A program made the translations under genes and the position numbers. From the NCBI RefSeq assembly GCF_023371205.1, contig NZ_JAMCCO010000001.1:740662-804661 (forward strand): a stretch of 64,000 nucleotides of DNA. Direction: 5' to 3'. Below the pieces are notes generated by a model. The model was not told where the DNA came from and ran no database searches. It saw nothing but the letters and a program-made list of their open reading frames with translations. The stretch is from Parvivirga hydrogeniphila. GTDB taxonomy: Bacteria > Actinomycetota > Coriobacteriia > Anaerosomatales > Anaerosomataceae. Shown piece by piece: positions 1-64,000 of the stretch; position 1 is the stretch's first letter, and every line of letters begins with the position of its first letter.

Positions 1-1
1 C

Positions 2-358
2 GTCGCAGGCGTCGACGCGCGCGACGGGAGAGTCGCTATCCAGGGCTGGCGCGAGGGGACGGAGTACGGCGTCCTCGAGCTCGTCCAGGACCTCGAGCTT
101 CTGGGCGTCAAACGGATGGCCTACACCGACATCGCGAAAGACGGCATGCAGACCGGCGTGAACTACGGAGCGTACCGCGCGCTCGTGGGTCAGACGCTCA
201 TACCCATCACCGCATCCGGGGGCGTCACAACGCTCGACGACGTCCGCGACCTGTACGCGCTCGGCCCGCAGCTCGAAGGCGTGATCATCGGGCGCGCGCT
301 GTACGAAGGGTCGCTCGATCTGGCCGAGGCCGTGCGAGCCGGCTACGGGGAGGCGTGA
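2..358 (+). CDS. hisA: HisA, phosphoribosylformimino-AICAR-P isomerase (5' truncated)
   Basis: This is the C-terminal part (about 118 residues) of the BBM-II isomerase of histidine biosynthesis, an Amadori-type isomerisation of ProFAR to PRFAR. The window edge removes the first half. The frame is open from base 2 and reads [16 protein letters not shown], which matches the phosphate-binding and active-site region of the HisA TIM barrel. It continues with [14 protein letters not shown], which carries the catalytic Asp of the second half-barrel, and with [11 protein letters not shown], a second phosphate-binding loop. It ends 4 bases before hisF, so the two are cotranscribed. HisA and HisF are paralogous barrels; the QGW signature identifies this one as HisA. 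Confidence 0.95.
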
Positions 359-362
359 TCGC

Positions 363-1130
<768 letters not shown>

Positions 1131-1139
1131 GGAGGCAGG

Positions 1140-1622
1140 ATGCGACCGATGCGCCGCGAGGACCACCGCATGCCGCGCGAGGAGGCCGAAGCGCTCCTGC
1201 GGCGCGCTGCCGTCGTGAGGCTCGGCATCGTCGACGAGGACGGACCGTACGTGGTGCCGCTCAACTTCGGCTACGAGGCCGGACGCATCTACCTCCACGG
1301 GCCTGCGGAGGGCCGGCGCATGGACGCGATCGCACGCGATCCACGCGTGTGCTTCGAGGTGGACGAAGGCGAGGTCGTGCCGGCCGAGCGGCCGTGCGGC
1401 TACACCGCGCGGTTCTGCAGCGTCATCGGCTACGGCCGGGCACGCGTCCTCGAGACGGCCGAGGAGAAGCGCGCAGGGCTCCAGGTGCTGATGCGCCACC
1501 ACGGGGGCCCCGTGGACGGGTTCGATCCAGGGGTGCTCGACAAGACGGCGGTCGTGGAGATCGTGATTGAGTCGATGGAGGGTAAGCAGCACGACGTCGT
1601 GCGCGGGTCCGGAGGGCAGTGA
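1140..1622 (+). CDS. Pyridoxamine 5'-phosphate oxidase-like flavin split-barrel protein
   Basis: A 160-residue protein of the PNPOx-like/NimA group. These bind FMN or a similar cofactor in a split beta-barrel and reduce small molecules. Family hallmarks are the start MRREDHRM followed by an acidic helix, then [35 protein letters not shown] and VCFEVDE. The family's conserved His-Gly-like sugar/phosphate contact region is present as YLHGP. It lies inside the histidine operon, 9 bases after hisF and overlapping hisI at the stop. The substrate cannot be deduced, and the position may reflect cotranscription rather than a role in histidine synthesis. Confidence 0.8.
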
Positions 1623-1623
1623 G

Positions 1624-1995
1624 ATGGAGTTCGGCGAGCTTGTATTCGACGAGCGCGGCCTGATCCCCGCGGTCGTCCAGCAGCACGACACCGGCGAGGT
1701 CCTCATGGTGGCGTGGATGGACGCCGAGGCGCTCAGGCGCACGCTTGCAAGCGGCACGACCTGGTTCTGGAGCCGGTCGCGGCAGGAGCACTGGCACAAG
1801 GGCGAGACCTCGGGGAACGTGCAGCGCGTGCTCGAGGTGCGCTACGACTGCGACGGCGACACGCTGCTCGTGCTCGTCGACCAGACCGGAGCAGCGTGCC
1901 ACACCGGTGCCCGCTCGTGCTTCTTCCGGACGCTTGCGACCGTGAGCGGCACGGACGAGGCGGCCGGATCCGACGAGGGGCTGCCGCTTTCGTGA
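1624..1995 (+). CDS. hisI: HisI, phosphoribosyl-AMP cyclohydrolase
   Basis: Opens the purine ring of phosphoribosyl-AMP in the third step of histidine synthesis. The 123-residue product contains [13 protein letters not shown], the [19 protein letters not shown] signature, the metal-binding YDCDGD motif (Cys and two Asp) and [11 protein letters not shown] with the other zinc cysteines. ATG 1624 follows the upstream stop at 1620-1622 almost directly, which implies translational coupling. It is a stand-alone HisI; HisE is a separate gene just downstream instead of a fused HisIE. Confidence 0.97.
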
Positions 1996-2009
1996 CGAAG
2001 GGACGCGCG

Positions 2010-2339
2010 ATGCCAGACAAAGGAACCGAAGCGATCGCAGGCGATACGGACGCTCGCATCGGCGCGGTGCTCGAGGAGCTGTTCGCAGTGCTCGAAGAGC
2101 GCAAGCGCACGATGCCCCAGGGCAGCTACACGGCCGCGCTGCTCGCCGGTCCGCAAGACAAGCTGCTCAAGAAGATCGGCGAGGAGGCGAGCGAGGTCAT
2201 CATCTCAGCGCGCGACCGGGACAGCGCCCAGCTGCGGTACGAGATCGGCGACCTCGTCTACCACCTGCTCGTCGTGATGGTGCGCGAGGGGCTTACGCTC
2301 GAGGACCTCGCGCGCGAGCTCGCTTCGAGAAGGAAGTAG
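2010..2339 (+). CDS. hisE: HisE, phosphoribosyl-ATP pyrophosphatase
   Basis: A 109-residue all-alpha MazG-like pyrophosphohydrolase that removes PPi from phosphoribosyl-ATP in the second step of histidine synthesis. Typical motifs are SYTAALLAGPQDKLLKKIGEEASEV, which includes the EExxE metal-binding helix, and YEIGDLVYHLLVVM with the second acidic pair (E..D). ATG 2010 was chosen because it is preceded by GAAGGGACG and the alignable region begins shortly after. The longer open frame upstream is only the alternative reading of hisI. It ends the visible histidine cluster. Confidence 0.95.
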   Translation: MPDKGTEAIAGDTDARIGAVLEELFAVLEERKRTMPQGSYTAALLAGPQDKLLKKIGEEASEVIISARDRDSAQLRYEIGDLVYHLLVVMVREGLTLEDLARELASRRK

Positions 2340-2346
2340 CGGGTCG

Positions 2347-4038
2347 ATGGCCGGTTCGCGCTCCGGCATGACCGAGGTGACGCTCCCGCCGGGGGTGCGG
2401 AGCGACCGCCTCGAGACGCTGCAGGCGCGCGTAGCGGGCAACCGCTGGAAGTTCGTCGCCTTCACGGTCGCGTACGTCGTGGCCGTGGCAGGCTCGATCT
2501 CGTCGGCGGTCCTTCTGCTCGTCATCCTCATGCCGCTCATCACGCAAAGCGTGGGGGTCGCGTGCGCTGTGCTGAGGGTGTTCCCGCTCATCGCGAAAGT
2601 CACAGTGGCTGCGAGCGTGCTCGCCGTGAGCGTGTGGGCGGGTGCGTCCCTGGTGAGGTCGGAGCGCACGATCCTCGCGCGGTTGGGCGCGCAGCTGCCG
2701 CGACCGGGGACGCTCGAAGTCACCCGCAGCGCGCTCAAGGACATGAGCCTCGCCGCCGGGTTCGAGCACTCCCCGCCGCTTCACCTCATCGACACCGACC
2801 GGGTGAACGCGTTCGTCGTCGGCAGGACGCCTGCGCGCGTCGTCGTGGGCGTGACGCGCGGCTTCGCGGAGGGCCTGTCTCGCGACGACCAGCGCGCGGT
2901 GTTCGCGAACCTCATGGCGCGGGTGCTCTCGGGCGACACGCTGTGGGCGACGGCCGTCTCTGCGCTCGCGGGCCCGGTGTGGGCGCTCAGAGACGCGGAC
3001 CTGCGCACGCCGCGCACGCTCGGTGTGGGCGATGACGGCGAGCAGATGAGCGCCACGAAGGCTGCGGTCGCGGCGCGGGAGGTCGGCCCGCCGCTGCTGG
3101 GCTGGTGGATCTTCCAGACGTTCGTCGTCGTGGTGACCGAGGTGCTGGCGTATTGGCACCAGGAGCTCGCGTGGCGTGCGGCCGAGAAGGCGGACGCCGA
3201 GGGGATGCTGCTCTTGCGCGACCCGCAGGAGATGCTGACGGCCCTCGAAGACGTCCTGGCGCGCAACAACCACGTCCCGAGTGCGGGAGACGCGTACTCG
3301 CAGCTCTTCTACTGCTGGTCCGGGTTCGGCTTCGCGCCCGAGAACGATCCGGAGGCCAGGCGCGTCGCGAGGCTCCGCGAGGTGTTGGGAGCGGAAGGCC
3401 TCGCCGTGCTGCCGCGCCCGAACGTGCCTGGCTGGCCGCAGGCGCCTCGTCTCGCGGAGACGTCCGCGGGCGCTCCCGCCGTCCTCGAAGCGCCCGTCGA
3501 AACGCAGGTCGAGCGCGGCCCTGACGGCACGCGGCTGCTGGCAGGGGCCGCGCTCGTGACCGCTGCCGTGCTGGACATCGCGCTCGTGGCATGGCGTTCG
3601 GGCGAGACGCGAGCGGCTGGCATCGCTGCGGCGGTTGCAGCAGCGGTGGCCGCAGGCGGGGCGTTCGTCGGCGTCCGGCTCGTCACCGCGCAGGGGTCTG
3701 GCGGCCGACAGGGCCGCGCGACGGCCGCCGTCGCGTTCGCGGTGCTGCTCGCGTGCACGCTCGGCGCCGGGATCGTGCTCGCACCGGTGTGGCTCGTCGC
3801 GACGCTCGCAGGCGTGGCGAGCGGCGAGGAGATATCGCGGGAGGAGTGGCGGCGCCGGTTCGTGCGCCGCTACGATGAGACGATGGCAGAGCGGCCGATC
3901 GCGCCTCACGCGGAGGCGCCTGCTGCGGCGCCTGCTGCGCCCGAGGCCCGCATCTCGGTGACGTGCCGCGCGTGCGGCGCGAGCAACGCGCCGGCGAACC
4001 GCCGGTGCACAGTGTGCGGGAGGAAGCTCAAGCCGTGA
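2347..4038 (+). CDS. M48-like (HtpX fold) membrane protein lacking HExxH, with C-terminal zinc ribbon
   Basis: A 563-residue protein. Two hydrophobic segments (about 35-65 and 70-102) come first. They are followed by a stretch that tracks M48 peptidases closely: PPLHLIDTDRVNAFVVGRTP (143-162), GVTRGFAEGLSRDDQRAVFA, then NLMAR (188-192) exactly where the zinc-binding HExxH should be. The downstream GDTLWATAVSALAG and the E-x-x-AD element (AAEKADAEG) are kept. Further hydrophobic segments lie at about 395-480. The C-terminus is a CxxC...CxxC zinc ribbon (CRACGAS...CTVCGRKLKP). Both histidines and the glutamate are gone, so protease activity is not expected. The stop overlaps the next start (GTGA), which links it to the propeller gene. 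Confidence 0.75.
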   Translation: MAGSRSGMTEVTLPPGVRSDRLETLQARVAGNRWKFVAFTVAYVVAVAGSISSAVLLLVILMPLITQSVGVACAVLRVFPLIAKVTVAASVLAVSVWAGASLVRSERTILARLGAQLPRPGTLEVTRSALKDMSLAAGFEHSPPLHLIDTDRVNAFVVGRTPARVVVGVTRGFAEGLSRDDQRAVFANLMARVLSGDTLWATAVSALAGPVWALRDADLRTPRTLGVGDDGEQMSATKAAVAAREVGPPLLGWWIFQTFVVVVTEVLAYWHQELAWRAAEKADAEGMLLLRDPQEMLTALEDVLARNNHVPSAGDAYSQLFYCWSGFGFAPENDPEARRVARLREVLGAEGLAVLPRPNVPGWPQAPRLAETSAGAPAVLEAPVETQVERGPDGTRLLAGAALVTAAVLDIALVAWRSGETRAAGIAAAVAAAVAAGGAFVGVRLVTAQGSGGRQGRATAAVAFAVLLACTLGAGIVLAPVWLVATLAGVASGEEISREEWRRRFVRRYDETMAERPIAPHAEAPAAAPAAPEARISVTCRACGASNAPANRRCTVCGRKLKP

Positions 4039-5684
4039 GACGTTCGCCCATCTGGCTCCGGTTGGTCGCCGGGCTCGCGCTGTTTGCGCTTGCAGCGGGC
4101 GTGGCCCTGGGGGTCTGGCACGCGCGCGCCTCAGCGCCCCCGCTGGTGCGGCCGGCGACGCCCGTCCCCTCGGTGCTGCCGACGCTGACGGTCGAGCTGC
4201 CGAAGCCGATGCAGGCCGACCCGGACGCGGACGGCATCAAGATCGCGACGTTCCTCGGCAACGACAGCCGGTCGTTCTACGGCGTGGGGCCGGTGCCGGA
4301 GCGGCTCGACGTCGTGTGGAAGGCGCGGATCGGCGGGGGAACGACCGGCGGCACGGGCAAGCGTTCGGCCGAAGCGAGCGCGTCTGGCGGCATGGTGACC
4401 TGGTACGGCACGGGATGGACCGGCCAGCCCGCGCTCGTGCGCGAGAACGGCCGGCTGTACCTCCTGGTCGGCGGGTTCGACCACGGTCTTCGCAAGATCG
4501 ACGCCGAGACGGGCCGCACGGTGTGGCGGTACGAGTACGACGACGTCATCAAGGGCTCGCCCGCCGTCATCGCTGATCCCGCGGCTCCCGACGACCCGTC
4601 CCGGTACCTCGTCATGACCGGTTCGCGCCGCGGCTTCCCGCAAAGCATCACCGCTGCGGACATCGCCCCGTTCCGCGGCGTGTGGTACGCCACCGGGAAG
4701 GAGGCGTGGCGCCTGCCGGTCCCGCACACGCGCAGCTACAGCCGGGACGCCGACGGGAGCGCGCTCGTGCTCGGTTCGCATGCGATTGTGGGGGTCGAGT
4801 CCGGCCACGTGTACCGCATCGATCCGTTCGCGACGGAGCCGTGGCGCGGGCATCGGTCGCCGCGCGTCCTTCGCCAGGCTTTGCTGCTGGGCGACAAGCG
4901 GTCTAAGAGCCACGGCGGGAACCTCGTGCTCGAAAGCTCGCCGGTGCTGCTTGGTGACCGCGTGTACGTGGCCTCCGGAGCCGGGCACGTCTACGGGCTG
5001 GACGCAGAGACGCTTGCGGTGGAGTGGGACTTCTACATCGGATCGGACCTTGACGGTACGGTCGTGGCGACCGACGACCAGAAGCTCCTGGTCCCCGTCG
5101 AGAAGCAGTACATCCGCGGCCACGGCGGCGTGCTCATGCTCGATCCGAGCAAGCCTCCCGAAGATGCCGTCGTGTGGTTCTTCCCGACGGGCGACCGCGC
5201 ATTTGCCGATTGGCAGGGCGGCGTCATCGGGTCGTGCTCGGTGAACGACGCGTACGACCCCGACGGCACGCGGCCCCGCCTCGCCGCGTTCTCCGCCATC
5301 GACGGCCACCTGTACGTCGTCGCGCGTGACGAGACGGCCACCGAGACCGTCGCCGGGCCGAATGGCGAGCGCGGGCTGGCGACGCCGGTGCTCGTCTACA
5401 AGGACTACATCGGCGGTGCGATCTCGACCCCGATCATCGTCGACGACCACATCGTCGCTGCCGGGTACGGCAATACCGTGAACGTCTACCGCATCTCGTA
5501 CGGGTCGCCGGACGCTGGCGGCGTGACGGCCGCTGCCCGTTCCGGCGAGCGAGCGAGCGTGCGCGTCGAGCGCGTGGCCCGCTTCACGGGCGGCGGCACC
5601 TACGAGTCCACGCCGATCGTCTGGCAAGGCCGCATCTACATCGGTTCGCGCGACGGGTACTTCTACTGCCTGGGCGAGCGGTGA
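4035..5684 (+). CDS. Membrane-anchored PQQ-type beta-propeller protein
   Basis: A 549-residue protein that begins RRSPIWLRLVAGLALFALAAG, an uncleaved anchor or signal segment, followed by a Pro-rich linker (to about residue 50). The body has repeated PQQ-like blades, e.g. GRLYLLVGGFDHGLRKIDAE, GRTVWRYEYDD, DRVYVASGAGHVYGLDAE, LAVEWDFYIGSDLDG and a final GRIYIGSRDGYFYCLGE. A scaffold or solute-sensing role outside the membrane is usual for such propellers; nothing here identifies a cofactor. GTG 4035 overlaps the stop of the M48-like gene, so the two are coexpressed and may act together at the cell surface (inference). The longer upstream frame is the shadow of the M48-like gene. Confidence 0.8.
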   Translation: MRRSPIWLRLVAGLALFALAAGVALGVWHARASAPPLVRPATPVPSVLPTLTVELPKPMQADPDADGIKIATFLGNDSRSFYGVGPVPERLDVVWKARIGGGTTGGTGKRSAEASASGGMVTWYGTGWTGQPALVRENGRLYLLVGGFDHGLRKIDAETGRTVWRYEYDDVIKGSPAVIADPAAPDDPSRYLVMTGSRRGFPQSITAADIAPFRGVWYATGKEAWRLPVPHTRSYSRDADGSALVLGSHAIVGVESGHVYRIDPFATEPWRGHRSPRVLRQALLLGDKRSKSHGGNLVLESSPVLLGDRVYVASGAGHVYGLDAETLAVEWDFYIGSDLDGTVVATDDQKLLVPVEKQYIRGHGGVLMLDPSKPPEDAVVWFFPTGDRAFADWQGGVIGSCSVNDAYDPDGTRPRLAAFSAIDGHLYVVARDETATETVAGPNGERGLATPVLVYKDYIGGAISTPIIVDDHIVAAGYGNTVNVYRISYGSPDAGGVTAAARSGERASVRVERVARFTGGGTYESTPIVWQGRIYIGSRDGYFYCLGER

Positions 5685-5722
5685 GCCCCTCGATCTCGTG
5701 AGCGAGACCAAGCGGGGTGCGA

Positions 5723-5751
5723 TTGCCGCCCCGTGCTCTGAGCGGTAAACT
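5723..5751 (+). promoter_or_regulatory. Probable sigma70-type promoter for the M42 peptidase gene
   Basis: TTGCCG (5723-5728) and TAAACT (5746-5751) are separated by exactly 17 bases, 36 bases before the start codon. The two small stems just upstream (TCTCG-TGAG-CGAGA near 5693-5706 and CGGGG...CCCCG near 5712-5732) could mark the end of the preceding transcript. Confidence 0.6.
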
Positions 5752-5786
5752 GACTAGTTCCGTGCATCGATCGAGGAGGATTCCGT

Positions 5787-6848
5787 ATGAACCCCGAGTC
5801 GCTCGCCTTCCTTCGAGAACTTGTCGAGGCTCCGTCGCCGTCCGGCTACGAGCAGCCGGCCGCTGCCGTCTTCCGTGAGCACGTCCGTCCGTTCGCGGAC
5901 GAGGTGACGACCGACGTCATGGGCTCCGTGCACGCGCTGCTGCGCGGGAGCTCTGGCGCTCCGTCGGTGATGCTCGCGGGCCACATCGACGAGATCGGCT
6001 TCATGGTCACGTACATCACCGACGACGGGTTCTGCGCGTTCGCGCCGATCGGCGGCCATGATCCGCAGATCCTGCCCGGAGCGCGCGTCGTGGTGCACAC
6101 CGCCGGAGGCCCGCTCCTGGGCGTGCTCGGCCGTCTGCCCATCCACCTCCTTGAAGAGGAGGAGCGCAAGCAGGTCGTCAAGATGCACAAGATGTTCATC
6201 GACCTCGGCCTGCCCGGCGAGGACGTGAAGAAGCGCGTGCGGATCGGCGACCCGGTGACCTACGCCGTGGGCATGGAGCTCTTCGGCGAGGGCATGGCGG
6301 TGTCGCGCGCGTTCGACGACAAGATGGGCGCATGGGTCGCGGCCGAGACGCTGCGCCTCGTGAAGGAGGCCGGCGGCGCGAAGGGCGATCTCGTCGCGGC
6401 CGCCACCGTTCAGGAGGAGATCGGGCTTCGGGGCGGCGCCACCTCGGCGTACAGCGTCGATCCGGCGATCGGCATCGCGATCGAAGTGACGCACGCCACC
6501 GACTACCTCGACGTGGACAAGCGCAAGCACGGCGAGGTGAAGTGCGGCGGCGGCCCGGTGATCTCGCGCGGCCCGAACATCAACCCGCGCGTGTTCGAGC
6601 TGCTGTGCGAAGCGGCCGAGGCCGAAGGCATCCCGTACCAGATCGAGGGCGCGCCGCGGGGCACCGGCACGGACGCGAACGTCATCCAGCTCACCAAGGG
6701 CGGCAAGGCGGCCGCGCTCGTAAGCGTGCCGCTGCGCTACATGCACACGCCCACCGAGGTCCTGGCCCTCGCGGACGTCGAGAACGCCGCGAAGCTCATG
6801 GCGGCGTTCGTCCTGCGCCTCGAGCCCGGCGTGGACTTCACCCCCTAG
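5787..6848 (+). CDS. M42 family metallo-aminopeptidase
   Basis: A 353-residue cytosolic di-metal aminopeptidase of the M42 (TET/FrvX/YsdC) family, which usually forms dodecameric shells that trim peptides. Visible landmarks are the metal His and bridging Asp region AGHIDEIGFMV, RAFDDKMGAWVA with a metal Asp, the catalytic Glu pair in TVQEEIGLRGG, AIEVTHATD with a metal Asp, and the last metal His in RYMHTPTEV. All expected ligands are present, so it should be active. A strong GAGGAGG lies 9 bases before the ATG. smpB follows after 12 bases, so it probably shares the promoter at 5723. Confidence 0.93.
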   Translation: MNPESLAFLRELVEAPSPSGYEQPAAAVFREHVRPFADEVTTDVMGSVHALLRGSSGAPSVMLAGHIDEIGFMVTYITDDGFCAFAPIGGHDPQILPGARVVVHTAGGPLLGVLGRLPIHLLEEEERKQVVKMHKMFIDLGLPGEDVKKRVRIGDPVTYAVGMELFGEGMAVSRAFDDKMGAWVAAETLRLVKEAGGAKGDLVAAATVQEEIGLRGGATSAYSVDPAIGIAIEVTHATDYLDVDKRKHGEVKCGGGPVISRGPNINPRVFELLCEAAEAEGIPYQIEGAPRGTGTDANVIQLTKGGKAAALVSVPLRYMHTPTEVLALADVENAAKLMAAFVLRLEPGVDFTP

Positions 6849-6860
6849 GGAGCGTCAGGG

Positions 6861-7331
6861 ATGCCGCGTGAGGAACGGACGATAGCCACCAACAAGAAGG
6901 CCTTCCACGACTACACGATCGAGGAGACTTTCGAGGCTGGCATCGCGCTCACGGGCACCGAGGTGAAGTCGCTTCGGGAGAACCGGGCGAGCCTGCGCGA
7001 CTCGTTCGCCACCGTGCGCAACGGCGAGGTGTGGCTGCACAACGTCCACATCGCGCCGTACAGCCACGGCAACCGCAGCAACGTCGACCCCGACCGCACG
7101 CGGAAGCTGCTGTTGCACAAGAACGAGATCCGCTACCTCATCGGCAAGACGAAGGAGAAAGGGCTCACGCTCGTCCCACTGAGGCTCTACTTCTCGCCTG
7201 CTGGTCGCGTGAAGGTCGAGCTCGGGCTCGCGCGGGGCAAGAAGCTCTTCGACAAGCGGGAGGCCATCGCGGAGCGCGAGCACAAGCGCGAGGTCGAGCG
7301 AGCGCTCAAAGACCGCACGCTTGGGCGATAG
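6861..7331 (+). CDS. smpB: SmpB, tmRNA-binding protein
   Basis: A 156-residue OB-fold protein that carries tmRNA into stalled ribosomes for trans-translation. Motifs are [38 protein letters not shown], the RNA-contacting HIAPYSHGN, and the basic C-terminal tail [21 protein letters not shown]. The length is normal. The tmRNA gene lies 52 bases downstream, and the -35 element of its promoter overlaps the last codons of this gene, so factor and RNA are physically paired. Confidence 0.98.
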
Positions 7332-7349
7332 GCATCTGCGGGGTATACT
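7321..7349 (+). promoter_or_regulatory. Promoter of ssrA (tmRNA)
   Basis: TTGGGC (7321-7326), a 17-base spacer and TATACT (7344-7349). Transcription would begin near 7356, about 28 bases before the mature tmRNA 5' end, leaving a short leader for RNase P removal. Confidence 0.7.
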
Positions 7350-7383
7350 AAGCGTGCGATGCACGTTGACATGCGTCGGATCC

Positions 7384-7734
7384 GGGGGCGACTGGATTCG
7401 ACACGATAGGTCTGAGGGAAGAAGCAGGCCGAGGTCTCCTCGCCTCGTTAAACAGGGGTGCCGACGCTCAAGCGTCAACTCTGATCTTGCTCTCGCTGCC
7501 TGATAGCGCAGCGACGCCGACCCGGTGAGCGTCCCCGTCACCGGTAAGGCGCCACGCAAGGGGACTGCCGCAGCGGCAACAGGCGGGAACGCCGCTGCGA
7601 AAGACGCTGACCGCCAGGGCGTCTGGACGCGGGTCACCGGTGTCCCAGACGCTGACGACAACGGGTGACTGAGCCTGGAGATGCTTCCCAGGGGTCTATC
7701 GTGGACCGGAGTTCGATTCTCCGCGCCTCCACCA
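7384..7734 (+). ncRNA. ssrA: tmRNA (transfer-messenger RNA)
   Basis: One-piece tmRNA, 351 bases. The 5' end GGGGGCGACTGGATTCGAC is diagnostic. Its first seven bases pair with CGCCTCC at 7724-7730 (one G-U pair), followed by A and an encoded CCA. The T-loop region GGAGTTCGATTCTCC is next to it. The tag reading frame ends at TGA near 7501-7503 with ...SVNSDLALAA, the usual hydrophobic LALAA/ALAA degradation signal; the resume codon cannot be fixed by eye (a GGG or TGC near 7456-7461 is plausible). The GC-rich pseudoknot section fills 7505-7680. Confidence 0.97.
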
Positions 7735-7745
7735 GCACTTCGTCA

Positions 7746-7777
7746 CGCCCGTCGCTCCGTGCGGCGGGCGTCTGTGT
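7746..7777 (+). terminator. Terminator after tmRNA
   Basis: A 10-bp stem CGCCCGTCGC / GCGGCGGGCG (one G-U) with loop TCCGT, followed by TCTGTGT, 12 bases after the encoded CCA. The T-rich tail is weak but the position is right. Confidence 0.6.
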
Positions 7778-7838
7778 ACGCCGACCTGTCTGTCGGTCCG
7801 CGCGCGAGCCGGAAGCGAACACCATCGCGGGAGGGCCC

Positions 7839-8363
7839 ATGCTCGATGACGGGATCCGTCCGAAGCGCATCGTCGTGAACGACCTCATGCAGCAGGGCTA
7901 TGAGTACGTGCTGGTCGAGCCTGCTGGGATGAACTTCGACCCGAGGTTCAGACCGGAGCTCGCCCCGAGCGAGATGCTCCACCTCGGGGTGTTCGGTGGC
8001 AAGTACATGACCGACTGCCGTGACGAGTTCCCGGACGAGTGGTTCGACGACGCCAAGCTCTGCCACGAGCGGCACGTGCCCGAGCTCAACTTCTTCGGCG
8101 TGAACGCAAGCCTGCCGCTGTCCGAGTGGCGGCGCAGAGGCTGGATACACCCGGACGACCCTCGGGGCTGGTTCCAGTGGTATTGCAGGTACTGGATGGG
8201 CCGAAGGATGCCAGGCGAGGACGACCGGCAGATCAAGCGCTGGATCGCGTTCCGCCGGCATGCCGCCCAGGTGCAGGCCCACTGCCTGCCAGGCGACTGG
8301 GACTGCAGGCGCAAGCAGCGCCAGGCTCTCATGAACTGGGCGTACGACTCACGGCGCATCTAG
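7839..8363 (+). CDS. Conserved uncharacterised protein rich in Trp/Tyr
   Basis: A 174-residue soluble protein with no signal peptide or membrane segment and no function I can name. It is distinctive: PRFRPELAPSEMLHLGVFGGKYM, DCRDEFPDEWF, PLSEWRRRGWIHPDDPRGWFQWYC, GRRMPGEDDRQIKRW and a C-terminus CRRKQRQALMNWAYDSRRI. The aromatic/basic core resembles a conserved family seen in many bacteria, usually annotated only as hypothetical. ATG 7839 has GGGAGGG at 7829-7835 just upstream. The gene starts about 60 bases after the tmRNA terminator and is probably its own transcription unit. Confidence 0.7.
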   Translation: MLDDGIRPKRIVVNDLMQQGYEYVLVEPAGMNFDPRFRPELAPSEMLHLGVFGGKYMTDCRDEFPDEWFDDAKLCHERHVPELNFFGVNASLPLSEWRRRGWIHPDDPRGWFQWYCRYWMGRRMPGEDDRQIKRWIAFRRHAAQVQAHCLPGDWDCRRKQRQALMNWAYDSRRI

Positions 8364-8411
8364 CCGTTGTCGCGGCCTTCGGGCCTGCGGGTGTGCGATA
8401 CTTGTGCGCTG

Positions 8412-8786
8412 ATGGCCGGTGACACTGTATACGGATTCTCTCGCGACGCGTGGCGTGCTGCTGTCGAGCAGGCGAGCGCCCACCTCGTCTCTCTCGCGCG
8501 CGCACGCGCGACGACGACGTACTCCGGGCTGTGCAGCGCCGTCACGGCGGTCGACATCAAGCCGTACTCCTTCGCGATGATGGCGCTTCTGAACCAGGTA
8601 TGCGCGGAGGCAGACCGCGCACACGGCGTGATGCTCGCCTCGCTCGTCACCCGCAAGGACACCGGTCTGCCTGGAGACGGCTACTTCGCCTTCGCTGAGA
8701 CGCTGGGTCGCGACGTCGCCGACAGGCGCGCGTTCTGGGAAGCTGAAGTAGAGCGCATCTACGCGGCGTTCGCTGGTAAGGAGTAG
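8412..8786 (+). CDS. Uncharacterised small protein
   Basis: A 124-residue soluble alpha/beta-looking protein. It begins AGDTVYGFSRDAWRAAVEQA and contains YSGLCSAVTAVDIKPYSF and LASLVTRKDTGLPGDGYFAFAE. The last element (x-x-K-x-T-G-x-P-G-x-G-F/Y-F) recurs in small bacterial proteins of unknown role. No catalytic motif is certain. ATG 8412 is the most likely start, since the upstream in-frame codons to 8367 lack a ribosome site. It ends only 2 bases before the next gene, so it is cotranscribed with the membrane protein downstream. Confidence 0.6.
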   Translation: MAGDTVYGFSRDAWRAAVEQASAHLVSLARARATTTYSGLCSAVTAVDIKPYSFAMMALLNQVCAEADRAHGVMLASLVTRKDTGLPGDGYFAFAETLGRDVADRRAFWEAEVERIYAAFAGKE

Positions 8787-8788
8787 CC

Positions 8789-9253
8789 GTGCCTACGTTT
8801 GTCGCGTCGCTCCCCGCGTGGCTCAAGTACGCCGTCGTCACGGTCATCCCGTGGATCGAGCTTCGCGGAGCCGTCCCCATGGCGATCGCCGCGAACGAGC
8901 GGGCGTACCTGCCGCTCGTGCTCCTTGCCAACCTCGCGATCTTCTGGCCCGGCTACTACTTCCTCGAATTCGTGTACGAGCGCCTGCCGGAAGGCGGCTG
9001 GGTGCATCGGAAGCTCGAGCGCGTCCGTGCGAAGGCGCACCCGTTCGTCGAACGCTACGGCATGATCGGGCTCGCGCTGTTCGTTGCGGTCCCGCTGCCG
9101 GGGACCGGCGCGTATTCGGGCACGGCGGCGGCGTGGCTGTTGGACCTCGAGCCCAAGCGGGCGTTTCTCGCTGTCTCTGCCGGCGTCGTCATCGCGTTCG
9201 CCGTGGTCTGGGCATCGAGCGAGTTGGTGGCGGCCGGCGTCAAGCTCCTGTAG
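8789..9253 (+). CDS. Small multidrug-export-type integral membrane protein (COG2426/PF06695-like)
   Basis: A 154-residue protein with about four hydrophobic segments. It opens with PAWLKYAVVTVIPWIELRGAVP, and the WIELRGAVP motif is the family signature. Then come YLPLVLLANLAIFWPGYYFL, ALFVAVPLPGTGAYSGTAAAWLL (the GTGAYSG loop is also conserved), and a final FLAVSAGVVIAFAVVWASSELV. The family was named after a putative small-drug exporter, but its transport role is not well established. GTG 8789 is preceded by GTAAGGAGTAG; it sits directly behind the small uncharacterised gene and 12 bases before the URO-D-like gene. Confidence 0.8.
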   Translation: MPTFVASLPAWLKYAVVTVIPWIELRGAVPMAIAANERAYLPLVLLANLAIFWPGYYFLEFVYERLPEGGWVHRKLERVRAKAHPFVERYGMIGLALFVAVPLPGTGAYSGTAAAWLLDLEPKRAFLAVSAGVVIAFAVVWASSELVAAGVKLL

Positions 9254-9265
9254 GGAGGCGAGGGA

Positions 9266-10120
9266 GTGGAGCGGGCTGAGCTCCCCAAGCGGCCGAGCAT
9301 CACCGTCGGCCTGACGTTCGTCGGTCCCGCCGCCCTATCTGCGCTTTCGCAGGGCGCCGAGCGGCCCGACCGTGCGCTTCAAGCGGCGTGCGCGGCACTG
9401 GACGCCGCGTTCGCCTTCGTGCCCTGGGACCGCCCGTGGGCCGAAAGCGCTGCAGGTGCGCTTCTGGAAGCCGGTGTCGCACCGTTCGGCGTCGTGAGCG
9501 GCGTGCTCGGAGAGGTGTTGGAGCGCGAAGGGTACGAGGCGGGGCTGAAAGCCACGCTCCTGGAGCCGGAGCGCATCGGCACAGCGATGGACGCGGTGCT
9601 CGAGCGTCGTTTGGAGCAGGTGCGCGCCGCTCTCGACGCGGGCATCCGCGCCGTCGTCGTTGCCGAGGACGTCGCTGGCAGCACCGGCCCGCTTCTCGCG
9701 CCCGACTTCGTGATCGAGGCGCTCATGCCGCGACTCGCCGCACTCGCGCAGGCTGCCACGGAAGCTGCGGTGCCCGCCGTCTGGCACTCCGACGGCGACG
9801 TTCGGGGTCTTCTCGCGGCCGCTCGCAAAGCGGGCTTCTCGGCCGTGCACGCCGGCGGCGGGCTGGACTTCGATGGCTTCGAGCGGATCTTCTGGGCGGC
9901 GCGCTCAGCGGAGCTCATGACCATCGGCGGCATCCCGACTCGCGACCTCGCAGCGGGACTCACGCACGCAGAAGTCGTCGGAAGCCGCGCGGGGCTTCTC
10001 GCGCGGGCCGGCAAGCTCCTGGTGGCGGACGACGGTGGCGTGACGACGGCCGCCGAGGCGCACGCCCTCGTCCGGGCGGTCGCGGCGGCGCGGGAAGCGG
10101 CCGGGGCCTCGCGCGAATAG
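9266..10120 (+). CDS. Uroporphyrinogen decarboxylase-like (URO-D family) protein
   Basis: A 284-residue TIM-barrel protein of the URO-D superfamily, which includes HemE and corrinoid methyltransferases such as MtaA/CmuA. The family pattern is visible in AALDAAFAFVPWDRPWAESA, VVVAEDVAGSTGPLLAPDFV, VPAVWHSDGDVRGLLAAARKAGFSAVHAGGG and LMTIGGIPTRDLAAG. It is shorter than HemE (about 350) and lacks the N-terminal RQAGR substrate loop, so a corrinoid/methyl-transfer or unknown role is more likely than haem synthesis. It starts at GTG 9266 behind GGGAGGCGAGG and ends at a bidirectional terminator. Confidence 0.72.
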   Translation: MERAELPKRPSITVGLTFVGPAALSALSQGAERPDRALQAACAALDAAFAFVPWDRPWAESAAGALLEAGVAPFGVVSGVLGEVLEREGYEAGLKATLLEPERIGTAMDAVLERRLEQVRAALDAGIRAVVVAEDVAGSTGPLLAPDFVIEALMPRLAALAQAATEAAVPAVWHSDGDVRGLLAAARKAGFSAVHAGGGLDFDGFERIFWAARSAELMTIGGIPTRDLAAGLTHAEVVGSRAGLLARAGKLLVADDGGVTTAAEAHALVRAVAAAREAAGASRE

Positions 10121-10131
10121 ACGGACAGAAC

Positions 10132-10166
10132 GACCGGGGCGCCTGCGTCGCGCACGCGCCCCGGTC
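10132..10166. terminator. Bidirectional terminator hairpin between convergent genes
   Basis: A perfect 11-bp inverted repeat, GACCGGGGCGC (10132-10142) and GCGCCCCGGTC (10156-10166), lies midway between the stop of the plus-strand URO-D-like gene and the stop of the minus-strand sulfur operon. It lacks a strong T run on either side. Confidence 0.7.
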
Positions 10167-10185
10167 CGTCGTTCGTACGAAGCGC

Positions 10186-11478
10186 CTACGCGCTCGTCTG
10201 GCGGTTCTTCGGAAGCGGCATCGCTTCGACCACGAGGTCGATGACCTGCCGCACCTGGAGCCCCAGCCCGTGAAGCTCGTTCAGGTCTTCGATCTGCAGC
10301 CGACAGTTCTCGCACGGGCACGCGAGCACCGAAGCGCCGCTCGCACGGAGCTGCTCGACCTTCTTCGTCCCGCTCTTCAGACGGACATCGCGCATCTCTT
10401 CGATCGCGACGATGCCGCCGCCTCCGCCGCAACACCACTGCTCGGCGCGGTTCGGCACGAGGTCGACGAAGTCGTCGGTGAGCGCTTTGACGACGTTGCG
10501 GGGCTGCTCGAAGATGCCGCCGTTGCGCGCGATCTGGCACGGGTCGTGGTAGGTGACCCGTCCTTCGATGCGCCCCTTCTCGACGGTGATGCGGCCTTCT
10601 TTGATGAAGCGGTCGACGACCTCCAGGATGTGGCTCACCTTGAACGGGAGCTTCTCCTGCGCCCAGGCCTCGTAGAAGATGTCAGCGACGCGGTACGCGT
10701 GACCGCACTCGGGCACCACGACCTCTCTGACGCCGAGCCGCTTCGCCTCCTCCATGAACCGTCTGGCGATGAGCTTCGCCTTCTCGGCGTCTCCGAAGAA
10801 GTAGCCGTAGTTCGAGGCCTCGAACAGCGAGATCGTCCAGTCGACGCCGGCCTCGTGGAAGATGACGGCCGCCGGACGGATGGAGTGCGCGCCCGTGAGC
10901 GCCACGTACAAGATCTCTGCCCCGTGCTTGTCCACCGGGATGACGGCCTCAGGGTCGCCGGTGATCTCGCGCACCTCGGCCTCGACGTCCTTGAAGCCAG
11001 AGACGAGCACATCACGGAACATCTCCGCATTCTCGCCCTTGAAGATCGCCGCGTCCGCGAGCTGGCCGAGCATCTCTTGTCCGCGTCCCGCCGCGATGAG
11101 TATCGCCTTGCCCACGGCGACGACCCACTGGGTGTCGATCGAGAACGGGCAGTAGTACATGCAACGACGGCATCCCGTGCACGCGTAGCAGGACTCGTAG
11201 AGCTCGTCGAGGAGGTTCTCGTCGGGGTCGCGCGCTTCGTAGAGCGCGGGCACGAACCTTCCGGCGGCGTCGAAGTACTTCTTGTAGACCTGCCGGACGA
11301 GCTCGGCGCGCCGGGCAGGCAGGTACTTCATGTCCCCGGTCCCCACGTACTGGTGGCACGCGTCCTTGCAGATCGCGCAGCGAGCACAGATGTCGAGGTA
11401 CTGCTTCAGCTGCCGGGTCATCTTCTTGTCGATGACGCCGGTGATGGTCTCTATCGTCTGCGCGTCCACGCTACTCAC
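10186..11478 (-). CDS. DsrK/HdrD-like iron-sulfur protein with CCG domains
   Basis: A 430-residue subunit of a DsrMK/HdrDE-type complex that passes electrons between a membrane cytochrome b and a cytoplasmic thiol/disulfide-like substrate. It has two ferredoxin-like cluster motifs, CARCAICKDAC (near residue 33) and CYACTGCRRCMYYCPF (near 97). It also has the CCG elements of heterodisulfide reductase: YHDPCQIARNGG, WCCGGGGG and CPCENC, which bind the non-cubane catalytic cluster. It overlaps the membrane subunit by 8 bases. With TusA and DsrE-like genes upstream, a sulfane-sulfur or persulfide redox role is likely (inference). Dissimilatory sulfite reductase subunits are not in the window. Confidence 0.85.
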   Translation of the reverse strand: MSSVDAQTIETITGVIDKKMTRQLKQYLDICARCAICKDACHQYVGTGDMKYLPARRAELVRQVYKKYFDAAGRFVPALYEARDPDENLLDELYESCYACTGCRRCMYYCPFSIDTQWVVAVGKAILIAAGRGQEMLGQLADAAIFKGENAEMFRDVLVSGFKDVEAEVREITGDPEAVIPVDKHGAEILYVALTGAHSIRPAAVIFHEAGVDWTISLFEASNYGYFFGDAEKAKLIARRFMEEAKRLGVREVVVPECGHAYRVADIFYEAWAQEKLPFKVSHILEVVDRFIKEGRITVEKGRIEGRVTYHDPCQIARNGGIFEQPRNVVKALTDDFVDLVPNRAEQWCCGGGGGIVAIEEMRDVRLKSGTKKVEQLRASGASVLACPCENCRLQIEDLNELHGLGLQVRQVIDLVVEAMPLPKNRQTSA

Positions 11479-12196
11479 TCCTCGTCAGGTTCGTCGAGAA
11501 CGCCCCGATCGCATGGACGAGCTTGCTGAACGGGAAGTACATCAAGAACAGGTCCGTGAACAGCATGTGCGTCCCGAGCGACCAGCCGACGTTGCTTGCG
11601 AGGATCTTCTCGGGGATCTGCGGCCGGAAGCGAAGGAGGCTTACGAACCACTCGCGGTAGGTGTCGGCGTGGATGGTGCCGCCGTAGATGAAACGCATGT
11701 GGTCGCCCATGACCACCACGCCCAGCAGAAGCGCGAGCAAGAGGTAGTCCTCGGGAACCGACAGGTTCTTGTACGGGCCGAACGTCCGGCGCGCGATCCA
11801 GTAGATGACCCCGACGAGCATGAGCGACCCAGCGATGGACCCGGACCACGCCGCGAACGAGTTCATGCCCTCCTCGCCGAGGATCTCCGGCAGCACCGGG
11901 AACTCAGCGAGCAGGCGGCCGTGACCGATGAATGCGCCGAGCGCGGCCACGTGGAACGCCATGGCGAAGATCCACATCGCGGGTTCGATGCGGGCCGAAT
12001 GCGGCGCAAGGAAGGTGTCCTTGAGCATCTTGGCCACGCGCCCGCCCGTGGTGGCAGGCTTCGGGAACATCCCCAGCGGGACGGGCGAGCGCGGCGTGGT
12101 CGCCCACTGGTAGACGCGCACGCCCATCCCCGCGAAGAACACGACGGCGGTCAGGTACACGCCCCACACCGCCGTGATGGCGAGGTAGGTCTCCAT
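11471..12196 (-). CDS. DsrM/NarI-like membrane cytochrome b subunit
   Basis: A 241-residue integral membrane protein with about five transmembrane helices: ITAVWGVYLTAVVFFAGMGV, IFAMAFHVAALGAFIGHG, SLMLVGVIYWIA, LLLALLLGVVVMGDHMRF and LFTDLFLMYFPFSKLVHAIG. His residues in the second helix (AFHVAALGAFIGHG) and the last (THMLF...KLVHAIG) are placed as in NarI/DsrM haem b ligands. It would connect the quinone pool to the DsrK-like subunit encoded immediately downstream. Its start is 4 bases after the tusA stop, so translation is coupled. Confidence 0.85.
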   Translation of the reverse strand: METYLAITAVWGVYLTAVVFFAGMGVRVYQWATTPRSPVPLGMFPKPATTGGRVAKMLKDTFLAPHSARIEPAMWIFAMAFHVAALGAFIGHGRLLAEFPVLPEILGEEGMNSFAAWSGSIAGSLMLVGVIYWIARRTFGPYKNLSVPEDYLLLALLLGVVVMGDHMRFIYGGTIHADTYREWFVSLLRFRPQIPEKILASNVGWSLGTHMLFTDLFLMYFPFSKLVHAIGAFSTNLTRSE

Positions 12197-12200
12197 CCGG

Positions 12201-12443
12201 CTACTTCACCCGCTTGACGAGGAACACGAACTCGTTGCCCTGCTTCTCGGCCGCGAGCACCTCGTTGCCCGTGGACTTCGCCCACGCGGGGATGTCCGCC
12301 ATAGAGCCCGGATCGGTCGCCACCGCGCGGATCACGCCGCCGACGGGCACGTTGCCGATGTTCTGGCTGACCTTCACCATCGGCAGCGGGCAGAGCAGGC
12401 CCTTCAAGTCGAGTTCCAGGTCCACTTTGATCTCCTCTGACAT
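12201..12443 (-). CDS. TusA-family sulfur carrier protein
   Basis: An 80-residue sulfurtransferase/sulfur-carrier protein of the TusA/SirA fold. The essential persulfide-carrying cysteine is in the family motif LKGLLCPLPMVKVSQ (CPxP). The product also has the typical VGGVIRAVATDPGSMADIPAWAKSTG middle section. Here it sits between a DsrE-like gene and DsrMK-like genes, which suggests persulfide relay toward the membrane complex and not tRNA thiolation (inference from context). Confidence 0.93.
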   Translation of the reverse strand: MSEEIKVDLELDLKGLLCPLPMVKVSQNIGNVPVGGVIRAVATDPGSMADIPAWAKSTGNEVLAAEKQGNEFVFLVKRVK

Positions 12444-12517
12444 CGCTGTTCCTTTCTCTCAGGCCGCGCCCGGCATCGCGCGGCGCTCCACGCGGCATCT
12501 GTGCCGCACCTGGCCTC

Positions 12518-13006
12518 CTAGATGAACAGGGTGATGTCGGCGTCTTGCGCCTTGAGCAAGAAGAAGCCGACGCCCACGGGCTCCTTGACGCCGTCGATGA
12601 ACGCGTCTTGCGGGATCTCCATGACGTCCATCGACATCTGGCATCCGTACATGTTCACGCCGAGCTGAACGGCCATGTCGCGAAGCTCGGCGAGCTTGGC
12701 GACGTTGTGGTTGCCCATCATCTTGTTGAACATCCAGCGGCCGAGCCCTGCGAAGGAGAACTTCGAGGGGTTCGCCTTCGAGATGTCGCCACCGTACATC
12801 GCCCCGAGCATCTTCCCGAACAGGGTCTTGCCCGTCCGGACGTCCTTCTTGATGGCGCGCAGGCCCCAGAAGGTGAAGAACATCGTCACGTCCATGCCCA
12901 TGGCGGCCGCGCCGTTGGCGATGATGAACGCTCCGAAGAGCTTGTCCATGTCGCCGCTCATCACCACCATCGCAAGGCTCTTCTGCTTCTCTGTCTCGTC
13001 TGGCAT
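12518..13006 (-). CDS. DsrE/DsrF/DrsH-like (DsrE2-type) sulfur-relay protein
   Basis: A 162-residue protein of the DsrE2-like group (PF13686-type). Signs are the start KSLAMVVMSGDMDKLFGAFI, ANGAAAMGMDVTMFFTFWGL, a hydrophobic FSFAGLGRWMFNKMMG stretch and the conserved single-cysteine motif VNMYGCQMSMDVMEI. The cysteine would carry persulfide to or from the TusA partner encoded 75 bases downstream. The length matches the short DsrE2 forms. It follows the ArsR gene by 17 bases in the same operon. Confidence 0.88.
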   Translation of the reverse strand: MPDETEKQKSLAMVVMSGDMDKLFGAFIIANGAAAMGMDVTMFFTFWGLRAIKKDVRTGKTLFGKMLGAMYGGDISKANPSKFSFAGLGRWMFNKMMGNHNVAKLAELRDMAVQLGVNMYGCQMSMDVMEIPQDAFIDGVKEPVGVGFFLLKAQDADITLFI

Positions 13007-13023
13007 CGCGTACCTCCTCCGTA

Positions 13024-13371
13024 TCAGCCGTCATTCTCGTTCGAAGAGCCGCTCCACGGCTCCACGGTCTTAGTCTGCGATTCGAGCGTCTCTCGCATGA
13101 CTTCGGTGATGAGGTCGAACGCCTGGACGATCTTCGGGTTCGACACGCGGTACAGCACGCGGGACCCCTCGCGGCGCGCTACGACGACGCCTTTGGTGCG
13201 CATGGTGGCGAGGTGTTGCGACACGGTCGGCTGAGGGATGCCTGTGCGCTCCACGATCTCAGAGACCGATACCTCTCCGTCGCGAAGCGCGCTCAGGATC
13301 GCCTGGCGCTTTGCGTTCGCGAGGGTCTTGCACAGGTCCGAGTGGAGGCAGAAGAACTCCTGGTCGTTCAT
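13024..13371 (-). CDS. ArsR-family winged-helix repressor of the sulfur operon
   Basis: A 115-residue (from ATG 13371) ArsR/SmtB regulator. The winged helix reads ILSALRDGEVSVSEIVERTG, then recognition helix IPQPTVSQHLATMRTKGVV and wing ARREGSRVLYRVSN. Two cysteines lie in the first helix six residues apart (FFCLHSDLCKTLAN), a plausible thiol/persulfide or metal switch. An in-frame ATG at 13395 would add eight residues, but only the 13371 start has a GAAGGCGGG ribosome site. It is the first gene of the operon and probably autoregulates it. Confidence 0.85.
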   Translation of the reverse strand: MNDQEFFCLHSDLCKTLANAKRQAILSALRDGEVSVSEIVERTGIPQPTVSQHLATMRTKGVVVARREGSRVLYRVSNPKIVQAFDLITEVMRETLESQTKTVEPWSGSSNENDG

Positions 13372-13423
13372 CGTCCCGCCTTCGAATGAGAACATGCGAA
13401 TACACGAATGTCTCTATGCGTGC

Positions 13424-13452
13424 ATCTTAAGGCGGCCTAATCATCATGTCAA
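13424..13452 (-). promoter_or_regulatory. Promoter of the arsR-dsrE-tusA-dsrMK-like operon
   Basis: On the minus strand TTGACA (13452-13447) and TAAGAT (13429-13424) flank a 17-base spacer, a near-consensus promoter. The spacer and -10 contain the imperfect palindrome TTAGGCCGCCTTAA. A related half (TTAAGCCGCC) recurs at 13501-13510, so the ArsR operator may lie here. Confidence 0.75.
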
Positions 13453-13459
13453 CATCTTT

Positions 13460-13488
13460 CACAAGCGAGCCTCGCTGCGTCGCTTGTG
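13460..13488. repeat. Inverted repeat in the divergent intergenic region
   Basis: A perfect 9-bp inverted repeat, CACAAGCGA (13460-13468) and TCGCTTGTG (13480-13488), with 11 bases between. It lies just upstream of the -35 of the minus-strand promoter and before the chemosensory operon. Candidate regulator site or small hairpin; no T tract follows. The rest of 13396-13601 shows only the promoter described and a weak plus-strand TACGAT at 13521. Confidence 0.4.
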
Positions 13489-13601
13489 CGTCGTGGCTTC
13501 TTAAGCCGCCGCTTGCGTGTTACGATTCTTCCGGCGTGCTCCGCGTCGGTGCGGTGCGCGGCGCTGGCTCAAGGTGCACGTTTCCGATCCGGGAGGGAAC
13601 C

Positions 13602-14348
13602 GTGGCCCTCGAGGGCAACCTCAAGGACTTCTCGCTTGCCGACATGTTCCGCCTGCTGGGTGCGGGCAGGAAGACGGGCACGCTCTACCTTGAGAGGTCC
13701 GACGCGCAAGGGAAGGTGTGCTTCAAGAAGGGCCGCGTCTTCTTCGCGTCGTCGAACTGGCATCGCGAGTCGCTCGGTCGCCGGCTGGTCAAGGCGGGCG
13801 TCATCTCGGAGAAGCAGCTGAGGCAGGCGCTCGGCCTGCAGAAGATCCAGAAGAAGGAGAAGGCCGATCGCAGGCTCGGCCAGATCCTCGTCGATGAGGG
13901 CTACCTGGACGCGAAGGTCTTGGAAAGCTTCATCCAAGACCAGATCAACGACACGCTGTTCGACCTGTTTCGGTGGGAAGAAGGGCAGCTCCGCTTCGAA
14001 CCCGATGAGACGTGCGACGAAGAGGACATCGGCATATCGGTGTCGGTCGAGAACATCATCATGGAGGCGTCGCGGCGTCTGGAGCTGTGGAGCAAGATCC
14101 GCGAGAAGATCCCGAGCATGGACACGGAGTTCGTCATGGCCTCCGCGCCCGGCGACAAGTCCATGGAGATCCACCTGAAGCCGAAAGAGTGGATGCTCCT
14201 GTGCTACATGCACGGTGGCCGATCGGTTCGTGAGCTCGTCCAGCTCACCGGGTACGACGATTTCGAGGTTGCGAAGATCCTGTACGGCATGTACGCGGCC
14301 GGCCTCATCGAGCGCGTGGACGAACAGACCAGCGCCGCGGATGCGTAG
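13602..14348 (+). CDS. PATAN/DUF4388-type protein, first gene of the chemosensory operon
   Basis: A 248-residue cytoplasmic protein. Residues 1-95 (ALEGNLKDFSLADMFRLLGAGRKTGTLYLER...GRVFFASSNWHRESLGRRLV) match the DUF4388/PATAN domain found with two-component proteins. A helical middle (RLGQILVDEGYLDAKVLESFIQDQINDTLFDLFRWEEGQLRFEP) follows, then a winged-helix-like end (GGRSVRELVQLTGYDDFEVAKILYGMYAAGLIERV). GTG 13602 is preceded by GGGAGGG. It is 12 bases before cheR. PATAN proteins often interact with receiver proteins; a partner role to the receiver at 16004 is inference. Confidence 0.75.
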   Translation: MALEGNLKDFSLADMFRLLGAGRKTGTLYLERSDAQGKVCFKKGRVFFASSNWHRESLGRRLVKAGVISEKQLRQALGLQKIQKKEKADRRLGQILVDEGYLDAKVLESFIQDQINDTLFDLFRWEEGQLRFEPDETCDEEDIGISVSVENIIMEASRRLELWSKIREKIPSMDTEFVMASAPGDKSMEIHLKPKEWMLLCYMHGGRSVRELVQLTGYDDFEVAKILYGMYAAGLIERVDEQTSAADA

Positions 14349-14360
14349 GAGCAGGCGCTC

Positions 14361-15932
14361 ATGAGCGAGTGGTCCGGCTCGAAAGACCTCACCTACGAGG
14401 AGTTCGTGCGATTCAGGGACTTCATCCACGCCGTCTCTGGCATCTACATGGAGGACCTGAAGCAAGACTCGCTCCGCATCTCGTTGGTGACGCGGGCGAC
14501 CCGCTTGGGGCTGTCGAGCTTCGACGAATACTTCTCGGTCCTGGAGCGCGACGAGCACGAGCTCAACGAGCTGCTCAACCTCGTCACCATCAACGAGACG
14601 AGCTTCTTCCGGTTTCCCCAGCAGTTCGAAGCGCTCCGCACGCGGGTGCTGCCCGAGATCATGGCGAACAAGCCCGACACGAACAAGACGATCAGGGTCT
14701 GGTCGGCCGGCTGTTCCACCGGCGAGGAGCCCTACTCCATCGCCATGACGCTCATCGACGCGGGCATCATCTCGCTGGGGTGGCGCGTCCAGATCCTTGG
14801 AACTGATGTCTCCACGAGGGCGCTCAGCGTTGCGAAGAAGGGCGAGTACCCGAAGCGGTCGCTCCTGAACGTTCCGAGCGAGGTCATCGCTCGGCACTTC
14901 GAGCCCGTTCCGAACGGGTATGCGGTCGCTCCGCACGTGCGCTCGCTCGTCGACTTCGGCTACCACAACCTCATCAAGGAGCCGTATCCCCTGGCGCTCA
15001 TGGGCAACTGGGACATCATCTTCTGCCGGAACGTGACCATCTACTTCAAGCTGGAGTCCACGAAGCGCGTGGTGGCGAACTTCTACAACAGCCTGAACGA
15101 GGGTGGATACCTGTTCATCGGGCACTCTGAGACCCTGTCGCAGATCAACGACCAGTTCGAGGCGGTCGAGATCGGCGGCGTGTTCTTGTACCGGAAGCCG
15201 AAAGCGCGTCGCGGCGTCGGGCTCTCGTCGAGGCGGCCGTCCGCGCCTGCCGCGCCGCCCGTGGAGCCGGTGGTGCCGAAACCGGAACGGCCGCAGCGAG
15301 CAGCGGAACGGCGAACCGAGCACGCGGCGTCCCGGCGGACGCAGGGGACGACGAAGCGCCCGAGCGGATCGGAGGCGCGCCGTCCTGCGAGGAGCGCATC
15401 GACCTCGCCAGGCTCGAACACCGATGCGGTCGCGGCGGCCCGGCGCGCGTTGGAGGAGGGCCGGATCGCGGAGGCCCTCGAGCTTGCGCACCGAGCGGTC
15501 GGCGAGGACGCGAACAACGCGGAAGCGCACCTCATCGCCGCGCACGTGCACGCGGACGCCGGAGACTACGACGCGGCGCTCGAGTCCTGCCATCGCGCGC
15601 TTGCGATCAACCCGCTGCTTCCGTCTGCGCGCTACATCCTCGGGATCATCTACCAGCGGCAAGGCGACGCGGTCCGGGCGATCAGCGAGTTCAAGAAGAC
15701 GGTGTACATCGACGACACGTTCGCGCTTGCCCACCTCAACCTCGCCAACATATACAAGAGCCAGCGGAAGTGGGACATGGCCGCGAAGGAGTACGAGAAC
15801 GCGCTGAAGGCCCTGTACAAGAACCCGGAAGGAGCGTGGACGGAGTTCTTGGGCGGGTTCAAGCTCGATTTGCTCGCGAAGACGTGCGAGCGCAGTCTGC
15901 TAGAGTGTCGGAAGGCCATGGGCGTCGCATAG
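14361..15932 (+). CDS. cheR: CheR methyltransferase with C-terminal TPR repeats
   Basis: A 523-residue protein. The N-terminal CheR all-alpha domain and the methyltransferase domain carry NLVTINETSFFRFPQQFEAL, the S-adenosylmethionine loop VWSAGCSTGEEPYSIAM, ILGTDVSTRALSVAKKGEYP and WDIIFCRNVTIYF. A Pro/Arg-rich linker (about 275-355) leads to three TPR units (365-470), e.g. AEAHLIAAHVHADAGDYDAAL and AHLNLANIYKSQRKWDMA. CheR-TPR forms recruit receptor complexes through the TPR part and are common in alternative (pilus or cellular-function) chemosensory systems. The MCP at 19402 shows no C-terminal CheR-tethering pentapeptide, so TPR-based docking is plausible. Confidence 0.92.
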   Translation: MSEWSGSKDLTYEEFVRFRDFIHAVSGIYMEDLKQDSLRISLVTRATRLGLSSFDEYFSVLERDEHELNELLNLVTINETSFFRFPQQFEALRTRVLPEIMANKPDTNKTIRVWSAGCSTGEEPYSIAMTLIDAGIISLGWRVQILGTDVSTRALSVAKKGEYPKRSLLNVPSEVIARHFEPVPNGYAVAPHVRSLVDFGYHNLIKEPYPLALMGNWDIIFCRNVTIYFKLESTKRVVANFYNSLNEGGYLFIGHSETLSQINDQFEAVEIGGVFLYRKPKARRGVGLSSRRPSAPAAPPVEPVVPKPERPQRAAERRTEHAASRRTQGTTKRPSGSEARRPARSASTSPGSNTDAVAAARRALEEGRIAEALELAHRAVGEDANNAEAHLIAAHVHADAGDYDAALESCHRALAINPLLPSARYILGIIYQRQGDAVRAISEFKKTVYIDDTFALAHLNLANIYKSQRKWDMAAKEYENALKALYKNPEGAWTEFLGGFKLDLLAKTCERSLLECRKAMGVA

Positions 15933-16003
15933 CGCCCACGCTGTAGAGCGGCCGCGTTCTCGCCGATAACAGGCGCAAGCGGCAGGCACGGAGGGAGATG
16001 CTG

Positions 16004-16384
16004 ATGGCGGCACGGATACTGGCGGTGGACGACAGCCCGACCATCCTCGAGATGATCAAGGCGATCCTCGAGTCGGGCGGGTACGAGGTCATCACCGCGT
16101 CCGACGGCAACGAGGCGCTCGAGAAGGCGCGCGGCGAGCACCCAGACCTCATCCTGCTCGACGTCATGCTGCCGAAGCTCGACGGCTACCGCGTGTGCCG
16201 TCTGCTCAAGTTCGACCAGAACTACAAGGACATCCCCATCATCATGCTGACCGCCAAGACGGAAGAGCAGGCGATGGCGACGGGCATCCGCACCGGTGCG
16301 GACCAGTACCTCACCAAGCCCGTGGAGCCCGACACCTTGCTCGCAGCTGTCGCCGAGGAGCTGGGCAAGGCGAAGGGTCAGTGA
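16004..16384 (+). CDS. Single-domain response regulator (CheY/PilH-like)
   Basis: A 126-residue receiver domain. It has the acidic pair in ILAVDDSPTIL, phosphoacceptor Asp in LILLDVMLPKLDGYRV, the Thr switch in IIMLTAKTEEQ and Lys in YLTKPVEPDTLL. The GYRVCRLLK and NYKDIPIIMLTA segments resemble PilG/PilH and polar-development receivers. ATG 16004 is favoured over ATG 15998 because GGAGGG at 15990 is then well spaced. It is the only stand-alone receiver in the operon, so it is the likely output or phosphate sink of the hybrid CheA. Confidence 0.92.
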   Translation: MAARILAVDDSPTILEMIKAILESGGYEVITASDGNEALEKARGEHPDLILLDVMLPKLDGYRVCRLLKFDQNYKDIPIIMLTAKTEEQAMATGIRTGADQYLTKPVEPDTLLAAVAEELGKAKGQ

Positions 16385-16389
16385 CGGCG

Positions 16390-18231
16390 ATGATCGATCC
16401 GGCGAGCATCGCGGGCCGCGTGCTGGACAGCCTGGCTTCAGCGGGGCTGCTCACCGTGGAGCAGATCGCGGCGTTGGACCAAACGGCGCAGTCACGCGGC
16501 GAGACCATCGCCACGGTGCTGCGCGAGAGCGGGTTCGTGCGGTCATCGGACATCGCCTCGGTGCTCGAGCACGAGATGGGCGTTCCGCGCGTGGACCTCT
16601 CCAGCTACGCGCCTGAAGAGTCAGCTTTGCGCATGGTGCCTGCCTCTGTGGCGGTTTCGCGCCGCATCCTGCCGCTGTTCGAGATCGAGGGTATGCTCAC
16701 CGTTGCGATCGGCGAGCCGTTCGACGTGTTCTTGCTGGACGACCTCGCACGCGAGCTGGGGGTCGAGGTCGAGCCCGTGCTCGCGGAGCCGGACGCGATC
16801 GTGGCCGCGTTGCAGCAGCACTACGGCAGCGCGCAGCACGCTCCGGAGCCTGTCTCGGCGCCGGCGAGCGAGACGCCGCCGCCCGCTCCTGTCGCGGAGC
16901 AGCCTGCGGTGGCCGCGTCGGACTTTTTCGAGGAAGAGGCCGGCCCTGTCGCGCCGGTCGTCGCCGCTGCTCCAGCGGCCGAGCCAGCGGCGAAAGCCGA
17001 GCTGAGCGGCGAGGCGATCGAGCGGATGGCAGAAGGCCCGGCTGCCGAGTCGTCCATCGATCTGGACGTCCTAGCGGTGGCCGACGCGCGCAAGGTCGCC
17101 GTGCTCGTTACGCAGATCTTCGAGCTTGCCGTCGCCCAGAAGGCATCGCAGATCCATCTGCTGCCATACAAAGACGACTTCTTCTTGGTGTTGCGCGTCG
17201 CCGGCGCTCTGGAGAAGGTCGCAAGCGCTCCGTTATCGCTGCAAGGCGCGCTCGCCGAGGGCTTCCGGGCGTTCGTCAAGGCCCCGCCAGGGCCGGTGTC
17301 AGGTCCCTCGCTCGCGCGGTCCGCCGTGCGCATCGGGGAGCACGACCTCGCAGTGACGCTCTCCTCGGTGCCCACCGTCGCCGGGCAACGCCTCGTGGTG
17401 TCCCTCGAGCCGCGCCGGCGCGAGCCCAAAGGGCTGGACGCGCTCGGCATGACAGACGCCGAGGTGCGCGCGCTGCACGCGATGGTGGAGCGCGGGCGCG
17501 GCATGCTGCTCGTGTGCGCCCCCGTTGCGTCCGGTGCGAGCTCCACGTACTACGCGCTTCTCGCCCACGCGGCATCGGCCGGCAAGACCGTCTACTCCGT
17601 CGAGCACGCCGTGGCGTACGAGATCCCTGCCGTCGCGCAGGTCATGGTGGACGCGTCGTCGCCGGTGCCCGCTGCGAACTACTTCGCGGCAGGGCTCAGG
17701 CAGGACACGGACGTGGTCGCCATCGACGGTATACGCTCGGTCGAAGACGTTCACCTCGCCGTCGAGGCCGCGGGCATGGGCAAGCTGGTCGTGGCGACCT
17801 TCCCGGCCGCCGACATCGCTTCGGGCGTCCGGCGGTTGCTCGACCTCGGAGTCGAGCCGCACAGCCTGGCGCAGGCGCTCACGCTCGGCGTGGGGCAGCG
17901 GCTCGTCCGGCTGAACTGCCCCAACTGCACCCAGGAAGTGCCGAGCCAGGCGCTCGCCCTGCTGCCCGGCGGCACGCCGGAGATCGTGAACAAGGCCGGT
18001 CTCGGGTGTCCGAACTGCAACAAGACGGGATTCCGTGGCGCGGTGGGCATCTTCGAGGTCTTGCCGTTCACGGAGCCGCTCCGCGCACGGGTCGCGGCGT
18101 CGGCCTCGGCCGACGAGCTCGCTGATGCGGCAGCAGCAGCGGGGATGCGTTCGCTGGCGGAATCAGGGCTGGCCCGCGTGCGTGCGGGCCAGGTGAGCGC
18201 AGACGAGCTCGCGCGCGTCTTGCGGATCTAG
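16390..18231 (+). CDS. PilB/GspE-like protein with degenerate ATPase motifs (predicted pseudo-ATPase)
   Basis: A 613-residue protein. The N-terminal MshEN-type domain (about 5-145) is followed by an Ala/Pro/Glu linker (about 145-220) and a type II/IV secretion ATPase-like region. The fold is tracked by KASQIHLLPYKDDFF, LDALGMTDAEVRALHAMV, RLLDLGVEPHSLAQAL, GVGQRLVRLNCPNC and CPNCNKTGFRGAVGIFEVLP; the four-Cys zinc site is kept. The P-loop reads APVASGASST (377-386) where GPTGSGKTTT is expected, so the Lys is lost. The Walker B/Asp box reads DVVAIDGIRSVED without the Glu, and the His box reads TFPAADI. Active ATP hydrolysis is unlikely. GTG 16381, overlapping the receiver stop, is an alternative start. 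Confidence 0.82.
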   Translation: MIDPASIAGRVLDSLASAGLLTVEQIAALDQTAQSRGETIATVLRESGFVRSSDIASVLEHEMGVPRVDLSSYAPEESALRMVPASVAVSRRILPLFEIEGMLTVAIGEPFDVFLLDDLARELGVEVEPVLAEPDAIVAALQQHYGSAQHAPEPVSAPASETPPPAPVAEQPAVAASDFFEEEAGPVAPVVAAAPAAEPAAKAELSGEAIERMAEGPAAESSIDLDVLAVADARKVAVLVTQIFELAVAQKASQIHLLPYKDDFFLVLRVAGALEKVASAPLSLQGALAEGFRAFVKAPPGPVSGPSLARSAVRIGEHDLAVTLSSVPTVAGQRLVVSLEPRRREPKGLDALGMTDAEVRALHAMVERGRGMLLVCAPVASGASSTYYALLAHAASAGKTVYSVEHAVAYEIPAVAQVMVDASSPVPAANYFAAGLRQDTDVVAIDGIRSVEDVHLAVEAAGMGKLVVATFPAADIASGVRRLLDLGVEPHSLAQALTLGVGQRLVRLNCPNCTQEVPSQALALLPGGTPEIVNKAGLGCPNCNKTGFRGAVGIFEVLPFTEPLRARVAASASADELADAAAAAGMRSLAESGLARVRAGQVSADELARVLRI

Positions 18232-18246
18232 CGGAGGTCGTGCGAG

Positions 18247-18822
18247 GTGCCTCGGAAGAAGAAGACGGCAGAAGACGTGAAGCCCCGCGACGAAGCAGGC
18301 GCCGTGCCGGATGTTCGCGCGACCGCGGAAGGCGGTCACGGCGACGCGTGCGAAGTCCCGTGGGCCCGGCTCGGTGCAGCGGTCGGGCGCGTCGTCGTGT
18401 TCTCGCTCGACGGTCAGCGCTACGCGCTGCCGATCGAGGACGTCCAGGAGATCCAGCAGGTGGTCGAGTTCGCGCCGGTTCCTGACGCGCATCCGGCGTT
18501 GCTGGGGATGGTGGACGTGCGCGGCATCGTGACGCCGGCGGTGGACATGGGCGTGCTGCTTGGGCTCGGGAGGCGCGAGATCCGTCTCGAGACCCCCATG
18601 ATCCTGTTCTTGAGCAGGAAGCGCCTGATCGCAGCGGTCGTCGACGAGGTCGACGACGTGTTCGAGGTGCCGCCGATGTCGCTGCAGGCGCCGTCCGACC
18701 TGTACTCGCTCAAGGACACGATGATCGGTGTGTGCAAGATCGGTGACGAGCTGGTCATCGTGCTCGACCCCGACCGGCTCGTGCCGAGCGGCATCTCGCA
18801 CGACGGAGAAGGAAGGCCGTAG
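18247..18822 (+). CDS. cheW: CheW-like coupling protein (first copy)
   Basis: A 191-residue CheW with an unusual charged N-terminal extension of about 45 residues (RKKKTAEDVKPRDEAG...). The SH3-like core reads RVVVFSLDGQRYALPIEDVQEI, LLGMVDVRGIVTPAVDMGVLL and LIAAVVDEVDDVFEV. It links the MCP to CheA. GTG 18247 has GGAGG 9 bases upstream. Its stop is 2 bases from the next cheW, and the two copies differ enough to be distinct adaptors. Confidence 0.88.
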   Translation: MPRKKKTAEDVKPRDEAGAVPDVRATAEGGHGDACEVPWARLGAAVGRVVVFSLDGQRYALPIEDVQEIQQVVEFAPVPDAHPALLGMVDVRGIVTPAVDMGVLLGLGRREIRLETPMILFLSRKRLIAAVVDEVDDVFEVPPMSLQAPSDLYSLKDTMIGVCKIGDELVIVLDPDRLVPSGISHDGEGRP

Positions 18823-18824
18823 CG

Positions 18825-19376
18825 ATGGAGCGTCTGGACGAGCGGGCCGGCGTGGACGAGCAGGTGCGGAGGATACTTCGCGAGCGTGCGGAGTCGTTGG
18901 CGCAAGCGGAGTCCGAAGAGCATGCGGTAGAGACCCGAGGACTCCTCCTGTTCCGGCTCGGCGAGGAGACCTACGCGGTGGGCGTCGAAAGCGTCCGGGA
19001 GATCGTCAACGGCTTTTCTGTGACGCGCATCCCCTGCGTTCCTGCTCACGTGCTGGGCGTCATCAACGTGCGCGGCGAGATCGTGTCGGTGATCGACCTC
19101 GCTGCCGTGCTGAACGTGGGCTCCTCAGCAGGGCGCTCGCGCGAAGAAGAGGAGGGAAGCGGCATCATCGTCCGCTCCGAAGACGTGACGGCGATGCTGG
19201 TCGTCGACGAGATCGGCGACATCATCGACGTCCCCATGGCATCGGTGGAGCCACCGCTCTCAGCGCTCGACCGCGCGCACGCGGAGATGGTGTCAGGGAC
19301 CGTGTACCAGAACGGACAGCTCGTCGCGATCGTCAACCTTGCTCGCATCCTGCAGCCGATCGGCGAGGCGGCATAG
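18825..19376 (+). CDS. cheW: CheW coupling protein (second copy)
   Basis: A 183-residue CheW. After a helical N-terminus (about 1-38) the core is close to canonical: [63 protein letters not shown] and [14 protein letters not shown]. It has the conserved Arg-Gly (NVRGE) used for receptor/CheA binding. It sits between the first cheW and the MCP, 25 bases before the latter. Two CheWs plus the CheW-like domain of CheA suggest a multi-ring array. Confidence 0.93.
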
Positions 19377-19401
19377 GCCCCCAGCGAAACAGGAGGACCG
19401 C

Positions 19402-20628
19402 ATGTTCAAGAACCTCGTAGAGAAGGTGCGCACGACCTTCCTGCTCAAGTACTCGCTCGTCAACTTCGCGCTAATCGCCGTCGTGAACACGGTGCAGCTC
19501 GTCGTCGCGTGGCTCGTGTTCAAAGACGTTCTTGCGCGAAGCGAGAACCTCGTCACGCAGGCAGCGATCGTGGTGGGCACGTTCTTGATCATGCTCGTCG
19601 TGTTCATCTACGTCTACATCCAGATCGGCAAGCGCTTCATGGCGCCGCTCGGCCTGGTGGCATCGAGCGTGAAGGCCGCCTGCGAGGGCGAGATCGGGCA
19701 CAAGGTCGACGTCGATTCGCCTGACGAGTTCGGGGTGCTCGCCCGCTCGTACAACCAGATGCTCGACCTCATCATGTACCTCGTGACGCAGACGCAAGAG
19801 TCGTCCAGCCGGCTTGCCGGTGCGGCGGCCGAGATCATGTCTGCGACAGAGCAGCAGGCGTCCGGGGCAGCGGAACAGGCGGCGTCGATCGCTCAGACGA
19901 CGGCGACCATGGAAGAGCTCGCAGCGACCTACCGGCAGATCGCGGAGAACGCGGACCAGGTGGTGCACCTCGCCGAAGCGTCGCTCGGGAGCGCGGAGTC
20001 GGGGCAGCAGGCGGTCGCCAACACCCTTCAGGCGATGGAGCAGATCAAGGTGCGGGCGCAGGCGTCGGCGAACAAGATCATGCAGCTCGGCGAGCGGAGC
20101 CAGCACATCGGCCAGGTGCTCACCATCATCAACAACATCGCGGACCAGACGAAGATCCTCGCGCTGAATGCGGCCATCGAGGCGGCGCGGGCAGGAGAAG
20201 CGGGCAAGGGGTTCTCGGTGGTCGCAGTGGAGATCCGCAAGCTGGCGATGTCGGTGGTCGATTCCACCCGCGAGATCGAGACGATCATGACCGAGATCCA
20301 AAGCGCGGCGAACGACCTGGTCATCTCCACCGAGCAGGAGCTCAAGCAGGTGAGCCAGGGCGTGGACTTGGCGCAGGTCACGGGCGACAGCTTCGAGCAG
20401 ATCCTGCACGCCATCGAGCAGACTGCGGTCGCGGCCAAGGAGATCTCCGCTGCCACCCAGCAGCAGCGAAGCGCCACCGACCAGGTGGTCAAGGCGATGC
20501 GCGAGGTCGCTGCCGTCGCTCAGCAGACCGCTGCAGGAAGCAAGCAAGTGGCCGCAGCAGCCGAGCAGCTCTCGCAGATCGCGCGGGAGTCGAGCCAGGT
20601 CGGCGCGGCATTCCGGCTGGTGCGATAG
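19402..20628 (+). CDS. Methyl-accepting chemotaxis protein with minimal extracytoplasmic loop
   Basis: A 408-residue receptor. Two hydrophobic segments (about 18-39 and 53-74) are separated by only about a dozen residues, so there is no periplasmic ligand domain. A HAMP-like section follows ([20 protein letters not shown]...[14 protein letters not shown]), then the long signalling coiled coil with hairpin tip [22 protein letters not shown] and [10 protein letters not shown]. Input must come from within the membrane, the cytoplasm or a partner protein, as in pilus-type PilJ systems without sensor domain (inference). ATG 19402 follows AGGAGG at 19391. Confidence 0.92.
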
Positions 20629-20660
20629 CGCGAGAGGCTGCGTAGGGAAGGGCTGCGACG

Positions 20661-23012
20661 ATGGTCGACTTCGACCGCTCGGCATTCATACACAAGTTCC
20701 AGGAGGAGGCCGCCGAGTACCTCCAACGGCTCAACGAGGGCGTGATCACGCTCGAGGGCGACCCGAAGAACCGGGAGCTCATCGACCAGATGCTCAGGGA
20801 CGCCCACACGCTCAAGGGGTCGTCGAGGATGGTCGGCCTGCTCGAGATATCCGACATCGCGCACCGGCTCGAAGACATCATGGTGAAGGTCCGCGACGGC
20901 GAGATGGCGTACGACCCGAGCATGTCGGACGCGTTCTTCGAGGCGCTCGACGCCATCGTCTTTCTGAAGGACAACGCCGGCAAGGACATCGCAGGCCAGC
21001 TGGACGTACCGGCCCTGCTGGACCGCCTTGCCGCGGTCGCGGGCGGCTCGCACGAAGAGGAGCCGCCTGGCGATGCGACCGCTGTACCATCTCCCGAGGC
21101 GCACGCCGAACCTCAGCCGACGAACCCGGCTCCCGGATCGCCGGCGACCACGGCCCCCGAGCCGCCGCCGGCCGCGGCAGCCGAGGAGCCGCAGCCGGCG
21201 CCTGCTGCGCCCGCAGAGCGCGCTGCGGGAACCGACCAGCAGCACGTCGAAGAGAAGCTTCAGGCGCGCGTCCAGCAGACGGTCCGCATCCGCACCGAGC
21301 AGGTCGACCGGCTCTTGAACCTCGTGAGCGAGGTCGTCATCTCTCAGATCAAGGCGGAGCAGCACGCGCGCGACCTTCGCGGGGCGCAGGCGCTTGCGAC
21401 GGACCTGTACCAGGCGTGGCGCCGGGTGAGCGCGGCGATCGCGTTCGAGCAGCAGTCCGGTCTCGCCGCAGTCTCCGACGACCTCGCGATCATCGACGAG
21501 ATGGTAGGCGAGCTCAGGACGCGCATGACGCAGATGCTCAAGGAGTACTCCGAGGAGGTCTCTCGCGCGTCGACAGTCGTCGGGGATCTCCAAGAGCACA
21601 GCATGGCCATCCGCATGCTGCCGGTCTCGACCGTCTTCAACGCGTTCCCGCGGGCGGTGCGGGACCTGGCTCGCCAGTTCAAGAAGGAAGTCGACCTCAT
21701 CATCGAGGGCGGCGACACCGAGCTCGACAAGAAGGTGCTCGAAGAGATCAACGACCCGCTCATCCACATCATGCGAAACGCCGTGGACCACGGCATCGAG
21801 CCTTTGCAGCGGCGCCGTGAGCTCGGCAAGCCCGAGAAGGGCACCATCAGGCTCGCGGCGCGCCAGGAGGGCGACCACATCGTCATCGAGATCTCCGACG
21901 ACGGCGCCGGCATCGACCCGGCCGCGGTGAAGGCCGCTGCGGTCCGCAAGGGCTATATCACCGAGAGCGAAGCGAAGTCCATGTCCGACCGAGAGGCCAC
22001 CTACCTCATCTTCGAGGCCGGCTTCTCCACGAGTCCGATCATCACCGAGATCTCGGGCCGGGGTGTCGGCATGGACGTGGTCCGGGAGTTCATCGTCGAC
22101 AAGCTCAAGGGCTCGCTGGACGTCGAGAGCAGGCCAGGAGAAGGGACGACGTTCCGGCTCACCATCCCGCTCACGCTCGCCATCATCCGCGCGCTGCTGG
22201 TGCGCGTAAGCGGCCAGCTGTTCGCGATACCGACGGCATCGATCGAAGAGACGCTGCGTATCGATCCGGCCGAGGTTATCAAGGCGGAGGGCCGGGAAGT
22301 CATCCGGCGGCAGCGCCGCACGATCCCGCTCGTGCACCTGCGCGACGTGCTCGGCCTCCCGGTCGACGAGGACACAGAGCCGGGGAAGCTGCCGGTCGTG
22401 ACGATCGGTTTCTCGGGCCACCGGATGGGCTTCCTGGTGGACGCGTTCGTCGGCGAGCAGCAGATCGTGATCAAGACCCTCGGCTCGCATCTCAAGCACG
22501 TCGACAACGTGGCGGGCGTGACGATCCTCGGTGCAGGCGAGGTCGTGCCCATCCTGAACGTGCCCGACTTGATGGCGAATGCGCGGCGCATGACCGGCAG
22601 GTCGAGCGGCCGGACGCACGTCAAGCCCGAGAAGGAGCAAGGGCCGCGCACGGTGCTCATCTGCGAGGACTCGTTCACCACTCGCGAACTGGAGCGCTCG
22701 ATCTTCGAAGCGGCCGGCTACGTCGTACAGACTGCGACAGACGGCGCGGCGGGCCTTACGAAGCTGCGCGAAGGGCTGAAGGTGGACGCCGTCGTCACCG
22801 ACGTGCAGATGCCGAACATGACCGGGTTCGAGCTCACGCGGGCGATAAAGAGCGACGACGCCCTCAAGGAGATCCCGGTCATCATCGTCACCTCGCTGGA
22901 GCGCGAGGAGGAGAAGGCCGAGGGCATCGAGGCGGGCGCAGACGCCTACATCACCAAGTCGGTGTTCAACCAAGACACGCTGCTCGACACCGTCGAGCGT
23001 CTCATCCGGTAG
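20661..23012 (+). CDS. cheA: Hybrid CheA histidine kinase with C-terminal receiver
   Basis: A 783-residue kinase. The HPt domain carries the phospho-His in LRDAHTLKGSSRM (His49). A Pro/Ala/Glu-rich linker (about 125-195) replaces a clear P2 domain. Dimerisation helix: IRTEQVDRLLNLVSEVVI. The HATPase part has the N box HIMRNAVDHGIEP, G1 SDDGAGID and G2 GRGVGMDVVREF. A CheW-like domain follows (LLVRVSGQLFAIPTASIEETL), then a receiver (TVLICEDSFTTREL, VTDVQMPNMTGFEL, YITKSVF). All catalytic boxes are intact. A fused receiver is typical of FrzE/ChpA-type systems that control motility machines or other outputs. Confidence 0.95.
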   Translation: MVDFDRSAFIHKFQEEAAEYLQRLNEGVITLEGDPKNRELIDQMLRDAHTLKGSSRMVGLLEISDIAHRLEDIMVKVRDGEMAYDPSMSDAFFEALDAIVFLKDNAGKDIAGQLDVPALLDRLAAVAGGSHEEEPPGDATAVPSPEAHAEPQPTNPAPGSPATTAPEPPPAAAAEEPQPAPAAPAERAAGTDQQHVEEKLQARVQQTVRIRTEQVDRLLNLVSEVVISQIKAEQHARDLRGAQALATDLYQAWRRVSAAIAFEQQSGLAAVSDDLAIIDEMVGELRTRMTQMLKEYSEEVSRASTVVGDLQEHSMAIRMLPVSTVFNAFPRAVRDLARQFKKEVDLIIEGGDTELDKKVLEEINDPLIHIMRNAVDHGIEPLQRRRELGKPEKGTIRLAARQEGDHIVIEISDDGAGIDPAAVKAAAVRKGYITESEAKSMSDREATYLIFEAGFSTSPIITEISGRGVGMDVVREFIVDKLKGSLDVESRPGEGTTFRLTIPLTLAIIRALLVRVSGQLFAIPTASIEETLRIDPAEVIKAEGREVIRRQRRTIPLVHLRDVLGLPVDEDTEPGKLPVVTIGFSGHRMGFLVDAFVGEQQIVIKTLGSHLKHVDNVAGVTILGAGEVVPILNVPDLMANARRMTGRSSGRTHVKPEKEQGPRTVLICEDSFTTRELERSIFEAAGYVVQTATDGAAGLTKLREGLKVDAVVTDVQMPNMTGFELTRAIKSDDALKEIPVIIVTSLEREEEKAEGIEAGADAYITKSVFNQDTLLDTVERLIR

Positions 23013-23030
23013 CCGGGACAGGGGGAGGGC

Positions 23031-24080
23031 ATGGCAGCGACGCCCGTGAGGGTGCTGGTGGTCGACGACTCGCTCGTCGCGCGGGAGATGCTCACACAGA
23101 TCCTGCAGAGCGATCCGGGCATCGAAGTCGTCGGGGTGGCCTCCAACGGCGCGGAGGCCGTCGAGGCGGTCGCGCGGCTGAAGCCCGACCTCGTGACGAT
23201 GGACATCCACATGCCGAAGATGGACGGCATCACGGCGGTGGAGCAGATCATGGCGTACACGCCGACCCCGATCCTTGTGGTGTCCTCGTCCGTGCACGGC
23301 GAGGGGGTCGGGCGTGCGTTCGACGCCTTGGCGGCCGGCGCGCTCGAAGTGATGAAGAAGCCGGAGCCGCGCGATTGGGCGGAGCTGGACCGCATCGCGG
23401 CCGAACTGATCCGCAAGGTGAAGCTGCTGTCGCGTGTCCGGGTCATCACGCACATCCGCGGACGCCGGGCCAGCGGTCGTCCAGCCGCTCCTACGCCCGT
23501 CCCGGCGCGGCAGCCGGGGACCGTCTCGCTCGTGGCGGTCGGCTCCTCGACGGGCGGGCCGTCGGCGCTCATGAGCGTGCTCGCTCCGCTTCCTGCCGAT
23601 TTCCCGGTGCCGATCGTCATCGCGCAGCACATCGCGGAGGGCTTCGTCCCGGGGCTCGTGAGCTGGCTCGACGCAGCGTGCAAGCTCACGGTTCGTGCGG
23701 CGGTCGATGGTGAGACGGTGCAGCCGGGGAACGCCTATCTCGCCCCGACCGGTCTGAACCTTGCAGTCGATACGCTCACGCTGCGCTTCAAGAAGCCTGG
23801 CGAGCGGCAGCTGTACATCCCGTCGGCCGACACGCTCTTCGAGTCCGTGGCCAAGACGCACGGCGCAAGTGCAGTCGGCGTGCTGCTCACAGGCATGGGC
23901 GACGATGGCGCGCGCGGACTCAAGTCGCTGTACGACACCGGCGCGCTCACGATCGCGCAAGACGAGGCGACCTCGACGGTGTTCGGGATGCCGAAGGCCG
24001 CCATCGAGATGGGAGCGGCGCGCAAGGTGCTTCCCGTCCAGCAGATCGCCGATGCGCTGAAAGCGGCGGTGCGCGCGTAG
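23031..24080 (+). CDS. cheB: CheB protein-glutamate methylesterase
   Basis: A 349-residue CheB. The receiver is VRVLVVDDSLVAREML with Asp in VTMDIHMPKMDGI. A linker follows, then the methylesterase domain with catalytic Ser in AVGSSTGGPSAL, His in IVIAQHIAEGF and Asp in LLTGMGDDGARGL. It reverses CheR methylation of the MCP and is controlled by CheA phosphotransfer. A GGGGGAGG site precedes ATG 23031. It is the last gene of the operon; murI begins 35 bases later with its own -10 element. Confidence 0.96.
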   Translation: MAATPVRVLVVDDSLVAREMLTQILQSDPGIEVVGVASNGAEAVEAVARLKPDLVTMDIHMPKMDGITAVEQIMAYTPTPILVVSSSVHGEGVGRAFDALAAGALEVMKKPEPRDWAELDRIAAELIRKVKLLSRVRVITHIRGRRASGRPAAPTPVPARQPGTVSLVAVGSSTGGPSALMSVLAPLPADFPVPIVIAQHIAEGFVPGLVSWLDAACKLTVRAAVDGETVQPGNAYLAPTGLNLAVDTLTLRFKKPGERQLYIPSADTLFESVAKTHGASAVGVLLTGMGDDGARGLKSLYDTGALTIAQDEATSTVFGMPKAAIEMGAARKVLPVQQIADALKAAVRA

Positions 24081-24102
24081 CGTGCACGGGGGCGGCGTCA
24101 GG

Positions 24103-24108
24103 TATACT
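24103..24108 (+). promoter_or_regulatory. -10 element (TATACT) for murI, implying a leaderless or near-leaderless mRNA
   Basis: TATACT ends 7 bases before the A of ATG 24116, so a normal start site would fall at or next to the start codon. No ribosome site is present upstream. The -35 position (24080-24085, GCGTGC) is weak. Confidence 0.5.
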
Positions 24109-24115
24109 GGCGCCC

Positions 24116-25039
24116 ATGCGCGACGTCCGCGATCGTCCCATCGGGGTGTTCGACTCAGGGCTCGGCGGCCTGACGGTGGTCCGCGAGCTCGTCTCCGCGC
24201 TTCCTCACGAATCCGTCCTCTACCTCGGAGATACTGCGCGCTGCCCGTACGGCCCGCGAGAACCGGACGAGGTCCGGCGGTTCGTGCTCCAGATCGGGGC
24301 CTGGCTATCAGCACAGGAGATCAAGCTCATGGTGATTGCGTGCAACACCGCGACCGCCTCGGGCCTCGCGCTCGCGCAACAGACGTTCGACGTGCCGGTC
24401 ATCGGCGTCGTCGAACCGGGCGCGCGGGCGGCGGTGCAGGCGACCCGGAACCGCCGCGTGGGCGTCATCGGCACGGTGGGGACGGTGCGCTCAGGCGCGT
24501 ACAGCGACGCGGTGCGAGCGCTCGACGCCGGCGTGACGGTCTTCTCTGCCCCGGCCCCGAAGTTCGTCGACATCGTGGAGGCCGGTCTGCGCATGGACGA
24601 CAGCGCGCTCGAGTCGCTGATGTCGCAGACCACGGACGTGTTCGTGAGACCGAGCTTCTACGAGCTCGCACGCGACTACCTCGACCCGCTCAAACGTGCT
24701 GGCATCGACACGCTCGTGCTCGGGTGCACGCACTTCCCGCTCTTATCGACCGCGATCCAGCAAGTCGTCGGCCCGAGCGTGCGGCTGATATCCTCCGCAG
24801 AGGAGACGGCGCGGGAGGTCCGAGAGACGCTGGAGGTGCGCGGCCATGCAGCGCCCGCTGCGGCTCGGCCGGCGCACCGGTTCGTCACGACAGGCGATCC
24901 GGAGGAGTTCGAGCGGCTGGGGTCGCGGATCCTCGGTTGGCCGACGGGCCCCGTCGAAGCTGTGGGCGTCGAGGAGCTGGAGCGGTTGCTGACGCCTGAT
25001 CCCGAGTCGATGGCGTCGGCGCGTCCCGAGGAGCTGTGA
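24116..25039 (+). CDS. murI: MurI, glutamate racemase
   Basis: Supplies D-glutamate for peptidoglycan. The 307-residue product has both catalytic cysteines: IACNTATASGL and LVLGCTHFPLL. It also has the substrate-binding IGVFDSGLGGLTV, YLGDTARCPYG and VIGVVEPGA. Family members are about 265 residues; the extra 40 at the C-terminus (GDPEEFERLG...) is an uncharacterised tail. The stop overlaps the start of the MBL gene (TGATG). Confidence 0.96.
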   Translation: MRDVRDRPIGVFDSGLGGLTVVRELVSALPHESVLYLGDTARCPYGPREPDEVRRFVLQIGAWLSAQEIKLMVIACNTATASGLALAQQTFDVPVIGVVEPGARAAVQATRNRRVGVIGTVGTVRSGAYSDAVRALDAGVTVFSAPAPKFVDIVEAGLRMDDSALESLMSQTTDVFVRPSFYELARDYLDPLKRAGIDTLVLGCTHFPLLSTAIQQVVGPSVRLISSAEETAREVRETLEVRGHAAPAAARPAHRFVTTGDPEEFERLGSRILGWPTGPVEAVGVEELERLLTPDPESMASARPEEL

Positions 25040-25797
25040 TGCGGCTGACCGTCCTCGGTTCGGGAGCGTCGTATCCTGGCGCCGGCCACGCGTGCGCCGG
25101 GTACCTCGTAGAGGTCGGCGAGGCCCGCGTGCTCGTCGATTGCGGGAACGGCAGCGTGTCGAACCTCGCGCGCGTCGTCGAGCCCGAGCGCCTGTCGGCC
25201 GTCTTCGTCACGCACGCGCACGTGGATCACTTCGCGGACCTCTACGTGCTCCAGGCTGCGCTCCGATACGCGCCACAAGGTCCTGCGCCGGCGCTCGACC
25301 TGTTCGTGGCAGAGGGCGTGCTGGACGTCGTTCTCGCGCCCCTGTCCGAGCGTGGGAGGCGCGAGATGCGGGATGCGTTCGTGGTGCACGGGCTTGCGGC
25401 CGGCGTCCCGACCGACGTCGGCGGCCTTTCTGTGACGCCGGTGCCGGTCACGCACGCAGAAAGCACCTTCGCGCTTGCAATCGATGGCTGCGACGGCCGG
25501 TTGTTCTACACCTCGGACGCGGTGCTGGACGACGCGCTTATAGACGCCGCTCAGGGAGCCGATCTCCTGCTGGCGGACGCCACGCTGCCAGACGAGTACG
25601 CGGGCCGCGCGCCTCACATGACGCCGGCGCAGGCAGGCGCGCTTGCTGCGGCCGTCGGTGCCGAGACGCTCGTGCTCACGCACCTGTGGCCGAGCGTGAA
25701 CCGCGACGCGGCCGTCTTCGACGCTGCCCGGTCGTTCGGCGGGCGTATCATTGTCGCGAGCGAGCTGCTCGCAATCGAAATCCCCGAGGAGGAGTGA
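25039..25797 (+). CDS. Metallo-beta-lactamase-fold hydrolase (RNase Z-like)
   Basis: A 252-residue MBL-fold enzyme. The start RLTVLGSGASYPGAGHACAGYLV and the metal motif VTHAHVDHFADL (HxHxDH), with later ligands in VTHAES, YTSDAVLDD and VLTHLWPS, match the arylsulfatase/RNase Z-like branch. It lacks the long exosite arm of true tRNase Z, so tRNA 3' processing is possible but unproven; all nearby tRNAs encode CCA. ATG 25039 is favoured over GTG 25036 by the GAGGAG spacing. It abuts rph. Confidence 0.85.
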   Translation: MRLTVLGSGASYPGAGHACAGYLVEVGEARVLVDCGNGSVSNLARVVEPERLSAVFVTHAHVDHFADLYVLQAALRYAPQGPAPALDLFVAEGVLDVVLAPLSERGRREMRDAFVVHGLAAGVPTDVGGLSVTPVPVTHAESTFALAIDGCDGRLFYTSDAVLDDALIDAAQGADLLLADATLPDEYAGRAPHMTPAQAGALAAAVGAETLVLTHLWPSVNRDAAVFDAARSFGGRIIVASELLAIEIPEEE

Positions 25798-26550
25798 ATG
25801 GAACGCTCGTGCGGGCGCGGACCAGATGATCTCAGGCCCCTTCACATCGTCAGGCGCTACCTCAAGCATGCGCATGGGTCTTGCCTGATAGAGCTCGGAG
25901 ACACGCGCGTGCTGTGCGCTGCGTCGATGTCGGACTCGGTCGCGCAGTGGCGAAGGGGCTCCGGTCTCGGTTGGGTGACGGCAGAGTACTCGCTTCTTCC
26001 CGCATCGACGCACACGCGCTCCAAGCGAGAGGTCGGGCCAGGGAGCCCGAGCGGAAGGACGCACGAGATCCAGCGCCTTATCGGACGCGCGCTCCGCTCC
26101 GTCATCGATCTGGGCGGGCTTGGCGGCGAGGTGACGATGACTGTCGACTGCGATGTCATCCAGGCCGACGGTGGCACGCGCACCGCGGCGATAACCGGCG
26201 CTTTCCTAGCGGCCTACGACGCGCTTGCGACGTGGAAGGAGGCGGGACGCATTCCGGCGCTTCCCGTGCGCGAGGCGCTCGCCGCGATCTCGGTCGGCCT
26301 CGTCGATGGCGAGGTCCTGCTCGATCTCGACTACTCGGAGGACAGCGTGGCCGAGGTGGACATGAACGTCGTCGTGGACGAACGCGGGCGGATCGTCGAG
26401 GTCCAAGGAACGGCCGAACAGTCGCCGCTCGACCGGCGACGCTTCGGCGAGATGCTCGACCTCGCCATTGCCGGAGCGCTCCGCTTGACGGGCGTGCAGC
26501 GGACGATGATCGACGAAGGACTCGACGAGATCTCGGAGCAGTGGGCGTGA
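25798..26550 (+). CDS. rph: Rph, ribonuclease PH
   Basis: A 250-residue phosphorolytic 3'-5' exoribonuclease that trims tRNA 3' ends. Motifs are GRGPDDLRPLHIVRRYLKHA, GSCLIELGDTRVLCAAS, the phosphate-binding RTHEIQRLIGRALRSVIDL and DCDVIQADGGTRTAAITGAF. The catalytic residues (RxxxxQ-Asp region) are intact in VAEVDMNVVV. The start immediately follows the MBL stop and the stop overlaps rdgB by one base, an rph-rdgB pairing common in many bacteria. Confidence 0.97.
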   Translation: MERSCGRGPDDLRPLHIVRRYLKHAHGSCLIELGDTRVLCAASMSDSVAQWRRGSGLGWVTAEYSLLPASTHTRSKREVGPGSPSGRTHEIQRLIGRALRSVIDLGGLGGEVTMTVDCDVIQADGGTRTAAITGAFLAAYDALATWKEAGRIPALPVREALAAISVGLVDGEVLLDLDYSEDSVAEVDMNVVVDERGRIVEVQGTAEQSPLDRRRFGEMLDLAIAGALRLTGVQRTMIDEGLDEISEQWA

Positions 26551-27158
26551 TGCGCGTCGTCGTGGCGAGCACCAACGAAGGCAAGGTACGGGAGATCAGG
26601 CACGTGCTCGAGCCGCTCGGCTGGGACGTTGTTCGAGCTGCTGACCTGGGCGCGGAGGCTCTTGAGGTCGAGGAGACAGGGTCGACGTTCCTGGAGAACG
26701 CGCTGTTGAAAGCGCGCGCGTACGCCGAGCACTTCGGCTGCGTAGCGCTCGCGGATGACAGCGGGCTTGAAGTGGACGCTCTCGGCGGCGCGCCAGGCGT
26801 GCGATCGGCACGATACGCCGGGGAGCCGAGCGACGATGCCGCGAACAACGCGAAGCTGCTCGCTGAACTCGCCGACGTTCCAGCGGGCGAGCGCACCGCG
26901 CGGTTCCGGTGCGTGGTGGCGTTGGTGTGGCCTGATGGACGTGTGCTTGCCGCCGACGGCGTGTGCGAAGGCGCGATCGGTTTCGAGCCGCGGGGCTCAG
27001 GAGGCTTCGGCTACGACCCGTTGTTCTGGCCTGCCGCTGCGCCGGGCCGGACGATGGCGGAGCTCTCTCCGGCCGAGAAGAGCGCGATCAGCCACCGAGG
27101 CTCAGCCCTTCGGGCGCTGCGCGCCGCGCTCGAGCAGGGCGCGCCCGCGGACGGGTAG
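26550..27158 (+). CDS. rdgB: RdgB/HAM1, dITP/XTP pyrophosphatase
   Basis: A 202-residue house-cleaning enzyme that hydrolyses dITP, XTP and related non-canonical nucleotides to monophosphates. It reads VVVASTNEGKVREIRHVL, EETGSTFLENALLKARAY, the metal-binding DDSGLEVDALGGAPGVRSAR and GSGGFGYDPLFW. ATG 26550 overlaps the rph stop (TGATG). The longer upstream reading is a shadow of rph. Confidence 0.96.
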   Translation: MRVVVASTNEGKVREIRHVLEPLGWDVVRAADLGAEALEVEETGSTFLENALLKARAYAEHFGCVALADDSGLEVDALGGAPGVRSARYAGEPSDDAANNAKLLAELADVPAGERTARFRCVVALVWPDGRVLAADGVCEGAIGFEPRGSGGFGYDPLFWPAAAPGRTMAELSPAEKSAISHRGSALRALRAALEQGAPADG

Positions 27159-27178
27159 CGCTCGCGCCGTCGGCCGAA

Positions 27179-27184
27179 TATACT
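27179..27184 (+). promoter_or_regulatory. -10 element (TATACT) of the tRNA cluster
   Basis: TATACT lies 52 bases before tRNA-Pro. The sequence 17 bases upstream is not -35-like. It is the only convincing -10 ahead of the four tRNA genes. Confidence 0.45.
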
Positions 27185-27235
27185 GTGACGTGCCCTCGGG
27201 GCAGGTGGCCCGCAGGCGCCTCCCCGGCGCGAGGT

Positions 27236-27312
27236 CGGGCCGTAGCGCAGCTTGGTAGCGCACCTGCTTTGGGAGCAGGGGGCCGCCGGTTCGAATCCGG
27301 CCGGCCCGACCA
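27236..27312 (+). tRNA. tRNA-Pro (anticodon TGG)
   Basis: The acceptor stem CGGGCCG/CGGCCCG is perfect. The anticodon arm is CCTGC-TTTGGGA-GCAGG with TGG at positions 34-36, the T arm is CCGGTTCGAATCCGG, the discriminator is A and CCA is encoded. Confidence 0.96.
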
Positions 27313-27317
27313 GGTAG

Positions 27318-27393
<76 letters not shown>

Positions 27394-27453
27394 TTGACAA
27401 CATGCTGCCGGCGCGGGTACCGTATCGCCTCGGTGCCCGGGCCGGTTCGATAC

Positions 27454-27530
27454 GCGCCCGTAGCTCAGCTGGATAGAGCGGGAGACTTCTAATCTCTAGG
27501 TCGGGGGTTCGAGTCCCTCCGGGCGTGCCA
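27454..27530 (+). tRNA. tRNA-Arg (anticodon TCT)
   Basis: Acceptor GCGCCCG/CGGGCGT (G1-U72), anticodon arm GGAGA-CTTCTAA-TCTCT (TCT), T arm GGGGGTTCGAGTCCCTC, discriminator G and encoded CCA. Confidence 0.95.
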
Positions 27531-27541
27531 AAGCGAACACG

Positions 27542-27618
27542 GTGGGCGTAGCTCAGTTGGTTAGAGCGTCGGACTGTGGCTCCGAAGGTCGCGGGTTCGA
27601 GTCCCGTTGCCCACCCCA
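27542..27618 (+). tRNA. tRNA-His (anticodon GTG)
   Basis: Acceptor GTGGGCG/TGCCCAC, anticodon arm TCGGA-CTGTGGC-TCCGA (GTG), T arm GCGGGTTCGAGTCCCGT, discriminator C and encoded CCA. G at 27541 can serve as the genome-encoded G-1 that pairs with C73, the identity element of tRNA-His. Confidence 0.96.
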
Positions 27619-27626
27619 GGATTCTC

Positions 27627-27655
27627 GAGGCCCCGTGCGCGGGACCTCTGGCTTT
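27627..27655 (+). terminator. Possible terminator after the tRNA cluster
   Basis: GAGGCCCCG-TGCG-CGGGACCTC (27627-27648, one C-A mismatch) is followed by TGGCTTTCG, 8 bases past the tRNA-His CCA. The T tract is poor. Confidence 0.45.
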
Positions 27656-27716
27656 CGTGGAGCCACGTGGCGGCGGTCGTGTACCATTGGGAGAGCGACC
27701 GACGAAAGGCAAGGAC

Positions 27717-28697
27717 ATGGCGCAGAACGCGATGCGCGGCGTCAGGCCGCGCACCGTCGTGCGAGCGGGCGCAGCGATCGTGTTCATCGGCCTGCTCGCA
27801 ACAGCGATAAGCGTGCTCGCGACCCGATGCAGCGGGCCTGCCGTCTTGAAAGAGCCGGACCGTTCGGCCACCAAGCCCGTCCTTGCCGGGGTGCTCCCAG
27901 GCGGATCGGGGCGGCTCGCGAACCCGATCGGGCTGGCGTGGGACGGCTCGCGTCTGTACGTGTGCGAATCCGATGCCGGCGCGGTCGCCGTCTTCGACGC
28001 GCGCGGGCGGAGACGAGGCGTCATCCGCGTTCCCGCAGCAAGCGGAGCGACCACCTCCTACCCGGTGTCTGTCTGCGTGCTCGAAGGGGGCGAACTTGCG
28101 CTCGCGGACACCGCCGGCTCGCGCGTCGTCGTCGTGTCCTCCGCCGGGACGGGCGACGCTCGTGTGAAGCGGGTGATCGGCGAGCCGATGGTGTCGCAGC
28201 CCACAGCCGTCGCCGCTGACGGGAGGCGCCTGTTCGTCGCGGACGCTGCGGACGGGACCATCAAGGCGTTCGACGGCTCGTCGCAGGTGGCGACATTGGG
28301 CGCGGACCTCGACCCGCCGCTCACGTTCGTCACGGGCATGGCGGTGGTAGACGGCACGCTTCTCGTCGCCGACTCGAACGCAGGGCGCGTCGTCGAGATG
28401 GACGCGCGCACGGGCGCGCTCGTCACGACGCTGCAGGCGCGGTTCGGGCTTCCGCGCGACGTGGTCGCTCTCGGAGGCGGCCGCGTTGCGGTGGCCGACG
28501 CGTTCGAGCGAAGCATCGTCATCTTCCACGATGGTGAAAGAAGCGGTGCGATCGACGCCGCGAGCGTCCCCGGAGCGACGCTCACCTCGGTGCGTGGCCT
28601 CGCGTGGGACGCCAAGCGTGGGCGCCTGTTCGCATCGGACGCCCGGACGGGGACGGTGGTCGTGTGCGACGTCCCGGCGACGTGGGGTCTGCGATGA
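27717..28697 (+). CDS. Membrane-anchored NHL/YVTN-type beta-propeller protein
   Basis: A 326-residue protein with an N-terminal hydrophobic segment (VRAGAAIVFIGLLATAISVLATRC) that acts as signal or anchor. A string of propeller blades follows: NPIGLAWDGSRLYVCESDAG, VSVCVLEGGELALADTAGS, QPTAVAADGRRLFVADAADG, VTGMAVVDGTLLVADSNAG, LPRDVVALGGGRVAVADAFE and SVRGLAWDAKRGRLFASDA. These are NHL-like, typical of extracytoplasmic scaffolds. ATG 27717 has AAAGGCAAGG upstream. The stop overlaps the next start (ATGA), so it is coupled to a lipoprotein gene. Confidence 0.78.
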   Translation: MAQNAMRGVRPRTVVRAGAAIVFIGLLATAISVLATRCSGPAVLKEPDRSATKPVLAGVLPGGSGRLANPIGLAWDGSRLYVCESDAGAVAVFDARGRRRGVIRVPAASGATTSYPVSVCVLEGGELALADTAGSRVVVVSSAGTGDARVKRVIGEPMVSQPTAVAADGRRLFVADAADGTIKAFDGSSQVATLGADLDPPLTFVTGMAVVDGTLLVADSNAGRVVEMDARTGALVTTLQARFGLPRDVVALGGGRVAVADAFERSIVIFHDGERSGAIDAASVPGATLTSVRGLAWDAKRGRLFASDARTGTVVVCDVPATWGLR

Positions 28698-29152
28698 GAG
28701 CGGGACGCTGGGCGGGGCACGCGCAGCGCTTCTGCCTCGCGGTGCTGCTCTGCGCGCTCGTGGCGGGGCTGGCGGCGTGCGGCGGACGCTCGGCCGACCA
28801 CCCTGCCGTGCGCGCCGTGCGCGAGCTGCTCGTGCTTCGACGCACCGACGTGCGAGACGCGAGGGCCTACACGCGCTTCTTCGAGGACTCGGCGCTCGCG
28901 ACTGCGCTCGTCGAGCCGGGCGCGGTCCCGACCGGGACTCCGCGCGTGCCGGACTGGCGGGACGTGTACCTCTCGAAGGCCGGCTCGTCCACGGCCGACG
29001 TGGCGGTCGTCTGGAAGCCCGACGAAGCGTTCAAGGACTGGCCGAAGGTGACCGTGTTCTCGCTGTCGTTGGTGCGCGACCGCTGGGTCGTCGTGGACGC
29101 GCGAGAGGAGACGAGCGCGCCGAAGCCGGTCGATCCCGAGCGCAGCAAGTGA
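28694..29152 (+). CDS. Putative lipoprotein, function unknown
   Basis: A 152-residue protein with a lipoprotein signal: a basic start, hydrophobic FCLAVLLCALVAGLAAC and lipobox LAAC|GG near residue 29. The mature part (VRELLVLRRTDVRDARAYTRFFEDSALATAL...DVAVVWKPDEAFKDWPKVTVFSL...DRWVVVDARE) looks like a small alpha/beta domain that would sit outside the membrane. No family recognised. It overlaps the propeller gene by 4 bases, which suggests a shared cell-surface function. Confidence 0.7.
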   Translation: MRAGRWAGHAQRFCLAVLLCALVAGLAACGGRSADHPAVRAVRELLVLRRTDVRDARAYTRFFEDSALATALVEPGAVPTGTPRVPDWRDVYLSKAGSSTADVAVVWKPDEAFKDWPKVTVFSLSLVRDRWVVVDAREETSAPKPVDPERSK

Positions 29153-29181
29153 TTGTCACCCGGCGTGGCAGGTGCTATCCT
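29153..29181 (+). promoter_or_regulatory. Promoter of rpmE
   Basis: TTGTCA (29153-29158), a 17-base spacer and TATCCT (29176-29181), with TGC before the -10 (extended -10). The TTGTCA begins at the stop codon of the lipoprotein gene. An AGGTGAACCGAGGT ribosome region precedes GTG 29239. Confidence 0.7.
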
Positions 29182-29238
29182 GTGCCGGCTGTCCGTGCGC
29201 CTGCTTGGAAACCAGGCGCTTCGTGGAGGTGAACCGAG

Positions 29239-29646
29239 GTGCGGAAGGGTATCCATCCCGACTACGTCGAATGCCGCGTCGTGTGCTCGTGCGGCAACAC
29301 GTTCGTCACGCGTTCCACCAAGCCAGAGCTGCACGTCGAGCTCTGCAACCAGTGCCACCCGTTCTACACGGGCCAGCAGAAGTTCGTCGACAGCGGCGGT
29401 CGCGTGCAGCGGTTCGCCGACAAGTTCGGCAACGCTGCGGCCGCTGTGATGGAGCGTGAGGCGGCCGAGCGCGAGGCCCGTCGCAAGGCGGCAGAAGAGG
29501 CGGCTGCGAAGCTCAAGGCAGAGCGCGAGGCGAAGGCGGCCGAGAAGGCGGGCCGCGCCGCGCGGTTCGAGGTGAAGCAAGCCGTCGAGAGCGGGCAGGC
29601 CGCCGCGGACGGCTCCGAAAGCGAGCCTGTCGAGTCCGCCGAGTAG
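29239..29646 (+). CDS. rpmE: Ribosomal protein bL31 with long charged C-terminal tail
   Basis: Residues 1-70 are a zinc-type bL31: [21 protein letters not shown] with a CxC pair, and [23 protein letters not shown] with CxxC. bL31 usually ends near residue 70. Here about 65 more residues follow, a helical Ala/Glu/Lys/Arg stretch ([20 protein letters not shown]...) that ends in an acidic tail (ESEPVESAE). The tail is in frame with no break, so it is part of the gene. It may be added ribosome- or nucleic-acid-contacting material (inference). Confidence 0.93.
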
Positions 29647-29668
29647 CCGGTTCGGCTGGTATCATCGG

Positions 29669-29699
29669 GAGGCGAGCGCACCGCTCGCCTCTTTGCTTT
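29669..29699 (+). terminator. Rho-independent terminator after rpmE
   Basis: A perfect 10-bp stem GAGGCGAGCG/CGCTCGCCTC with a CAC loop, followed by TTTGCTTT. It lies between rpmE and thyX. A TATCAT at 29660 just ahead is probably chance. Confidence 0.8.
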
Positions 29700-29715
29700 G
29701 ATGGAAGGACTCGCG

Positions 29716-30399
29716 GTGGACGTCAGGTTGCTGTACCACACTCCGGACCCAGAGCGCGCTATCGCGGCGGCTGCCCGGCTGTGCTACTCGCCGGCAGGCG
29801 CCGCAGAGCTCATGGAAGACCTGAGCGACGAGGCCGTACGCCGCGTGCTCAAGACCATCATCACGTCCGGGCACCTGTCCGCGCTGGAGCACGCGTCGTA
29901 CACGTTCGCCATCGAAGGCGTCTCCCGGGCTCTCACGCACCAGCTCGTGCGGCATCGTCTGGCGTCGTACAACCAACAATCCCAGCGCTACGTGCGATAC
30001 GACCTGCCGCCGGAGTTCATCGAGCCGGCATCCGTCGAGGGCGACAGGCAGGCCCACGAGCTGTTCGTTCTGGCCACGGAGGCCGCATTCGACGCGTACC
30101 GGAAGATGCTCGACCTCGGCGTTCCTCCCGAAGACGCGCGCTACGTTCTGCCGAACGCAATGGAGACGAAGATCGTCGTGACGATGAACGTGCGCGAGCT
30201 TTTGCACTTCTTCGAGCTTCGGTGCTGCAAGCGAGCGCAGTGGGAGATCCGCGCGCTTGCCCTTTCGATGCTCGACCTCGTGACGCCCACGGCACCGTAC
30301 CTGTTCTTCGACGCCGGAGCATCGTGTCGCCGCGGGCCGTGCAAGGAAGGCCCCATGACGTGCGGCGACCCGTACCCGAGGGCAGAGCGCCGTGACTGA
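29716..30399 (+). CDS. thyX: ThyX, flavin-dependent thymidylate synthase
   Basis: Makes dTMP from dUMP using FAD, NADPH and methylene-THF. It has the ThyX motif RHRLASYNQQSQRY, plus DVRLLYHTPDPERAIAAAARLCY, SALEHASYTFAIEGVSRALTHQ, LPNAMETKIVVTMN and LHFFELRCCKRAQWEIR. Start: GTG 29716 is preferred because GGAAGGA lies 6-8 bases upstream and the family N-terminus begins here. ATG 29701 lies inside the terminator tail and has no ribosome site. From GTG 29716 the product has 227 residues. A C-terminal Cys-rich section (CRRGPCKEGPMTCG) is typical of some actinobacterial/clostridial ThyX. Confidence 0.96.
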   Translation: MDVRLLYHTPDPERAIAAAARLCYSPAGAAELMEDLSDEAVRRVLKTIITSGHLSALEHASYTFAIEGVSRALTHQLVRHRLASYNQQSQRYVRYDLPPEFIEPASVEGDRQAHELFVLATEAAFDAYRKMLDLGVPPEDARYVLPNAMETKIVVTMNVRELLHFFELRCCKRAQWEIRALALSMLDLVTPTAPYLFFDAGASCRRGPCKEGPMTCGDPYPRAERRD

Positions 30400-31381
30400 G
30401 CGCGAGACGATCAAGCACACGCACATCGGCGGCCAGGCCGTCATCGAAGGCGTGATGATGCGCGGGACTCGCAACTGGGCGGTCGCCGTGCGCGAGCCGA
30501 CGGGCTCGATCTACCTCGAGGCGCACGACCTGCCTGACCCTGCGACGCGGCCTGCGTGGTCGAAGCGGCCGATCGTGCGCGGCGTGTACGCGTTCGTCGA
30601 GACGATGAAGCTCGCGATGCAGGCGTTCGCAATCGCTGCGTCTCACGCAGGCGAGACCGAAGACGAGCAGCTCACGAGCACAGAAGTCGGGTTCACGATG
30701 GTGGCAGGCGTCGCCCTGGCCGTCGCTCTGTTCATCGTGCTGCCTGCGGTCGTCACAGACTGGATCGCGGGGCCGCAGACCGCTCGGCCGTTCGTCTGGA
30801 ACGCTGTGGACGGCGTGCTCCGTCTCGTCGTCTTCTTCGCGTACATCGTGGCGATCGGCCGCATGAAGGAGATCAAGCGCGTGTTCGCGTACCACGGGGC
30901 CGAGCACAAGACGATCCACGCGTACGAACACGGCGTGCCGCTGGAGCCCGAGGCGGTCCAGCGGTTCGGCACGCTGCACGTCCGGTGCGGCACGGCGTTC
31001 CTGTTCATGGTGATGGTCATCGCGATCCTCGTGTTCTCACTCGTGCCAGGCAAGGCGATCCTCGCGGCGGCGGGCGTGTCCGGGCGCGGCTGGACGCTCC
31101 TGTTCAACATCGGGGTGCGGATCGTGCTCGTCCCGCTCATCGCAGGGCTCGCGTACGAGATCTCGGTGAAGTGGGCGGGCTCGCACACGGGCAGCCGCCT
31201 CGCTGCCGTGGTCACGTGGCCGGGCATGCAGCTCCAGCGGCTCACCACCGCCGAGCCTGACGACGGCATGGTCGAGGTCGCCATCGCGGCGATGAAGGCC
31301 GTGATCGAGCGGGAGCAGACCGAGGAGGCCGGAGCCGCGAACCAGGCCGCGCACACCGAGGCCGCGCCTGCCATCGACTGA
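30392..31381 (+). CDS. DUF1385 family integral membrane protein
   Basis: A 329-residue membrane protein. The N-terminal signature is THIGGQAVIEGVMMRGTRNW. Hydrophobic segments at about 105-130, 145-163, 210-235 and 240-265 are interrupted by the conserved FAYHGAEHKTIHAYEHG and RFGTLHVRCGTAFLFMVM. The family has no established function, but it is regularly found between rpmE and prfA in Gram-positive-type genomes, as here. GTG 30392 overlaps the thyX stop by 8 bases. Confidence 0.9.
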   Translation: MTERETIKHTHIGGQAVIEGVMMRGTRNWAVAVREPTGSIYLEAHDLPDPATRPAWSKRPIVRGVYAFVETMKLAMQAFAIAASHAGETEDEQLTSTEVGFTMVAGVALAVALFIVLPAVVTDWIAGPQTARPFVWNAVDGVLRLVVFFAYIVAIGRMKEIKRVFAYHGAEHKTIHAYEHGVPLEPEAVQRFGTLHVRCGTAFLFMVMVIAILVFSLVPGKAILAAAGVSGRGWTLLFNIGVRIVLVPLIAGLAYEISVKWAGSHTGSRLAAVVTWPGMQLQRLTTAEPDDGMVEVAIAAMKAVIEREQTEEAGAANQAAHTEAAPAID

Positions 31382-31401
31382 GCGTCGCCGCTCGGTACGC
31401 G

Positions 31402-31410
31402 TGGTATAGT
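31402..31410 (+). promoter_or_regulatory. Extended -10 promoter element ahead of prfA
   Basis: TGG-TATAGT (TATAGT at 31405-31410) lies 36 bases before ATG 31446. No clear -35 is seen. The ribosome site CAGGAGG lies at 31430. Confidence 0.5.
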
Positions 31411-31445
31411 GCTACGCTGGACTTCGCCCAGGAGGATCGTCCCGC

Positions 31446-32516
31446 ATGAGAGAGAAGCTCGAACAGATCGTCGCTGCCTTCGACGAGCTCACCGCCCGTC
31501 TCGGCGACCCGGAGGTGCTCGCGGACCAGAAGGCCTACGCCCGTCTTGCGAAAGAGCACCGCTCGCAGGAGCCGTTGGCGACCAAGGCGCGCGAGTACCT
31601 CGCCGCGCTCGACGAGATCGAAGGCGCGAAGGAGATCCTCAAGACCGAGAGCGACCCTGACCTCAAAGAGCTCGCCGTCGATGAGGTGCGACGCATCGAA
31701 GCGCAGCTGCCGACGCTCGAAGAGGAGCTCAAGGTGATGCTGCTTCCCAGCGACCCGAACGATGAGAAGGACATCATCGTGGAGATCCGTGCCGGGGCCG
31801 GCGGCGACGAGGCGGCGATCTTCGCCGGAGACCTATACCGCATGTACACGCGCTACGCGGAGTCGCAAGGCTGGAAGGTCGAGGAGATCGACGCGAGCCC
31901 GAGCGAAGCAGGCGGCTTCAAGGAGGTCTCGTTCCGCGTCCGCGGCGACCGCGTGTACTCGAAGATGAAGTTCGAGTCCGGCGTTCACCGTGTGCAGCGG
32001 GTCCCGGTCACCGAGTCGCAGGGCAGGATCCACACGTCGACCGCCACCGTCGCCGTGCTGCCGGAGGCCGACGAGATCGAAGTCGAGATCGATCCGAACG
32101 ACTTGCGCATCGATGTCTTCCGTTCGAGCGGGCCTGGCGGACAGTCCGTGAACACGACCGACTCGGCGGTGCGGATCACCCACCTGCCGACCGGTCTCGT
32201 GGTCCAGTCGCAGAACCAGAAGTCGCAGCTCCAGAACAAAGAAGAGGCGCTCCGGGTCCTCCGCGCGCGCCTGTACGAGATGGAGCTCGAGAAGCAGCGC
32301 GCCGAGCTCGGCGCCGCCCGCCGCAGCCAGATCGGCTCAGGCGACCGCTCGGAGAAGATCCGCACCTACAACTTCCCGCAAGACCGCGTCACCGACCACC
32401 GCATCGGGCTCACGGTCCACAACCTGCCCGCGATCATGATGGGCGAGATCGACGAGATCATCGAGGCGCTGGCGGCAGCAGACCGCGCCGAGAAGCTGGC
32501 AGCGGCGGTGGACTGA
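31446..32516 (+). CDS. prfA: PrfA, peptide chain release factor 1
   Basis: A 356-residue class-I release factor that reads UAA and UAG. The GGQ peptidyl-hydrolase motif is in [20 protein letters not shown] (about residue 231), and the substrate of PrmC methylation is its Gln. The N-terminal helices, domain 2 ([22 protein letters not shown]) and C-terminal [19 protein letters not shown] are normal. prmC starts 1 base after the stop. Confidence 0.98.
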
Positions 32517-32517
32517 G

Positions 32518-33405
32518 ATGGCCGAGCGCGTCTGGACCGTGCGCGACGCGCTCGAGTGGATCGTCGGCTACCTGCAGGCCAAAGGCGACGAGCAGCCGCG
32601 GCGGTCTGCCGAATGGCTGTTGAGCGCGGCCACCGGCCTGTCGCGCGTCGAGGTGTACGCCTACCACGACCGGCCGCTCTCGCCCGACGAGCGCGCGTAC
32701 CTCCGCTCGGCGGTGCGGCGACGGGCCGCAGGCGAGCCGTTGCAGATCGTCACTGGCGAGATGCCGTTCAGGCACCTCGTGATCCGCGTCCGTCCAGGGG
32801 TGTTCATCCCGCGTCCCGAGACCGAGGTCCTTGTCGAGGTCGCTGTACGCGCGCTCGGGGACGTCGAGCAGCCGCTCGTCGCCGAGCCGTGCACCGGTTC
32901 GGGTTGTGTCGCCGCTTCCATCGCGCACGAGCTTCCCGGTGCCCGCGTCGTCGCGACCGATGTGAGCGAGACCGCCGTCGATACCGCTCGTCAGAACGCT
33001 CTGTACGCGAAGGTGGACGACAGGGTACAAGTGTTGCATGGAGATCTTCTCGAACCGGTCCTCGCTCAGCCGTCATCGAGCGGCGCGTTCGACGCGGTCG
33101 TGTCGAATCCCCCGTACGTCCCGCGCGGCGAGCTCGCCGACCTGCCCGAAGAGGTCGCGCGCCACGAGCCCCGCGCTGCCCTCGATGGCGGGGAGGACGG
33201 ATGCGAGGTGGCGCGCCGGATCGTCAGGCAAGCAATCGAGCTGCTCAAGCCAGGCGGGTTCGTCGCGCTCGAGCTGGCTGAAGACAGGGCATCGGCATTC
33301 GCCGAGGAGATCTCGGCGGTGCTCTGCGAGGTCGCGGTCGTCAAGGACCTGACGGGGCGCGACAGGATCGTCGTCGGGAAGAAACGGGAGGCGAGCGGAC
33401 GATGA
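32518..33405 (+). CDS. prmC: PrmC, release factor glutamine methyltransferase
   Basis: Methylates the GGQ glutamine of release factors. 295 residues. N-terminal helical RF-binding domain, then SAM binding VAEPCTGSGCVAASIAHELP and the catalytic NPPY in AVVSNPPYVPRGEL, with PRAALDGGEDGCEVAR typical of the family. Encoded directly after its substrate RF1; the stop overlaps tsaC (ATGA). Confidence 0.96.
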   Translation: MAERVWTVRDALEWIVGYLQAKGDEQPRRSAEWLLSAATGLSRVEVYAYHDRPLSPDERAYLRSAVRRRAAGEPLQIVTGEMPFRHLVIRVRPGVFIPRPETEVLVEVAVRALGDVEQPLVAEPCTGSGCVAASIAHELPGARVVATDVSETAVDTARQNALYAKVDDRVQVLHGDLLEPVLAQPSSSGAFDAVVSNPPYVPRGELADLPEEVARHEPRAALDGGEDGCEVARRIVRQAIELLKPGGFVALELAEDRASAFAEEISAVLCEVAVVKDLTGRDRIVVGKKREASGR

Positions 33406-34046
33406 GCAAGGTGATCAGGATCGACCCCGACAATCCGTCAGCGGAAGCGGTGAATCTCGCTGCGACGGTCTTGCGAGAAGGCGGCATCGTCGTCTTCCCG
33501 ACCGAGACAGTCTACGGGATCGGCGCTTCCGCTTCGTCGTGCATCGGGCCGCAGGAGATCATCGACATCAAGATGCGTCCCAAGAGCAAGCCGCTTCCGT
33601 GGCTCGTCGAAGACGCGAGCGCGCTTGACACCTACGGCGTGGACGTGCCTGAGTATGCCCGCCGGCTCGCCCGGGCGTTCTGGCCGGGCGCGCTCACGAT
33701 CGTCGTCAAGGCCGCCCCTGTCGTCGCTCCGGAGTTCCGGGACGAGCGGGGGACGGTGGCGCTCAGGTGTCCTGACCACGAACTCGTGCAAGAGCTGATC
33801 CGGGCCACCGGCGCGGCGATCATCGCTACCTCCGCGAACACCTCGGGGCGTCCTCCCGCTGCCTCGTTCGAGGAGCTTGAGGAGCGCATCGTCGCGGCAG
33901 CGGACCTGACGCTCGACGGTGGAGAGACGGAGCACGGCGTGGCCTCCACCGTCGTGGACTGCACGGGGCCCGAGCCCGTGGTGGTGCGCGAAGGCGCCAT
34001 CCCCGCGGAGCAGGTGCTCGCGGCGGCCTCTGCGCAGGAGGCGTAG
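33402..34046 (+). CDS. tsaC: TsaC/Sua5-YrdC-YwlC, L-threonylcarbamoyladenylate synthase
   Basis: A 214-residue YrdC-fold enzyme that makes threonylcarbamoyl-AMP for the t6A37 tRNA modification. Motifs are GIVVFPTETVYGIGASAS, IIDIKMRPKSKPLPWLVED, FWPGALTIVVKA, VALRCPDHELVQELI and IIATSANTSGRPPAAS. It corresponds to the YrdC domain only; there is no Sua5 C-terminal domain. Part of the conserved prfA-prmC-tsaC-rpiB-glyA-upp order. Confidence 0.95.
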   Translation: MSKVIRIDPDNPSAEAVNLAATVLREGGIVVFPTETVYGIGASASSCIGPQEIIDIKMRPKSKPLPWLVEDASALDTYGVDVPEYARRLARAFWPGALTIVVKAAPVVAPEFRDERGTVALRCPDHELVQELIRATGAAIIATSANTSGRPPAASFEELEERIVAAADLTLDGGETEHGVASTVVDCTGPEPVVVREGAIPAEQVLAAASAQEA

Positions 34047-34076
34047 AGCCGGTCTCGCGGAACAGGCCGCTGCTGC

Positions 34077-34110
34077 TACAATGCGGGAGGCGCCGTGTGC
34101 GCCTCCCGCA
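34077..34110 (+). promoter_or_regulatory. -10 element overlapping a 12-bp perfect hairpin ahead of rpiB
   Basis: TACAAT (34077-34082) directly joins TGCGGGAGGCGC (34082-34093), loop CGTGT, and GCGCCTCCCGCA (34099-34110). The stem could end the tsaC transcript or sit at the 5' end of the rpiB message. No T run follows. The start codon is 24 bases downstream. Confidence 0.5.
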
Positions 34111-34133
34111 TCCGTGTCACGAAGGGTCTGCCC

Positions 34134-34607
34134 ATGCGCATCTTCATCGGGAGCGACCACGCCGGTTTCGCGCTCAAAGAGCACGTGAAGTCGTATCTGG
34201 AACGCTCCGGTCACGACGTGGTGGACGTCGGCACGCACTCCGACGAGTCAGTGGACTATCCGGACTACGCGCTTGCGGTCGCGCGCGCCGTCGCGTCGGG
34301 CGAGGCCGACCTCGGCGTGCTGGTGTGCGGCACCGGCCTCGGGATGGAGATCGCGGCCAACAAGGTGCGAGGCGTGCGCGCCGTGCAGGTCATGGACCCG
34401 GAGCTTGCGGTCATGGCGCGCAAGCACAACGACGCGAACGTGCTCACGCTCGCGGGCAGGCACACGGACCCTCAGACGGCCGAGCGCATCGTCGACGCCT
34501 TCGTGAGCACCGCGTTCGAGGGCGGCCGGCACGAGCGCCGCGTCGGCAAGATCGCAGCGATAGAGCAGCAGTACCGGCCTGGCAGCGCGGACAGAAAGGA
34601 ATCGTGA
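34134..34607 (+). CDS. rpiB: RpiB, ribose-5-phosphate isomerase B
   Basis: A 157-residue LacAB/RpiB isomerase interconverting ribose-5-P and ribulose-5-P. It reads [37 protein letters not shown], the catalytic cysteine in [20 protein letters not shown] and [18 protein letters not shown] 34134 is behind GAAGGG. It is followed at once by glyA. Confidence 0.95.
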
Positions 34608-34608
34608 C

Positions 34609-36527
<1,919 letters not shown>

Positions 36528-36537
36528 CGGAGGCGTC

Positions 36538-36993
36538 GTGACGCGCCCGTCGTGGGACGAGTACTTCATGTCGATCGCCCAGCACGTCGCCGAGCGTTCG
36601 ACGTGCCTGCGGCGGCACACAGGAGCGGTGCTCGTCAAGGACAAACGCATCCTGTCGACGGGGTACAACGGAGCTCCCTCAGGGCTCGCCCACTGCGAAC
36701 AGGCCGGGTGCCTCCGGGAACGGCTTTCCGTTCCGTCGGGAAGCAACCACGAGCTCTGCCGCGGTATCCACGCTGAGCAGAACGCAGTCGTCCAGGCCGC
36801 TCGCCACGGCATCGCCATCGACGGCTCGACGCTGTACAGCACGCACCAGCCGTGCGTTCTGTGCGCGAAGATCTTGGTGAATGCGGGAGTGACGGAGATC
36901 GTCTACGCGGAGCCGTATCCTGATGCGCTCGCCGAGGAGCTGCTCGATAAGAGCGGGATCGTCGTCAGGCCGTACGGAGAGGGGCGTCCGTGA
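36538..36993 (+). CDS. dCMP deaminase (ComEB-type)
   Basis: A 151-residue zinc deaminase converting dCMP to dUMP, the substrate of ThyX. The N-terminus RPSWDEYFMSIAQHVAERSTCLR, RHTGAVLVKDKRILSTGYNG, zinc motif GIHAEQNAVVQAA (HAE) and HQPCVLCAKILVNAG (PCxxC) are complete. GTG 36538 follows CGGAGG. Its end overlaps the following membrane transferase gene. ComEB is the Bacillus name; no competence genes are nearby. Confidence 0.95.
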   Translation: MTRPSWDEYFMSIAQHVAERSTCLRRHTGAVLVKDKRILSTGYNGAPSGLAHCEQAGCLRERLSVPSGSNHELCRGIHAEQNAVVQAARHGIAIDGSTLYSTHQPCVLCAKILVNAGVTEIVYAEPYPDALAEELLDKSGIVVRPYGEGRP

Positions 36994-38078
36994 GCAACGC
37001 GGTGGTCCAGCTGCTGCTCGACGCTGCGGTCGCCGCGGCCGTCACGCTTGCGCTCACGCCGGTAGTGCGTGCCGCGGGCCTCCGCCTCGGCATCGTGGCA
37101 CACCCGGGCGGCAGGCACGTGCACAGGGGCGTGATCCCTCGCATCGGCGGCGTGGCGATGTTCTTCGGCATCGTCGCCGGAGTGCTGCTGCAGCTTGCGG
37201 GCGAGCGCTTCTTCGGGTGGCATCGCGTGCTCGCGGCGTCCCCCCGGCAGGTGCTCGCGATCGCTGCAGGCGCTGTCGTGATGTTCGTGGTCGGGGTGGT
37301 GGACGACGTCATCGAGATGAATCCAGGAGCGAAGTTCCTCGGACAGATCGTCGCCGCCCTCGTCGTCGCGCTGGGCGGGCTGCGCATCGGCTACGTAGGA
37401 AACCCGTTCGCGGGCGGGGTCATCGTGCTCGGCGCCCTTTCGGTGCCGCTCACGGTGCTCTGGATCGTGAGCTTCGCGAACGTCATCAACCTCATCGACG
37501 GTCTCGACGGGTTGGCGGCGGGCGTGTCGGCGATAGCCGGTCTGTCGCTGTTCGCGCTTGCAGTGCAAGGCAACACGCTGGTCGCAGCGCTGCTCGCAGG
37601 GGCTCTGGTCGGGGCATGCGTCGGCTTCCTGCGGTACAACTTCCATCCGGCGAGCGTGTTCATGGGCGACTCCGGAGCGCTCACGCTCGGCTATATGCTG
37701 GCGTGCATATCGCTCTTGGGCGTGATGAAGTCGCTCGCGGCCATCGCGCTCGTGGTGCCCATCGTCATCGTAGGGGTGCCGGTGTTCGACACCTTCTCGG
37801 CGATCGTCCGGCGGAAGATCAGCGGCAAGCCGATCCAAGCAGCCGACAAGGGCCACATCCACCACCGGCTCCTGCACCGGGGCTTCAGCCACACGCAGAC
37901 CGTGCTCATCATCTACGTGTGGTCTGCAGCGCTTGCGATCGGCGGCTATGCGGTGCGCTGGGCGCCGCCGCAGTATCGCTTCGTGACGCTCATCGTGCTT
38001 GCCGCGCTGTCGGGCTCCATGGCGCGCTGGCTCGGCCTTTTCGAGGTCGTCCAGCACGATGATGAGGTGGAGCGGTAG
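36990..38078 (+). CDS. WecA/TagO-type polyprenyl-phosphate sugar-phosphate transferase
   Basis: A 362-residue MraY-family integral membrane enzyme with about ten helices. It transfers a HexNAc-1-P to undecaprenyl phosphate to start cell-wall polymer synthesis. Conserved loops are GGRHVHRGVIPRIGGVAMF, VVDDVIEMNPGAKFLGQ (the DDxxE/D region), NVINLIDGLDGLAAGVS, FMGDSGALTLGY and the HIHH box KGHIHHRLLHRGF. The HxHHR cytoplasmic loop and the absence of MurNAc-specific loops favour WecA/TagO over MraY. GTG 36990 overlaps the dCMP deaminase. The initiated polymer may be built by the 47-58 kb locus (inference). Confidence 0.9.
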   Translation: MSNAVVQLLLDAAVAAAVTLALTPVVRAAGLRLGIVAHPGGRHVHRGVIPRIGGVAMFFGIVAGVLLQLAGERFFGWHRVLAASPRQVLAIAAGAVVMFVVGVVDDVIEMNPGAKFLGQIVAALVVALGGLRIGYVGNPFAGGVIVLGALSVPLTVLWIVSFANVINLIDGLDGLAAGVSAIAGLSLFALAVQGNTLVAALLAGALVGACVGFLRYNFHPASVFMGDSGALTLGYMLACISLLGVMKSLAAIALVVPIVIVGVPVFDTFSAIVRRKISGKPIQAADKGHIHHRLLHRGFSHTQTVLIIYVWSAALAIGGYAVRWAPPQYRFVTLIVLAALSGSMARWLGLFEVVQHDDEVER

Positions 38079-38081
38079 TCC

Positions 38082-38111
38082 TTGTTGCGCTTGTGAACCT
38101 TGGTGTATAGT
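38082..38111 (+). promoter_or_regulatory. Promoter of the ATP synthase operon
   Basis: TTGTTG (38082-38087), an 18-base spacer and TATAGT (38106-38111). It precedes the atpI-like gene by about 145 bases. The leader 38118-38257 is GC-rich with no recognised riboswitch. Confidence 0.6.
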
Positions 38112-38257
38112 GAGCACGCTTTCGGGTCCCCCCGGCCGGGAGCGTTCAGCGATACGTCGCAGTCGATGCCGCATGCGGTTTCATGCTGTGGCGTGTCTTC
38201 GGGGGGTCGTGTTCACGCGGATCGTCGTGTGAGAGGGGCTCCAAGCTGGGAGCGAGC

Positions 38258-38578
38258 GTGCTCGATAGCGTGCGTGGGGTGATGGGTGTGGCCGGCGCGT
38301 GTGCGTTCGGCTTGCTCTTGGGTCTCGGCTTCGCGTTCCTGTCCCGCTTCGCTGTGTCATTCATCCGCCCAGGCAGGGTCTACGTCGGGCTCGCGGTCAT
38401 CTCGTCCCTCACGTTCGTGCGTCTGGTCGTGTACGCTGCAATGCTTGCTGCCTGCTCGGCGATCGCTCCGGGCGTCATGGCGCCATTCGGCATCAGTCTT
38501 GTGACGGCGTTCCTCGCCACCACGGTGGTCGAGGGCATCCGCGAGATCCGGTCCGTTTCGTCAGGCATCACCGCGTAG
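38258..38578 (+). CDS. AtpI-like small membrane protein
   Basis: About 106 residues with three to four hydrophobic segments (GVMGVAGACAFGLLLGLGFAF, YVGLAVISSLTFVRLVVYAAML, FGISLVTAFLATTVVEGI). Position directly before atpB is that of atpI (ATP synthase subunit I), a c-ring assembly helper. The sequence is too divergent to be sure by eye. GTG 38258 follows GGGAGCGAG; the start is uncertain because the frame stays open to about 38183. Confidence 0.55.
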   Translation: MLDSVRGVMGVAGACAFGLLLGLGFAFLSRFAVSFIRPGRVYVGLAVISSLTFVRLVVYAAMLAACSAIAPGVMAPFGISLVTAFLATTVVEGIREIRSVSSGITA

Positions 38579-38593
38579 GAGGGAGTGCTGCAG

Positions 38594-39412
38594 GTGTCAG
38601 CGCCAACCGCATCGGCAGACCCGTTGAACGCAGGCATCGAGAAGCTCATCCACGAGCTGTCGGTCCTGCCGCTCAAAGGCGAGCACATCGGCATCGCCGA
38701 GAGCTACAACCCCGCTCGCTTCACTTTGACGAACTACACCTTCTGGATGCTCATCGCTTTGGCGCTGACGGTCCTGTTCTTCGTCGTCGCGTCCCGAAAG
38801 CCGAAGTTGGTGCCGAGCGGCATCTACAATGTCGCGGAAGCGGGCGTCGCGTTCGTGCGCGACAACCTGTGCGCTGAAGTGATGGGGCCGGAGGGTCGGA
38901 AGTACTTCCCCTTCGTGGGAACGGTGTTCTTCTTCGTGCTGTTCAACAACCTCCTCGGCAATGTCCCTCCCGCGCTGCCGGGGACCGGCACGCTCGGAAC
39001 CACGTTCATGTGGGGTTTGATCGTGTTCACGGTGTACAACGGCATCGGCATCAAGAAGAACGGCCTGTTCCGCTACATAAAGAGCTTCATCCCGTCAGGG
39101 ACTCCAGGGTGGCTTGCTCCCTTCATCTTCGTGTTGGAGATCATCTCGCACTTCTTGCGCCCGATCACGCTGGGCATCCGTCTGTACGCCAACATGTACG
39201 CTGGCCACATCATGCTCGGCGTGTTCGCGATCTTCATGGCCATCGCGATCGAGCACGTTGCTGCCACGAGCTTCGTGGTGCTGCCGCTGTCGTTCTTGAT
39301 GCAGGTCGTGCTGCGCGGTTTCGAGCTGTTCGTGGCCGTGCTGCAGGCGTACATCTTCGCCATCCTGACGGCCGTCTACATCAACGGCGCGCTGCACGCG
39401 TCGGAGCACTAA
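38594..39412 (+). CDS. atpB: AtpB, F-ATPase Fo subunit a
   Basis: The half-channel proton-path subunit, about 272 residues and 5-6 helices. It contains FNNLLGNVPPALPGTGTLGTTF, the essential arginine helix HFLRPITLGIRLYANMYAGHIMLG, and a C-terminal helix FELFVAVLQAYIFAILTAVYING. GTG 38594 is favoured over GTG 38585 because AGGAGGG at 38578-38584 is then 9 bases away. Confidence 0.95.
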   Translation: MSAPTASADPLNAGIEKLIHELSVLPLKGEHIGIAESYNPARFTLTNYTFWMLIALALTVLFFVVASRKPKLVPSGIYNVAEAGVAFVRDNLCAEVMGPEGRKYFPFVGTVFFFVLFNNLLGNVPPALPGTGTLGTTFMWGLIVFTVYNGIGIKKNGLFRYIKSFIPSGTPGWLAPFIFVLEIISHFLRPITLGIRLYANMYAGHIMLGVFAIFMAIAIEHVAATSFVVLPLSFLMQVVLRGFELFVAVLQAYIFAILTAVYINGALHASEH

Positions 39413-39506
39413 GAAGGCAAGGCCGCCGCGCGTCGTGCGGCGTCAGAACCGTGGGAACAGACACCGCCGGGAGGTCCGGACGGTGCGCGAACAGGAGGAG
39501 GAAGTC

Positions 39507-39734
39507 GTGATCGGTTCGCTGTCAGTCTTGGGTGCAGGTCTCGCCTTCGGTCTGGGCGGCATCGGCGCCGCGCTCGGCATCGGCATGATCGGCTCGAAGA
39601 CGATCGAGTCCATGGCCCGTCAGCCGGAGATGGCCGGCCGTCTGCAGACCACGATGTTCATCGCGCTCGGCATGACCGAGGCCATCGGCCTGCTCGGCTT
39701 CGTGCTCGCATTCGTCCTGCAGGGCGTCAAGTAG
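39507..39734 (+). CDS. atpE: AtpE, F-ATPase c-ring subunit
   Basis: A 75-residue two-helix hairpin. Helix 1 is AFGLGGIGAALGIGMIGS, the polar loop is ARQPE and helix 2 is MFIALGMTEAIGLLGFVLAF with the ion-binding Glu58. The residue after Glu is Ala and no Tyr follows at +5, unlike sodium-binding rings (E-S/T...Y), so protons are the likely coupling ion. GTG 39507 is set by AGGAGGAG immediately upstream; the preceding frame 39435-39506 is untranslated. Confidence 0.95.
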   Translation: MIGSLSVLGAGLAFGLGGIGAALGIGMIGSKTIESMARQPEMAGRLQTTMFIALGMTEAIGLLGFVLAFVLQGVK

Positions 39735-39765
39735 CCGACGCAACGATCCCGGGAGGTAGGGACGC

Positions 39766-40266
39766 GTGGAGAAGATAATCCCGCTTGGCGTAGAGCTCTA
39801 CGTCAACCTCGCCGCGTTCGTCGTCCTGTTCGTGCTGCTGTGGAAGTTCGCCTTCCCGCCCATCACGAAGATGCTCGACGAGCGGGCCGAGAAGATCCGC
39901 GAGTCGCTCGAGAAGGCGGAGGACACGCGCATCGAGGCCGAGCGCCTGCTGGAGGAGTACCGGCAGCAGATGGCCGAGGCGCGCCAGGAGGCCGCCAAGA
40001 TCATCGAGCAGGGCCGGACCGTGGCCGAGAACATGAAGGCAGAGATCATCGCGAAGGCCCGCGAAGAGGCCGAGGCCGAGAAGGCCAAGGCGCTCGAGGC
40101 GATCAAGGCGGAGCGCGCAGCTGCGCTCGCTGAGCTCCAGGCCAAGGTGGCCGAGCTGTCTGTCGCTGTGGCCGGCAAGATCCTCGGCGAGCGGCTCTCG
40201 CCATCGGAGCATGAGGCCCTCATCGAGCGCTACATCGCAGAGGTGGGCAGCCTGGATGAGCGCTAG
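39766..40266 (+). CDS. atpF: AtpF, F-ATPase subunit b
   Basis: The peripheral stalk subunit, 166 residues. One N-terminal membrane helix (LYVNLAAFVVLFVLLWKFAF) is followed by a long charged coiled coil (KMLDERAEKIRESLEKAEDTR..., EEYRQQMAEARQEAAKIIEQ). GTG 39766 behind GGGAGG. The end overlaps atpH by 11 bases. Confidence 0.94.
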   Translation: MEKIIPLGVELYVNLAAFVVLFVLLWKFAFPPITKMLDERAEKIRESLEKAEDTRIEAERLLEEYRQQMAEARQEAAKIIEQGRTVAENMKAEIIAKAREEAEAEKAKALEAIKAERAAALAELQAKVAELSVAVAGKILGERLSPSEHEALIERYIAEVGSLDER

Positions 40267-40813
40267 CGAGTCGGTCAGCACCTACGCGCGGGCCCTGTAC
40301 GACCTCGCTGCGGTGTCTGACGCGTTCGACGCCGTGGATGAAGGTCTCAAGGCGGTCGTGAAGGCCGTGCGTGGCAACGTCGATTTGCGCGAGGCGTTCC
40401 TCGACGCCGGCGTTCCGGCGGAGAAGAAGCGCGAGATCGTGCGCGCCATCTTCGGCGACGCTGTCGTGCCCGAGGTGGTGGCCATTGCGGGCCTCATGGT
40501 CGAGCGTGGCCTCACCGACCTGCTCGGTCAGGTGTCGAGCGAGTACGAGCGCCTCTTGGAAGAGAAGCGCGGTGTTGTCGTCGCAGAGGTGACCACGGCT
40601 GTGCCGCTTTCGGACGCCCTGCGCGCCCGGCTCGTCGAGAAGCTTGCGGCCGCCACGGGCCGTACGGTCTCGCTTCGTGAGCACGTCGACCCGGCAATCG
40701 TCGGCGGCATCGTCATCAAGGTGGCCGGCCGCGTGCTCGACGGTAGCGTGACCACGCAGCTGCGCGAGCTCAGGCAGGTCCTTTCTACAGCACGCCAAGG
40801 AGGTGACGCATAG
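40256..40813 (+). CDS. atpH: AtpH, F-ATPase subunit delta
   Basis: A 185-residue OSCP/delta subunit joining the stalk to the F1 crown. [20 protein letters not shown] and the C-terminal [42 protein letters not shown] are characteristic. ATG 40256 is inside the end of atpF; the more upstream in-frame codons belong to the atpF overlap. Confidence 0.93.
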
Positions 40814-40814
40814 C

Positions 40815-44710
<3,896 letters not shown>

Positions 44711-44716
44711 TCCGGG

Positions 44717-45145
44717 ATGGCCAAGACCCTCCTGTGCGAGATCGTCACGCCGGAGCGCATCCTGTACACCAACGAGGTGGAGATGGTGATCGCTCCGACT
44801 CCGGACGGCGAGATCGGTGTCCTGCCGCTGCACGCGCCGCTGGTCACCCTGGTTGCCCCGGGCGAGCTGCGCGTTCGGTACAACGATGGCAAGGACGTGG
44901 AGTGGTTCGCGGTGTCCGGAGGCTACCTGCAGGTGCACGAGGACAAGGTCATCGTGCTCGCCGACGACGCTGCCATCTCGTCGCAGATCGACGTGGAGCG
45001 CGCACGCCGCGCCAAAGCGTTGATCGAGGAGCGGATGAGAGAGCTCAAAGAGCGGCCCGCGGACGTCGCAGAGGAGATCGCGTCGTGCGTCGCCGACCTC
45101 GAGTGGTGCGAGGTCCAGATCAGAGTCGCTGAACGACGAGCGTGA
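44717..45145 (+). CDS. atpC: AtpC, F-ATPase subunit epsilon
   Basis: A 142-residue subunit: beta-sandwich (LCEIVTPERILYTNEVEMVI, GEIGVLPLHAPLVTLVAPGEL, WFAVSGGYLQVHEDKVIVLAD) and a C-terminal helical hairpin (IDVERARRAKALIEERMREL). It closes the ATP synthase operon and is followed by a UUCG hairpin. Confidence 0.96.
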   Translation: MAKTLLCEIVTPERILYTNEVEMVIAPTPDGEIGVLPLHAPLVTLVAPGELRVRYNDGKDVEWFAVSGGYLQVHEDKVIVLADDAAISSQIDVERARRAKALIEERMRELKERPADVAEEIASCVADLEWCEVQIRVAERRA

Positions 45146-45161
45146 CGCTGCACGGTCCAAG

Positions 45162-45185
45162 ACGGGGCGTCTTCGGACGCCCCGT
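45162..45185 (+). terminator. Terminator hairpin after the ATP synthase operon
   Basis: ACGGGGCGTC-TTCG-GACGCCCCGT: a perfect 10-bp stem closed by a UUCG tetraloop, 17 bases after the atpC stop. Little T tract follows (TCGCGTT). Confidence 0.75.
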
Positions 45186-45306
45186 TCGCGTTACGGGAGC
45201 GGATGCCGGCGCGTTGCGGGAACGCAACCAGAACCTGTACGCTTCTTCAGGTTCGTCTACGGGTATGTCGTCCTGTACGCCCGTCGATTCCGAGGAGTCT
45301 TGGCGA

Positions 45307-46593
45307 ATGTCCCGCGCGATCCACATAGCAGGCGGCAGAGCCCTTCGCGGAACAGTCACGGTGAGCGGCGCGAAGAACGCCGTCTTGAAGCACATGGCCG
45401 CTGCGATCCTGGCCGAGGGCGTGTCGACGTTCCATCGCGTCCCGCGCATCGCGGACGTCGAGGTGATGTCCGAAGTGCTTCGCAGGCTCGGGGCGGACGT
45501 GCGCTTCGAGGGCGACACGGCGTTCATCGACACGACCTCGATGGACTCGTTCGAGGCGCCGTACGACCTTGTAGCCACCATGCGCGCCTCGATCCTCGTC
45601 CTCGGGCCGCTCGTCGCGCGCTTCGGCACGGCGCGAGTCGCGATGCCGGGCGGCTGCAACATCGGCTCCCGGAAGATCGACTTGCACCTCAAAGGCCTCC
45701 AACAGCTCGGCGCCTCCATCTCGAGCGAGCACGGCTACATCGAGGCGAGCGCGCCGACAGGGCTTTCCGGAGCGCACATCTTCTTGGACTTTCCGAGCGT
45801 CGGTGCGACCGAGAATCTCCTCATGGCAGCAGTCAAAGCGCGCGGCACGACCACGATAGAGAACGCCGCTCGCGAACCGGAGATCCAGGACCTCATCGCG
45901 CTTCTTGGGGCCATGGGAGCTCGTATCGAAGGTGCAGGCACCTCGACGCTCGTCGTCGAGGGCGTGCCCGAGCTCCGCCCGGCGGAGCACACCGTGATCG
46001 GGGACCGCATCGAGGCGGGAACGATGCTGGTGGCAGGTGCGCTTGCCGCCGAGTCGTTGACGGTCGAAGGTGCGGACCCGGCGCACCTCGAGCTCGTGCT
46101 CAGCAAGCTCGCGGACGCCGGTGTGCCGGTGTCCGTGGACGGGGCGCGGATGACGGTGGCAGGCCCGGGCCGTTTCGCGCCCGTCGATGTCGCCACGCTG
46201 CCGTATCCCGGCTTTCCGACCGACATGCAGCCGCAGTTCATGACGCTGCTGTCGCTTGCCGACGGCGACAGCGTCATCACCGAGAACGTGTTCGAGAGCA
46301 GGTTCATGTTCGCCGACGAGCTCCGCAGGATGGGCGCCGACATCACGATCGACGGGCATCGGGCGATCGTTCGGGGCGTGAAGCGGCTCTCGGGGGCTCC
46401 GGTCAAGGCGCCGGACTTGCGAGGGGGTGCCGCGCTGGTGCTCGCGGGGCTTGTGGCCGAGGGGGAGACTCTGGTGGGCGACACCTACCACATCGAGCGC
46501 GGATACGAGGACCTGGTCGGGAAGCTGGCCGCGGTGGGCGCTGCCATCGAGTGGGTCGAGGCCGAGGGAGGAGACGTCGGTGCTCACGCGTGA
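45307..46593 (+). CDS. murA: MurA, UDP-GlcNAc 1-carboxyvinyltransferase
   Basis: The first committed step of peptidoglycan synthesis, the target of fosfomycin. 428 residues. Landmarks are VSGAKNAVLKHMAAAIL, the reactive cysteine in MPGGCNIGSRKIDLHLKG, GATENLLMAAVKARGTTTIENAAREPEI, FPTDMQPQFMTL, ENVFESRFMFADELRRMG and DLRGGAALVLAGL. The catalytic residue is Cys, not the Asp seen in fosfomycin-resistant forms. ATG 45307 is preceded by GAGGAG; the frame upstream to 45142 overlaps the terminator and is not coding. Confidence 0.96.
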   Translation: MSRAIHIAGGRALRGTVTVSGAKNAVLKHMAAAILAEGVSTFHRVPRIADVEVMSEVLRRLGADVRFEGDTAFIDTTSMDSFEAPYDLVATMRASILVLGPLVARFGTARVAMPGGCNIGSRKIDLHLKGLQQLGASISSEHGYIEASAPTGLSGAHIFLDFPSVGATENLLMAAVKARGTTTIENAAREPEIQDLIALLGAMGARIEGAGTSTLVVEGVPELRPAEHTVIGDRIEAGTMLVAGALAAESLTVEGADPAHLELVLSKLADAGVPVSVDGARMTVAGPGRFAPVDVATLPYPGFPTDMQPQFMTLLSLADGDSVITENVFESRFMFADELRRMGADITIDGHRAIVRGVKRLSGAPVKAPDLRGGAALVLAGLVAEGETLVGDTYHIERGYEDLVGKLAAVGAAIEWVEAEGGDVGAHA

Positions 46594-47005
46594 AGAGATC
46601 GCCTGCATCCTACCGCACAGGGACCCGTTCTTGCTCGTCGATCGTGCCGAGGACGTCGTGCCGGGCGAGAGCGCGACCGGGTACCTCGACGTGTGCGAGG
46701 ACGCCTTCTGGGTGCCGGGGCACTTCCCCGGGTACGCGGTGATGCCCGGTGTGCTCATCGTCGAGGCGATGGCGCAGGTCGGTGCTCTGGCGCTGCTCTC
46801 GCTGCCGGAGAACCGCGGCCGGATCGCGCTGTTCGCAGGCATCGACGGCGTGCGCTTCAAGCGCCAGGTGCGCCCCGGCGACACGCTCCGCATGGAGGTC
46901 CGCATCACGAGGTCGCGCGGAGCGCTCGGGTTCGGTGAGGCGCGCGCCTACGTCGGCGAGGAGCTCGCCTGCAGCGGCAAGCTCATGTTTGCGATAAAAT
47001 CCTAA
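46580..47005 (+). CDS. fabZ: FabZ-type 3-hydroxyacyl-ACP dehydratase
   Basis: A 141-residue hot-dog-fold dehydratase of fatty-acid elongation. ILPHRDPFLLVDRAEDVVPG, catalytic His in VPGHFPGYAVMPGVLIVEAMAQ (HFPxxPVMPGV signature) and FKRQVRPGDTLRMEVRITRSRG are as expected. GTG 46580 overlaps the murA end by 14 bases and has GGGAGGAG upstream. A murA-fabZ pairing links wall and membrane lipid synthesis. Confidence 0.95.
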   Translation: MLTREEIACILPHRDPFLLVDRAEDVVPGESATGYLDVCEDAFWVPGHFPGYAVMPGVLIVEAMAQVGALALLSLPENRGRIALFAGIDGVRFKRQVRPGDTLRMEVRITRSRGALGFGEARAYVGEELACSGKLMFAIKS

Positions 47006-47047
47006 GGTTCGCGTCGTCTGCAGCTCCACTCGACGGAAGGGAACACG

Positions 47048-48346
47048 ATGGGGCTTCTTGAGCGTCTACAGGACGGTTCGGCCGTGCTCGGCGTGGTCGG
47101 CCTGGGGTACGTCGGCTTGCCGCTTGCCGTGGAGATGGCGAGCGCCGGCCACACGGTCATCGGGTTCGACGTCTCCGCGGAGAAGGCGGGCTCGGTGAAT
47201 GCGGGCGTGAGCTACATCCCCGACGTCTTGAGCGAGCGGCTCGCTCCGCTCGTGAACGACGGTCTCATCCGTGCGACGACCGACTTCTCAGACGTCTCGC
47301 AGTGCGATGCCATCGCGATCTGCGTGCCCACGCCGCTTGACGAGATGAAGGAGCCCGACACGTCGTTCATGGAGGCGGCCGCGCGGTCGGTGGCTCCGCA
47401 CCTGAAGCCGGGCACGCTCGTGACGCTCGAGTCGACGACGTACCCTGGAACGACCGAAGAGGTCATCCAGCCGATCTTGGAATCGGGCGGCCTGAAGGTG
47501 GGGGAGACGCTGTTCTTGGCGTTCTCGCCTGAGCGTGTGGACCCGGGCAATCCCGTGTACCAGACCAAGAACACGCCGAAGGTCGTGGGCGGCGTCACGC
47601 CGGCGTGCACAGAGCGGGCCGTGGCGATGTACTCACGGTTCATCGACACCGTCGTGCCCGTCTCGACGACGCGCGCGGCGGAGATGACGAAGCTTCTCGA
47701 GAACATCTTCCGCAGCGTGAACATCGCGCTCGTCAACGAGCTTCTGCAGCTGTGCGAGCGGATGGGCATCGATCTGTGGGAGGTCATCGACGCGGCCAAG
47801 ACCAAGCCGTTCGGCTTCATGCCGTTCTACCCCGGTCCGGGTCTCGGCGGGCACTGCATCCCCATCGACCCCTTCTACCTCTCGTGGAAGGCGCGGCAGT
47901 ACGACTTCCACACGGAGTTCATCGAGCTTTCCGGCAAGGTGAACGAGTCGATGCCGTACTACGTCGTGCGCCGGCTCATGGACGCCATGAACGAGCACCT
48001 TCGGATGCCGCTCAACGGCAGCCGCGTGCTCGTCGTCGGAGTCGCGTACAAGGCGGACATCGACGACATGCGCGAATCCCCGGCTATCAAGGTCATCGAG
48101 CTTCTTCGCGCGAAGGGCGCGGACGTGGTGTACCACGACCCGTACGTGCCCGAGCTCGTTGTAGACGGCCTCGCCGTTCCGCATGTGGCCCTCGACGCAG
48201 GGACGGTGAGCTCGGCAGATGCGCTCGTCGTCGTCACCAACCACTCCAACGTGGACTACGGGCTTATAGCCGAGCATGCGCGCCTGGTGCTCGACACCCG
48301 TAACGCCATGCGCGATCACCGCACCGAGCGGGTGGTGCTGCTGTGA
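47048..48346 (+). CDS. wbpA: Nucleotide-sugar dehydrogenase (WbpA/WecC type, UDP-HexNAc 6-dehydrogenase)
   Basis: A 432-residue enzyme oxidising C6 of a UDP-N-acetylhexosamine. NAD fold VLGVVGLGYVGLPLAVEMA, catalytic-domain CVPTPLDEMKEPDTS, LESTTYPGTTEEVI, FSPERVDPGNPVY, and cysteine loop PGPGLGGHCIPIDPFYLSWK. The FSPERVDPGN and GGHCIPIDPFYLSW motifs favour the WbpA/WecC branch over UDP-glucose dehydrogenase. It begins the polysaccharide locus. Downstream context (oxidoreductase/acetyltransferase remnants, then WbpE-like) suggests UDP-GlcNAc(3NAc)A synthesis. A TAAAAT -10-like element at 46995 precedes it. Confidence 0.9.
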   Translation: MGLLERLQDGSAVLGVVGLGYVGLPLAVEMASAGHTVIGFDVSAEKAGSVNAGVSYIPDVLSERLAPLVNDGLIRATTDFSDVSQCDAIAICVPTPLDEMKEPDTSFMEAAARSVAPHLKPGTLVTLESTTYPGTTEEVIQPILESGGLKVGETLFLAFSPERVDPGNPVYQTKNTPKVVGGVTPACTERAVAMYSRFIDTVVPVSTTRAAEMTKLLENIFRSVNIALVNELLQLCERMGIDLWEVIDAAKTKPFGFMPFYPGPGLGGHCIPIDPFYLSWKARQYDFHTEFIELSGKVNESMPYYVVRRLMDAMNEHLRMPLNGSRVLVVGVAYKADIDDMRESPAIKVIELLRAKGADVVYHDPYVPELVVDGLAVPHVALDAGTVSSADALVVVTNHSNVDYGLIAEHARLVLDTRNAMRDHRTERVVLL

Positions 48347-48594
48347 GCGCCGCGCCGCTCCGCATCGGCATGGTCGGCTACGGGTACTGGGGGCCGAACA
48401 TCGTCCGCAACCTCGCGCGGCTCGCCTCGGCGGAGCTCGTCGCGCTGTGCGATGCCTCCGAGAAGAACCGCGCGCGGTTCGAGGCCGCATACCCCGGCGT
48501 CACGCGAGACGTCCCCCCGAAGACCGTCGTGATGGGCGTACCAGCACGCGCCGTGCGTTCAGTGCCAGACGAAGAGCTGTTGGAGAACCAGTAA
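48343..48594 (+). pseudogene. Chimeric remnant: start of WbpB/WlbA oxidoreductase joined to end of WbpD/WlbB acetyltransferase
   Basis: An 83-codon frame. Residues 1-53 (PLRIGMVGYGYWGPNIVRNL...VALCDASEKNRARFEAAYPGV) are the NAD-binding beginning of a Gfo/Idh/MocA oxidoreductase, where the rest of the Rossmann fold and the catalytic domain should follow. Instead residues 54-83 (TRDVPPKTVVMGVPARAVRSVP...) are the last coil and tail of a left-handed beta-helix acetyltransferase. The join is near 48496-48502. The two parent genes belong between wbpA and wbpE, so an in-frame internal deletion (or an assembly collapse) of roughly 1-1.5 kb explains it. Neither activity can remain. Confidence 0.85.
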
Positions 48595-48609
48595 CGCGAC
48601 CGTGACGCC

Positions 48610-48639
48610 TTGTCGCCCGCGGGCGGCGGCGTGCGACAA
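48610..48639 (+). repeat. Hairpin between the chimeric remnant and the aminotransferase gene
   Basis: TTGTCGC (48610-48616) and GCGACAA (48633-48639) form a 7-bp inverted repeat around a GC-rich loop. It could be a weak terminator for the first part of the locus; the right arm ends in a -10-like GACAAT. Confidence 0.4.
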
Positions 48640-48676
48640 TGACGTGTCCCGAACGGTGCGTAAGGAGCGTCAAGAC

Positions 48677-49795
48677 GTGGGTGTCCCCCTGCTCGACTTG
48701 AAGAGCCAGTACCGCGAGCTCAAGACGGAGCTCGACGCAGCCTTCGCTGAGGTGATGGAGAACGCCGCGTTCATCGGCGGCCCGAAGGTGACGGCGCTGG
48801 AAGACGCCATCGCGGCGTACGTCGGCACCGCGCACTCAGTGGCGTGCGGCAACGGCACCGATGCGCTGTTCTTGATCATGGCCGCGCTCGGCATCGGCAA
48901 GGGCGACGAGGTCATCACCACGCCGTTCACGTTCTTCGCGACCGTGGAAGCGATCGTGCACACCGGCGCGACGCCGGTGTTCGTCGACATCGAGCCCGGC
49001 ACCTACAACATGGACGTGGCGCAGGTCGAAGCGGCCATCACGCCGCGGACGAAGACGATCCTGCCGGTGCACATCTTCGGTCAGTGCGTCGACATGGACC
49101 CGCTGCTCGAGATCGCCGACCGTCACGGCCTCATCGTCGTCGAAGACGCGTGCCAGGCCATCGGAGCGACCTACAAGGGCAAGAAGGCAGGCTCGCTCGC
49201 TCGTGCCGCTGCCTTCTCGTTCTTCCCGAGCAAGAACCTCGGTTGCGCGGGAGACGGCGGCATCATCACCACCGACGACGAGGCGCTTGCCGCCGCATGC
49301 CGCACGATGGCGCAGCACGGGACCACGAAGAAGTACTTCCACGACTCGTTCGGCGTGAACTCGCGCCTCGACGCGCTGCAGGCCGCGATCCTGCTCGTGA
49401 AGCTCCCGCACCTGGACGCATGGAACGACCAGCGTCGTGCGGCAGCTGCTGTCTACGACGAGCTGCTGGCGGACGTCGCTGGTCTTGAGCTTCCGGTCGT
49501 GCGCGAATACGGCGATGCGGTGTTCCACCTGTACATCGTCAAGGCGGCCGATACCGAAACGGCGGAGCGCGTGATGCGCGCGCTCAACGAGGCCGGCATC
49601 GGGACGGCGCTGTACTATCCGCTTGCGCTGCACGAGCAGGAGGCGTTGGCCAAGCTTCCCGGTTTCCAGCGGCCGTTCCTCCCCGTTGCGGAGTCGTGCG
49701 ACGGCCGGACGTTCGCTCTGCCATGCTACCCGGGCATCACCGTGGAGCAACAGCGCGAGGTCGTACGCGTTGTGGAAGAGACGCTTGGGGCGTGA
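48677..49795 (+). CDS. wbpE: DegT/DnrJ/EryC1-type sugar aminotransferase (WbpE/WlbC-like)
   Basis: A 372-residue PLP aminotransferase. It opens VPLLDLKSQYRELKTELDAAF, the start typical of WbpE-type 3-oxo-sugar transaminases. Further features: FIGGPKVTALEDAIAAYVGT, ACGNGTDALFLIMAALGI, VEDACQAIGATYKGKKAG, PLP lysine in FSFFPSKNLGCAGDGGII and C-terminal LHEQEALAKLPG. GTG 48677 is behind AAGGAG. In the known pathway it aminates UDP-3-keto-GlcNAcA made by the WbpB-type enzyme, which here is only a fragment. Confidence 0.88.
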   Translation: MGVPLLDLKSQYRELKTELDAAFAEVMENAAFIGGPKVTALEDAIAAYVGTAHSVACGNGTDALFLIMAALGIGKGDEVITTPFTFFATVEAIVHTGATPVFVDIEPGTYNMDVAQVEAAITPRTKTILPVHIFGQCVDMDPLLEIADRHGLIVVEDACQAIGATYKGKKAGSLARAAAFSFFPSKNLGCAGDGGIITTDDEALAAACRTMAQHGTTKKYFHDSFGVNSRLDALQAAILLVKLPHLDAWNDQRRAAAAVYDELLADVAGLELPVVREYGDAVFHLYIVKAADTETAERVMRALNEAGIGTALYYPLALHEQEALAKLPGFQRPFLPVAESCDGRTFALPCYPGITVEQQREVVRVVEETLGA

Positions 49796-49837
49796 GCCGG
49801 ACGGCCGCACGCGAAGCAACGAGGAGTCAGGAGCACC

Positions 49838-51232
49838 GTGCCAGCTGAAGGGTACAGGCGGTCCGATCGGCATAAGAAGAAGCGAGGCGCCTCGCTGCGA
49901 AGCGGCCGCGCCGCTGTTCCTGCTCGACCTATCGTCGAGCCAGCACCGCGGATGCGCGTGCACGAGGTGCAGCGCAAGCGAGCGCTCAAGCGGAGGCTTG
50001 CGATCGCTGCGGGCGTGCTCGCGCTCATCGTGCTCGGCGTTGCGGCCTACGGGCTGATATGGTTCCGGAGCCTCGACCGGCGTATCAGCAAGGCGGCGCT
50101 CGCTGACAGCAAGCTGCAGCAAGCGCTCGACAAGCCGAAGCAGGATCATCTCGAGCCGTTCACGGTGCTGATCACGGGCAGCGACGCGAGGCCCCGCGAC
50201 ACTGCGTCACGCGCGGACACGATCATCGTCGCGCGCATCGACCCGAAGGCCAAGAAGGTCTGGCTGCTGTCCATCCCGCGAGACATGCGCGCTGAGATCC
50301 CTGGCTACGGTGTCGGGAAGATCAACGCCGCCAAGTTCTACGGCGGAGACGCGCTGCTCGTGGAGACGATCAAGAACGAGACCGGTCTGGAGGTCAACCA
50401 CTACGTCGACATCGGGTTCAAAGGGTTCGTGAAGGCCGTCGACGCCATCGGTGGCGTGTGGGTGGACGTCGACACGCCGATCGACGACTGGAGAGCGGAC
50501 ATCTCGCCGTTCAAGACGGCCAAGAAGATCGAGCCAGGTTACCAGCTTCTGGACGGATACCACGCGCTCGTGTATGTGCGAAGCCGCGCCTTCCCGGACG
50601 CAGACTTCACCCGCATGCGTCACCAACAGACGTTCTTCAAGGCGCTCGCCAAGCAGCTCGCCAACCCGAGCGGCATGGTGAAGCTGCCGGCTGCGATCAC
50701 GGCGATATCCGAGTACATGACCTCGACCTTGCCCGCTGGCGAGATCGTGCGCATCGCCCGATCGCTGCAAGGCATCTCGCCTGACGACATCGACGCGGCG
50801 ACCATCCCTGGTACGTGGAAGAGCCCGTACGTCTACCCTGACAAAGAGAAGATGCGGCAGCTTGTCGAGGCGATGAATGCGGGCAGGCCGTTCGAGAGCA
50901 CGCCCACGGCAGAGCCGGTCGTTCCGAGCCAGGTGAGCGTGACAGTGCGAAACGGCGCCGGCATCTCGGGTGTGGCAGCCTCTGCCGCCGACGTCCTCAA
51001 GCGTGCGGGTTTCAACGTCGTCGAGGTCGGGAACGCGAATCAGTTCGTGTACGACCGGACGCTCGTGGTCTACGCGACGGATGCCGCGAAAGCCAAGGCA
51101 GAGGCGGTGGCAGCGGCGCTGCCCGTGGCAGACCTGGTGCCGTCTCGGGGGATGTACTCCTTCAAGACCGACGTGCTCGTCGTGGTCGGCAAGGACTGGG
51201 CGTCCGCTGCCACGACCTCGACCGCTCGCTAG
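49838..51232 (+). CDS. LytR-CpsA-Psr ligase with LytR_C domain
   Basis: A 464-residue membrane-anchored enzyme that joins glycopolymers to peptidoglycan. N-terminal basic tail, one helix (LAIAAGVLALIVLGVAAYGLIWF, about 47-70). The LCP catalytic domain has ITGSDARPRDTASRADTI, LSIPRDMRAEIPGYGVGKIN and RSRAFPDADFTRMRHQQTF with the pyrophosphate-binding Arg/Asp residues. A LytR_C-type domain follows (VRNGAGISGVAASAADVLKRAGF...). Shows that the locus polymer is attached to a Gram-positive-type wall. Its stop codon overlaps that of the convergent glycosyltransferase. Confidence 0.93.
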   Translation: MPAEGYRRSDRHKKKRGASLRSGRAAVPARPIVEPAPRMRVHEVQRKRALKRRLAIAAGVLALIVLGVAAYGLIWFRSLDRRISKAALADSKLQQALDKPKQDHLEPFTVLITGSDARPRDTASRADTIIVARIDPKAKKVWLLSIPRDMRAEIPGYGVGKINAAKFYGGDALLVETIKNETGLEVNHYVDIGFKGFVKAVDAIGGVWVDVDTPIDDWRADISPFKTAKKIEPGYQLLDGYHALVYVRSRAFPDADFTRMRHQQTFFKALAKQLANPSGMVKLPAAITAISEYMTSTLPAGEIVRIARSLQGISPDDIDAATIPGTWKSPYVYPDKEKMRQLVEAMNAGRPFESTPTAEPVVPSQVSVTVRNGAGISGVAASAADVLKRAGFNVVEVGNANQFVYDRTLVVYATDAAKAKAEAVAAALPVADLVPSRGMYSFKTDVLVVVGKDWASAATTSTAR

Positions 51233-51235
51233 CGG
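51222..51235. terminator. Small hairpin spanning both stop codons of convergent genes
   Basis: CCGCT-CGCT-AGCGG covers the TAG stops of both strands. Only 5 bp and without a T tract, so weak. It is the only candidate between the two convergent transcripts, whose coding regions overlap by 4 bases. Confidence 0.3.
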
Positions 51236-52452
51236 CTTCCAGCCGCGTCTTTCAAGACGGCCAGCACCTGGTCAGCCAGGTCGTCGCGCGAGAACCGCTC
51301 CTCGGCAAGCTTCCGTGCGTTGCGGCCCATCTGTTCGAGGCGATCGCGGTCGGAAGCAAGCTTCTCGAGCGCGTCGGCCAGGGCGATGCCGTCACCCGCC
51401 GGCACGTACACGCCGCAGTCGTGCTCTTCGACGAGCGCGCGCGTCCAGCCGTTCGAGTTGACGATCATCGGGCGTCCCGAGGCAAGCCCGTCGAAGAACT
51501 TGTTGGGCGAGTTCGTCGCAAGGATCGGCACGTCGGCGAACAGCGTCATCAGCACATCTGCAGAACGCGTGAGAACCGGGACGTCCTTCTTGGGGAGCGA
51601 GCCGACGAGGCGTACGTTCGGAAGCCCGTCGGTCAGCTCCTTGAGCTTCGGCAAGCACTTGCCGTCCCCCGCGATGACGAAGACGATGTCATCGCGTCCA
51701 CGCTCGTGCAGGGTGCGCGCAGCTTCTGGCACCTGCGCCTCGACAGCGTTGGAGGGCCCGATCGCGCCGGCGTACCCGACCACGAAGGCGCCCTCGGGAA
51801 CGCCGAGCGATGCCAAGAACCCGTGGTCTTTCGGAGCGGGGTAGAACAGGTCCAGGTCCGACGAGTTGGGAACCATGTGGACGCGCTCAGGAGGCACGCC
51901 CTCGGCGAGCACGCCGTCTGCCATGCCGGGAGACAAGGCGATGACGTGCTTTGCGTGCCGGTACAAGAAGCGTTCGAGACGCTTGGCTGCGCGTGCAAGG
52001 AGGCCGTTGCGCTTGAGGGCTCCCATTTGGATGGCCGCTTCAGGCCAGAGGTCTCTCACCTCGAACACGAACGGGGTGCGGGTCAGTGCGGAGGCGACCC
52101 ATCCTGGGATGCCCACGGTGAGCGGCGTCGAGGTGGCGAACACGACGTCGTGCTTGCCGGAGGTCACGGCGAGGAACGTCGCGCCGATCGTGAACAGCAA
52201 GAACGACCACATGCGGCGCGCGTACCCCATGTAGTTCGAGTAGCGAACGCGAACTGACCGGATGCGGATGCCGTCGATGAAGCCCTCGCACAGAAGCCGC
52301 TTGTCGAACTCCTCAGGCAGGCGAGACGAGCTCGTGATGACGGTGACCTCGTGTCCCTCGGCGATCCATCTCCGGGCGAACTCGTACGACCGGATGAGTC
52401 CGAGCGAGGACTCACGGGTGGCGAAGAACTGGTGGATGTACAGTATCCGCAT
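51229..52452 (-). CDS. GT4 glycosyltransferase (WbuB-like)
   Basis: A 407-residue retaining GT-B enzyme. N-terminus RILYIHQFFATRESSLGLIRSYEFARRW matches the WbuB/WcaI-like group. Acceptor-side hydrophobic YMGYARRMWSFLLFTIGATF hints at membrane association, VFEVRDLWPEAA is typical, and the donor motif is in KFFDGLASGRPMIVN (usual E-x7-E simplified) with GVYVPAGDGIALADAL. Encoded 4 bases after ugd on the minus strand; likely adds a sugar, perhaps UDP-GlcA made by ugd, to the growing repeat (inference). Confidence 0.85.
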   Translation of the reverse strand: MRILYIHQFFATRESSLGLIRSYEFARRWIAEGHEVTVITSSSRLPEEFDKRLLCEGFIDGIRIRSVRVRYSNYMGYARRMWSFLLFTIGATFLAVTSGKHDVVFATSTPLTVGIPGWVASALTRTPFVFEVRDLWPEAAIQMGALKRNGLLARAAKRLERFLYRHAKHVIALSPGMADGVLAEGVPPERVHMVPNSSDLDLFYPAPKDHGFLASLGVPEGAFVVGYAGAIGPSNAVEAQVPEAARTLHERGRDDIVFVIAGDGKCLPKLKELTDGLPNVRLVGSLPKKDVPVLTRSADVLMTLFADVPILATNSPNKFFDGLASGRPMIVNSNGWTRALVEEHDCGVYVPAGDGIALADALEKLASDRDRLEQMGRNARKLAEERFSRDDLADQVLAVLKDAAGSR

Positions 52453-52456
52453 CGCC

Positions 52457-53764
52457 TTACGCTCCGCGATGCGCTCCAGGACGGCCCACGGCCATGTACG
52501 TCAGTCCGGCTGCAGAGACTCGCGCCGAGTCGAGGCAGTTGCGTCCATCGAAGACGACGGCCGGATCGCGCATGAGCTCGCGTGCGCGCGCCCAGTCGAG
52601 ATCCATGAACTCCCGCCACTCGGTGACGACCACGGCGGCAGACGCCCCATCGAGCGCCTCCCAGACGGTCTCGGTGCGCCGAGCGCCTGACGGCAGCAGC
52701 ACAGGTGCAGCAATCGGGTCGTAGGCGCGCACGTCCGCTCCCTCTTCGACGAGGAGCGGCACGATGTCGAGGGCTGGGGACTCGCGTACGTCGTCCGTGT
52801 CCGGTTTGAAGGAGAGACCGAGCACCGCGATCGAGCGATCGTGCATGTCGCGCATCGCACGTGTGAGGTGCACCACCGGCAGCAGCCGCTGCCTGTTGTT
52901 CACCTCGATGACGGACTTGAGCAAGGTGAACTGGTAGCCGTTCAGCGTCGAGATGAAGTCGAGCGCCCGCGTGTCTTTCGGGAAGCACGACCCGCCGTAT
53001 CCGATGCCGGCCTTCAGGAACTGTGCGCCGATGCGCGCGTCGAGACCCAGGCCGCGGGCCACCGCGTCGATGTCTGCGCCGATGCAGTCGCACAGGTTGG
53101 CGATCTCGTTGATGAACGAGATCTTCGTGGACAGGAACGCGTTGCTCGCGTACTTGATCGTCTCGGCGCTGGTCACATCGGTGGCCAGCACGGGTGCCTC
53201 GATGTCCGCGTACAGCGCCCGCATGGTCTCGAGCGCAGCCGCGTCGTCGCTGCCGAGCACGATGCGGTCGGTGTGGAACCAGTCGTCGACCGCGTGGCCC
53301 TCCCGGAGGAACTCGGGGTTCGAGACGTAGGCGATCGGCGTGGCGGCGTGTCGTAGATAGCGCTCCGTGAGCGCCGCACCGGTGCCGGGAGGCACGGTCG
53401 ACTTCATGACGAGCACGAATGGCCGGTCGGCCTCGCGAGCGAGCGACGAGACCGCTGCGCGCACCGCAGAAAGGTCGGCTGAGCCGTTGGGCGCCATCGG
53501 GGTGCCGACCGCAACGAAGGTGACATCGCCCACCAGGTCGCGCCAGCCGTTGGCAGGGGTCTCGAAGCGAAGCGTTCCAGCGGCGATGCCCTCTGCCAGC
53601 AGGTCCTCGACGCCGGGCTCGAATATCGGGCTTCTGCCAGAGCGCAGCAGGTCGACCTTCTTCGGGTCGATATCGACGCACGTGACGGTATGGCCGGACT
53701 TCGAGAGGCAGACGCCGGTCACGAGACCGACGTATCCTGTTCCGACGACGGTGACGGACGCCAT
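52457..53764 (-). CDS. ugd: UDP-glucose 6-dehydrogenase
   Basis: A 435-residue enzyme making UDP-glucuronate. NAD fold SVTVVGTGYVGLVTGVCLSK, VDIDPKKVDLLRSGRSPIFEPG, MKSTVPPGTG, NPEFLREGHAVDDW, catalytic cysteine in GIGYGGSCFPKDTRAL and C-terminal GLSFKPDTDDVRESP. These motifs match UGDH (TuaD/Ugd) and differ from the WbpA-type enzyme at 47048. ATG 53764 is behind AAGGAGAT. It is transcribed away from the O-antigen ligase-like gene. Confidence 0.95.
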   Translation of the reverse strand: MASVTVVGTGYVGLVTGVCLSKSGHTVTCVDIDPKKVDLLRSGRSPIFEPGVEDLLAEGIAAGTLRFETPANGWRDLVGDVTFVAVGTPMAPNGSADLSAVRAAVSSLAREADRPFVLVMKSTVPPGTGAALTERYLRHAATPIAYVSNPEFLREGHAVDDWFHTDRIVLGSDDAAALETMRALYADIEAPVLATDVTSAETIKYASNAFLSTKISFINEIANLCDCIGADIDAVARGLGLDARIGAQFLKAGIGYGGSCFPKDTRALDFISTLNGYQFTLLKSVIEVNNRQRLLPVVHLTRAMRDMHDRSIAVLGLSFKPDTDDVRESPALDIVPLLVEEGADVRAYDPIAAPVLLPSGARRTETVWEALDGASAAVVVTEWREFMDLDWARARELMRDPAVVFDGRNCLDSARVSAAGLTYMAVGRPGAHRGA

Positions 53765-53811
53765 GGCATCTCCTTGTGTTGCGTAAAGAGGCGGGACGCG
53801 GACTGTCGGTT

Positions 53812-53839
53812 TTGCGACGTCCGCACGCAAGGGTAACAT
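53812..53839 (+). promoter_or_regulatory. Possible promoter of the wzy-like gene
   Basis: TTGCGA (53812-53817), 16 bases, TAACAT (53834-53839), 45 bases before GTG 53885 in the region between divergent genes. Confidence 0.45.
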
Positions 53840-53884
53840 ACGCAAGGTGACGTTCAGGTAGCAGCAGAAGGTCAGGAGCGAAGC

Positions 53885-55297
53885 GTGCAGGCAGCCGGAC
53901 AGGTCGAGGCGGGACGGGGCGCTGCGTGGAAGAGCGCGTCCCTGTGGCTCGCCGCGGCCGTCGCAAGCGGAGCGATTGCGGGGCTTGCGGCCACGAGTCG
54001 GGCCGGAATGCTCGTGCTTGCGGCCGTGGTCGGCGCCACGGCATTCGCGGCCGTGGTGCGTAAACCGCACCTCGGCGTCTACCTCATCGTCGCACTGGTG
54101 CCGCTCGACATCTACGGCCGCATCATCTCGCGCCCGGTCCCGCTCACGCTCTACCAGCTCGCGCTCGCCCTCGCACTCGCTGCGTGGTGGGTGCGTGCAG
54201 CAGCAGAGCCGGGCCGCTGGGTGCGGTTCGCGCCGGTGGACGTCGGGTGCGCGATGCTGGTGGCGGCCGCGTTCGCGTCCGCCGTGTGGTCGGTCGATCC
54301 GCCGAGCACGCTCCGCGCGGGGGTCCGCGTCCTGTTCGCATGGCTGCTCGCGCTGTTCACGGCGAACGTGCTCACCGGCCGAAAGCGCTTCCGTTTCGCG
54401 TACGCCGTTCTGTTGGGCACCGCCGTGCTGCACGGGGCCATCGGCTTCGCGCAGCAGTTCGTGCCCGGGTTCGACCTCGGGCGCGTGAGGGTGTACATGG
54501 CGGCAGGGGGTCGCGTGAACTTCGTGCGCGCCTCCGGCTTCTTCGAGGACCCGAACATGTTTGCCGGGTTCCTGGCTGCTTCTTTCGTGGCGGGGCTCGC
54601 CTTCGTCGTGCACAGCTCCACGCGGCGCGAGCTCCTCGTCTGGTCGATCGCCACGGCGGTGACCGGGGCCGGGCTGCTGGCGACGCTCTCGCGCACGGGC
54701 TGGGTGACGGCTGCGCTCGGAGCGGTGGTAGTAGCGCTCACCGCGCCTCCGCGTAGGAGGATGTGGATCGTGACGGCAGGCTTGGTCGGCGTGCTCGGAC
54801 TCACGGCGGTGGCGCCGGGCACCGTGGCGACGCGGGCGGCGTCCATCTTCGACACCGAACGGGACGAGTCGAACCGTACGCGCTACGGGATGTACCAGTC
54901 GACCATCGAGATGATCCGAGACGACTGGGTCTTGGGCACGGGCCTTGCCGCGTACGAGAAGGTGTACCCTGCCTATCGGAAGCCCGGGACCAGCCAGGTC
55001 GTTGTCAAGCCGCATCAGCTCCCGCTCTCGTTCTGGGCGGAGATGGGGGTTCTCGGACTGGCCGTCGAGATGGTGCTCGCGCTCGGTGTGTGGATGCTAT
55101 TCTGGCCTCGCAGGGGCAGACCATGGTCGGTGTACGAGGGCGCGGCTCTCGCCGGACTGGTGTCGCTGCTTGCGGGCTCGCTATTCCAGTACTATCTGTA
55201 CTTCGAGTATCTGTGGTTGTTCCTGGCTTTCGCGGTGGCGGCGAGTCGTCTTGGCGCCGGTGTCGCGATCGGATTCGAGCGAGGTCACGATGGCTGA
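53885..55297 (+). CDS. O-antigen ligase/polymerase (Wzy_C) family membrane protein
   Basis: A 470-residue protein with about 11-12 hydrophobic segments and a large outer loop (about 315-375). The Wzy_C signature is visible: ASGFFEDPNMFAGFLAASF, LLATLSRTGWVTAALGA and, after the loop, VLGTGLAAYEKVYP and PHQLPLSFWAEMGVLGLAVEM (the H-x6-E-x-G motif of the family). It would polymerise or ligate lipid-linked polysaccharide outside the membrane. No Wzx flippase or ABC exporter is in the window. Overlaps the following gene by 8 bases. Confidence 0.88.
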   Translation: MQAAGQVEAGRGAAWKSASLWLAAAVASGAIAGLAATSRAGMLVLAAVVGATAFAAVVRKPHLGVYLIVALVPLDIYGRIISRPVPLTLYQLALALALAAWWVRAAAEPGRWVRFAPVDVGCAMLVAAAFASAVWSVDPPSTLRAGVRVLFAWLLALFTANVLTGRKRFRFAYAVLLGTAVLHGAIGFAQQFVPGFDLGRVRVYMAAGGRVNFVRASGFFEDPNMFAGFLAASFVAGLAFVVHSSTRRELLVWSIATAVTGAGLLATLSRTGWVTAALGAVVVALTAPPRRRMWIVTAGLVGVLGLTAVAPGTVATRAASIFDTERDESNRTRYGMYQSTIEMIRDDWVLGTGLAAYEKVYPAYRKPGTSQVVVKPHQLPLSFWAEMGVLGLAVEMVLALGVWMLFWPRRGRPWSVYEGAALAGLVSLLAGSLFQYYLYFEYLWLFLAFAVAASRLGAGVAIGFERGHDG

Positions 55298-56024
55298 GAG
55301 CATGTGCGCACGCATGATGACATTCGTGAAACGAGAGTGGTGGCTCATCGCGACAGTGACGGCTGTCGCGATGACGGTCGCGGTGGTGCCGGCCATGCGC
55401 TCCGAGCCGAGCGTCACGGCCACGGCGAGGATCGCCGTGGATGCTGCGTCCCCTGGAAGGGTCCGGGGCGTGCTGCTTCCCGACGACCTCGTGAGGGAGT
55501 CGTCGACCGAGCAGTTCCGTGCCGCCGTCGCGCAGGAAGCCGGCGTCGCAGCCGACGAGGTCGCGGGTGCGCTGCGCGTCGCTGCAAGCGGCAGCCCGAT
55601 CACAAAGGTGACGGTGACGTGCACGATGTCTTCCCAAGATACGGCGGAGCGCGTCGCACAGGCGGCGGCACGCACGCTCATCGAGGCGCACTTGGCTGCG
55701 GTGGCGTCGCAGATAGACATGCGCGAACGGCGCGTCGAGATCGCGCAGCAGGCGCTGAAGGACCTTGCGTCTACGGGCGCCAGCGCCACCACGGCAGAGG
55801 CGGTCTTCGACCGCTGGAACATCGAGATGGCGCTCGTGGACCAGCAAGACGCTCTCCAGGCGCTGCGGAACGTGTACCTCTACGACGGCTCCGTGACGTC
55901 GTCTATCACGAGCGTGCGCTCGCGCGCGATGCGCTCGGCCATCGGCGGGCTGGTGCTCGGTTTCGTCGCAGGGGCGGTGCTCGCGGTCGCACGCGAGCAG
56001 TTCCTGGCGAGCCGTGCGGCCTGA
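55290..56024 (+). CDS. Wzz/CapA-like chain-length protein, kinase-less short form
   Basis: A 244-residue protein with helix 1 near residues 15-35 (WWLIATVTAVAMTVAVVPAM), an extracytoplasmic middle (VTATARIAVDAASPGRVRGVLLPDDLVRESSTEQFRAAVA, helical AHLAAVASQIDMRERRVEIAQQALKDL) and helix 2 near the C-terminus (AIGGLVLGFVAGAVLAVA). This is the two-helix topology of polysaccharide co-polymerases. It is shorter than usual and has no tyrosine-kinase domain or PxxP motif at helix 2. Located between polymerase and glycosyltransferases, which supports the role. Confidence 0.75.
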   Translation: MAESMCARMMTFVKREWWLIATVTAVAMTVAVVPAMRSEPSVTATARIAVDAASPGRVRGVLLPDDLVRESSTEQFRAAVAQEAGVAADEVAGALRVAASGSPITKVTVTCTMSSQDTAERVAQAAARTLIEAHLAAVASQIDMRERRVEIAQQALKDLASTGASATTAEAVFDRWNIEMALVDQQDALQALRNVYLYDGSVTSSITSVRSRAMRSAIGGLVLGFVAGAVLAVAREQFLASRAA

Positions 56025-57261
56025 CGCGCGAAGCGCGGTGAGCGGAGACCGCACATCACGGGAGTCGCGGCTTCGGGGCGTGCTGCTCTCGAAGTCGTTC
56101 CCGAACCCGGCCGAGCCGATCCGGGGACTCTTCGTGGAAGAGCAGATGCGGGCGACGGCGGACGCTGTCGTGTGGTCGGTCGTGGCGCCGGTCCCCTACG
56201 TGCCCAAGGTTCTGGCTCGCATCTTTGACGAGCCGTACATCAAGGGATCGGGCAGCATCGACGGGGCCAGCGTCCGCTATCCGCGCTATCCGGTAGTGCC
56301 GCGCCGCCTCGCGCACCGCCTGGTGCCCGGAGCGATCGCGCGCACGGCAGACAAGGCGTTCAGGGCGGCGAAGATGGAGGTCGACGCGCAGTTCGTGCAC
56401 GCGCACGAGCTGTTCACTGGGGGCGGCGCTGCGCGTCGGCTGTGCGCTCGCACGGGTCTGCCGTTCGTGGTCACGGCACATGGCCAGGACTTGTACTCGA
56501 ACCTGCGCCGTCCTGCGTGGCACCGCGAGGTGGAGCAGGCTGTGCGGGCGGCTGCGGCAGTGGTGTGCGTGAGCAGGCGTCTTGCTGACGATGCGGTCCG
56601 GCTCGTCGGTGCCGATCCGGCGAAAGTCGTCGTTGTTCCGAACACGTACGACACCGGCCGCTTCCGGTTCGTCGAACGGTCGCGGGCAGGTGCGCCGCGG
56701 TTCGTCGCGGTCGGGCGCCTCGTTCCCGAGAAGGGGCACGATGTGCTTCTTGACGCCTTCGCGTCTGTGGCTTCTGCCATCGACGGTGCGCGTCTGACGA
56801 TCGTCGGTGACGGCGTGAAGCGCGCTGCGCTCGAGGCGCGCGCACGAGAGCTCGGGCTCGAAGCCAGCGTGCGGTTCGCTGGGGCGCTCGCTGGCAGGGC
56901 GCTTGCTGCAGAGCTCGCGAACGCCGACGTATTCGTGCTGCCTTCGCGTTCGGAGGGCTTCGGTGTCGTGCTCGTCGAGGCGATGGCGACCGGCCTGCCG
57001 GTCGTCGCTACCCGATGCGGGGGGCCTGAAGACATCGTGACGCCTCGTGCCGGGATCCTGGTGGAGGCCGGAGACGCTGAGGACCTGGCGCACGGCATGC
57101 GTGAGGCGGTCGAGAGGCTCGACGCGTTCGATGGGGCCGAGATCGCGCGCAGCGCGGCCGAGCGGTTCTCGCCGGCTGCGGTGGCCGCCAGGCTCGTGAG
57201 GGTGTACGAGGACGTCATCGCTGGTCGCGCACCGCGCGATGCGATTGGAGGCGAGCGATGA
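56014..57261 (+). CDS. GT4 glycosyltransferase
   Basis: A 415-residue GT-B transferase. N-terminal LLSKSFPNPAEPIRGLFVEEQ, HAHELFTGGGAARRLC, VVTAHGQDLYSN, then the donor domain: RFVAVGRLVPEKGHDVLLDAF, LTIVGDGVKRAALEARA, and the E-x7-E motif in SRSEGFGVVLVEAMATGLPVV. GTG 56014 overlaps the chain-length gene by 11 bases; GTG 56038 is an alternative start. Sugar specificity cannot be read from the sequence. Confidence 0.9.
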   Translation: MRPDARSAVSGDRTSRESRLRGVLLSKSFPNPAEPIRGLFVEEQMRATADAVVWSVVAPVPYVPKVLARIFDEPYIKGSGSIDGASVRYPRYPVVPRRLAHRLVPGAIARTADKAFRAAKMEVDAQFVHAHELFTGGGAARRLCARTGLPFVVTAHGQDLYSNLRRPAWHREVEQAVRAAAAVVCVSRRLADDAVRLVGADPAKVVVVPNTYDTGRFRFVERSRAGAPRFVAVGRLVPEKGHDVLLDAFASVASAIDGARLTIVGDGVKRAALEARARELGLEASVRFAGALAGRALAAELANADVFVLPSRSEGFGVVLVEAMATGLPVVATRCGGPEDIVTPRAGILVEAGDAEDLAHGMREAVERLDAFDGAEIARSAAERFSPAAVAARLVRVYEDVIAGRAPRDAIGGER

Positions 57262-58424
57262 GCGTGCGAGGCACGATCGTCATGGTGGCCAGCGCGTCGG
57301 TCACAGCCGATCCGCGCATTATCAAAGAAGCCGAAGCGCTCGTCGCTGACGGCTGGGAGGTCGTCGTGCTCGCGTGGGACCGTGCGAGGCGCGATCCGGA
57401 GCGCATCGAGCGCGACGGCTGGCGCATCGAGCGCGTCGGTCCCGAAGCGGCGCACGGCGGCGGGCCACGGAACGTCGCGAAGTACTGGCGGTTCTGGGCA
57501 GAGGCCGCCGCACGGTGCGTTGCGCTCGCACCGGACGTCATCCACTGCCACGACCTTGACACCGCCATCGTCGCGGTGAGAGCCAGGCGTCGTCTGCCGC
57601 GTCTGCGGGTCGTGCTCGACTTCCACGAGCTGTACCGTGAGAGCCGCGCGCTCCCGCAGGGAGGGCTGCCCGGCGTCATCGCGCGTGCGGCGGCTCGGCT
57701 CGTCGAGCGAACGGCGATACCGAAGGCCGATGTCGTCGTGACCGTGACCTCGGCCCACGTGGCGTACTACGAGCGGCTGGGGGCGCGGCGCGTGGTGCTC
57801 GTCGAGAACGCGCCCGACCTCGATCGCTACACGGTGGTCGACCGGCGCGAAGACGACTTTGTGGTGAGCTTCATCGGCCAGAAGCGGTGGATAACCGGGC
57901 TGGTCAAGCTCATGCAAGCGATCCAGCCGCACCCGCACCTGAAGGCCCTGCTCGCGGGCGGCGGCACGGCGGCGGAGGAGATCGCCCGCATCGCGTCGAC
58001 GATGGAGCGCATCGAAGTGCTCGGCCGGGTCGAACCGGACGAGATCCCCGGGCTGTACCACCGGTGCGACGCGGTGTACGCGTGCTACGACGCCTCGCTC
58101 GGAAACTGGAGAACGACGATCCCCGTGAAGGCGCTCGAGGGCATGGCGTGCGGGCTGCCAGTGATCGTGACGCGCGGCACCTGGATCGGTGACTTCGTCG
58201 AGCAGCACGAGCTCGGCTTTGCGATCGACCCGCTGGACGTCGCCGAGGTGGAAGAGGTACTGCTCAGGCTTTCGTCCGACCGCGAGCTCGCGCGGGAGAT
58301 GGGGCGGCGGGGCAGGGCGATCATCGAGGGCGGGCTGAACTGGGCGGCAGCGGCGCGACGCCTCACAGACGCCTACCGCGGGCTTGCTGGCGAGGCCGGA
58401 CCGGGTCCGGATGTGGTAGACTGA
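57258..58424 (+). CDS. GT4 glycosyltransferase
   Basis: A 388-residue GT-B protein. N-terminal MVASASVTADPRIIKEAEALVADGWEVVVLAWDR, PDVIHCHDLDTAIVAV, VLDFHELYRESR (typical of a family in actinobacterial and clostridial polysaccharide loci), LVENAPDLDRY, and the donor side VKALEGMACGLPVIVTRGTWIGDFV (E-x7 region). Overlaps the previous gene by 4 bases. It ends the polysaccharide operon. Confidence 0.88.
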   Translation: MSVRGTIVMVASASVTADPRIIKEAEALVADGWEVVVLAWDRARRDPERIERDGWRIERVGPEAAHGGGPRNVAKYWRFWAEAAARCVALAPDVIHCHDLDTAIVAVRARRRLPRLRVVLDFHELYRESRALPQGGLPGVIARAAARLVERTAIPKADVVVTVTSAHVAYYERLGARRVVLVENAPDLDRYTVVDRREDDFVVSFIGQKRWITGLVKLMQAIQPHPHLKALLAGGGTAAEEIARIASTMERIEVLGRVEPDEIPGLYHRCDAVYACYDASLGNWRTTIPVKALEGMACGLPVIVTRGTWIGDFVEQHELGFAIDPLDVAEVEEVLLRLSSDRELAREMGRRGRAIIEGGLNWAAAARRLTDAYRGLAGEAGPGPDVVD

Positions 58425-58463
58425 CGCAGGGATGTCGTCGTCGAACCACTGCGGAGGCTCTCC

Positions 58464-60656
58464 GTGCGTCGCAGCAAGCACATCCACCTAGCGTCTGTCG
58501 CTCTTGCGTTGCTCCTCGTCTGCTCGTCGCTTCCGCTGCGCGCTCGTGCGCTCGAACCTGCGGCGATCCCGACCTTCACGATCTCAGGCGGTGGCTGGGG
58601 GCACGGCATCGGGCTCTCGCAGTACGGTAGCCAAGGGTTCGCGCTGCACGGCTACACCTATGACTGGATCATCAAGCACTACTTCCAGGGCACGAGCATC
58701 CAGAAGGCATCGAACGCGGTGGAAGTGCGCGTCAACCTCGACAAGGACAGCGCGTCCCGACAATCGTGGACGGTGAGGTCGGTCGACGCCACGATGACCG
58801 TGTACGATGGCGCTGCATCCGTGAAGCTGCCGAAGAACACCTACTACACGTTCACGAACGACGCTGGCGTCGTCGTCACGAAATACGGCACGGGGTCGGT
58901 CGTGGCCACCTTCACGGGCTCGTGGGTCAAGGCAGACCCTGACGGCGAGGCGCTCTTCGAGGTGAAGGACCCTTCAGGCCCGCCTTTGCACCGCGACTAT
59001 CCCTCCGGGTACCCGTACGTCCGGTGGCGCGGGCGTTTCGAGGTGACGCGCGACGGGACGCAGGGGCTCTACGCATGGAACCTCGTTCCACTCGAGCAGT
59101 ACCTGTACGGCGTCGTGCCGCGGGAGAGCCCGGCAAGCTGGAAACCGGAAGCGCTCAAAGCGCAAGCGGTGGCGGCGCGCTCGTACGCGAAAGCCAAGAT
59201 CGACCCGAACGACGACGGTAAACGCGACAACAGCCTCGCGTGCACGACCGCCGATCAGGTCTACGGCGGGCACTCGCGCCTGTCGAACGGCACGGTGGTG
59301 ATGCACGAGGCGTCGAGCACCAACGCCGCTGTGGACGCGACGCGCGATCTCATCGCGAAGGACGGCTCGACGATCGTGATGACGTTCTTCCATTCGTCCT
59401 CGGGCGGAAATACGGCGAACATCGAGGACGTGTGGCCGTCCGCGACTCCGAAGTCGTACTACACCGGCGTCGAATCTCCGTACGAGGCCGACGCTGGAAA
59501 CCCCAACCAGAGCTGGACGGAGACGATGGACGGTCTGGCGATGGCGGGAAAGCTCGGCGCACCACCCTCGGTCTACGTCCGGCGCGTCTCCATCGAACGG
59601 GGCTCGAGCGGCTACCCGAAGTCGACGACGTTCTACTTCAGCAACGGCACGAGCACGACGCTCGGCGCCGATTCGGTGCGCATCAAGCTCGGTCTCAAGT
59701 CACCGAACTTCTGGTTCTTCGGTTTCCCGATGCAGCGCATCGCAGGCGCGGACAGGTATGCGACGGCGGTCGAAGTCTCGAAGAAGGCGTACCCGACCAC
59801 GAGCGCGGCCGTGGTGCTGGCCTCTGGCGAGCAGTACCCGGACGCGCTCTCTGGCTCGGCGCTCGCTGGGGCGGCAAAGGGCCCGCTCCTGCTCACGCGG
59901 CCGAACGAGCTTCCGGACGCCGTGCGGATCGAGGTGACGCGCCTGAAGCCCGCAAAGGTGTACGTCCTCGGCGGCGCCGGCGCGGTGAGCGATGACGTGC
60001 TGAAGGCTCTGAAGAGCGCGCTGCCCTCTGCAGAGGTGACGCGCGTCGGAGGGGTCGACCGCTACGAGACGTCCGCGAAGGTCGCAGCGCTCGCACGCTC
60101 GATGAAGGCCACCACAAAGGCGTTCGTGGTGAGCGGCGAGTCATGGGCAGATGCCGCCGCCGTGTCGCCTGTTGCGTACCGCAAGGGCTACCCGGTGCTC
60201 CTCGTGCGCCGCTGGAGCGTGCCGAGCGCGACCGCCGCGTTCCTTGCCGCTGCGAAGCCCGCGGAAGTCCAGGTGGTGGGCGGACCGAGCGTCGTCGACG
60301 AATCGGTCGAGGCTTCCGTCGCCGCGCTCACGGGCGGAGCGGCCGGACGCCTCTACGGTGGCGACCGCTACGAAACGGCCGCCGCGGTCGCGCGCTGGGC
60401 GCTCGGCGACGGGTTCACCGCGACGGAGCCGTACCTCGCCACCGGGCTCACGTACCCCGATGCGCTTGCGGCGAGCGCGCTCGCCGGCACACGCGGCTTC
60501 CCGTTGCTGCTCATGCGGCGCGACTCGGTGCCCGAGGGCACCGCCGCGTTCCTCCGCGAGCACAAGCTTGCGATCAGCACGCTTTGGCTGCTCGGCGGCC
60601 CCGGCGCGATCAGCGACGCCGGCGAAGCGGCGCTCGAATCCGCCATGGCGCAGTAA
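58464..60656 (+). CDS. Secreted SpoIID-domain protein with three cell-wall-binding-2 repeats
   Basis: A 730-residue secreted protein. Signal peptide IHLASVALALLLVCSSLPLRARA (cleaved near 30). SpoIID-type elements: GGGWGHGIGLSQYGSQGFALHGY sits right after the signal peptide, not at the end of the domain. The LEQYLYGVVPRESPASWKPEALKAQAVAARSYA core (about 210-245) and YGGH...TFFHSSSGGNTANIEDVW follow, typical of lytic transglycosylases acting on denuded glycan. The three CWB2 repeats start at RIAGADRYATAVEVSKK (about 430), RVGGVDRYETSAKVAAL (about 527) and RLYGGDRYETAAAVARW (about 630). A likely peptidoglycan-remodelling wall protein. Confidence 0.88.
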   Translation: MRRSKHIHLASVALALLLVCSSLPLRARALEPAAIPTFTISGGGWGHGIGLSQYGSQGFALHGYTYDWIIKHYFQGTSIQKASNAVEVRVNLDKDSASRQSWTVRSVDATMTVYDGAASVKLPKNTYYTFTNDAGVVVTKYGTGSVVATFTGSWVKADPDGEALFEVKDPSGPPLHRDYPSGYPYVRWRGRFEVTRDGTQGLYAWNLVPLEQYLYGVVPRESPASWKPEALKAQAVAARSYAKAKIDPNDDGKRDNSLACTTADQVYGGHSRLSNGTVVMHEASSTNAAVDATRDLIAKDGSTIVMTFFHSSSGGNTANIEDVWPSATPKSYYTGVESPYEADAGNPNQSWTETMDGLAMAGKLGAPPSVYVRRVSIERGSSGYPKSTTFYFSNGTSTTLGADSVRIKLGLKSPNFWFFGFPMQRIAGADRYATAVEVSKKAYPTTSAAVVLASGEQYPDALSGSALAGAAKGPLLLTRPNELPDAVRIEVTRLKPAKVYVLGGAGAVSDDVLKALKSALPSAEVTRVGGVDRYETSAKVAALARSMKATTKAFVVSGESWADAAAVSPVAYRKGYPVLLVRRWSVPSATAAFLAAAKPAEVQVVGGPSVVDESVEASVAALTGGAAGRLYGGDRYETAAAVARWALGDGFTATEPYLATGLTYPDALAASALAGTRGFPLLLMRRDSVPEGTAAFLREHKLAISTLWLLGGPGAISDAGEAALESAMAQ

Positions 60657-60679
60657 GCATGCTGGAAGGAGAGGTGCGG

Positions 60680-61510
60680 ATGCTGCCGGTCACCCTGGAT
60701 GTGCCCGAGCAGGACGCGCGTCGCACGCGTGAGGCCCTCGGTGCGCCTGCACGGATCGCGGTGGTGCTCGGCTCCGGGCTCTCGGGCCTCGCCGACGACG
60801 CTGCCGATGCGGTCGCGATCCCGTACGCGGAGCTCGACGGCTTCCCGAAAGTCGGTGCTGTCGCTGGTCACGCTGGTCGTCTGGTTGCGGGCACGATCGC
60901 CGGCGAGCGGGTGCTCCTCTTCCAGGGCCGTGCGCACCAGTACCAAGGCGCGACGGCGCTTCAAGCAGCGTACCCTGCGCGGCTCGCGGCCGCGGCGGGA
61001 TGCGAGACGCTTCTCGTGACGAACGCGGCCGGCGGAGTGCGCGAGGGTTTGCGTCCTGGCGACCTGGTGTTGATCTCCGACCACCTGAACCTCATGGGCA
61101 CCAACCCGCTCATCGGTTGGCCAGGGCCTGACGGCGGTTTCCCGTTCGTGCCGATGCGCGACGCGTACGACCCGGAGCTGCGGGCGCTCATGCGCGCGAC
61201 AGCGGAGCGGATCGGCGTGGCGCTGCACGACGGCGTGTACGCCGGGCTGCTCGGACCGTCGTACGAGACGCCTGCGGAGGTCAGGATGCTGCGCACGCTC
61301 GGCGCAGACGTGGTCGGGATGTCCACGGTCCCCGAAGTGATCGCTGCCCGTGCGCTCGGCCTGCGGGTGGTCGGGCTGTCGCTCGTGACGAACGCAGCCG
61401 CAGGCGTGGGTCTGTCGCACGAAGAGGTCCTCGAAGCGGGGAGGCAGGCGGCCGAGAGCATGAAGCTGCTCGCCACCGCCTTCATCGAGGGTTTCGCGCG
61501 CATCGCCTGA
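60680..61510 (+). CDS. Purine nucleoside phosphorylase (PNP I, trimeric type)
   Basis: A 276-residue phosphorylase of the inosine/guanosine type. Motifs are IAVVLGSGLSGLADD (phosphate loop), AGHAGRLVAGTIAGERVLLFQGRAHQYQG, LLVTNAAGGVREGLRPGDLVLISDHLNLMGTNPL, GPSYETPAEVRML, VVGMSTVPEVIAARALGLRVVGLSLVTNAAAG. All substrate contacts (Glu, Met, Asn) are visible. ATG 60680 is preferred (GGAAGGAGAGG 6 bases upstream); ATG 60659 adds seven residues. It precedes ahcY, whose adenosine product feeds purine salvage. Confidence 0.93.
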   Translation: MLPVTLDVPEQDARRTREALGAPARIAVVLGSGLSGLADDAADAVAIPYAELDGFPKVGAVAGHAGRLVAGTIAGERVLLFQGRAHQYQGATALQAAYPARLAAAAGCETLLVTNAAGGVREGLRPGDLVLISDHLNLMGTNPLIGWPGPDGGFPFVPMRDAYDPELRALMRATAERIGVALHDGVYAGLLGPSYETPAEVRMLRTLGADVVGMSTVPEVIAARALGLRVVGLSLVTNAAAGVGLSHEEVLEAGRQAAESMKLLATAFIEGFARIA

Positions 61511-62842
<1,332 letters not shown>

Positions 62843-62904
62843 GGGCCGAGAGAGCGGCTCAGCAGCTGAGACGTGGGGGTCGGAGACGACCATGTCACAG
62901 TCCC

Positions 62905-62975
62905 ATGACGGCTGTCATACAGTTTGAAGACGCGGCCGCTCTTCCAACTTGACGTCGGCCAGAGGGGGTTACGAT
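62905..62975 (+). promoter_or_regulatory. Putative operator and promoter ahead of the terminal secreted-protein gene
   Basis: ATGAC-GGCT-GTCAT (62905-62918) is a short inverted repeat. TTGACG (62949-62954) and TACGAT (62970-62975) have only 15 bases between them, so the promoter would be suboptimal. The gap 62843-63023 holds nothing else recognisable except a small CTCAG-CAG-CTGAG hairpin after ahcY. Confidence 0.35.
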
Positions 62976-63023
62976 TCCTCTGAGTCCGGGGTTCGCTACG
63001 GTGCCGAAGGGGAGGTGGCAGCC

Positions 63024-64000
63024 ATGCGATCGCGTGCCGGCAGGTCGGTATCCGTCTCGATGGCTCGGTTTCGGTGTGCGATCCGTAAAGCTTGCGCGGT
63101 GGTGTTCGAACACAGAACCAGACCCGTCGCCACGTCTCTCGTTGCAGGTTCGACCGCGCTGGCCATGTTGCTTACGGCGATGCCACTGGCAGCCTTCGCC
63201 GATGACGTGTCGGATCGAAGATACTCGGTGTTGTACGGCGGCAACTTCGACGACGCTGATGCGCATCGCTTCTCGTATCGTCTGTACTACCACGGGTATG
63301 CTGGTTCTTGGCGAGGAAAGACCCAATCCTCGTACTACCGAGACGAGGACGATGTCAATCACTGGGATATCACGAACGGCTATCCGGACAAAGATCCGTG
63401 GCCCGGAGCAAACGCTCGGGATTTGCTGTATCTCTCGACTCACGGACGCTCGAACCTCATGACGTTCTACAGCCCGGTTCGCGTAGGGGATCTTACGCGG
63501 GAGACTGACCAGAACAAAGCGCCGGCGGTTCGCGTTGCGCGCGAGTACGTGTCGCGCGTTGATTCGCTCCCAGCGGATGCCGTGGTGGTATCCGTACGAG
63601 GGTTTGCAGGCGACGGGCTTGATCCTTCTACGGGTGTCGAAAGCGATGCCGGGGTCCTTGCGGCAGTGGTCGAATTCGGACACAGTCTCGATGGAATACC
63701 CATTGCGGGGCACCTGGCGGACAAGATCGTCTGCCGTCTGACAAGCGAAGGCGTGTTCCATTACCGGAAGACCTGGCACTCAGTGGAAGGTATTCGTCGA
63801 GGCTCGCGCAGCGTTCCGATCATCTCGGCAAGTGATGCGCTTGCAGCTGTCGCTCGAGACGGAGAGCGGATCCTCGACGTACCAAGCGTAGCGGATATCG
63901 AAGAAATAGAACTCGTCTACTACGCGCAAAGCAGCATAGCAGGAGCACAGGCACTGCTTCCGGCGTGGCGGATCCGCGTCAGCGGAAATGATGTATACGT
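63024..64000 (+). CDS. Secreted protein of unknown function (3' end beyond the window)
   Basis: An open frame runs from ATG 63024 (GGGGAGG just upstream) to the window edge: at least 325 residues with no stop. Basic start, then a hydrophobic segment (SLVAGSTALAMLLTAMPLAAFA) with cleavage after AFA near residue 55. The mature part begins DDVSDRRYSVLYGGNFDDADA and contains RDEDDVNHWDITNGYPD, NARDLLYLSTHGRSNLM, a repeat-free middle (DAVVVSVRGFAGDGLD) and SDALAAVARDG...IEEIELVYYAQSS, then LLPAWRIRVSG, an end motif common in secreted PepSY/YycI-like domains (weak). Family not recognised; LYLSTHG hints at a caspase-like/DUF6345-type nucleophile region (tentative). Its codons include ATA, GGA and GAA more often than the neighbours, which suggests recent transfer. 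Confidence 0.65.
   Translation, partial: MRSRAGRSVSVSMARFRCAIRKACAVVFEHRTRPVATSLVAGSTALAMLLTAMPLAAFADDVSDRRYSVLYGGNFDDADAHRFSYRLYYHGYAGSWRGKTQSSYYRDEDDVNHWDITNGYPDKDPWPGANARDLLYLSTHGRSNLMTFYSPVRVGDLTRETDQNKAPAVRVAREYVSRVDSLPADAVVVSVRGFAGDGLDPSTGVESDAGVLAAVVEFGHSLDGIPIAGHLADKIVCRLTSEGVFHYRKTWHSVEGIRRGSRSVPIISASDALAAVARDGERILDVPSVADIEEIELVYYAQSSIAGAQALLPAWRIRVSGNDVY

Follow-up and report, generated by a model that had tools for sequence, protein, structure and literature searches.

The window, a 64,000-nucleotide stretch of the Parvivirga hydrogeniphila genome, encodes on its forward strand a chemosensory operon in which a relative of the pilus motor ATPase PilB sits among che genes. The first gene (13602..14348, with a conserved start at 13602 in an open reading frame that begins at 13446) encodes a protein with a DUF4388 domain (Pfam, E = 4.6e-34), which we take to be the PATAN domain. 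It is followed by a CheR methyltransferase with TPR repeats (14361..15932; Pfam CheR, 1.4e-57, and TPRs), found at the same place in relatives, and by a CheY-like single-domain response regulator (15998..16384; Pfam Response_reg, 1.2e-31) that ends 5 bases before the gene under study, hereafter pseudo-PilB (16390..18231). Two CheW-like proteins come next (18247..18822, Pfam CheW 4e-29; 18825..19376, Pfam CheW 1.3e-32), then a chemoreceptor (MCP; 19402..20628) with two adjacent transmembrane helices, a HAMP domain and a signalling domain, as judged from Pfam and from N-terminal hydropathy in relatives. A CheA kinase with a C-terminal receiver (20661..23012; Pfam Hpt, HATPase_c, CheW and Response_reg) and a CheB methylesterase (23031..24080; Pfam CheB, 3.4e-61) complete the conserved operon. 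In the relatives examined, the transmembrane helices of the MCP lie a few residues apart. The loop between them has no room for an external sensor domain, and the input to the array therefore probably comes from the cell interior or the membrane.

The first-pass annotation had suggested looking for the same gene order in related genomes. We found it fixed at every informative locus, as PATAN/DUF4388-CheR-CheY-pseudoPilB-CheW-CheW-MCP-CheA-CheB, usually followed by MurI, a metallo-beta-lactamase-fold protein and RNase PH. Upstream, the reverse strand (10186-13006) carries genes that we read from their sequence as an iron-sulfur heterodisulfide-reductase-like protein, a membrane protein and a DsrE-like protein, and an ArsR-type regulator lies at 13024-13395; this block (10186-13395) stays upstream of the operon in many relatives. 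CheA, CheW, MCP, CheR, CheB and CheY are encoded together, and the genome has a locus with PilB, PilC, PilT and prepilin peptidase. A search of this one genome (G000) for a single flagellar family, FliG, returned no match and hence no sign of flagella there. By its gene set and this pattern of pili without FliG, the operon fits a chemosensory system of the type IV pilus (Tfp) type.

Pseudo-PilB runs in a clean frame from an ATG at 16390 to a stop that ends at 18231, and encodes 613 residues. An MshEN domain (residues 1-148; 16390..16833) and a disordered linker (149-222; 16834..17055) precede the N2D and CTD of a PilB ATPase whose catalytic residues are lost. Both Pfam matches are far over their cut-offs (T2SSE, E = 3e-57, 194 bits against a cut-off of 24.9; MshEN, E = 9e-20), which places the protein in the PilB/GspE family. 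The best solved structure by sequence is 6olj (phmmer, E = 5.8e-70), and the predicted fold matches 5tsh and 5oiu (Foldseek, TM up to 0.86 on the target, probability 1.00), bearing out the ATPase-fold landmarks first noticed in the sequence. By sequence and by predicted fold alike, the nearest solved proteins are PilB of Geobacter and PilB/PilF of Thermus, which argues for descent from PilB. The protein also groups with PilB, not PilT, in the tree, and shares with active PilB the MshEN-N2D-CTD order, the fold and the four-cysteine zinc site. It differs in lacking the Walker A Lys, the Walker B Glu, the His box and several conserved Arg, and in being encoded among che rather than pil genes. The AlphaFold2 model has a mean pLDDT of 84, with low values in the linker (149-208, <50) and in the former P-loop (380-382, <50), where the CTD is modelled with the least certainty. 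A short DFFE-like motif in the linker was considered as a general conserved docking motif and dropped, as it occurs in about half of the orthologs and is missing in several families.

The nucleotide-binding site had been described as ruined, with motifs reading APVASGASST (377-386), AIDGIRSVED (444-453) and TFPAADI (470-476). An alignment of 42 pseudo-PilBs, including the window protein, to which the others are mostly 54-89% identical, upholds this description, with some refinements. In the former Walker A (377-384, APVASGAS; 17518..17541), the window protein has Ala383 in place of Lys, and the Lys is absent in 42/42 (R in 19, A in 14, S in 6, G in 3), so that GxxxxGK[ST] is matched by none. 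In the former Walker B (442-450, VVAIDGIRS; 17713..17739), the canonical Gly-Glu reads D446-G447, and the Glu is replaced in all 42 sequences (G in 26, S in 9, P in 3, T in 2, A in 2). The His of HTND is likewise absent from every former His box (470-476 in the window protein; 17797..17817). Other residues have been kept. The zinc site (C510, C513, C540 and C543, with the stretch between; 17917..18018) was rightly called preserved, its CxxC...CxxC cysteines being invariant across the alignment. Also present in 42/42 are QDTD (D439, D441), D446, G382, a Ser or Thr at 384 and the Asp-box Glu E405 (17602..17604), around which the D, P and E of EDPxE are altered. The pseudo-PilBs even share a new P-loop consensus, LVCAPVAGGxSxTYYAL. 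Out of 105 positions conserved in nine active PilBs, pseudo-PilB keeps 49; the share is 15/40 in the P-loop, Asp, Walker B and His boxes, and 7/9 in the zinc region. Arg residues conserved in active PilB are largely replaced at 267, 304, 323 and 338. The nucleotide site is thus remodelled, neither wiped out nor random.

Such a rebuilt site might still bind nucleotide without hydrolysing it, its occupancy altering signalling. The strict conservation of D439, D441, D446, G382, E405 and Ser/Thr384 would suit a sensor of this kind, as would the Arg that takes the place of the Lys in about half of the sequences (19/42) and the retention of both Lys and Walker B Glu in same-operon relatives from another class. 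Set against this are the Ala, Ser or Gly at the Lys position in the window protein and 22 others, and the low certainty of the P-loop in the model. We consider a nucleotide sensor improbable as the main role, while some residual binding may persist, especially in members of the Arg type.

The loss of three catalytic motifs, and a frameshift inside the gene in one assembly, could also be taken as signs of sequencing error or of a decaying gene. The same losses recur in 42 orthologs from many assemblies, which rules out sequencing error, and open frames, fixed gene order and a dN/dS of about 0.1 rule out a pseudogene; we give this explanation practically no credence. Compared with two congeners, dN/dS was 0.08 and 0.12 for the whole gene, 0.06 for the CTD and 0.28 for the linker, against 0.03 for the operon CheY. 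Pseudo-PilB is under purifying selection. The mid-gene frameshift (L077:10001-11829, genome G003) is probably an assembly error, because both halves are conserved. Close homologues with intact Walker motifs, which would have pointed to an error in the window, were sought and none was found; the same-operon relatives that keep Lys and Glu are at ~35% identity or less.

We then considered how widely the gene is distributed. Among 61 genomes from the genus, the family and the order, whose members are pili-bearing subsurface bacteria, 54 carry pseudo-PilB. In two of the seven genomes that gave no match, true gene loss was rejected, since contigs end there instead: what is left of the operon is the CheA-CheB end in G036 and the PATAN-CheR end in G053. 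The remaining five (G026, G037, G040, G041 and G059) have neither pseudo-PilB nor the operon CheA, G026 and G041 being less complete assemblies. G040, the best assembled of them at 99% completeness, nevertheless retains a pilus locus with active PilBs, Roadblock, PATAN, an MglA-like GTPase and PilC. As genomes without the operon CheA lack the gene while G040 keeps its pilus locus, pseudo-PilB is inherited with the che operon, not with the pilus genes. In a phylum-wide sample of 397 genomes, two stand out beyond the order, G303 (443 bits) and G365 (521 bits), both from one other class (2/36 of its genomes). They show the operon order of the window, with the CheB end seen in G303 and the G365 contig stopping in CheA. 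A local oddity is ruled out by this spread through the order and by the recurrence of the operon in G303 and G365.

These two distant relatives help to order the losses. Their PilB-like proteins (APHNSGKT...GIDEI and GPVHAGKT...GLDEI) have the Walker A Lys and the Walker B Glu, and have already lost the His box. Because G303 and G365 share the operon yet retain Lys and Glu, the simplest reading of the sequences is that a PilB-like gene first joined the operon and later lost these residues on the way to Anaerosomatales. When a tree was built from the ATPase part, the pseudo-PilBs fell into one clade (98/99) on stems of 1.42 and 2.58 changes per site, with tips within the order that are short by comparison (0.05-0.5 changes per site), as would be seen if function had shifted and constraint had then set in again. 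The two distant relatives (L079 and L098 in the tree) join as long branches whose placement is unsure and may reflect long-branch attraction, so their kinship rests more on the shared operon.

The first-pass annotation had gone on to propose an adaptor that perhaps senses c-di-GMP through its MshEN domain. A Pfam MshEN domain is indeed present, and the genome encodes GGDEF proteins (12 matches over the cut-off). MshEN receptors are recognised by two 24-residue motifs with Arg, Gly, Leu and Gln, which pseudo-PilB does not carry: the motif I Gln is Ala in 41/42 sequences, the motif II Gln is Glu or Asp in 41/42, and the motif I Gly is Leu in 41/42. Both ligand-contacting Gln and the first motif Gly are therefore gone from nearly all orthologs. 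A relaxed form of the motif matched 0/42 pseudo-PilBs, a figure to be read beside its single match among the nine active PilBs compared; as the pattern misses most active PilBs too, the case against sensing rests more on the loss of both Gln and of the Gly. Imperfect MshEN motifs can bind c-di-GMP (PMC5013675). Overall, we regard c-di-GMP sensing by pseudo-PilB as very unlikely. What stands of the earlier proposal is a fixed, probably non-hydrolysing member of a Che operon, under purifying selection, in genomes with type IV pili.

The PATAN protein encoded at the start of the operon, to which the first-pass annotation did not refer, is a better candidate for c-di-GMP binding. It carries tandem MshEN-like motifs, SLGRRLVKAGVISEKQLRQALGLQ and RLGQILVDEGYLDAKVLESFIQDQ, and is highly conserved in relatives (mostly 78-94% identity). 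Among 34 such PATANs, 32 have one or more matches to the relaxed published motif, and 27 have two when the first position is left free. The best match to its AF2 model is MshE with c-di-GMP (5htl; rmsd 1.5 A over 60 columns, 42% identity, E = 0.016, Foldseek probability 1.00). Pfam finds no receiver domain in it. A second PATAN/DUF4388 protein with MshEN-type c-di-GMP motifs is encoded in the pilus locus of the same genome (L125:9477-11333, reverse strand), and the two are 54% identical. This paralogy means that a PATAN gene stands with working PilBs at one locus and with the dead PilB at the other. Work on Synechocystis shows PATAN regulators binding to PilB1, with PixG binding PilC as well (PMC12288463).

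The genome that holds the window encodes three active PilBs and two PilT-like proteins. Its pilus locus (L125; G000:C2:78000-97000) reads PilB-Roadblock-PATAN-MglA-like GTPase-PilB-PilT-PilC-prepilin peptidase, and the pilus loci of G303 and G365 keep this order through PilC. The set of Roadblock, PATAN and MglA-like GTPase between two active PilBs recurs in G303, G365 and G040. Such an arrangement suggests a polarity module of the MglA/MglB kind wired to pili. The genome also carries a second chemosensory cluster (L124; G000:C1:486000-503000), with CheR, MCP, CheW, CheB, CheA, CheC and CheD followed by a GAF-GGDEF protein. A few genes beyond the latter lies an intact PilT-like ATPase, in a genome without a FliG match. 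Cultured Anaerosomatales are described as non-motile though piliated, and one of them, Parvivirga hydrogeniphila, produces pili only in the presence of insoluble ferrihydrite (PMC9686372), which makes a surface-linked control of pili plausible in the group.

Our preferred reading, to which we give about an even chance of being right, is that pseudo-PilB is a PilB-derived pseudo-ATPase locked in a nucleotide-free-like state that docks Che components with the pilus base. Without ATP cycling, the protein would be held in one such shape and act as a docking piece. It would still carry the PilB surface that PATAN regulators recognise, and would connect CheY, PATAN and the CheA/CheW/MCP array to the base of the pilus, so that the active PilB/PilC complex would report to the array, or be controlled by it, through pseudo-PilB. 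The array would then take in pilus state through pseudo-PilB and c-di-GMP through PATAN. The shape, the partners and the direction of the signal are ones we infer, and the link from Che array to pilus motor is drawn from gene order and precedent.

The closest precedent is found in Myxococcus xanthus. There, PilB K327A does not hydrolyse ATP and does not support motility, but gives a gain-of-function EPS signal upstream of the Dif chemosensory proteins; E391A is not gain-of-function, and the authors proposed nucleotide-free PilB as the signalling form (PMC5544727). The window protein has Ala383 at the K327 position and Gly447 at the E391 position, with the same 64-residue spacing. Because the window protein has this K327A-like change of Lys to Ala, a locked shape of the signalling type seems to us the most likely one. 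Several points weaken the docking reading. In M. xanthus the signal is assigned to normal PilB and the molecular path from PilB to Dif is not known, and cultured Anaerosomatales are described as non-motile, although they bear pili. Contacts with the pilus base may have changed as well, given the Arg replacements noted above. A bolder version, in which an array devoid of external sensors has a built-in ring of PilB pseudo-ATPase that, as a frozen motor copy, would read the state of the pilus base directly, the motor family serving as its input module, appears rather doubtful to us.

Pseudo-PilB could instead be a brake subunit. At PilC it would either assemble with active PilB or compete with it, yielding mixed or blocked hexamers, with the Che proteins setting the timing; the target would then be the motor and not the array. 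The retained PilB fold, zinc subdomain and many C-terminal residues would allow this, the genome offers three active PilBs as partners, and PilT/PilU provide precedents both for motor ATPases used in combination and for ATPase-dead subunits with a function (PMC11656802). It fits less well with the replacement of several active-PilB Arg and with inheritance alongside the che operon rather than with PilB or PilC. We hold a brake to be unlikely, somewhat less so than a nucleotide sensor or a built-in ring. It is a serious rival all the same, and sequence alone does not separate it from docking.

Compared with known systems, the parts are of familiar kinds, namely the PilB family and a pilus-type chemosensory system, and the combination appears to be new: a naturally inactive PilB fixed in a che operon. 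The accessory pilus motor ATPases PilU and TfpB resemble pseudo-PilB as second motor-family proteins beside the main motor but, to our knowledge, keep their nucleotide sites. Pil-Chp and the cyanobacterial Pix/Hmp/Tax systems likewise use CheA, CheW, MCP and CheY to control type IV pili, a role read here from the genes, and we know of no PilB-family pseudo-ATPase among their components. The Synechocystis systems also have PATAN regulators, which there bind PilB (PMC12288463); the operon PATAN differs from the Pix/Hmp/Tax type in the missing receiver. M. xanthus PilB/Dif is alike in that a PilB with Lys changed to Ala, a poor ATP binder, signals through a chemosensory pathway (PMC5544727); that PilB is a laboratory mutant of a working motor, whereas pseudo-PilB is a separate, naturally inactive paralog in a che operon. 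The first-pass annotation knew of no chemosensory system with a dead PilB as a component, and we too found no paper on one in a search of openly available papers.

How contact with a surface is passed on from pili to chemosensory arrays is still an open question in the field. A natural dead PilB that is separate from the working motor and belongs to a single che operon makes signalling by the PilB fold testable apart from pilus assembly, and the relatives of another class that retain Lys and Glu provide a series for ordering the loss of the enzyme. If their binding is real, PATAN proteins of the kind encoded here would be c-di-GMP receptors at the pilus. Altogether, this suggests that in Anaerosomatales an old pilus motor has been turned into a signalling part.
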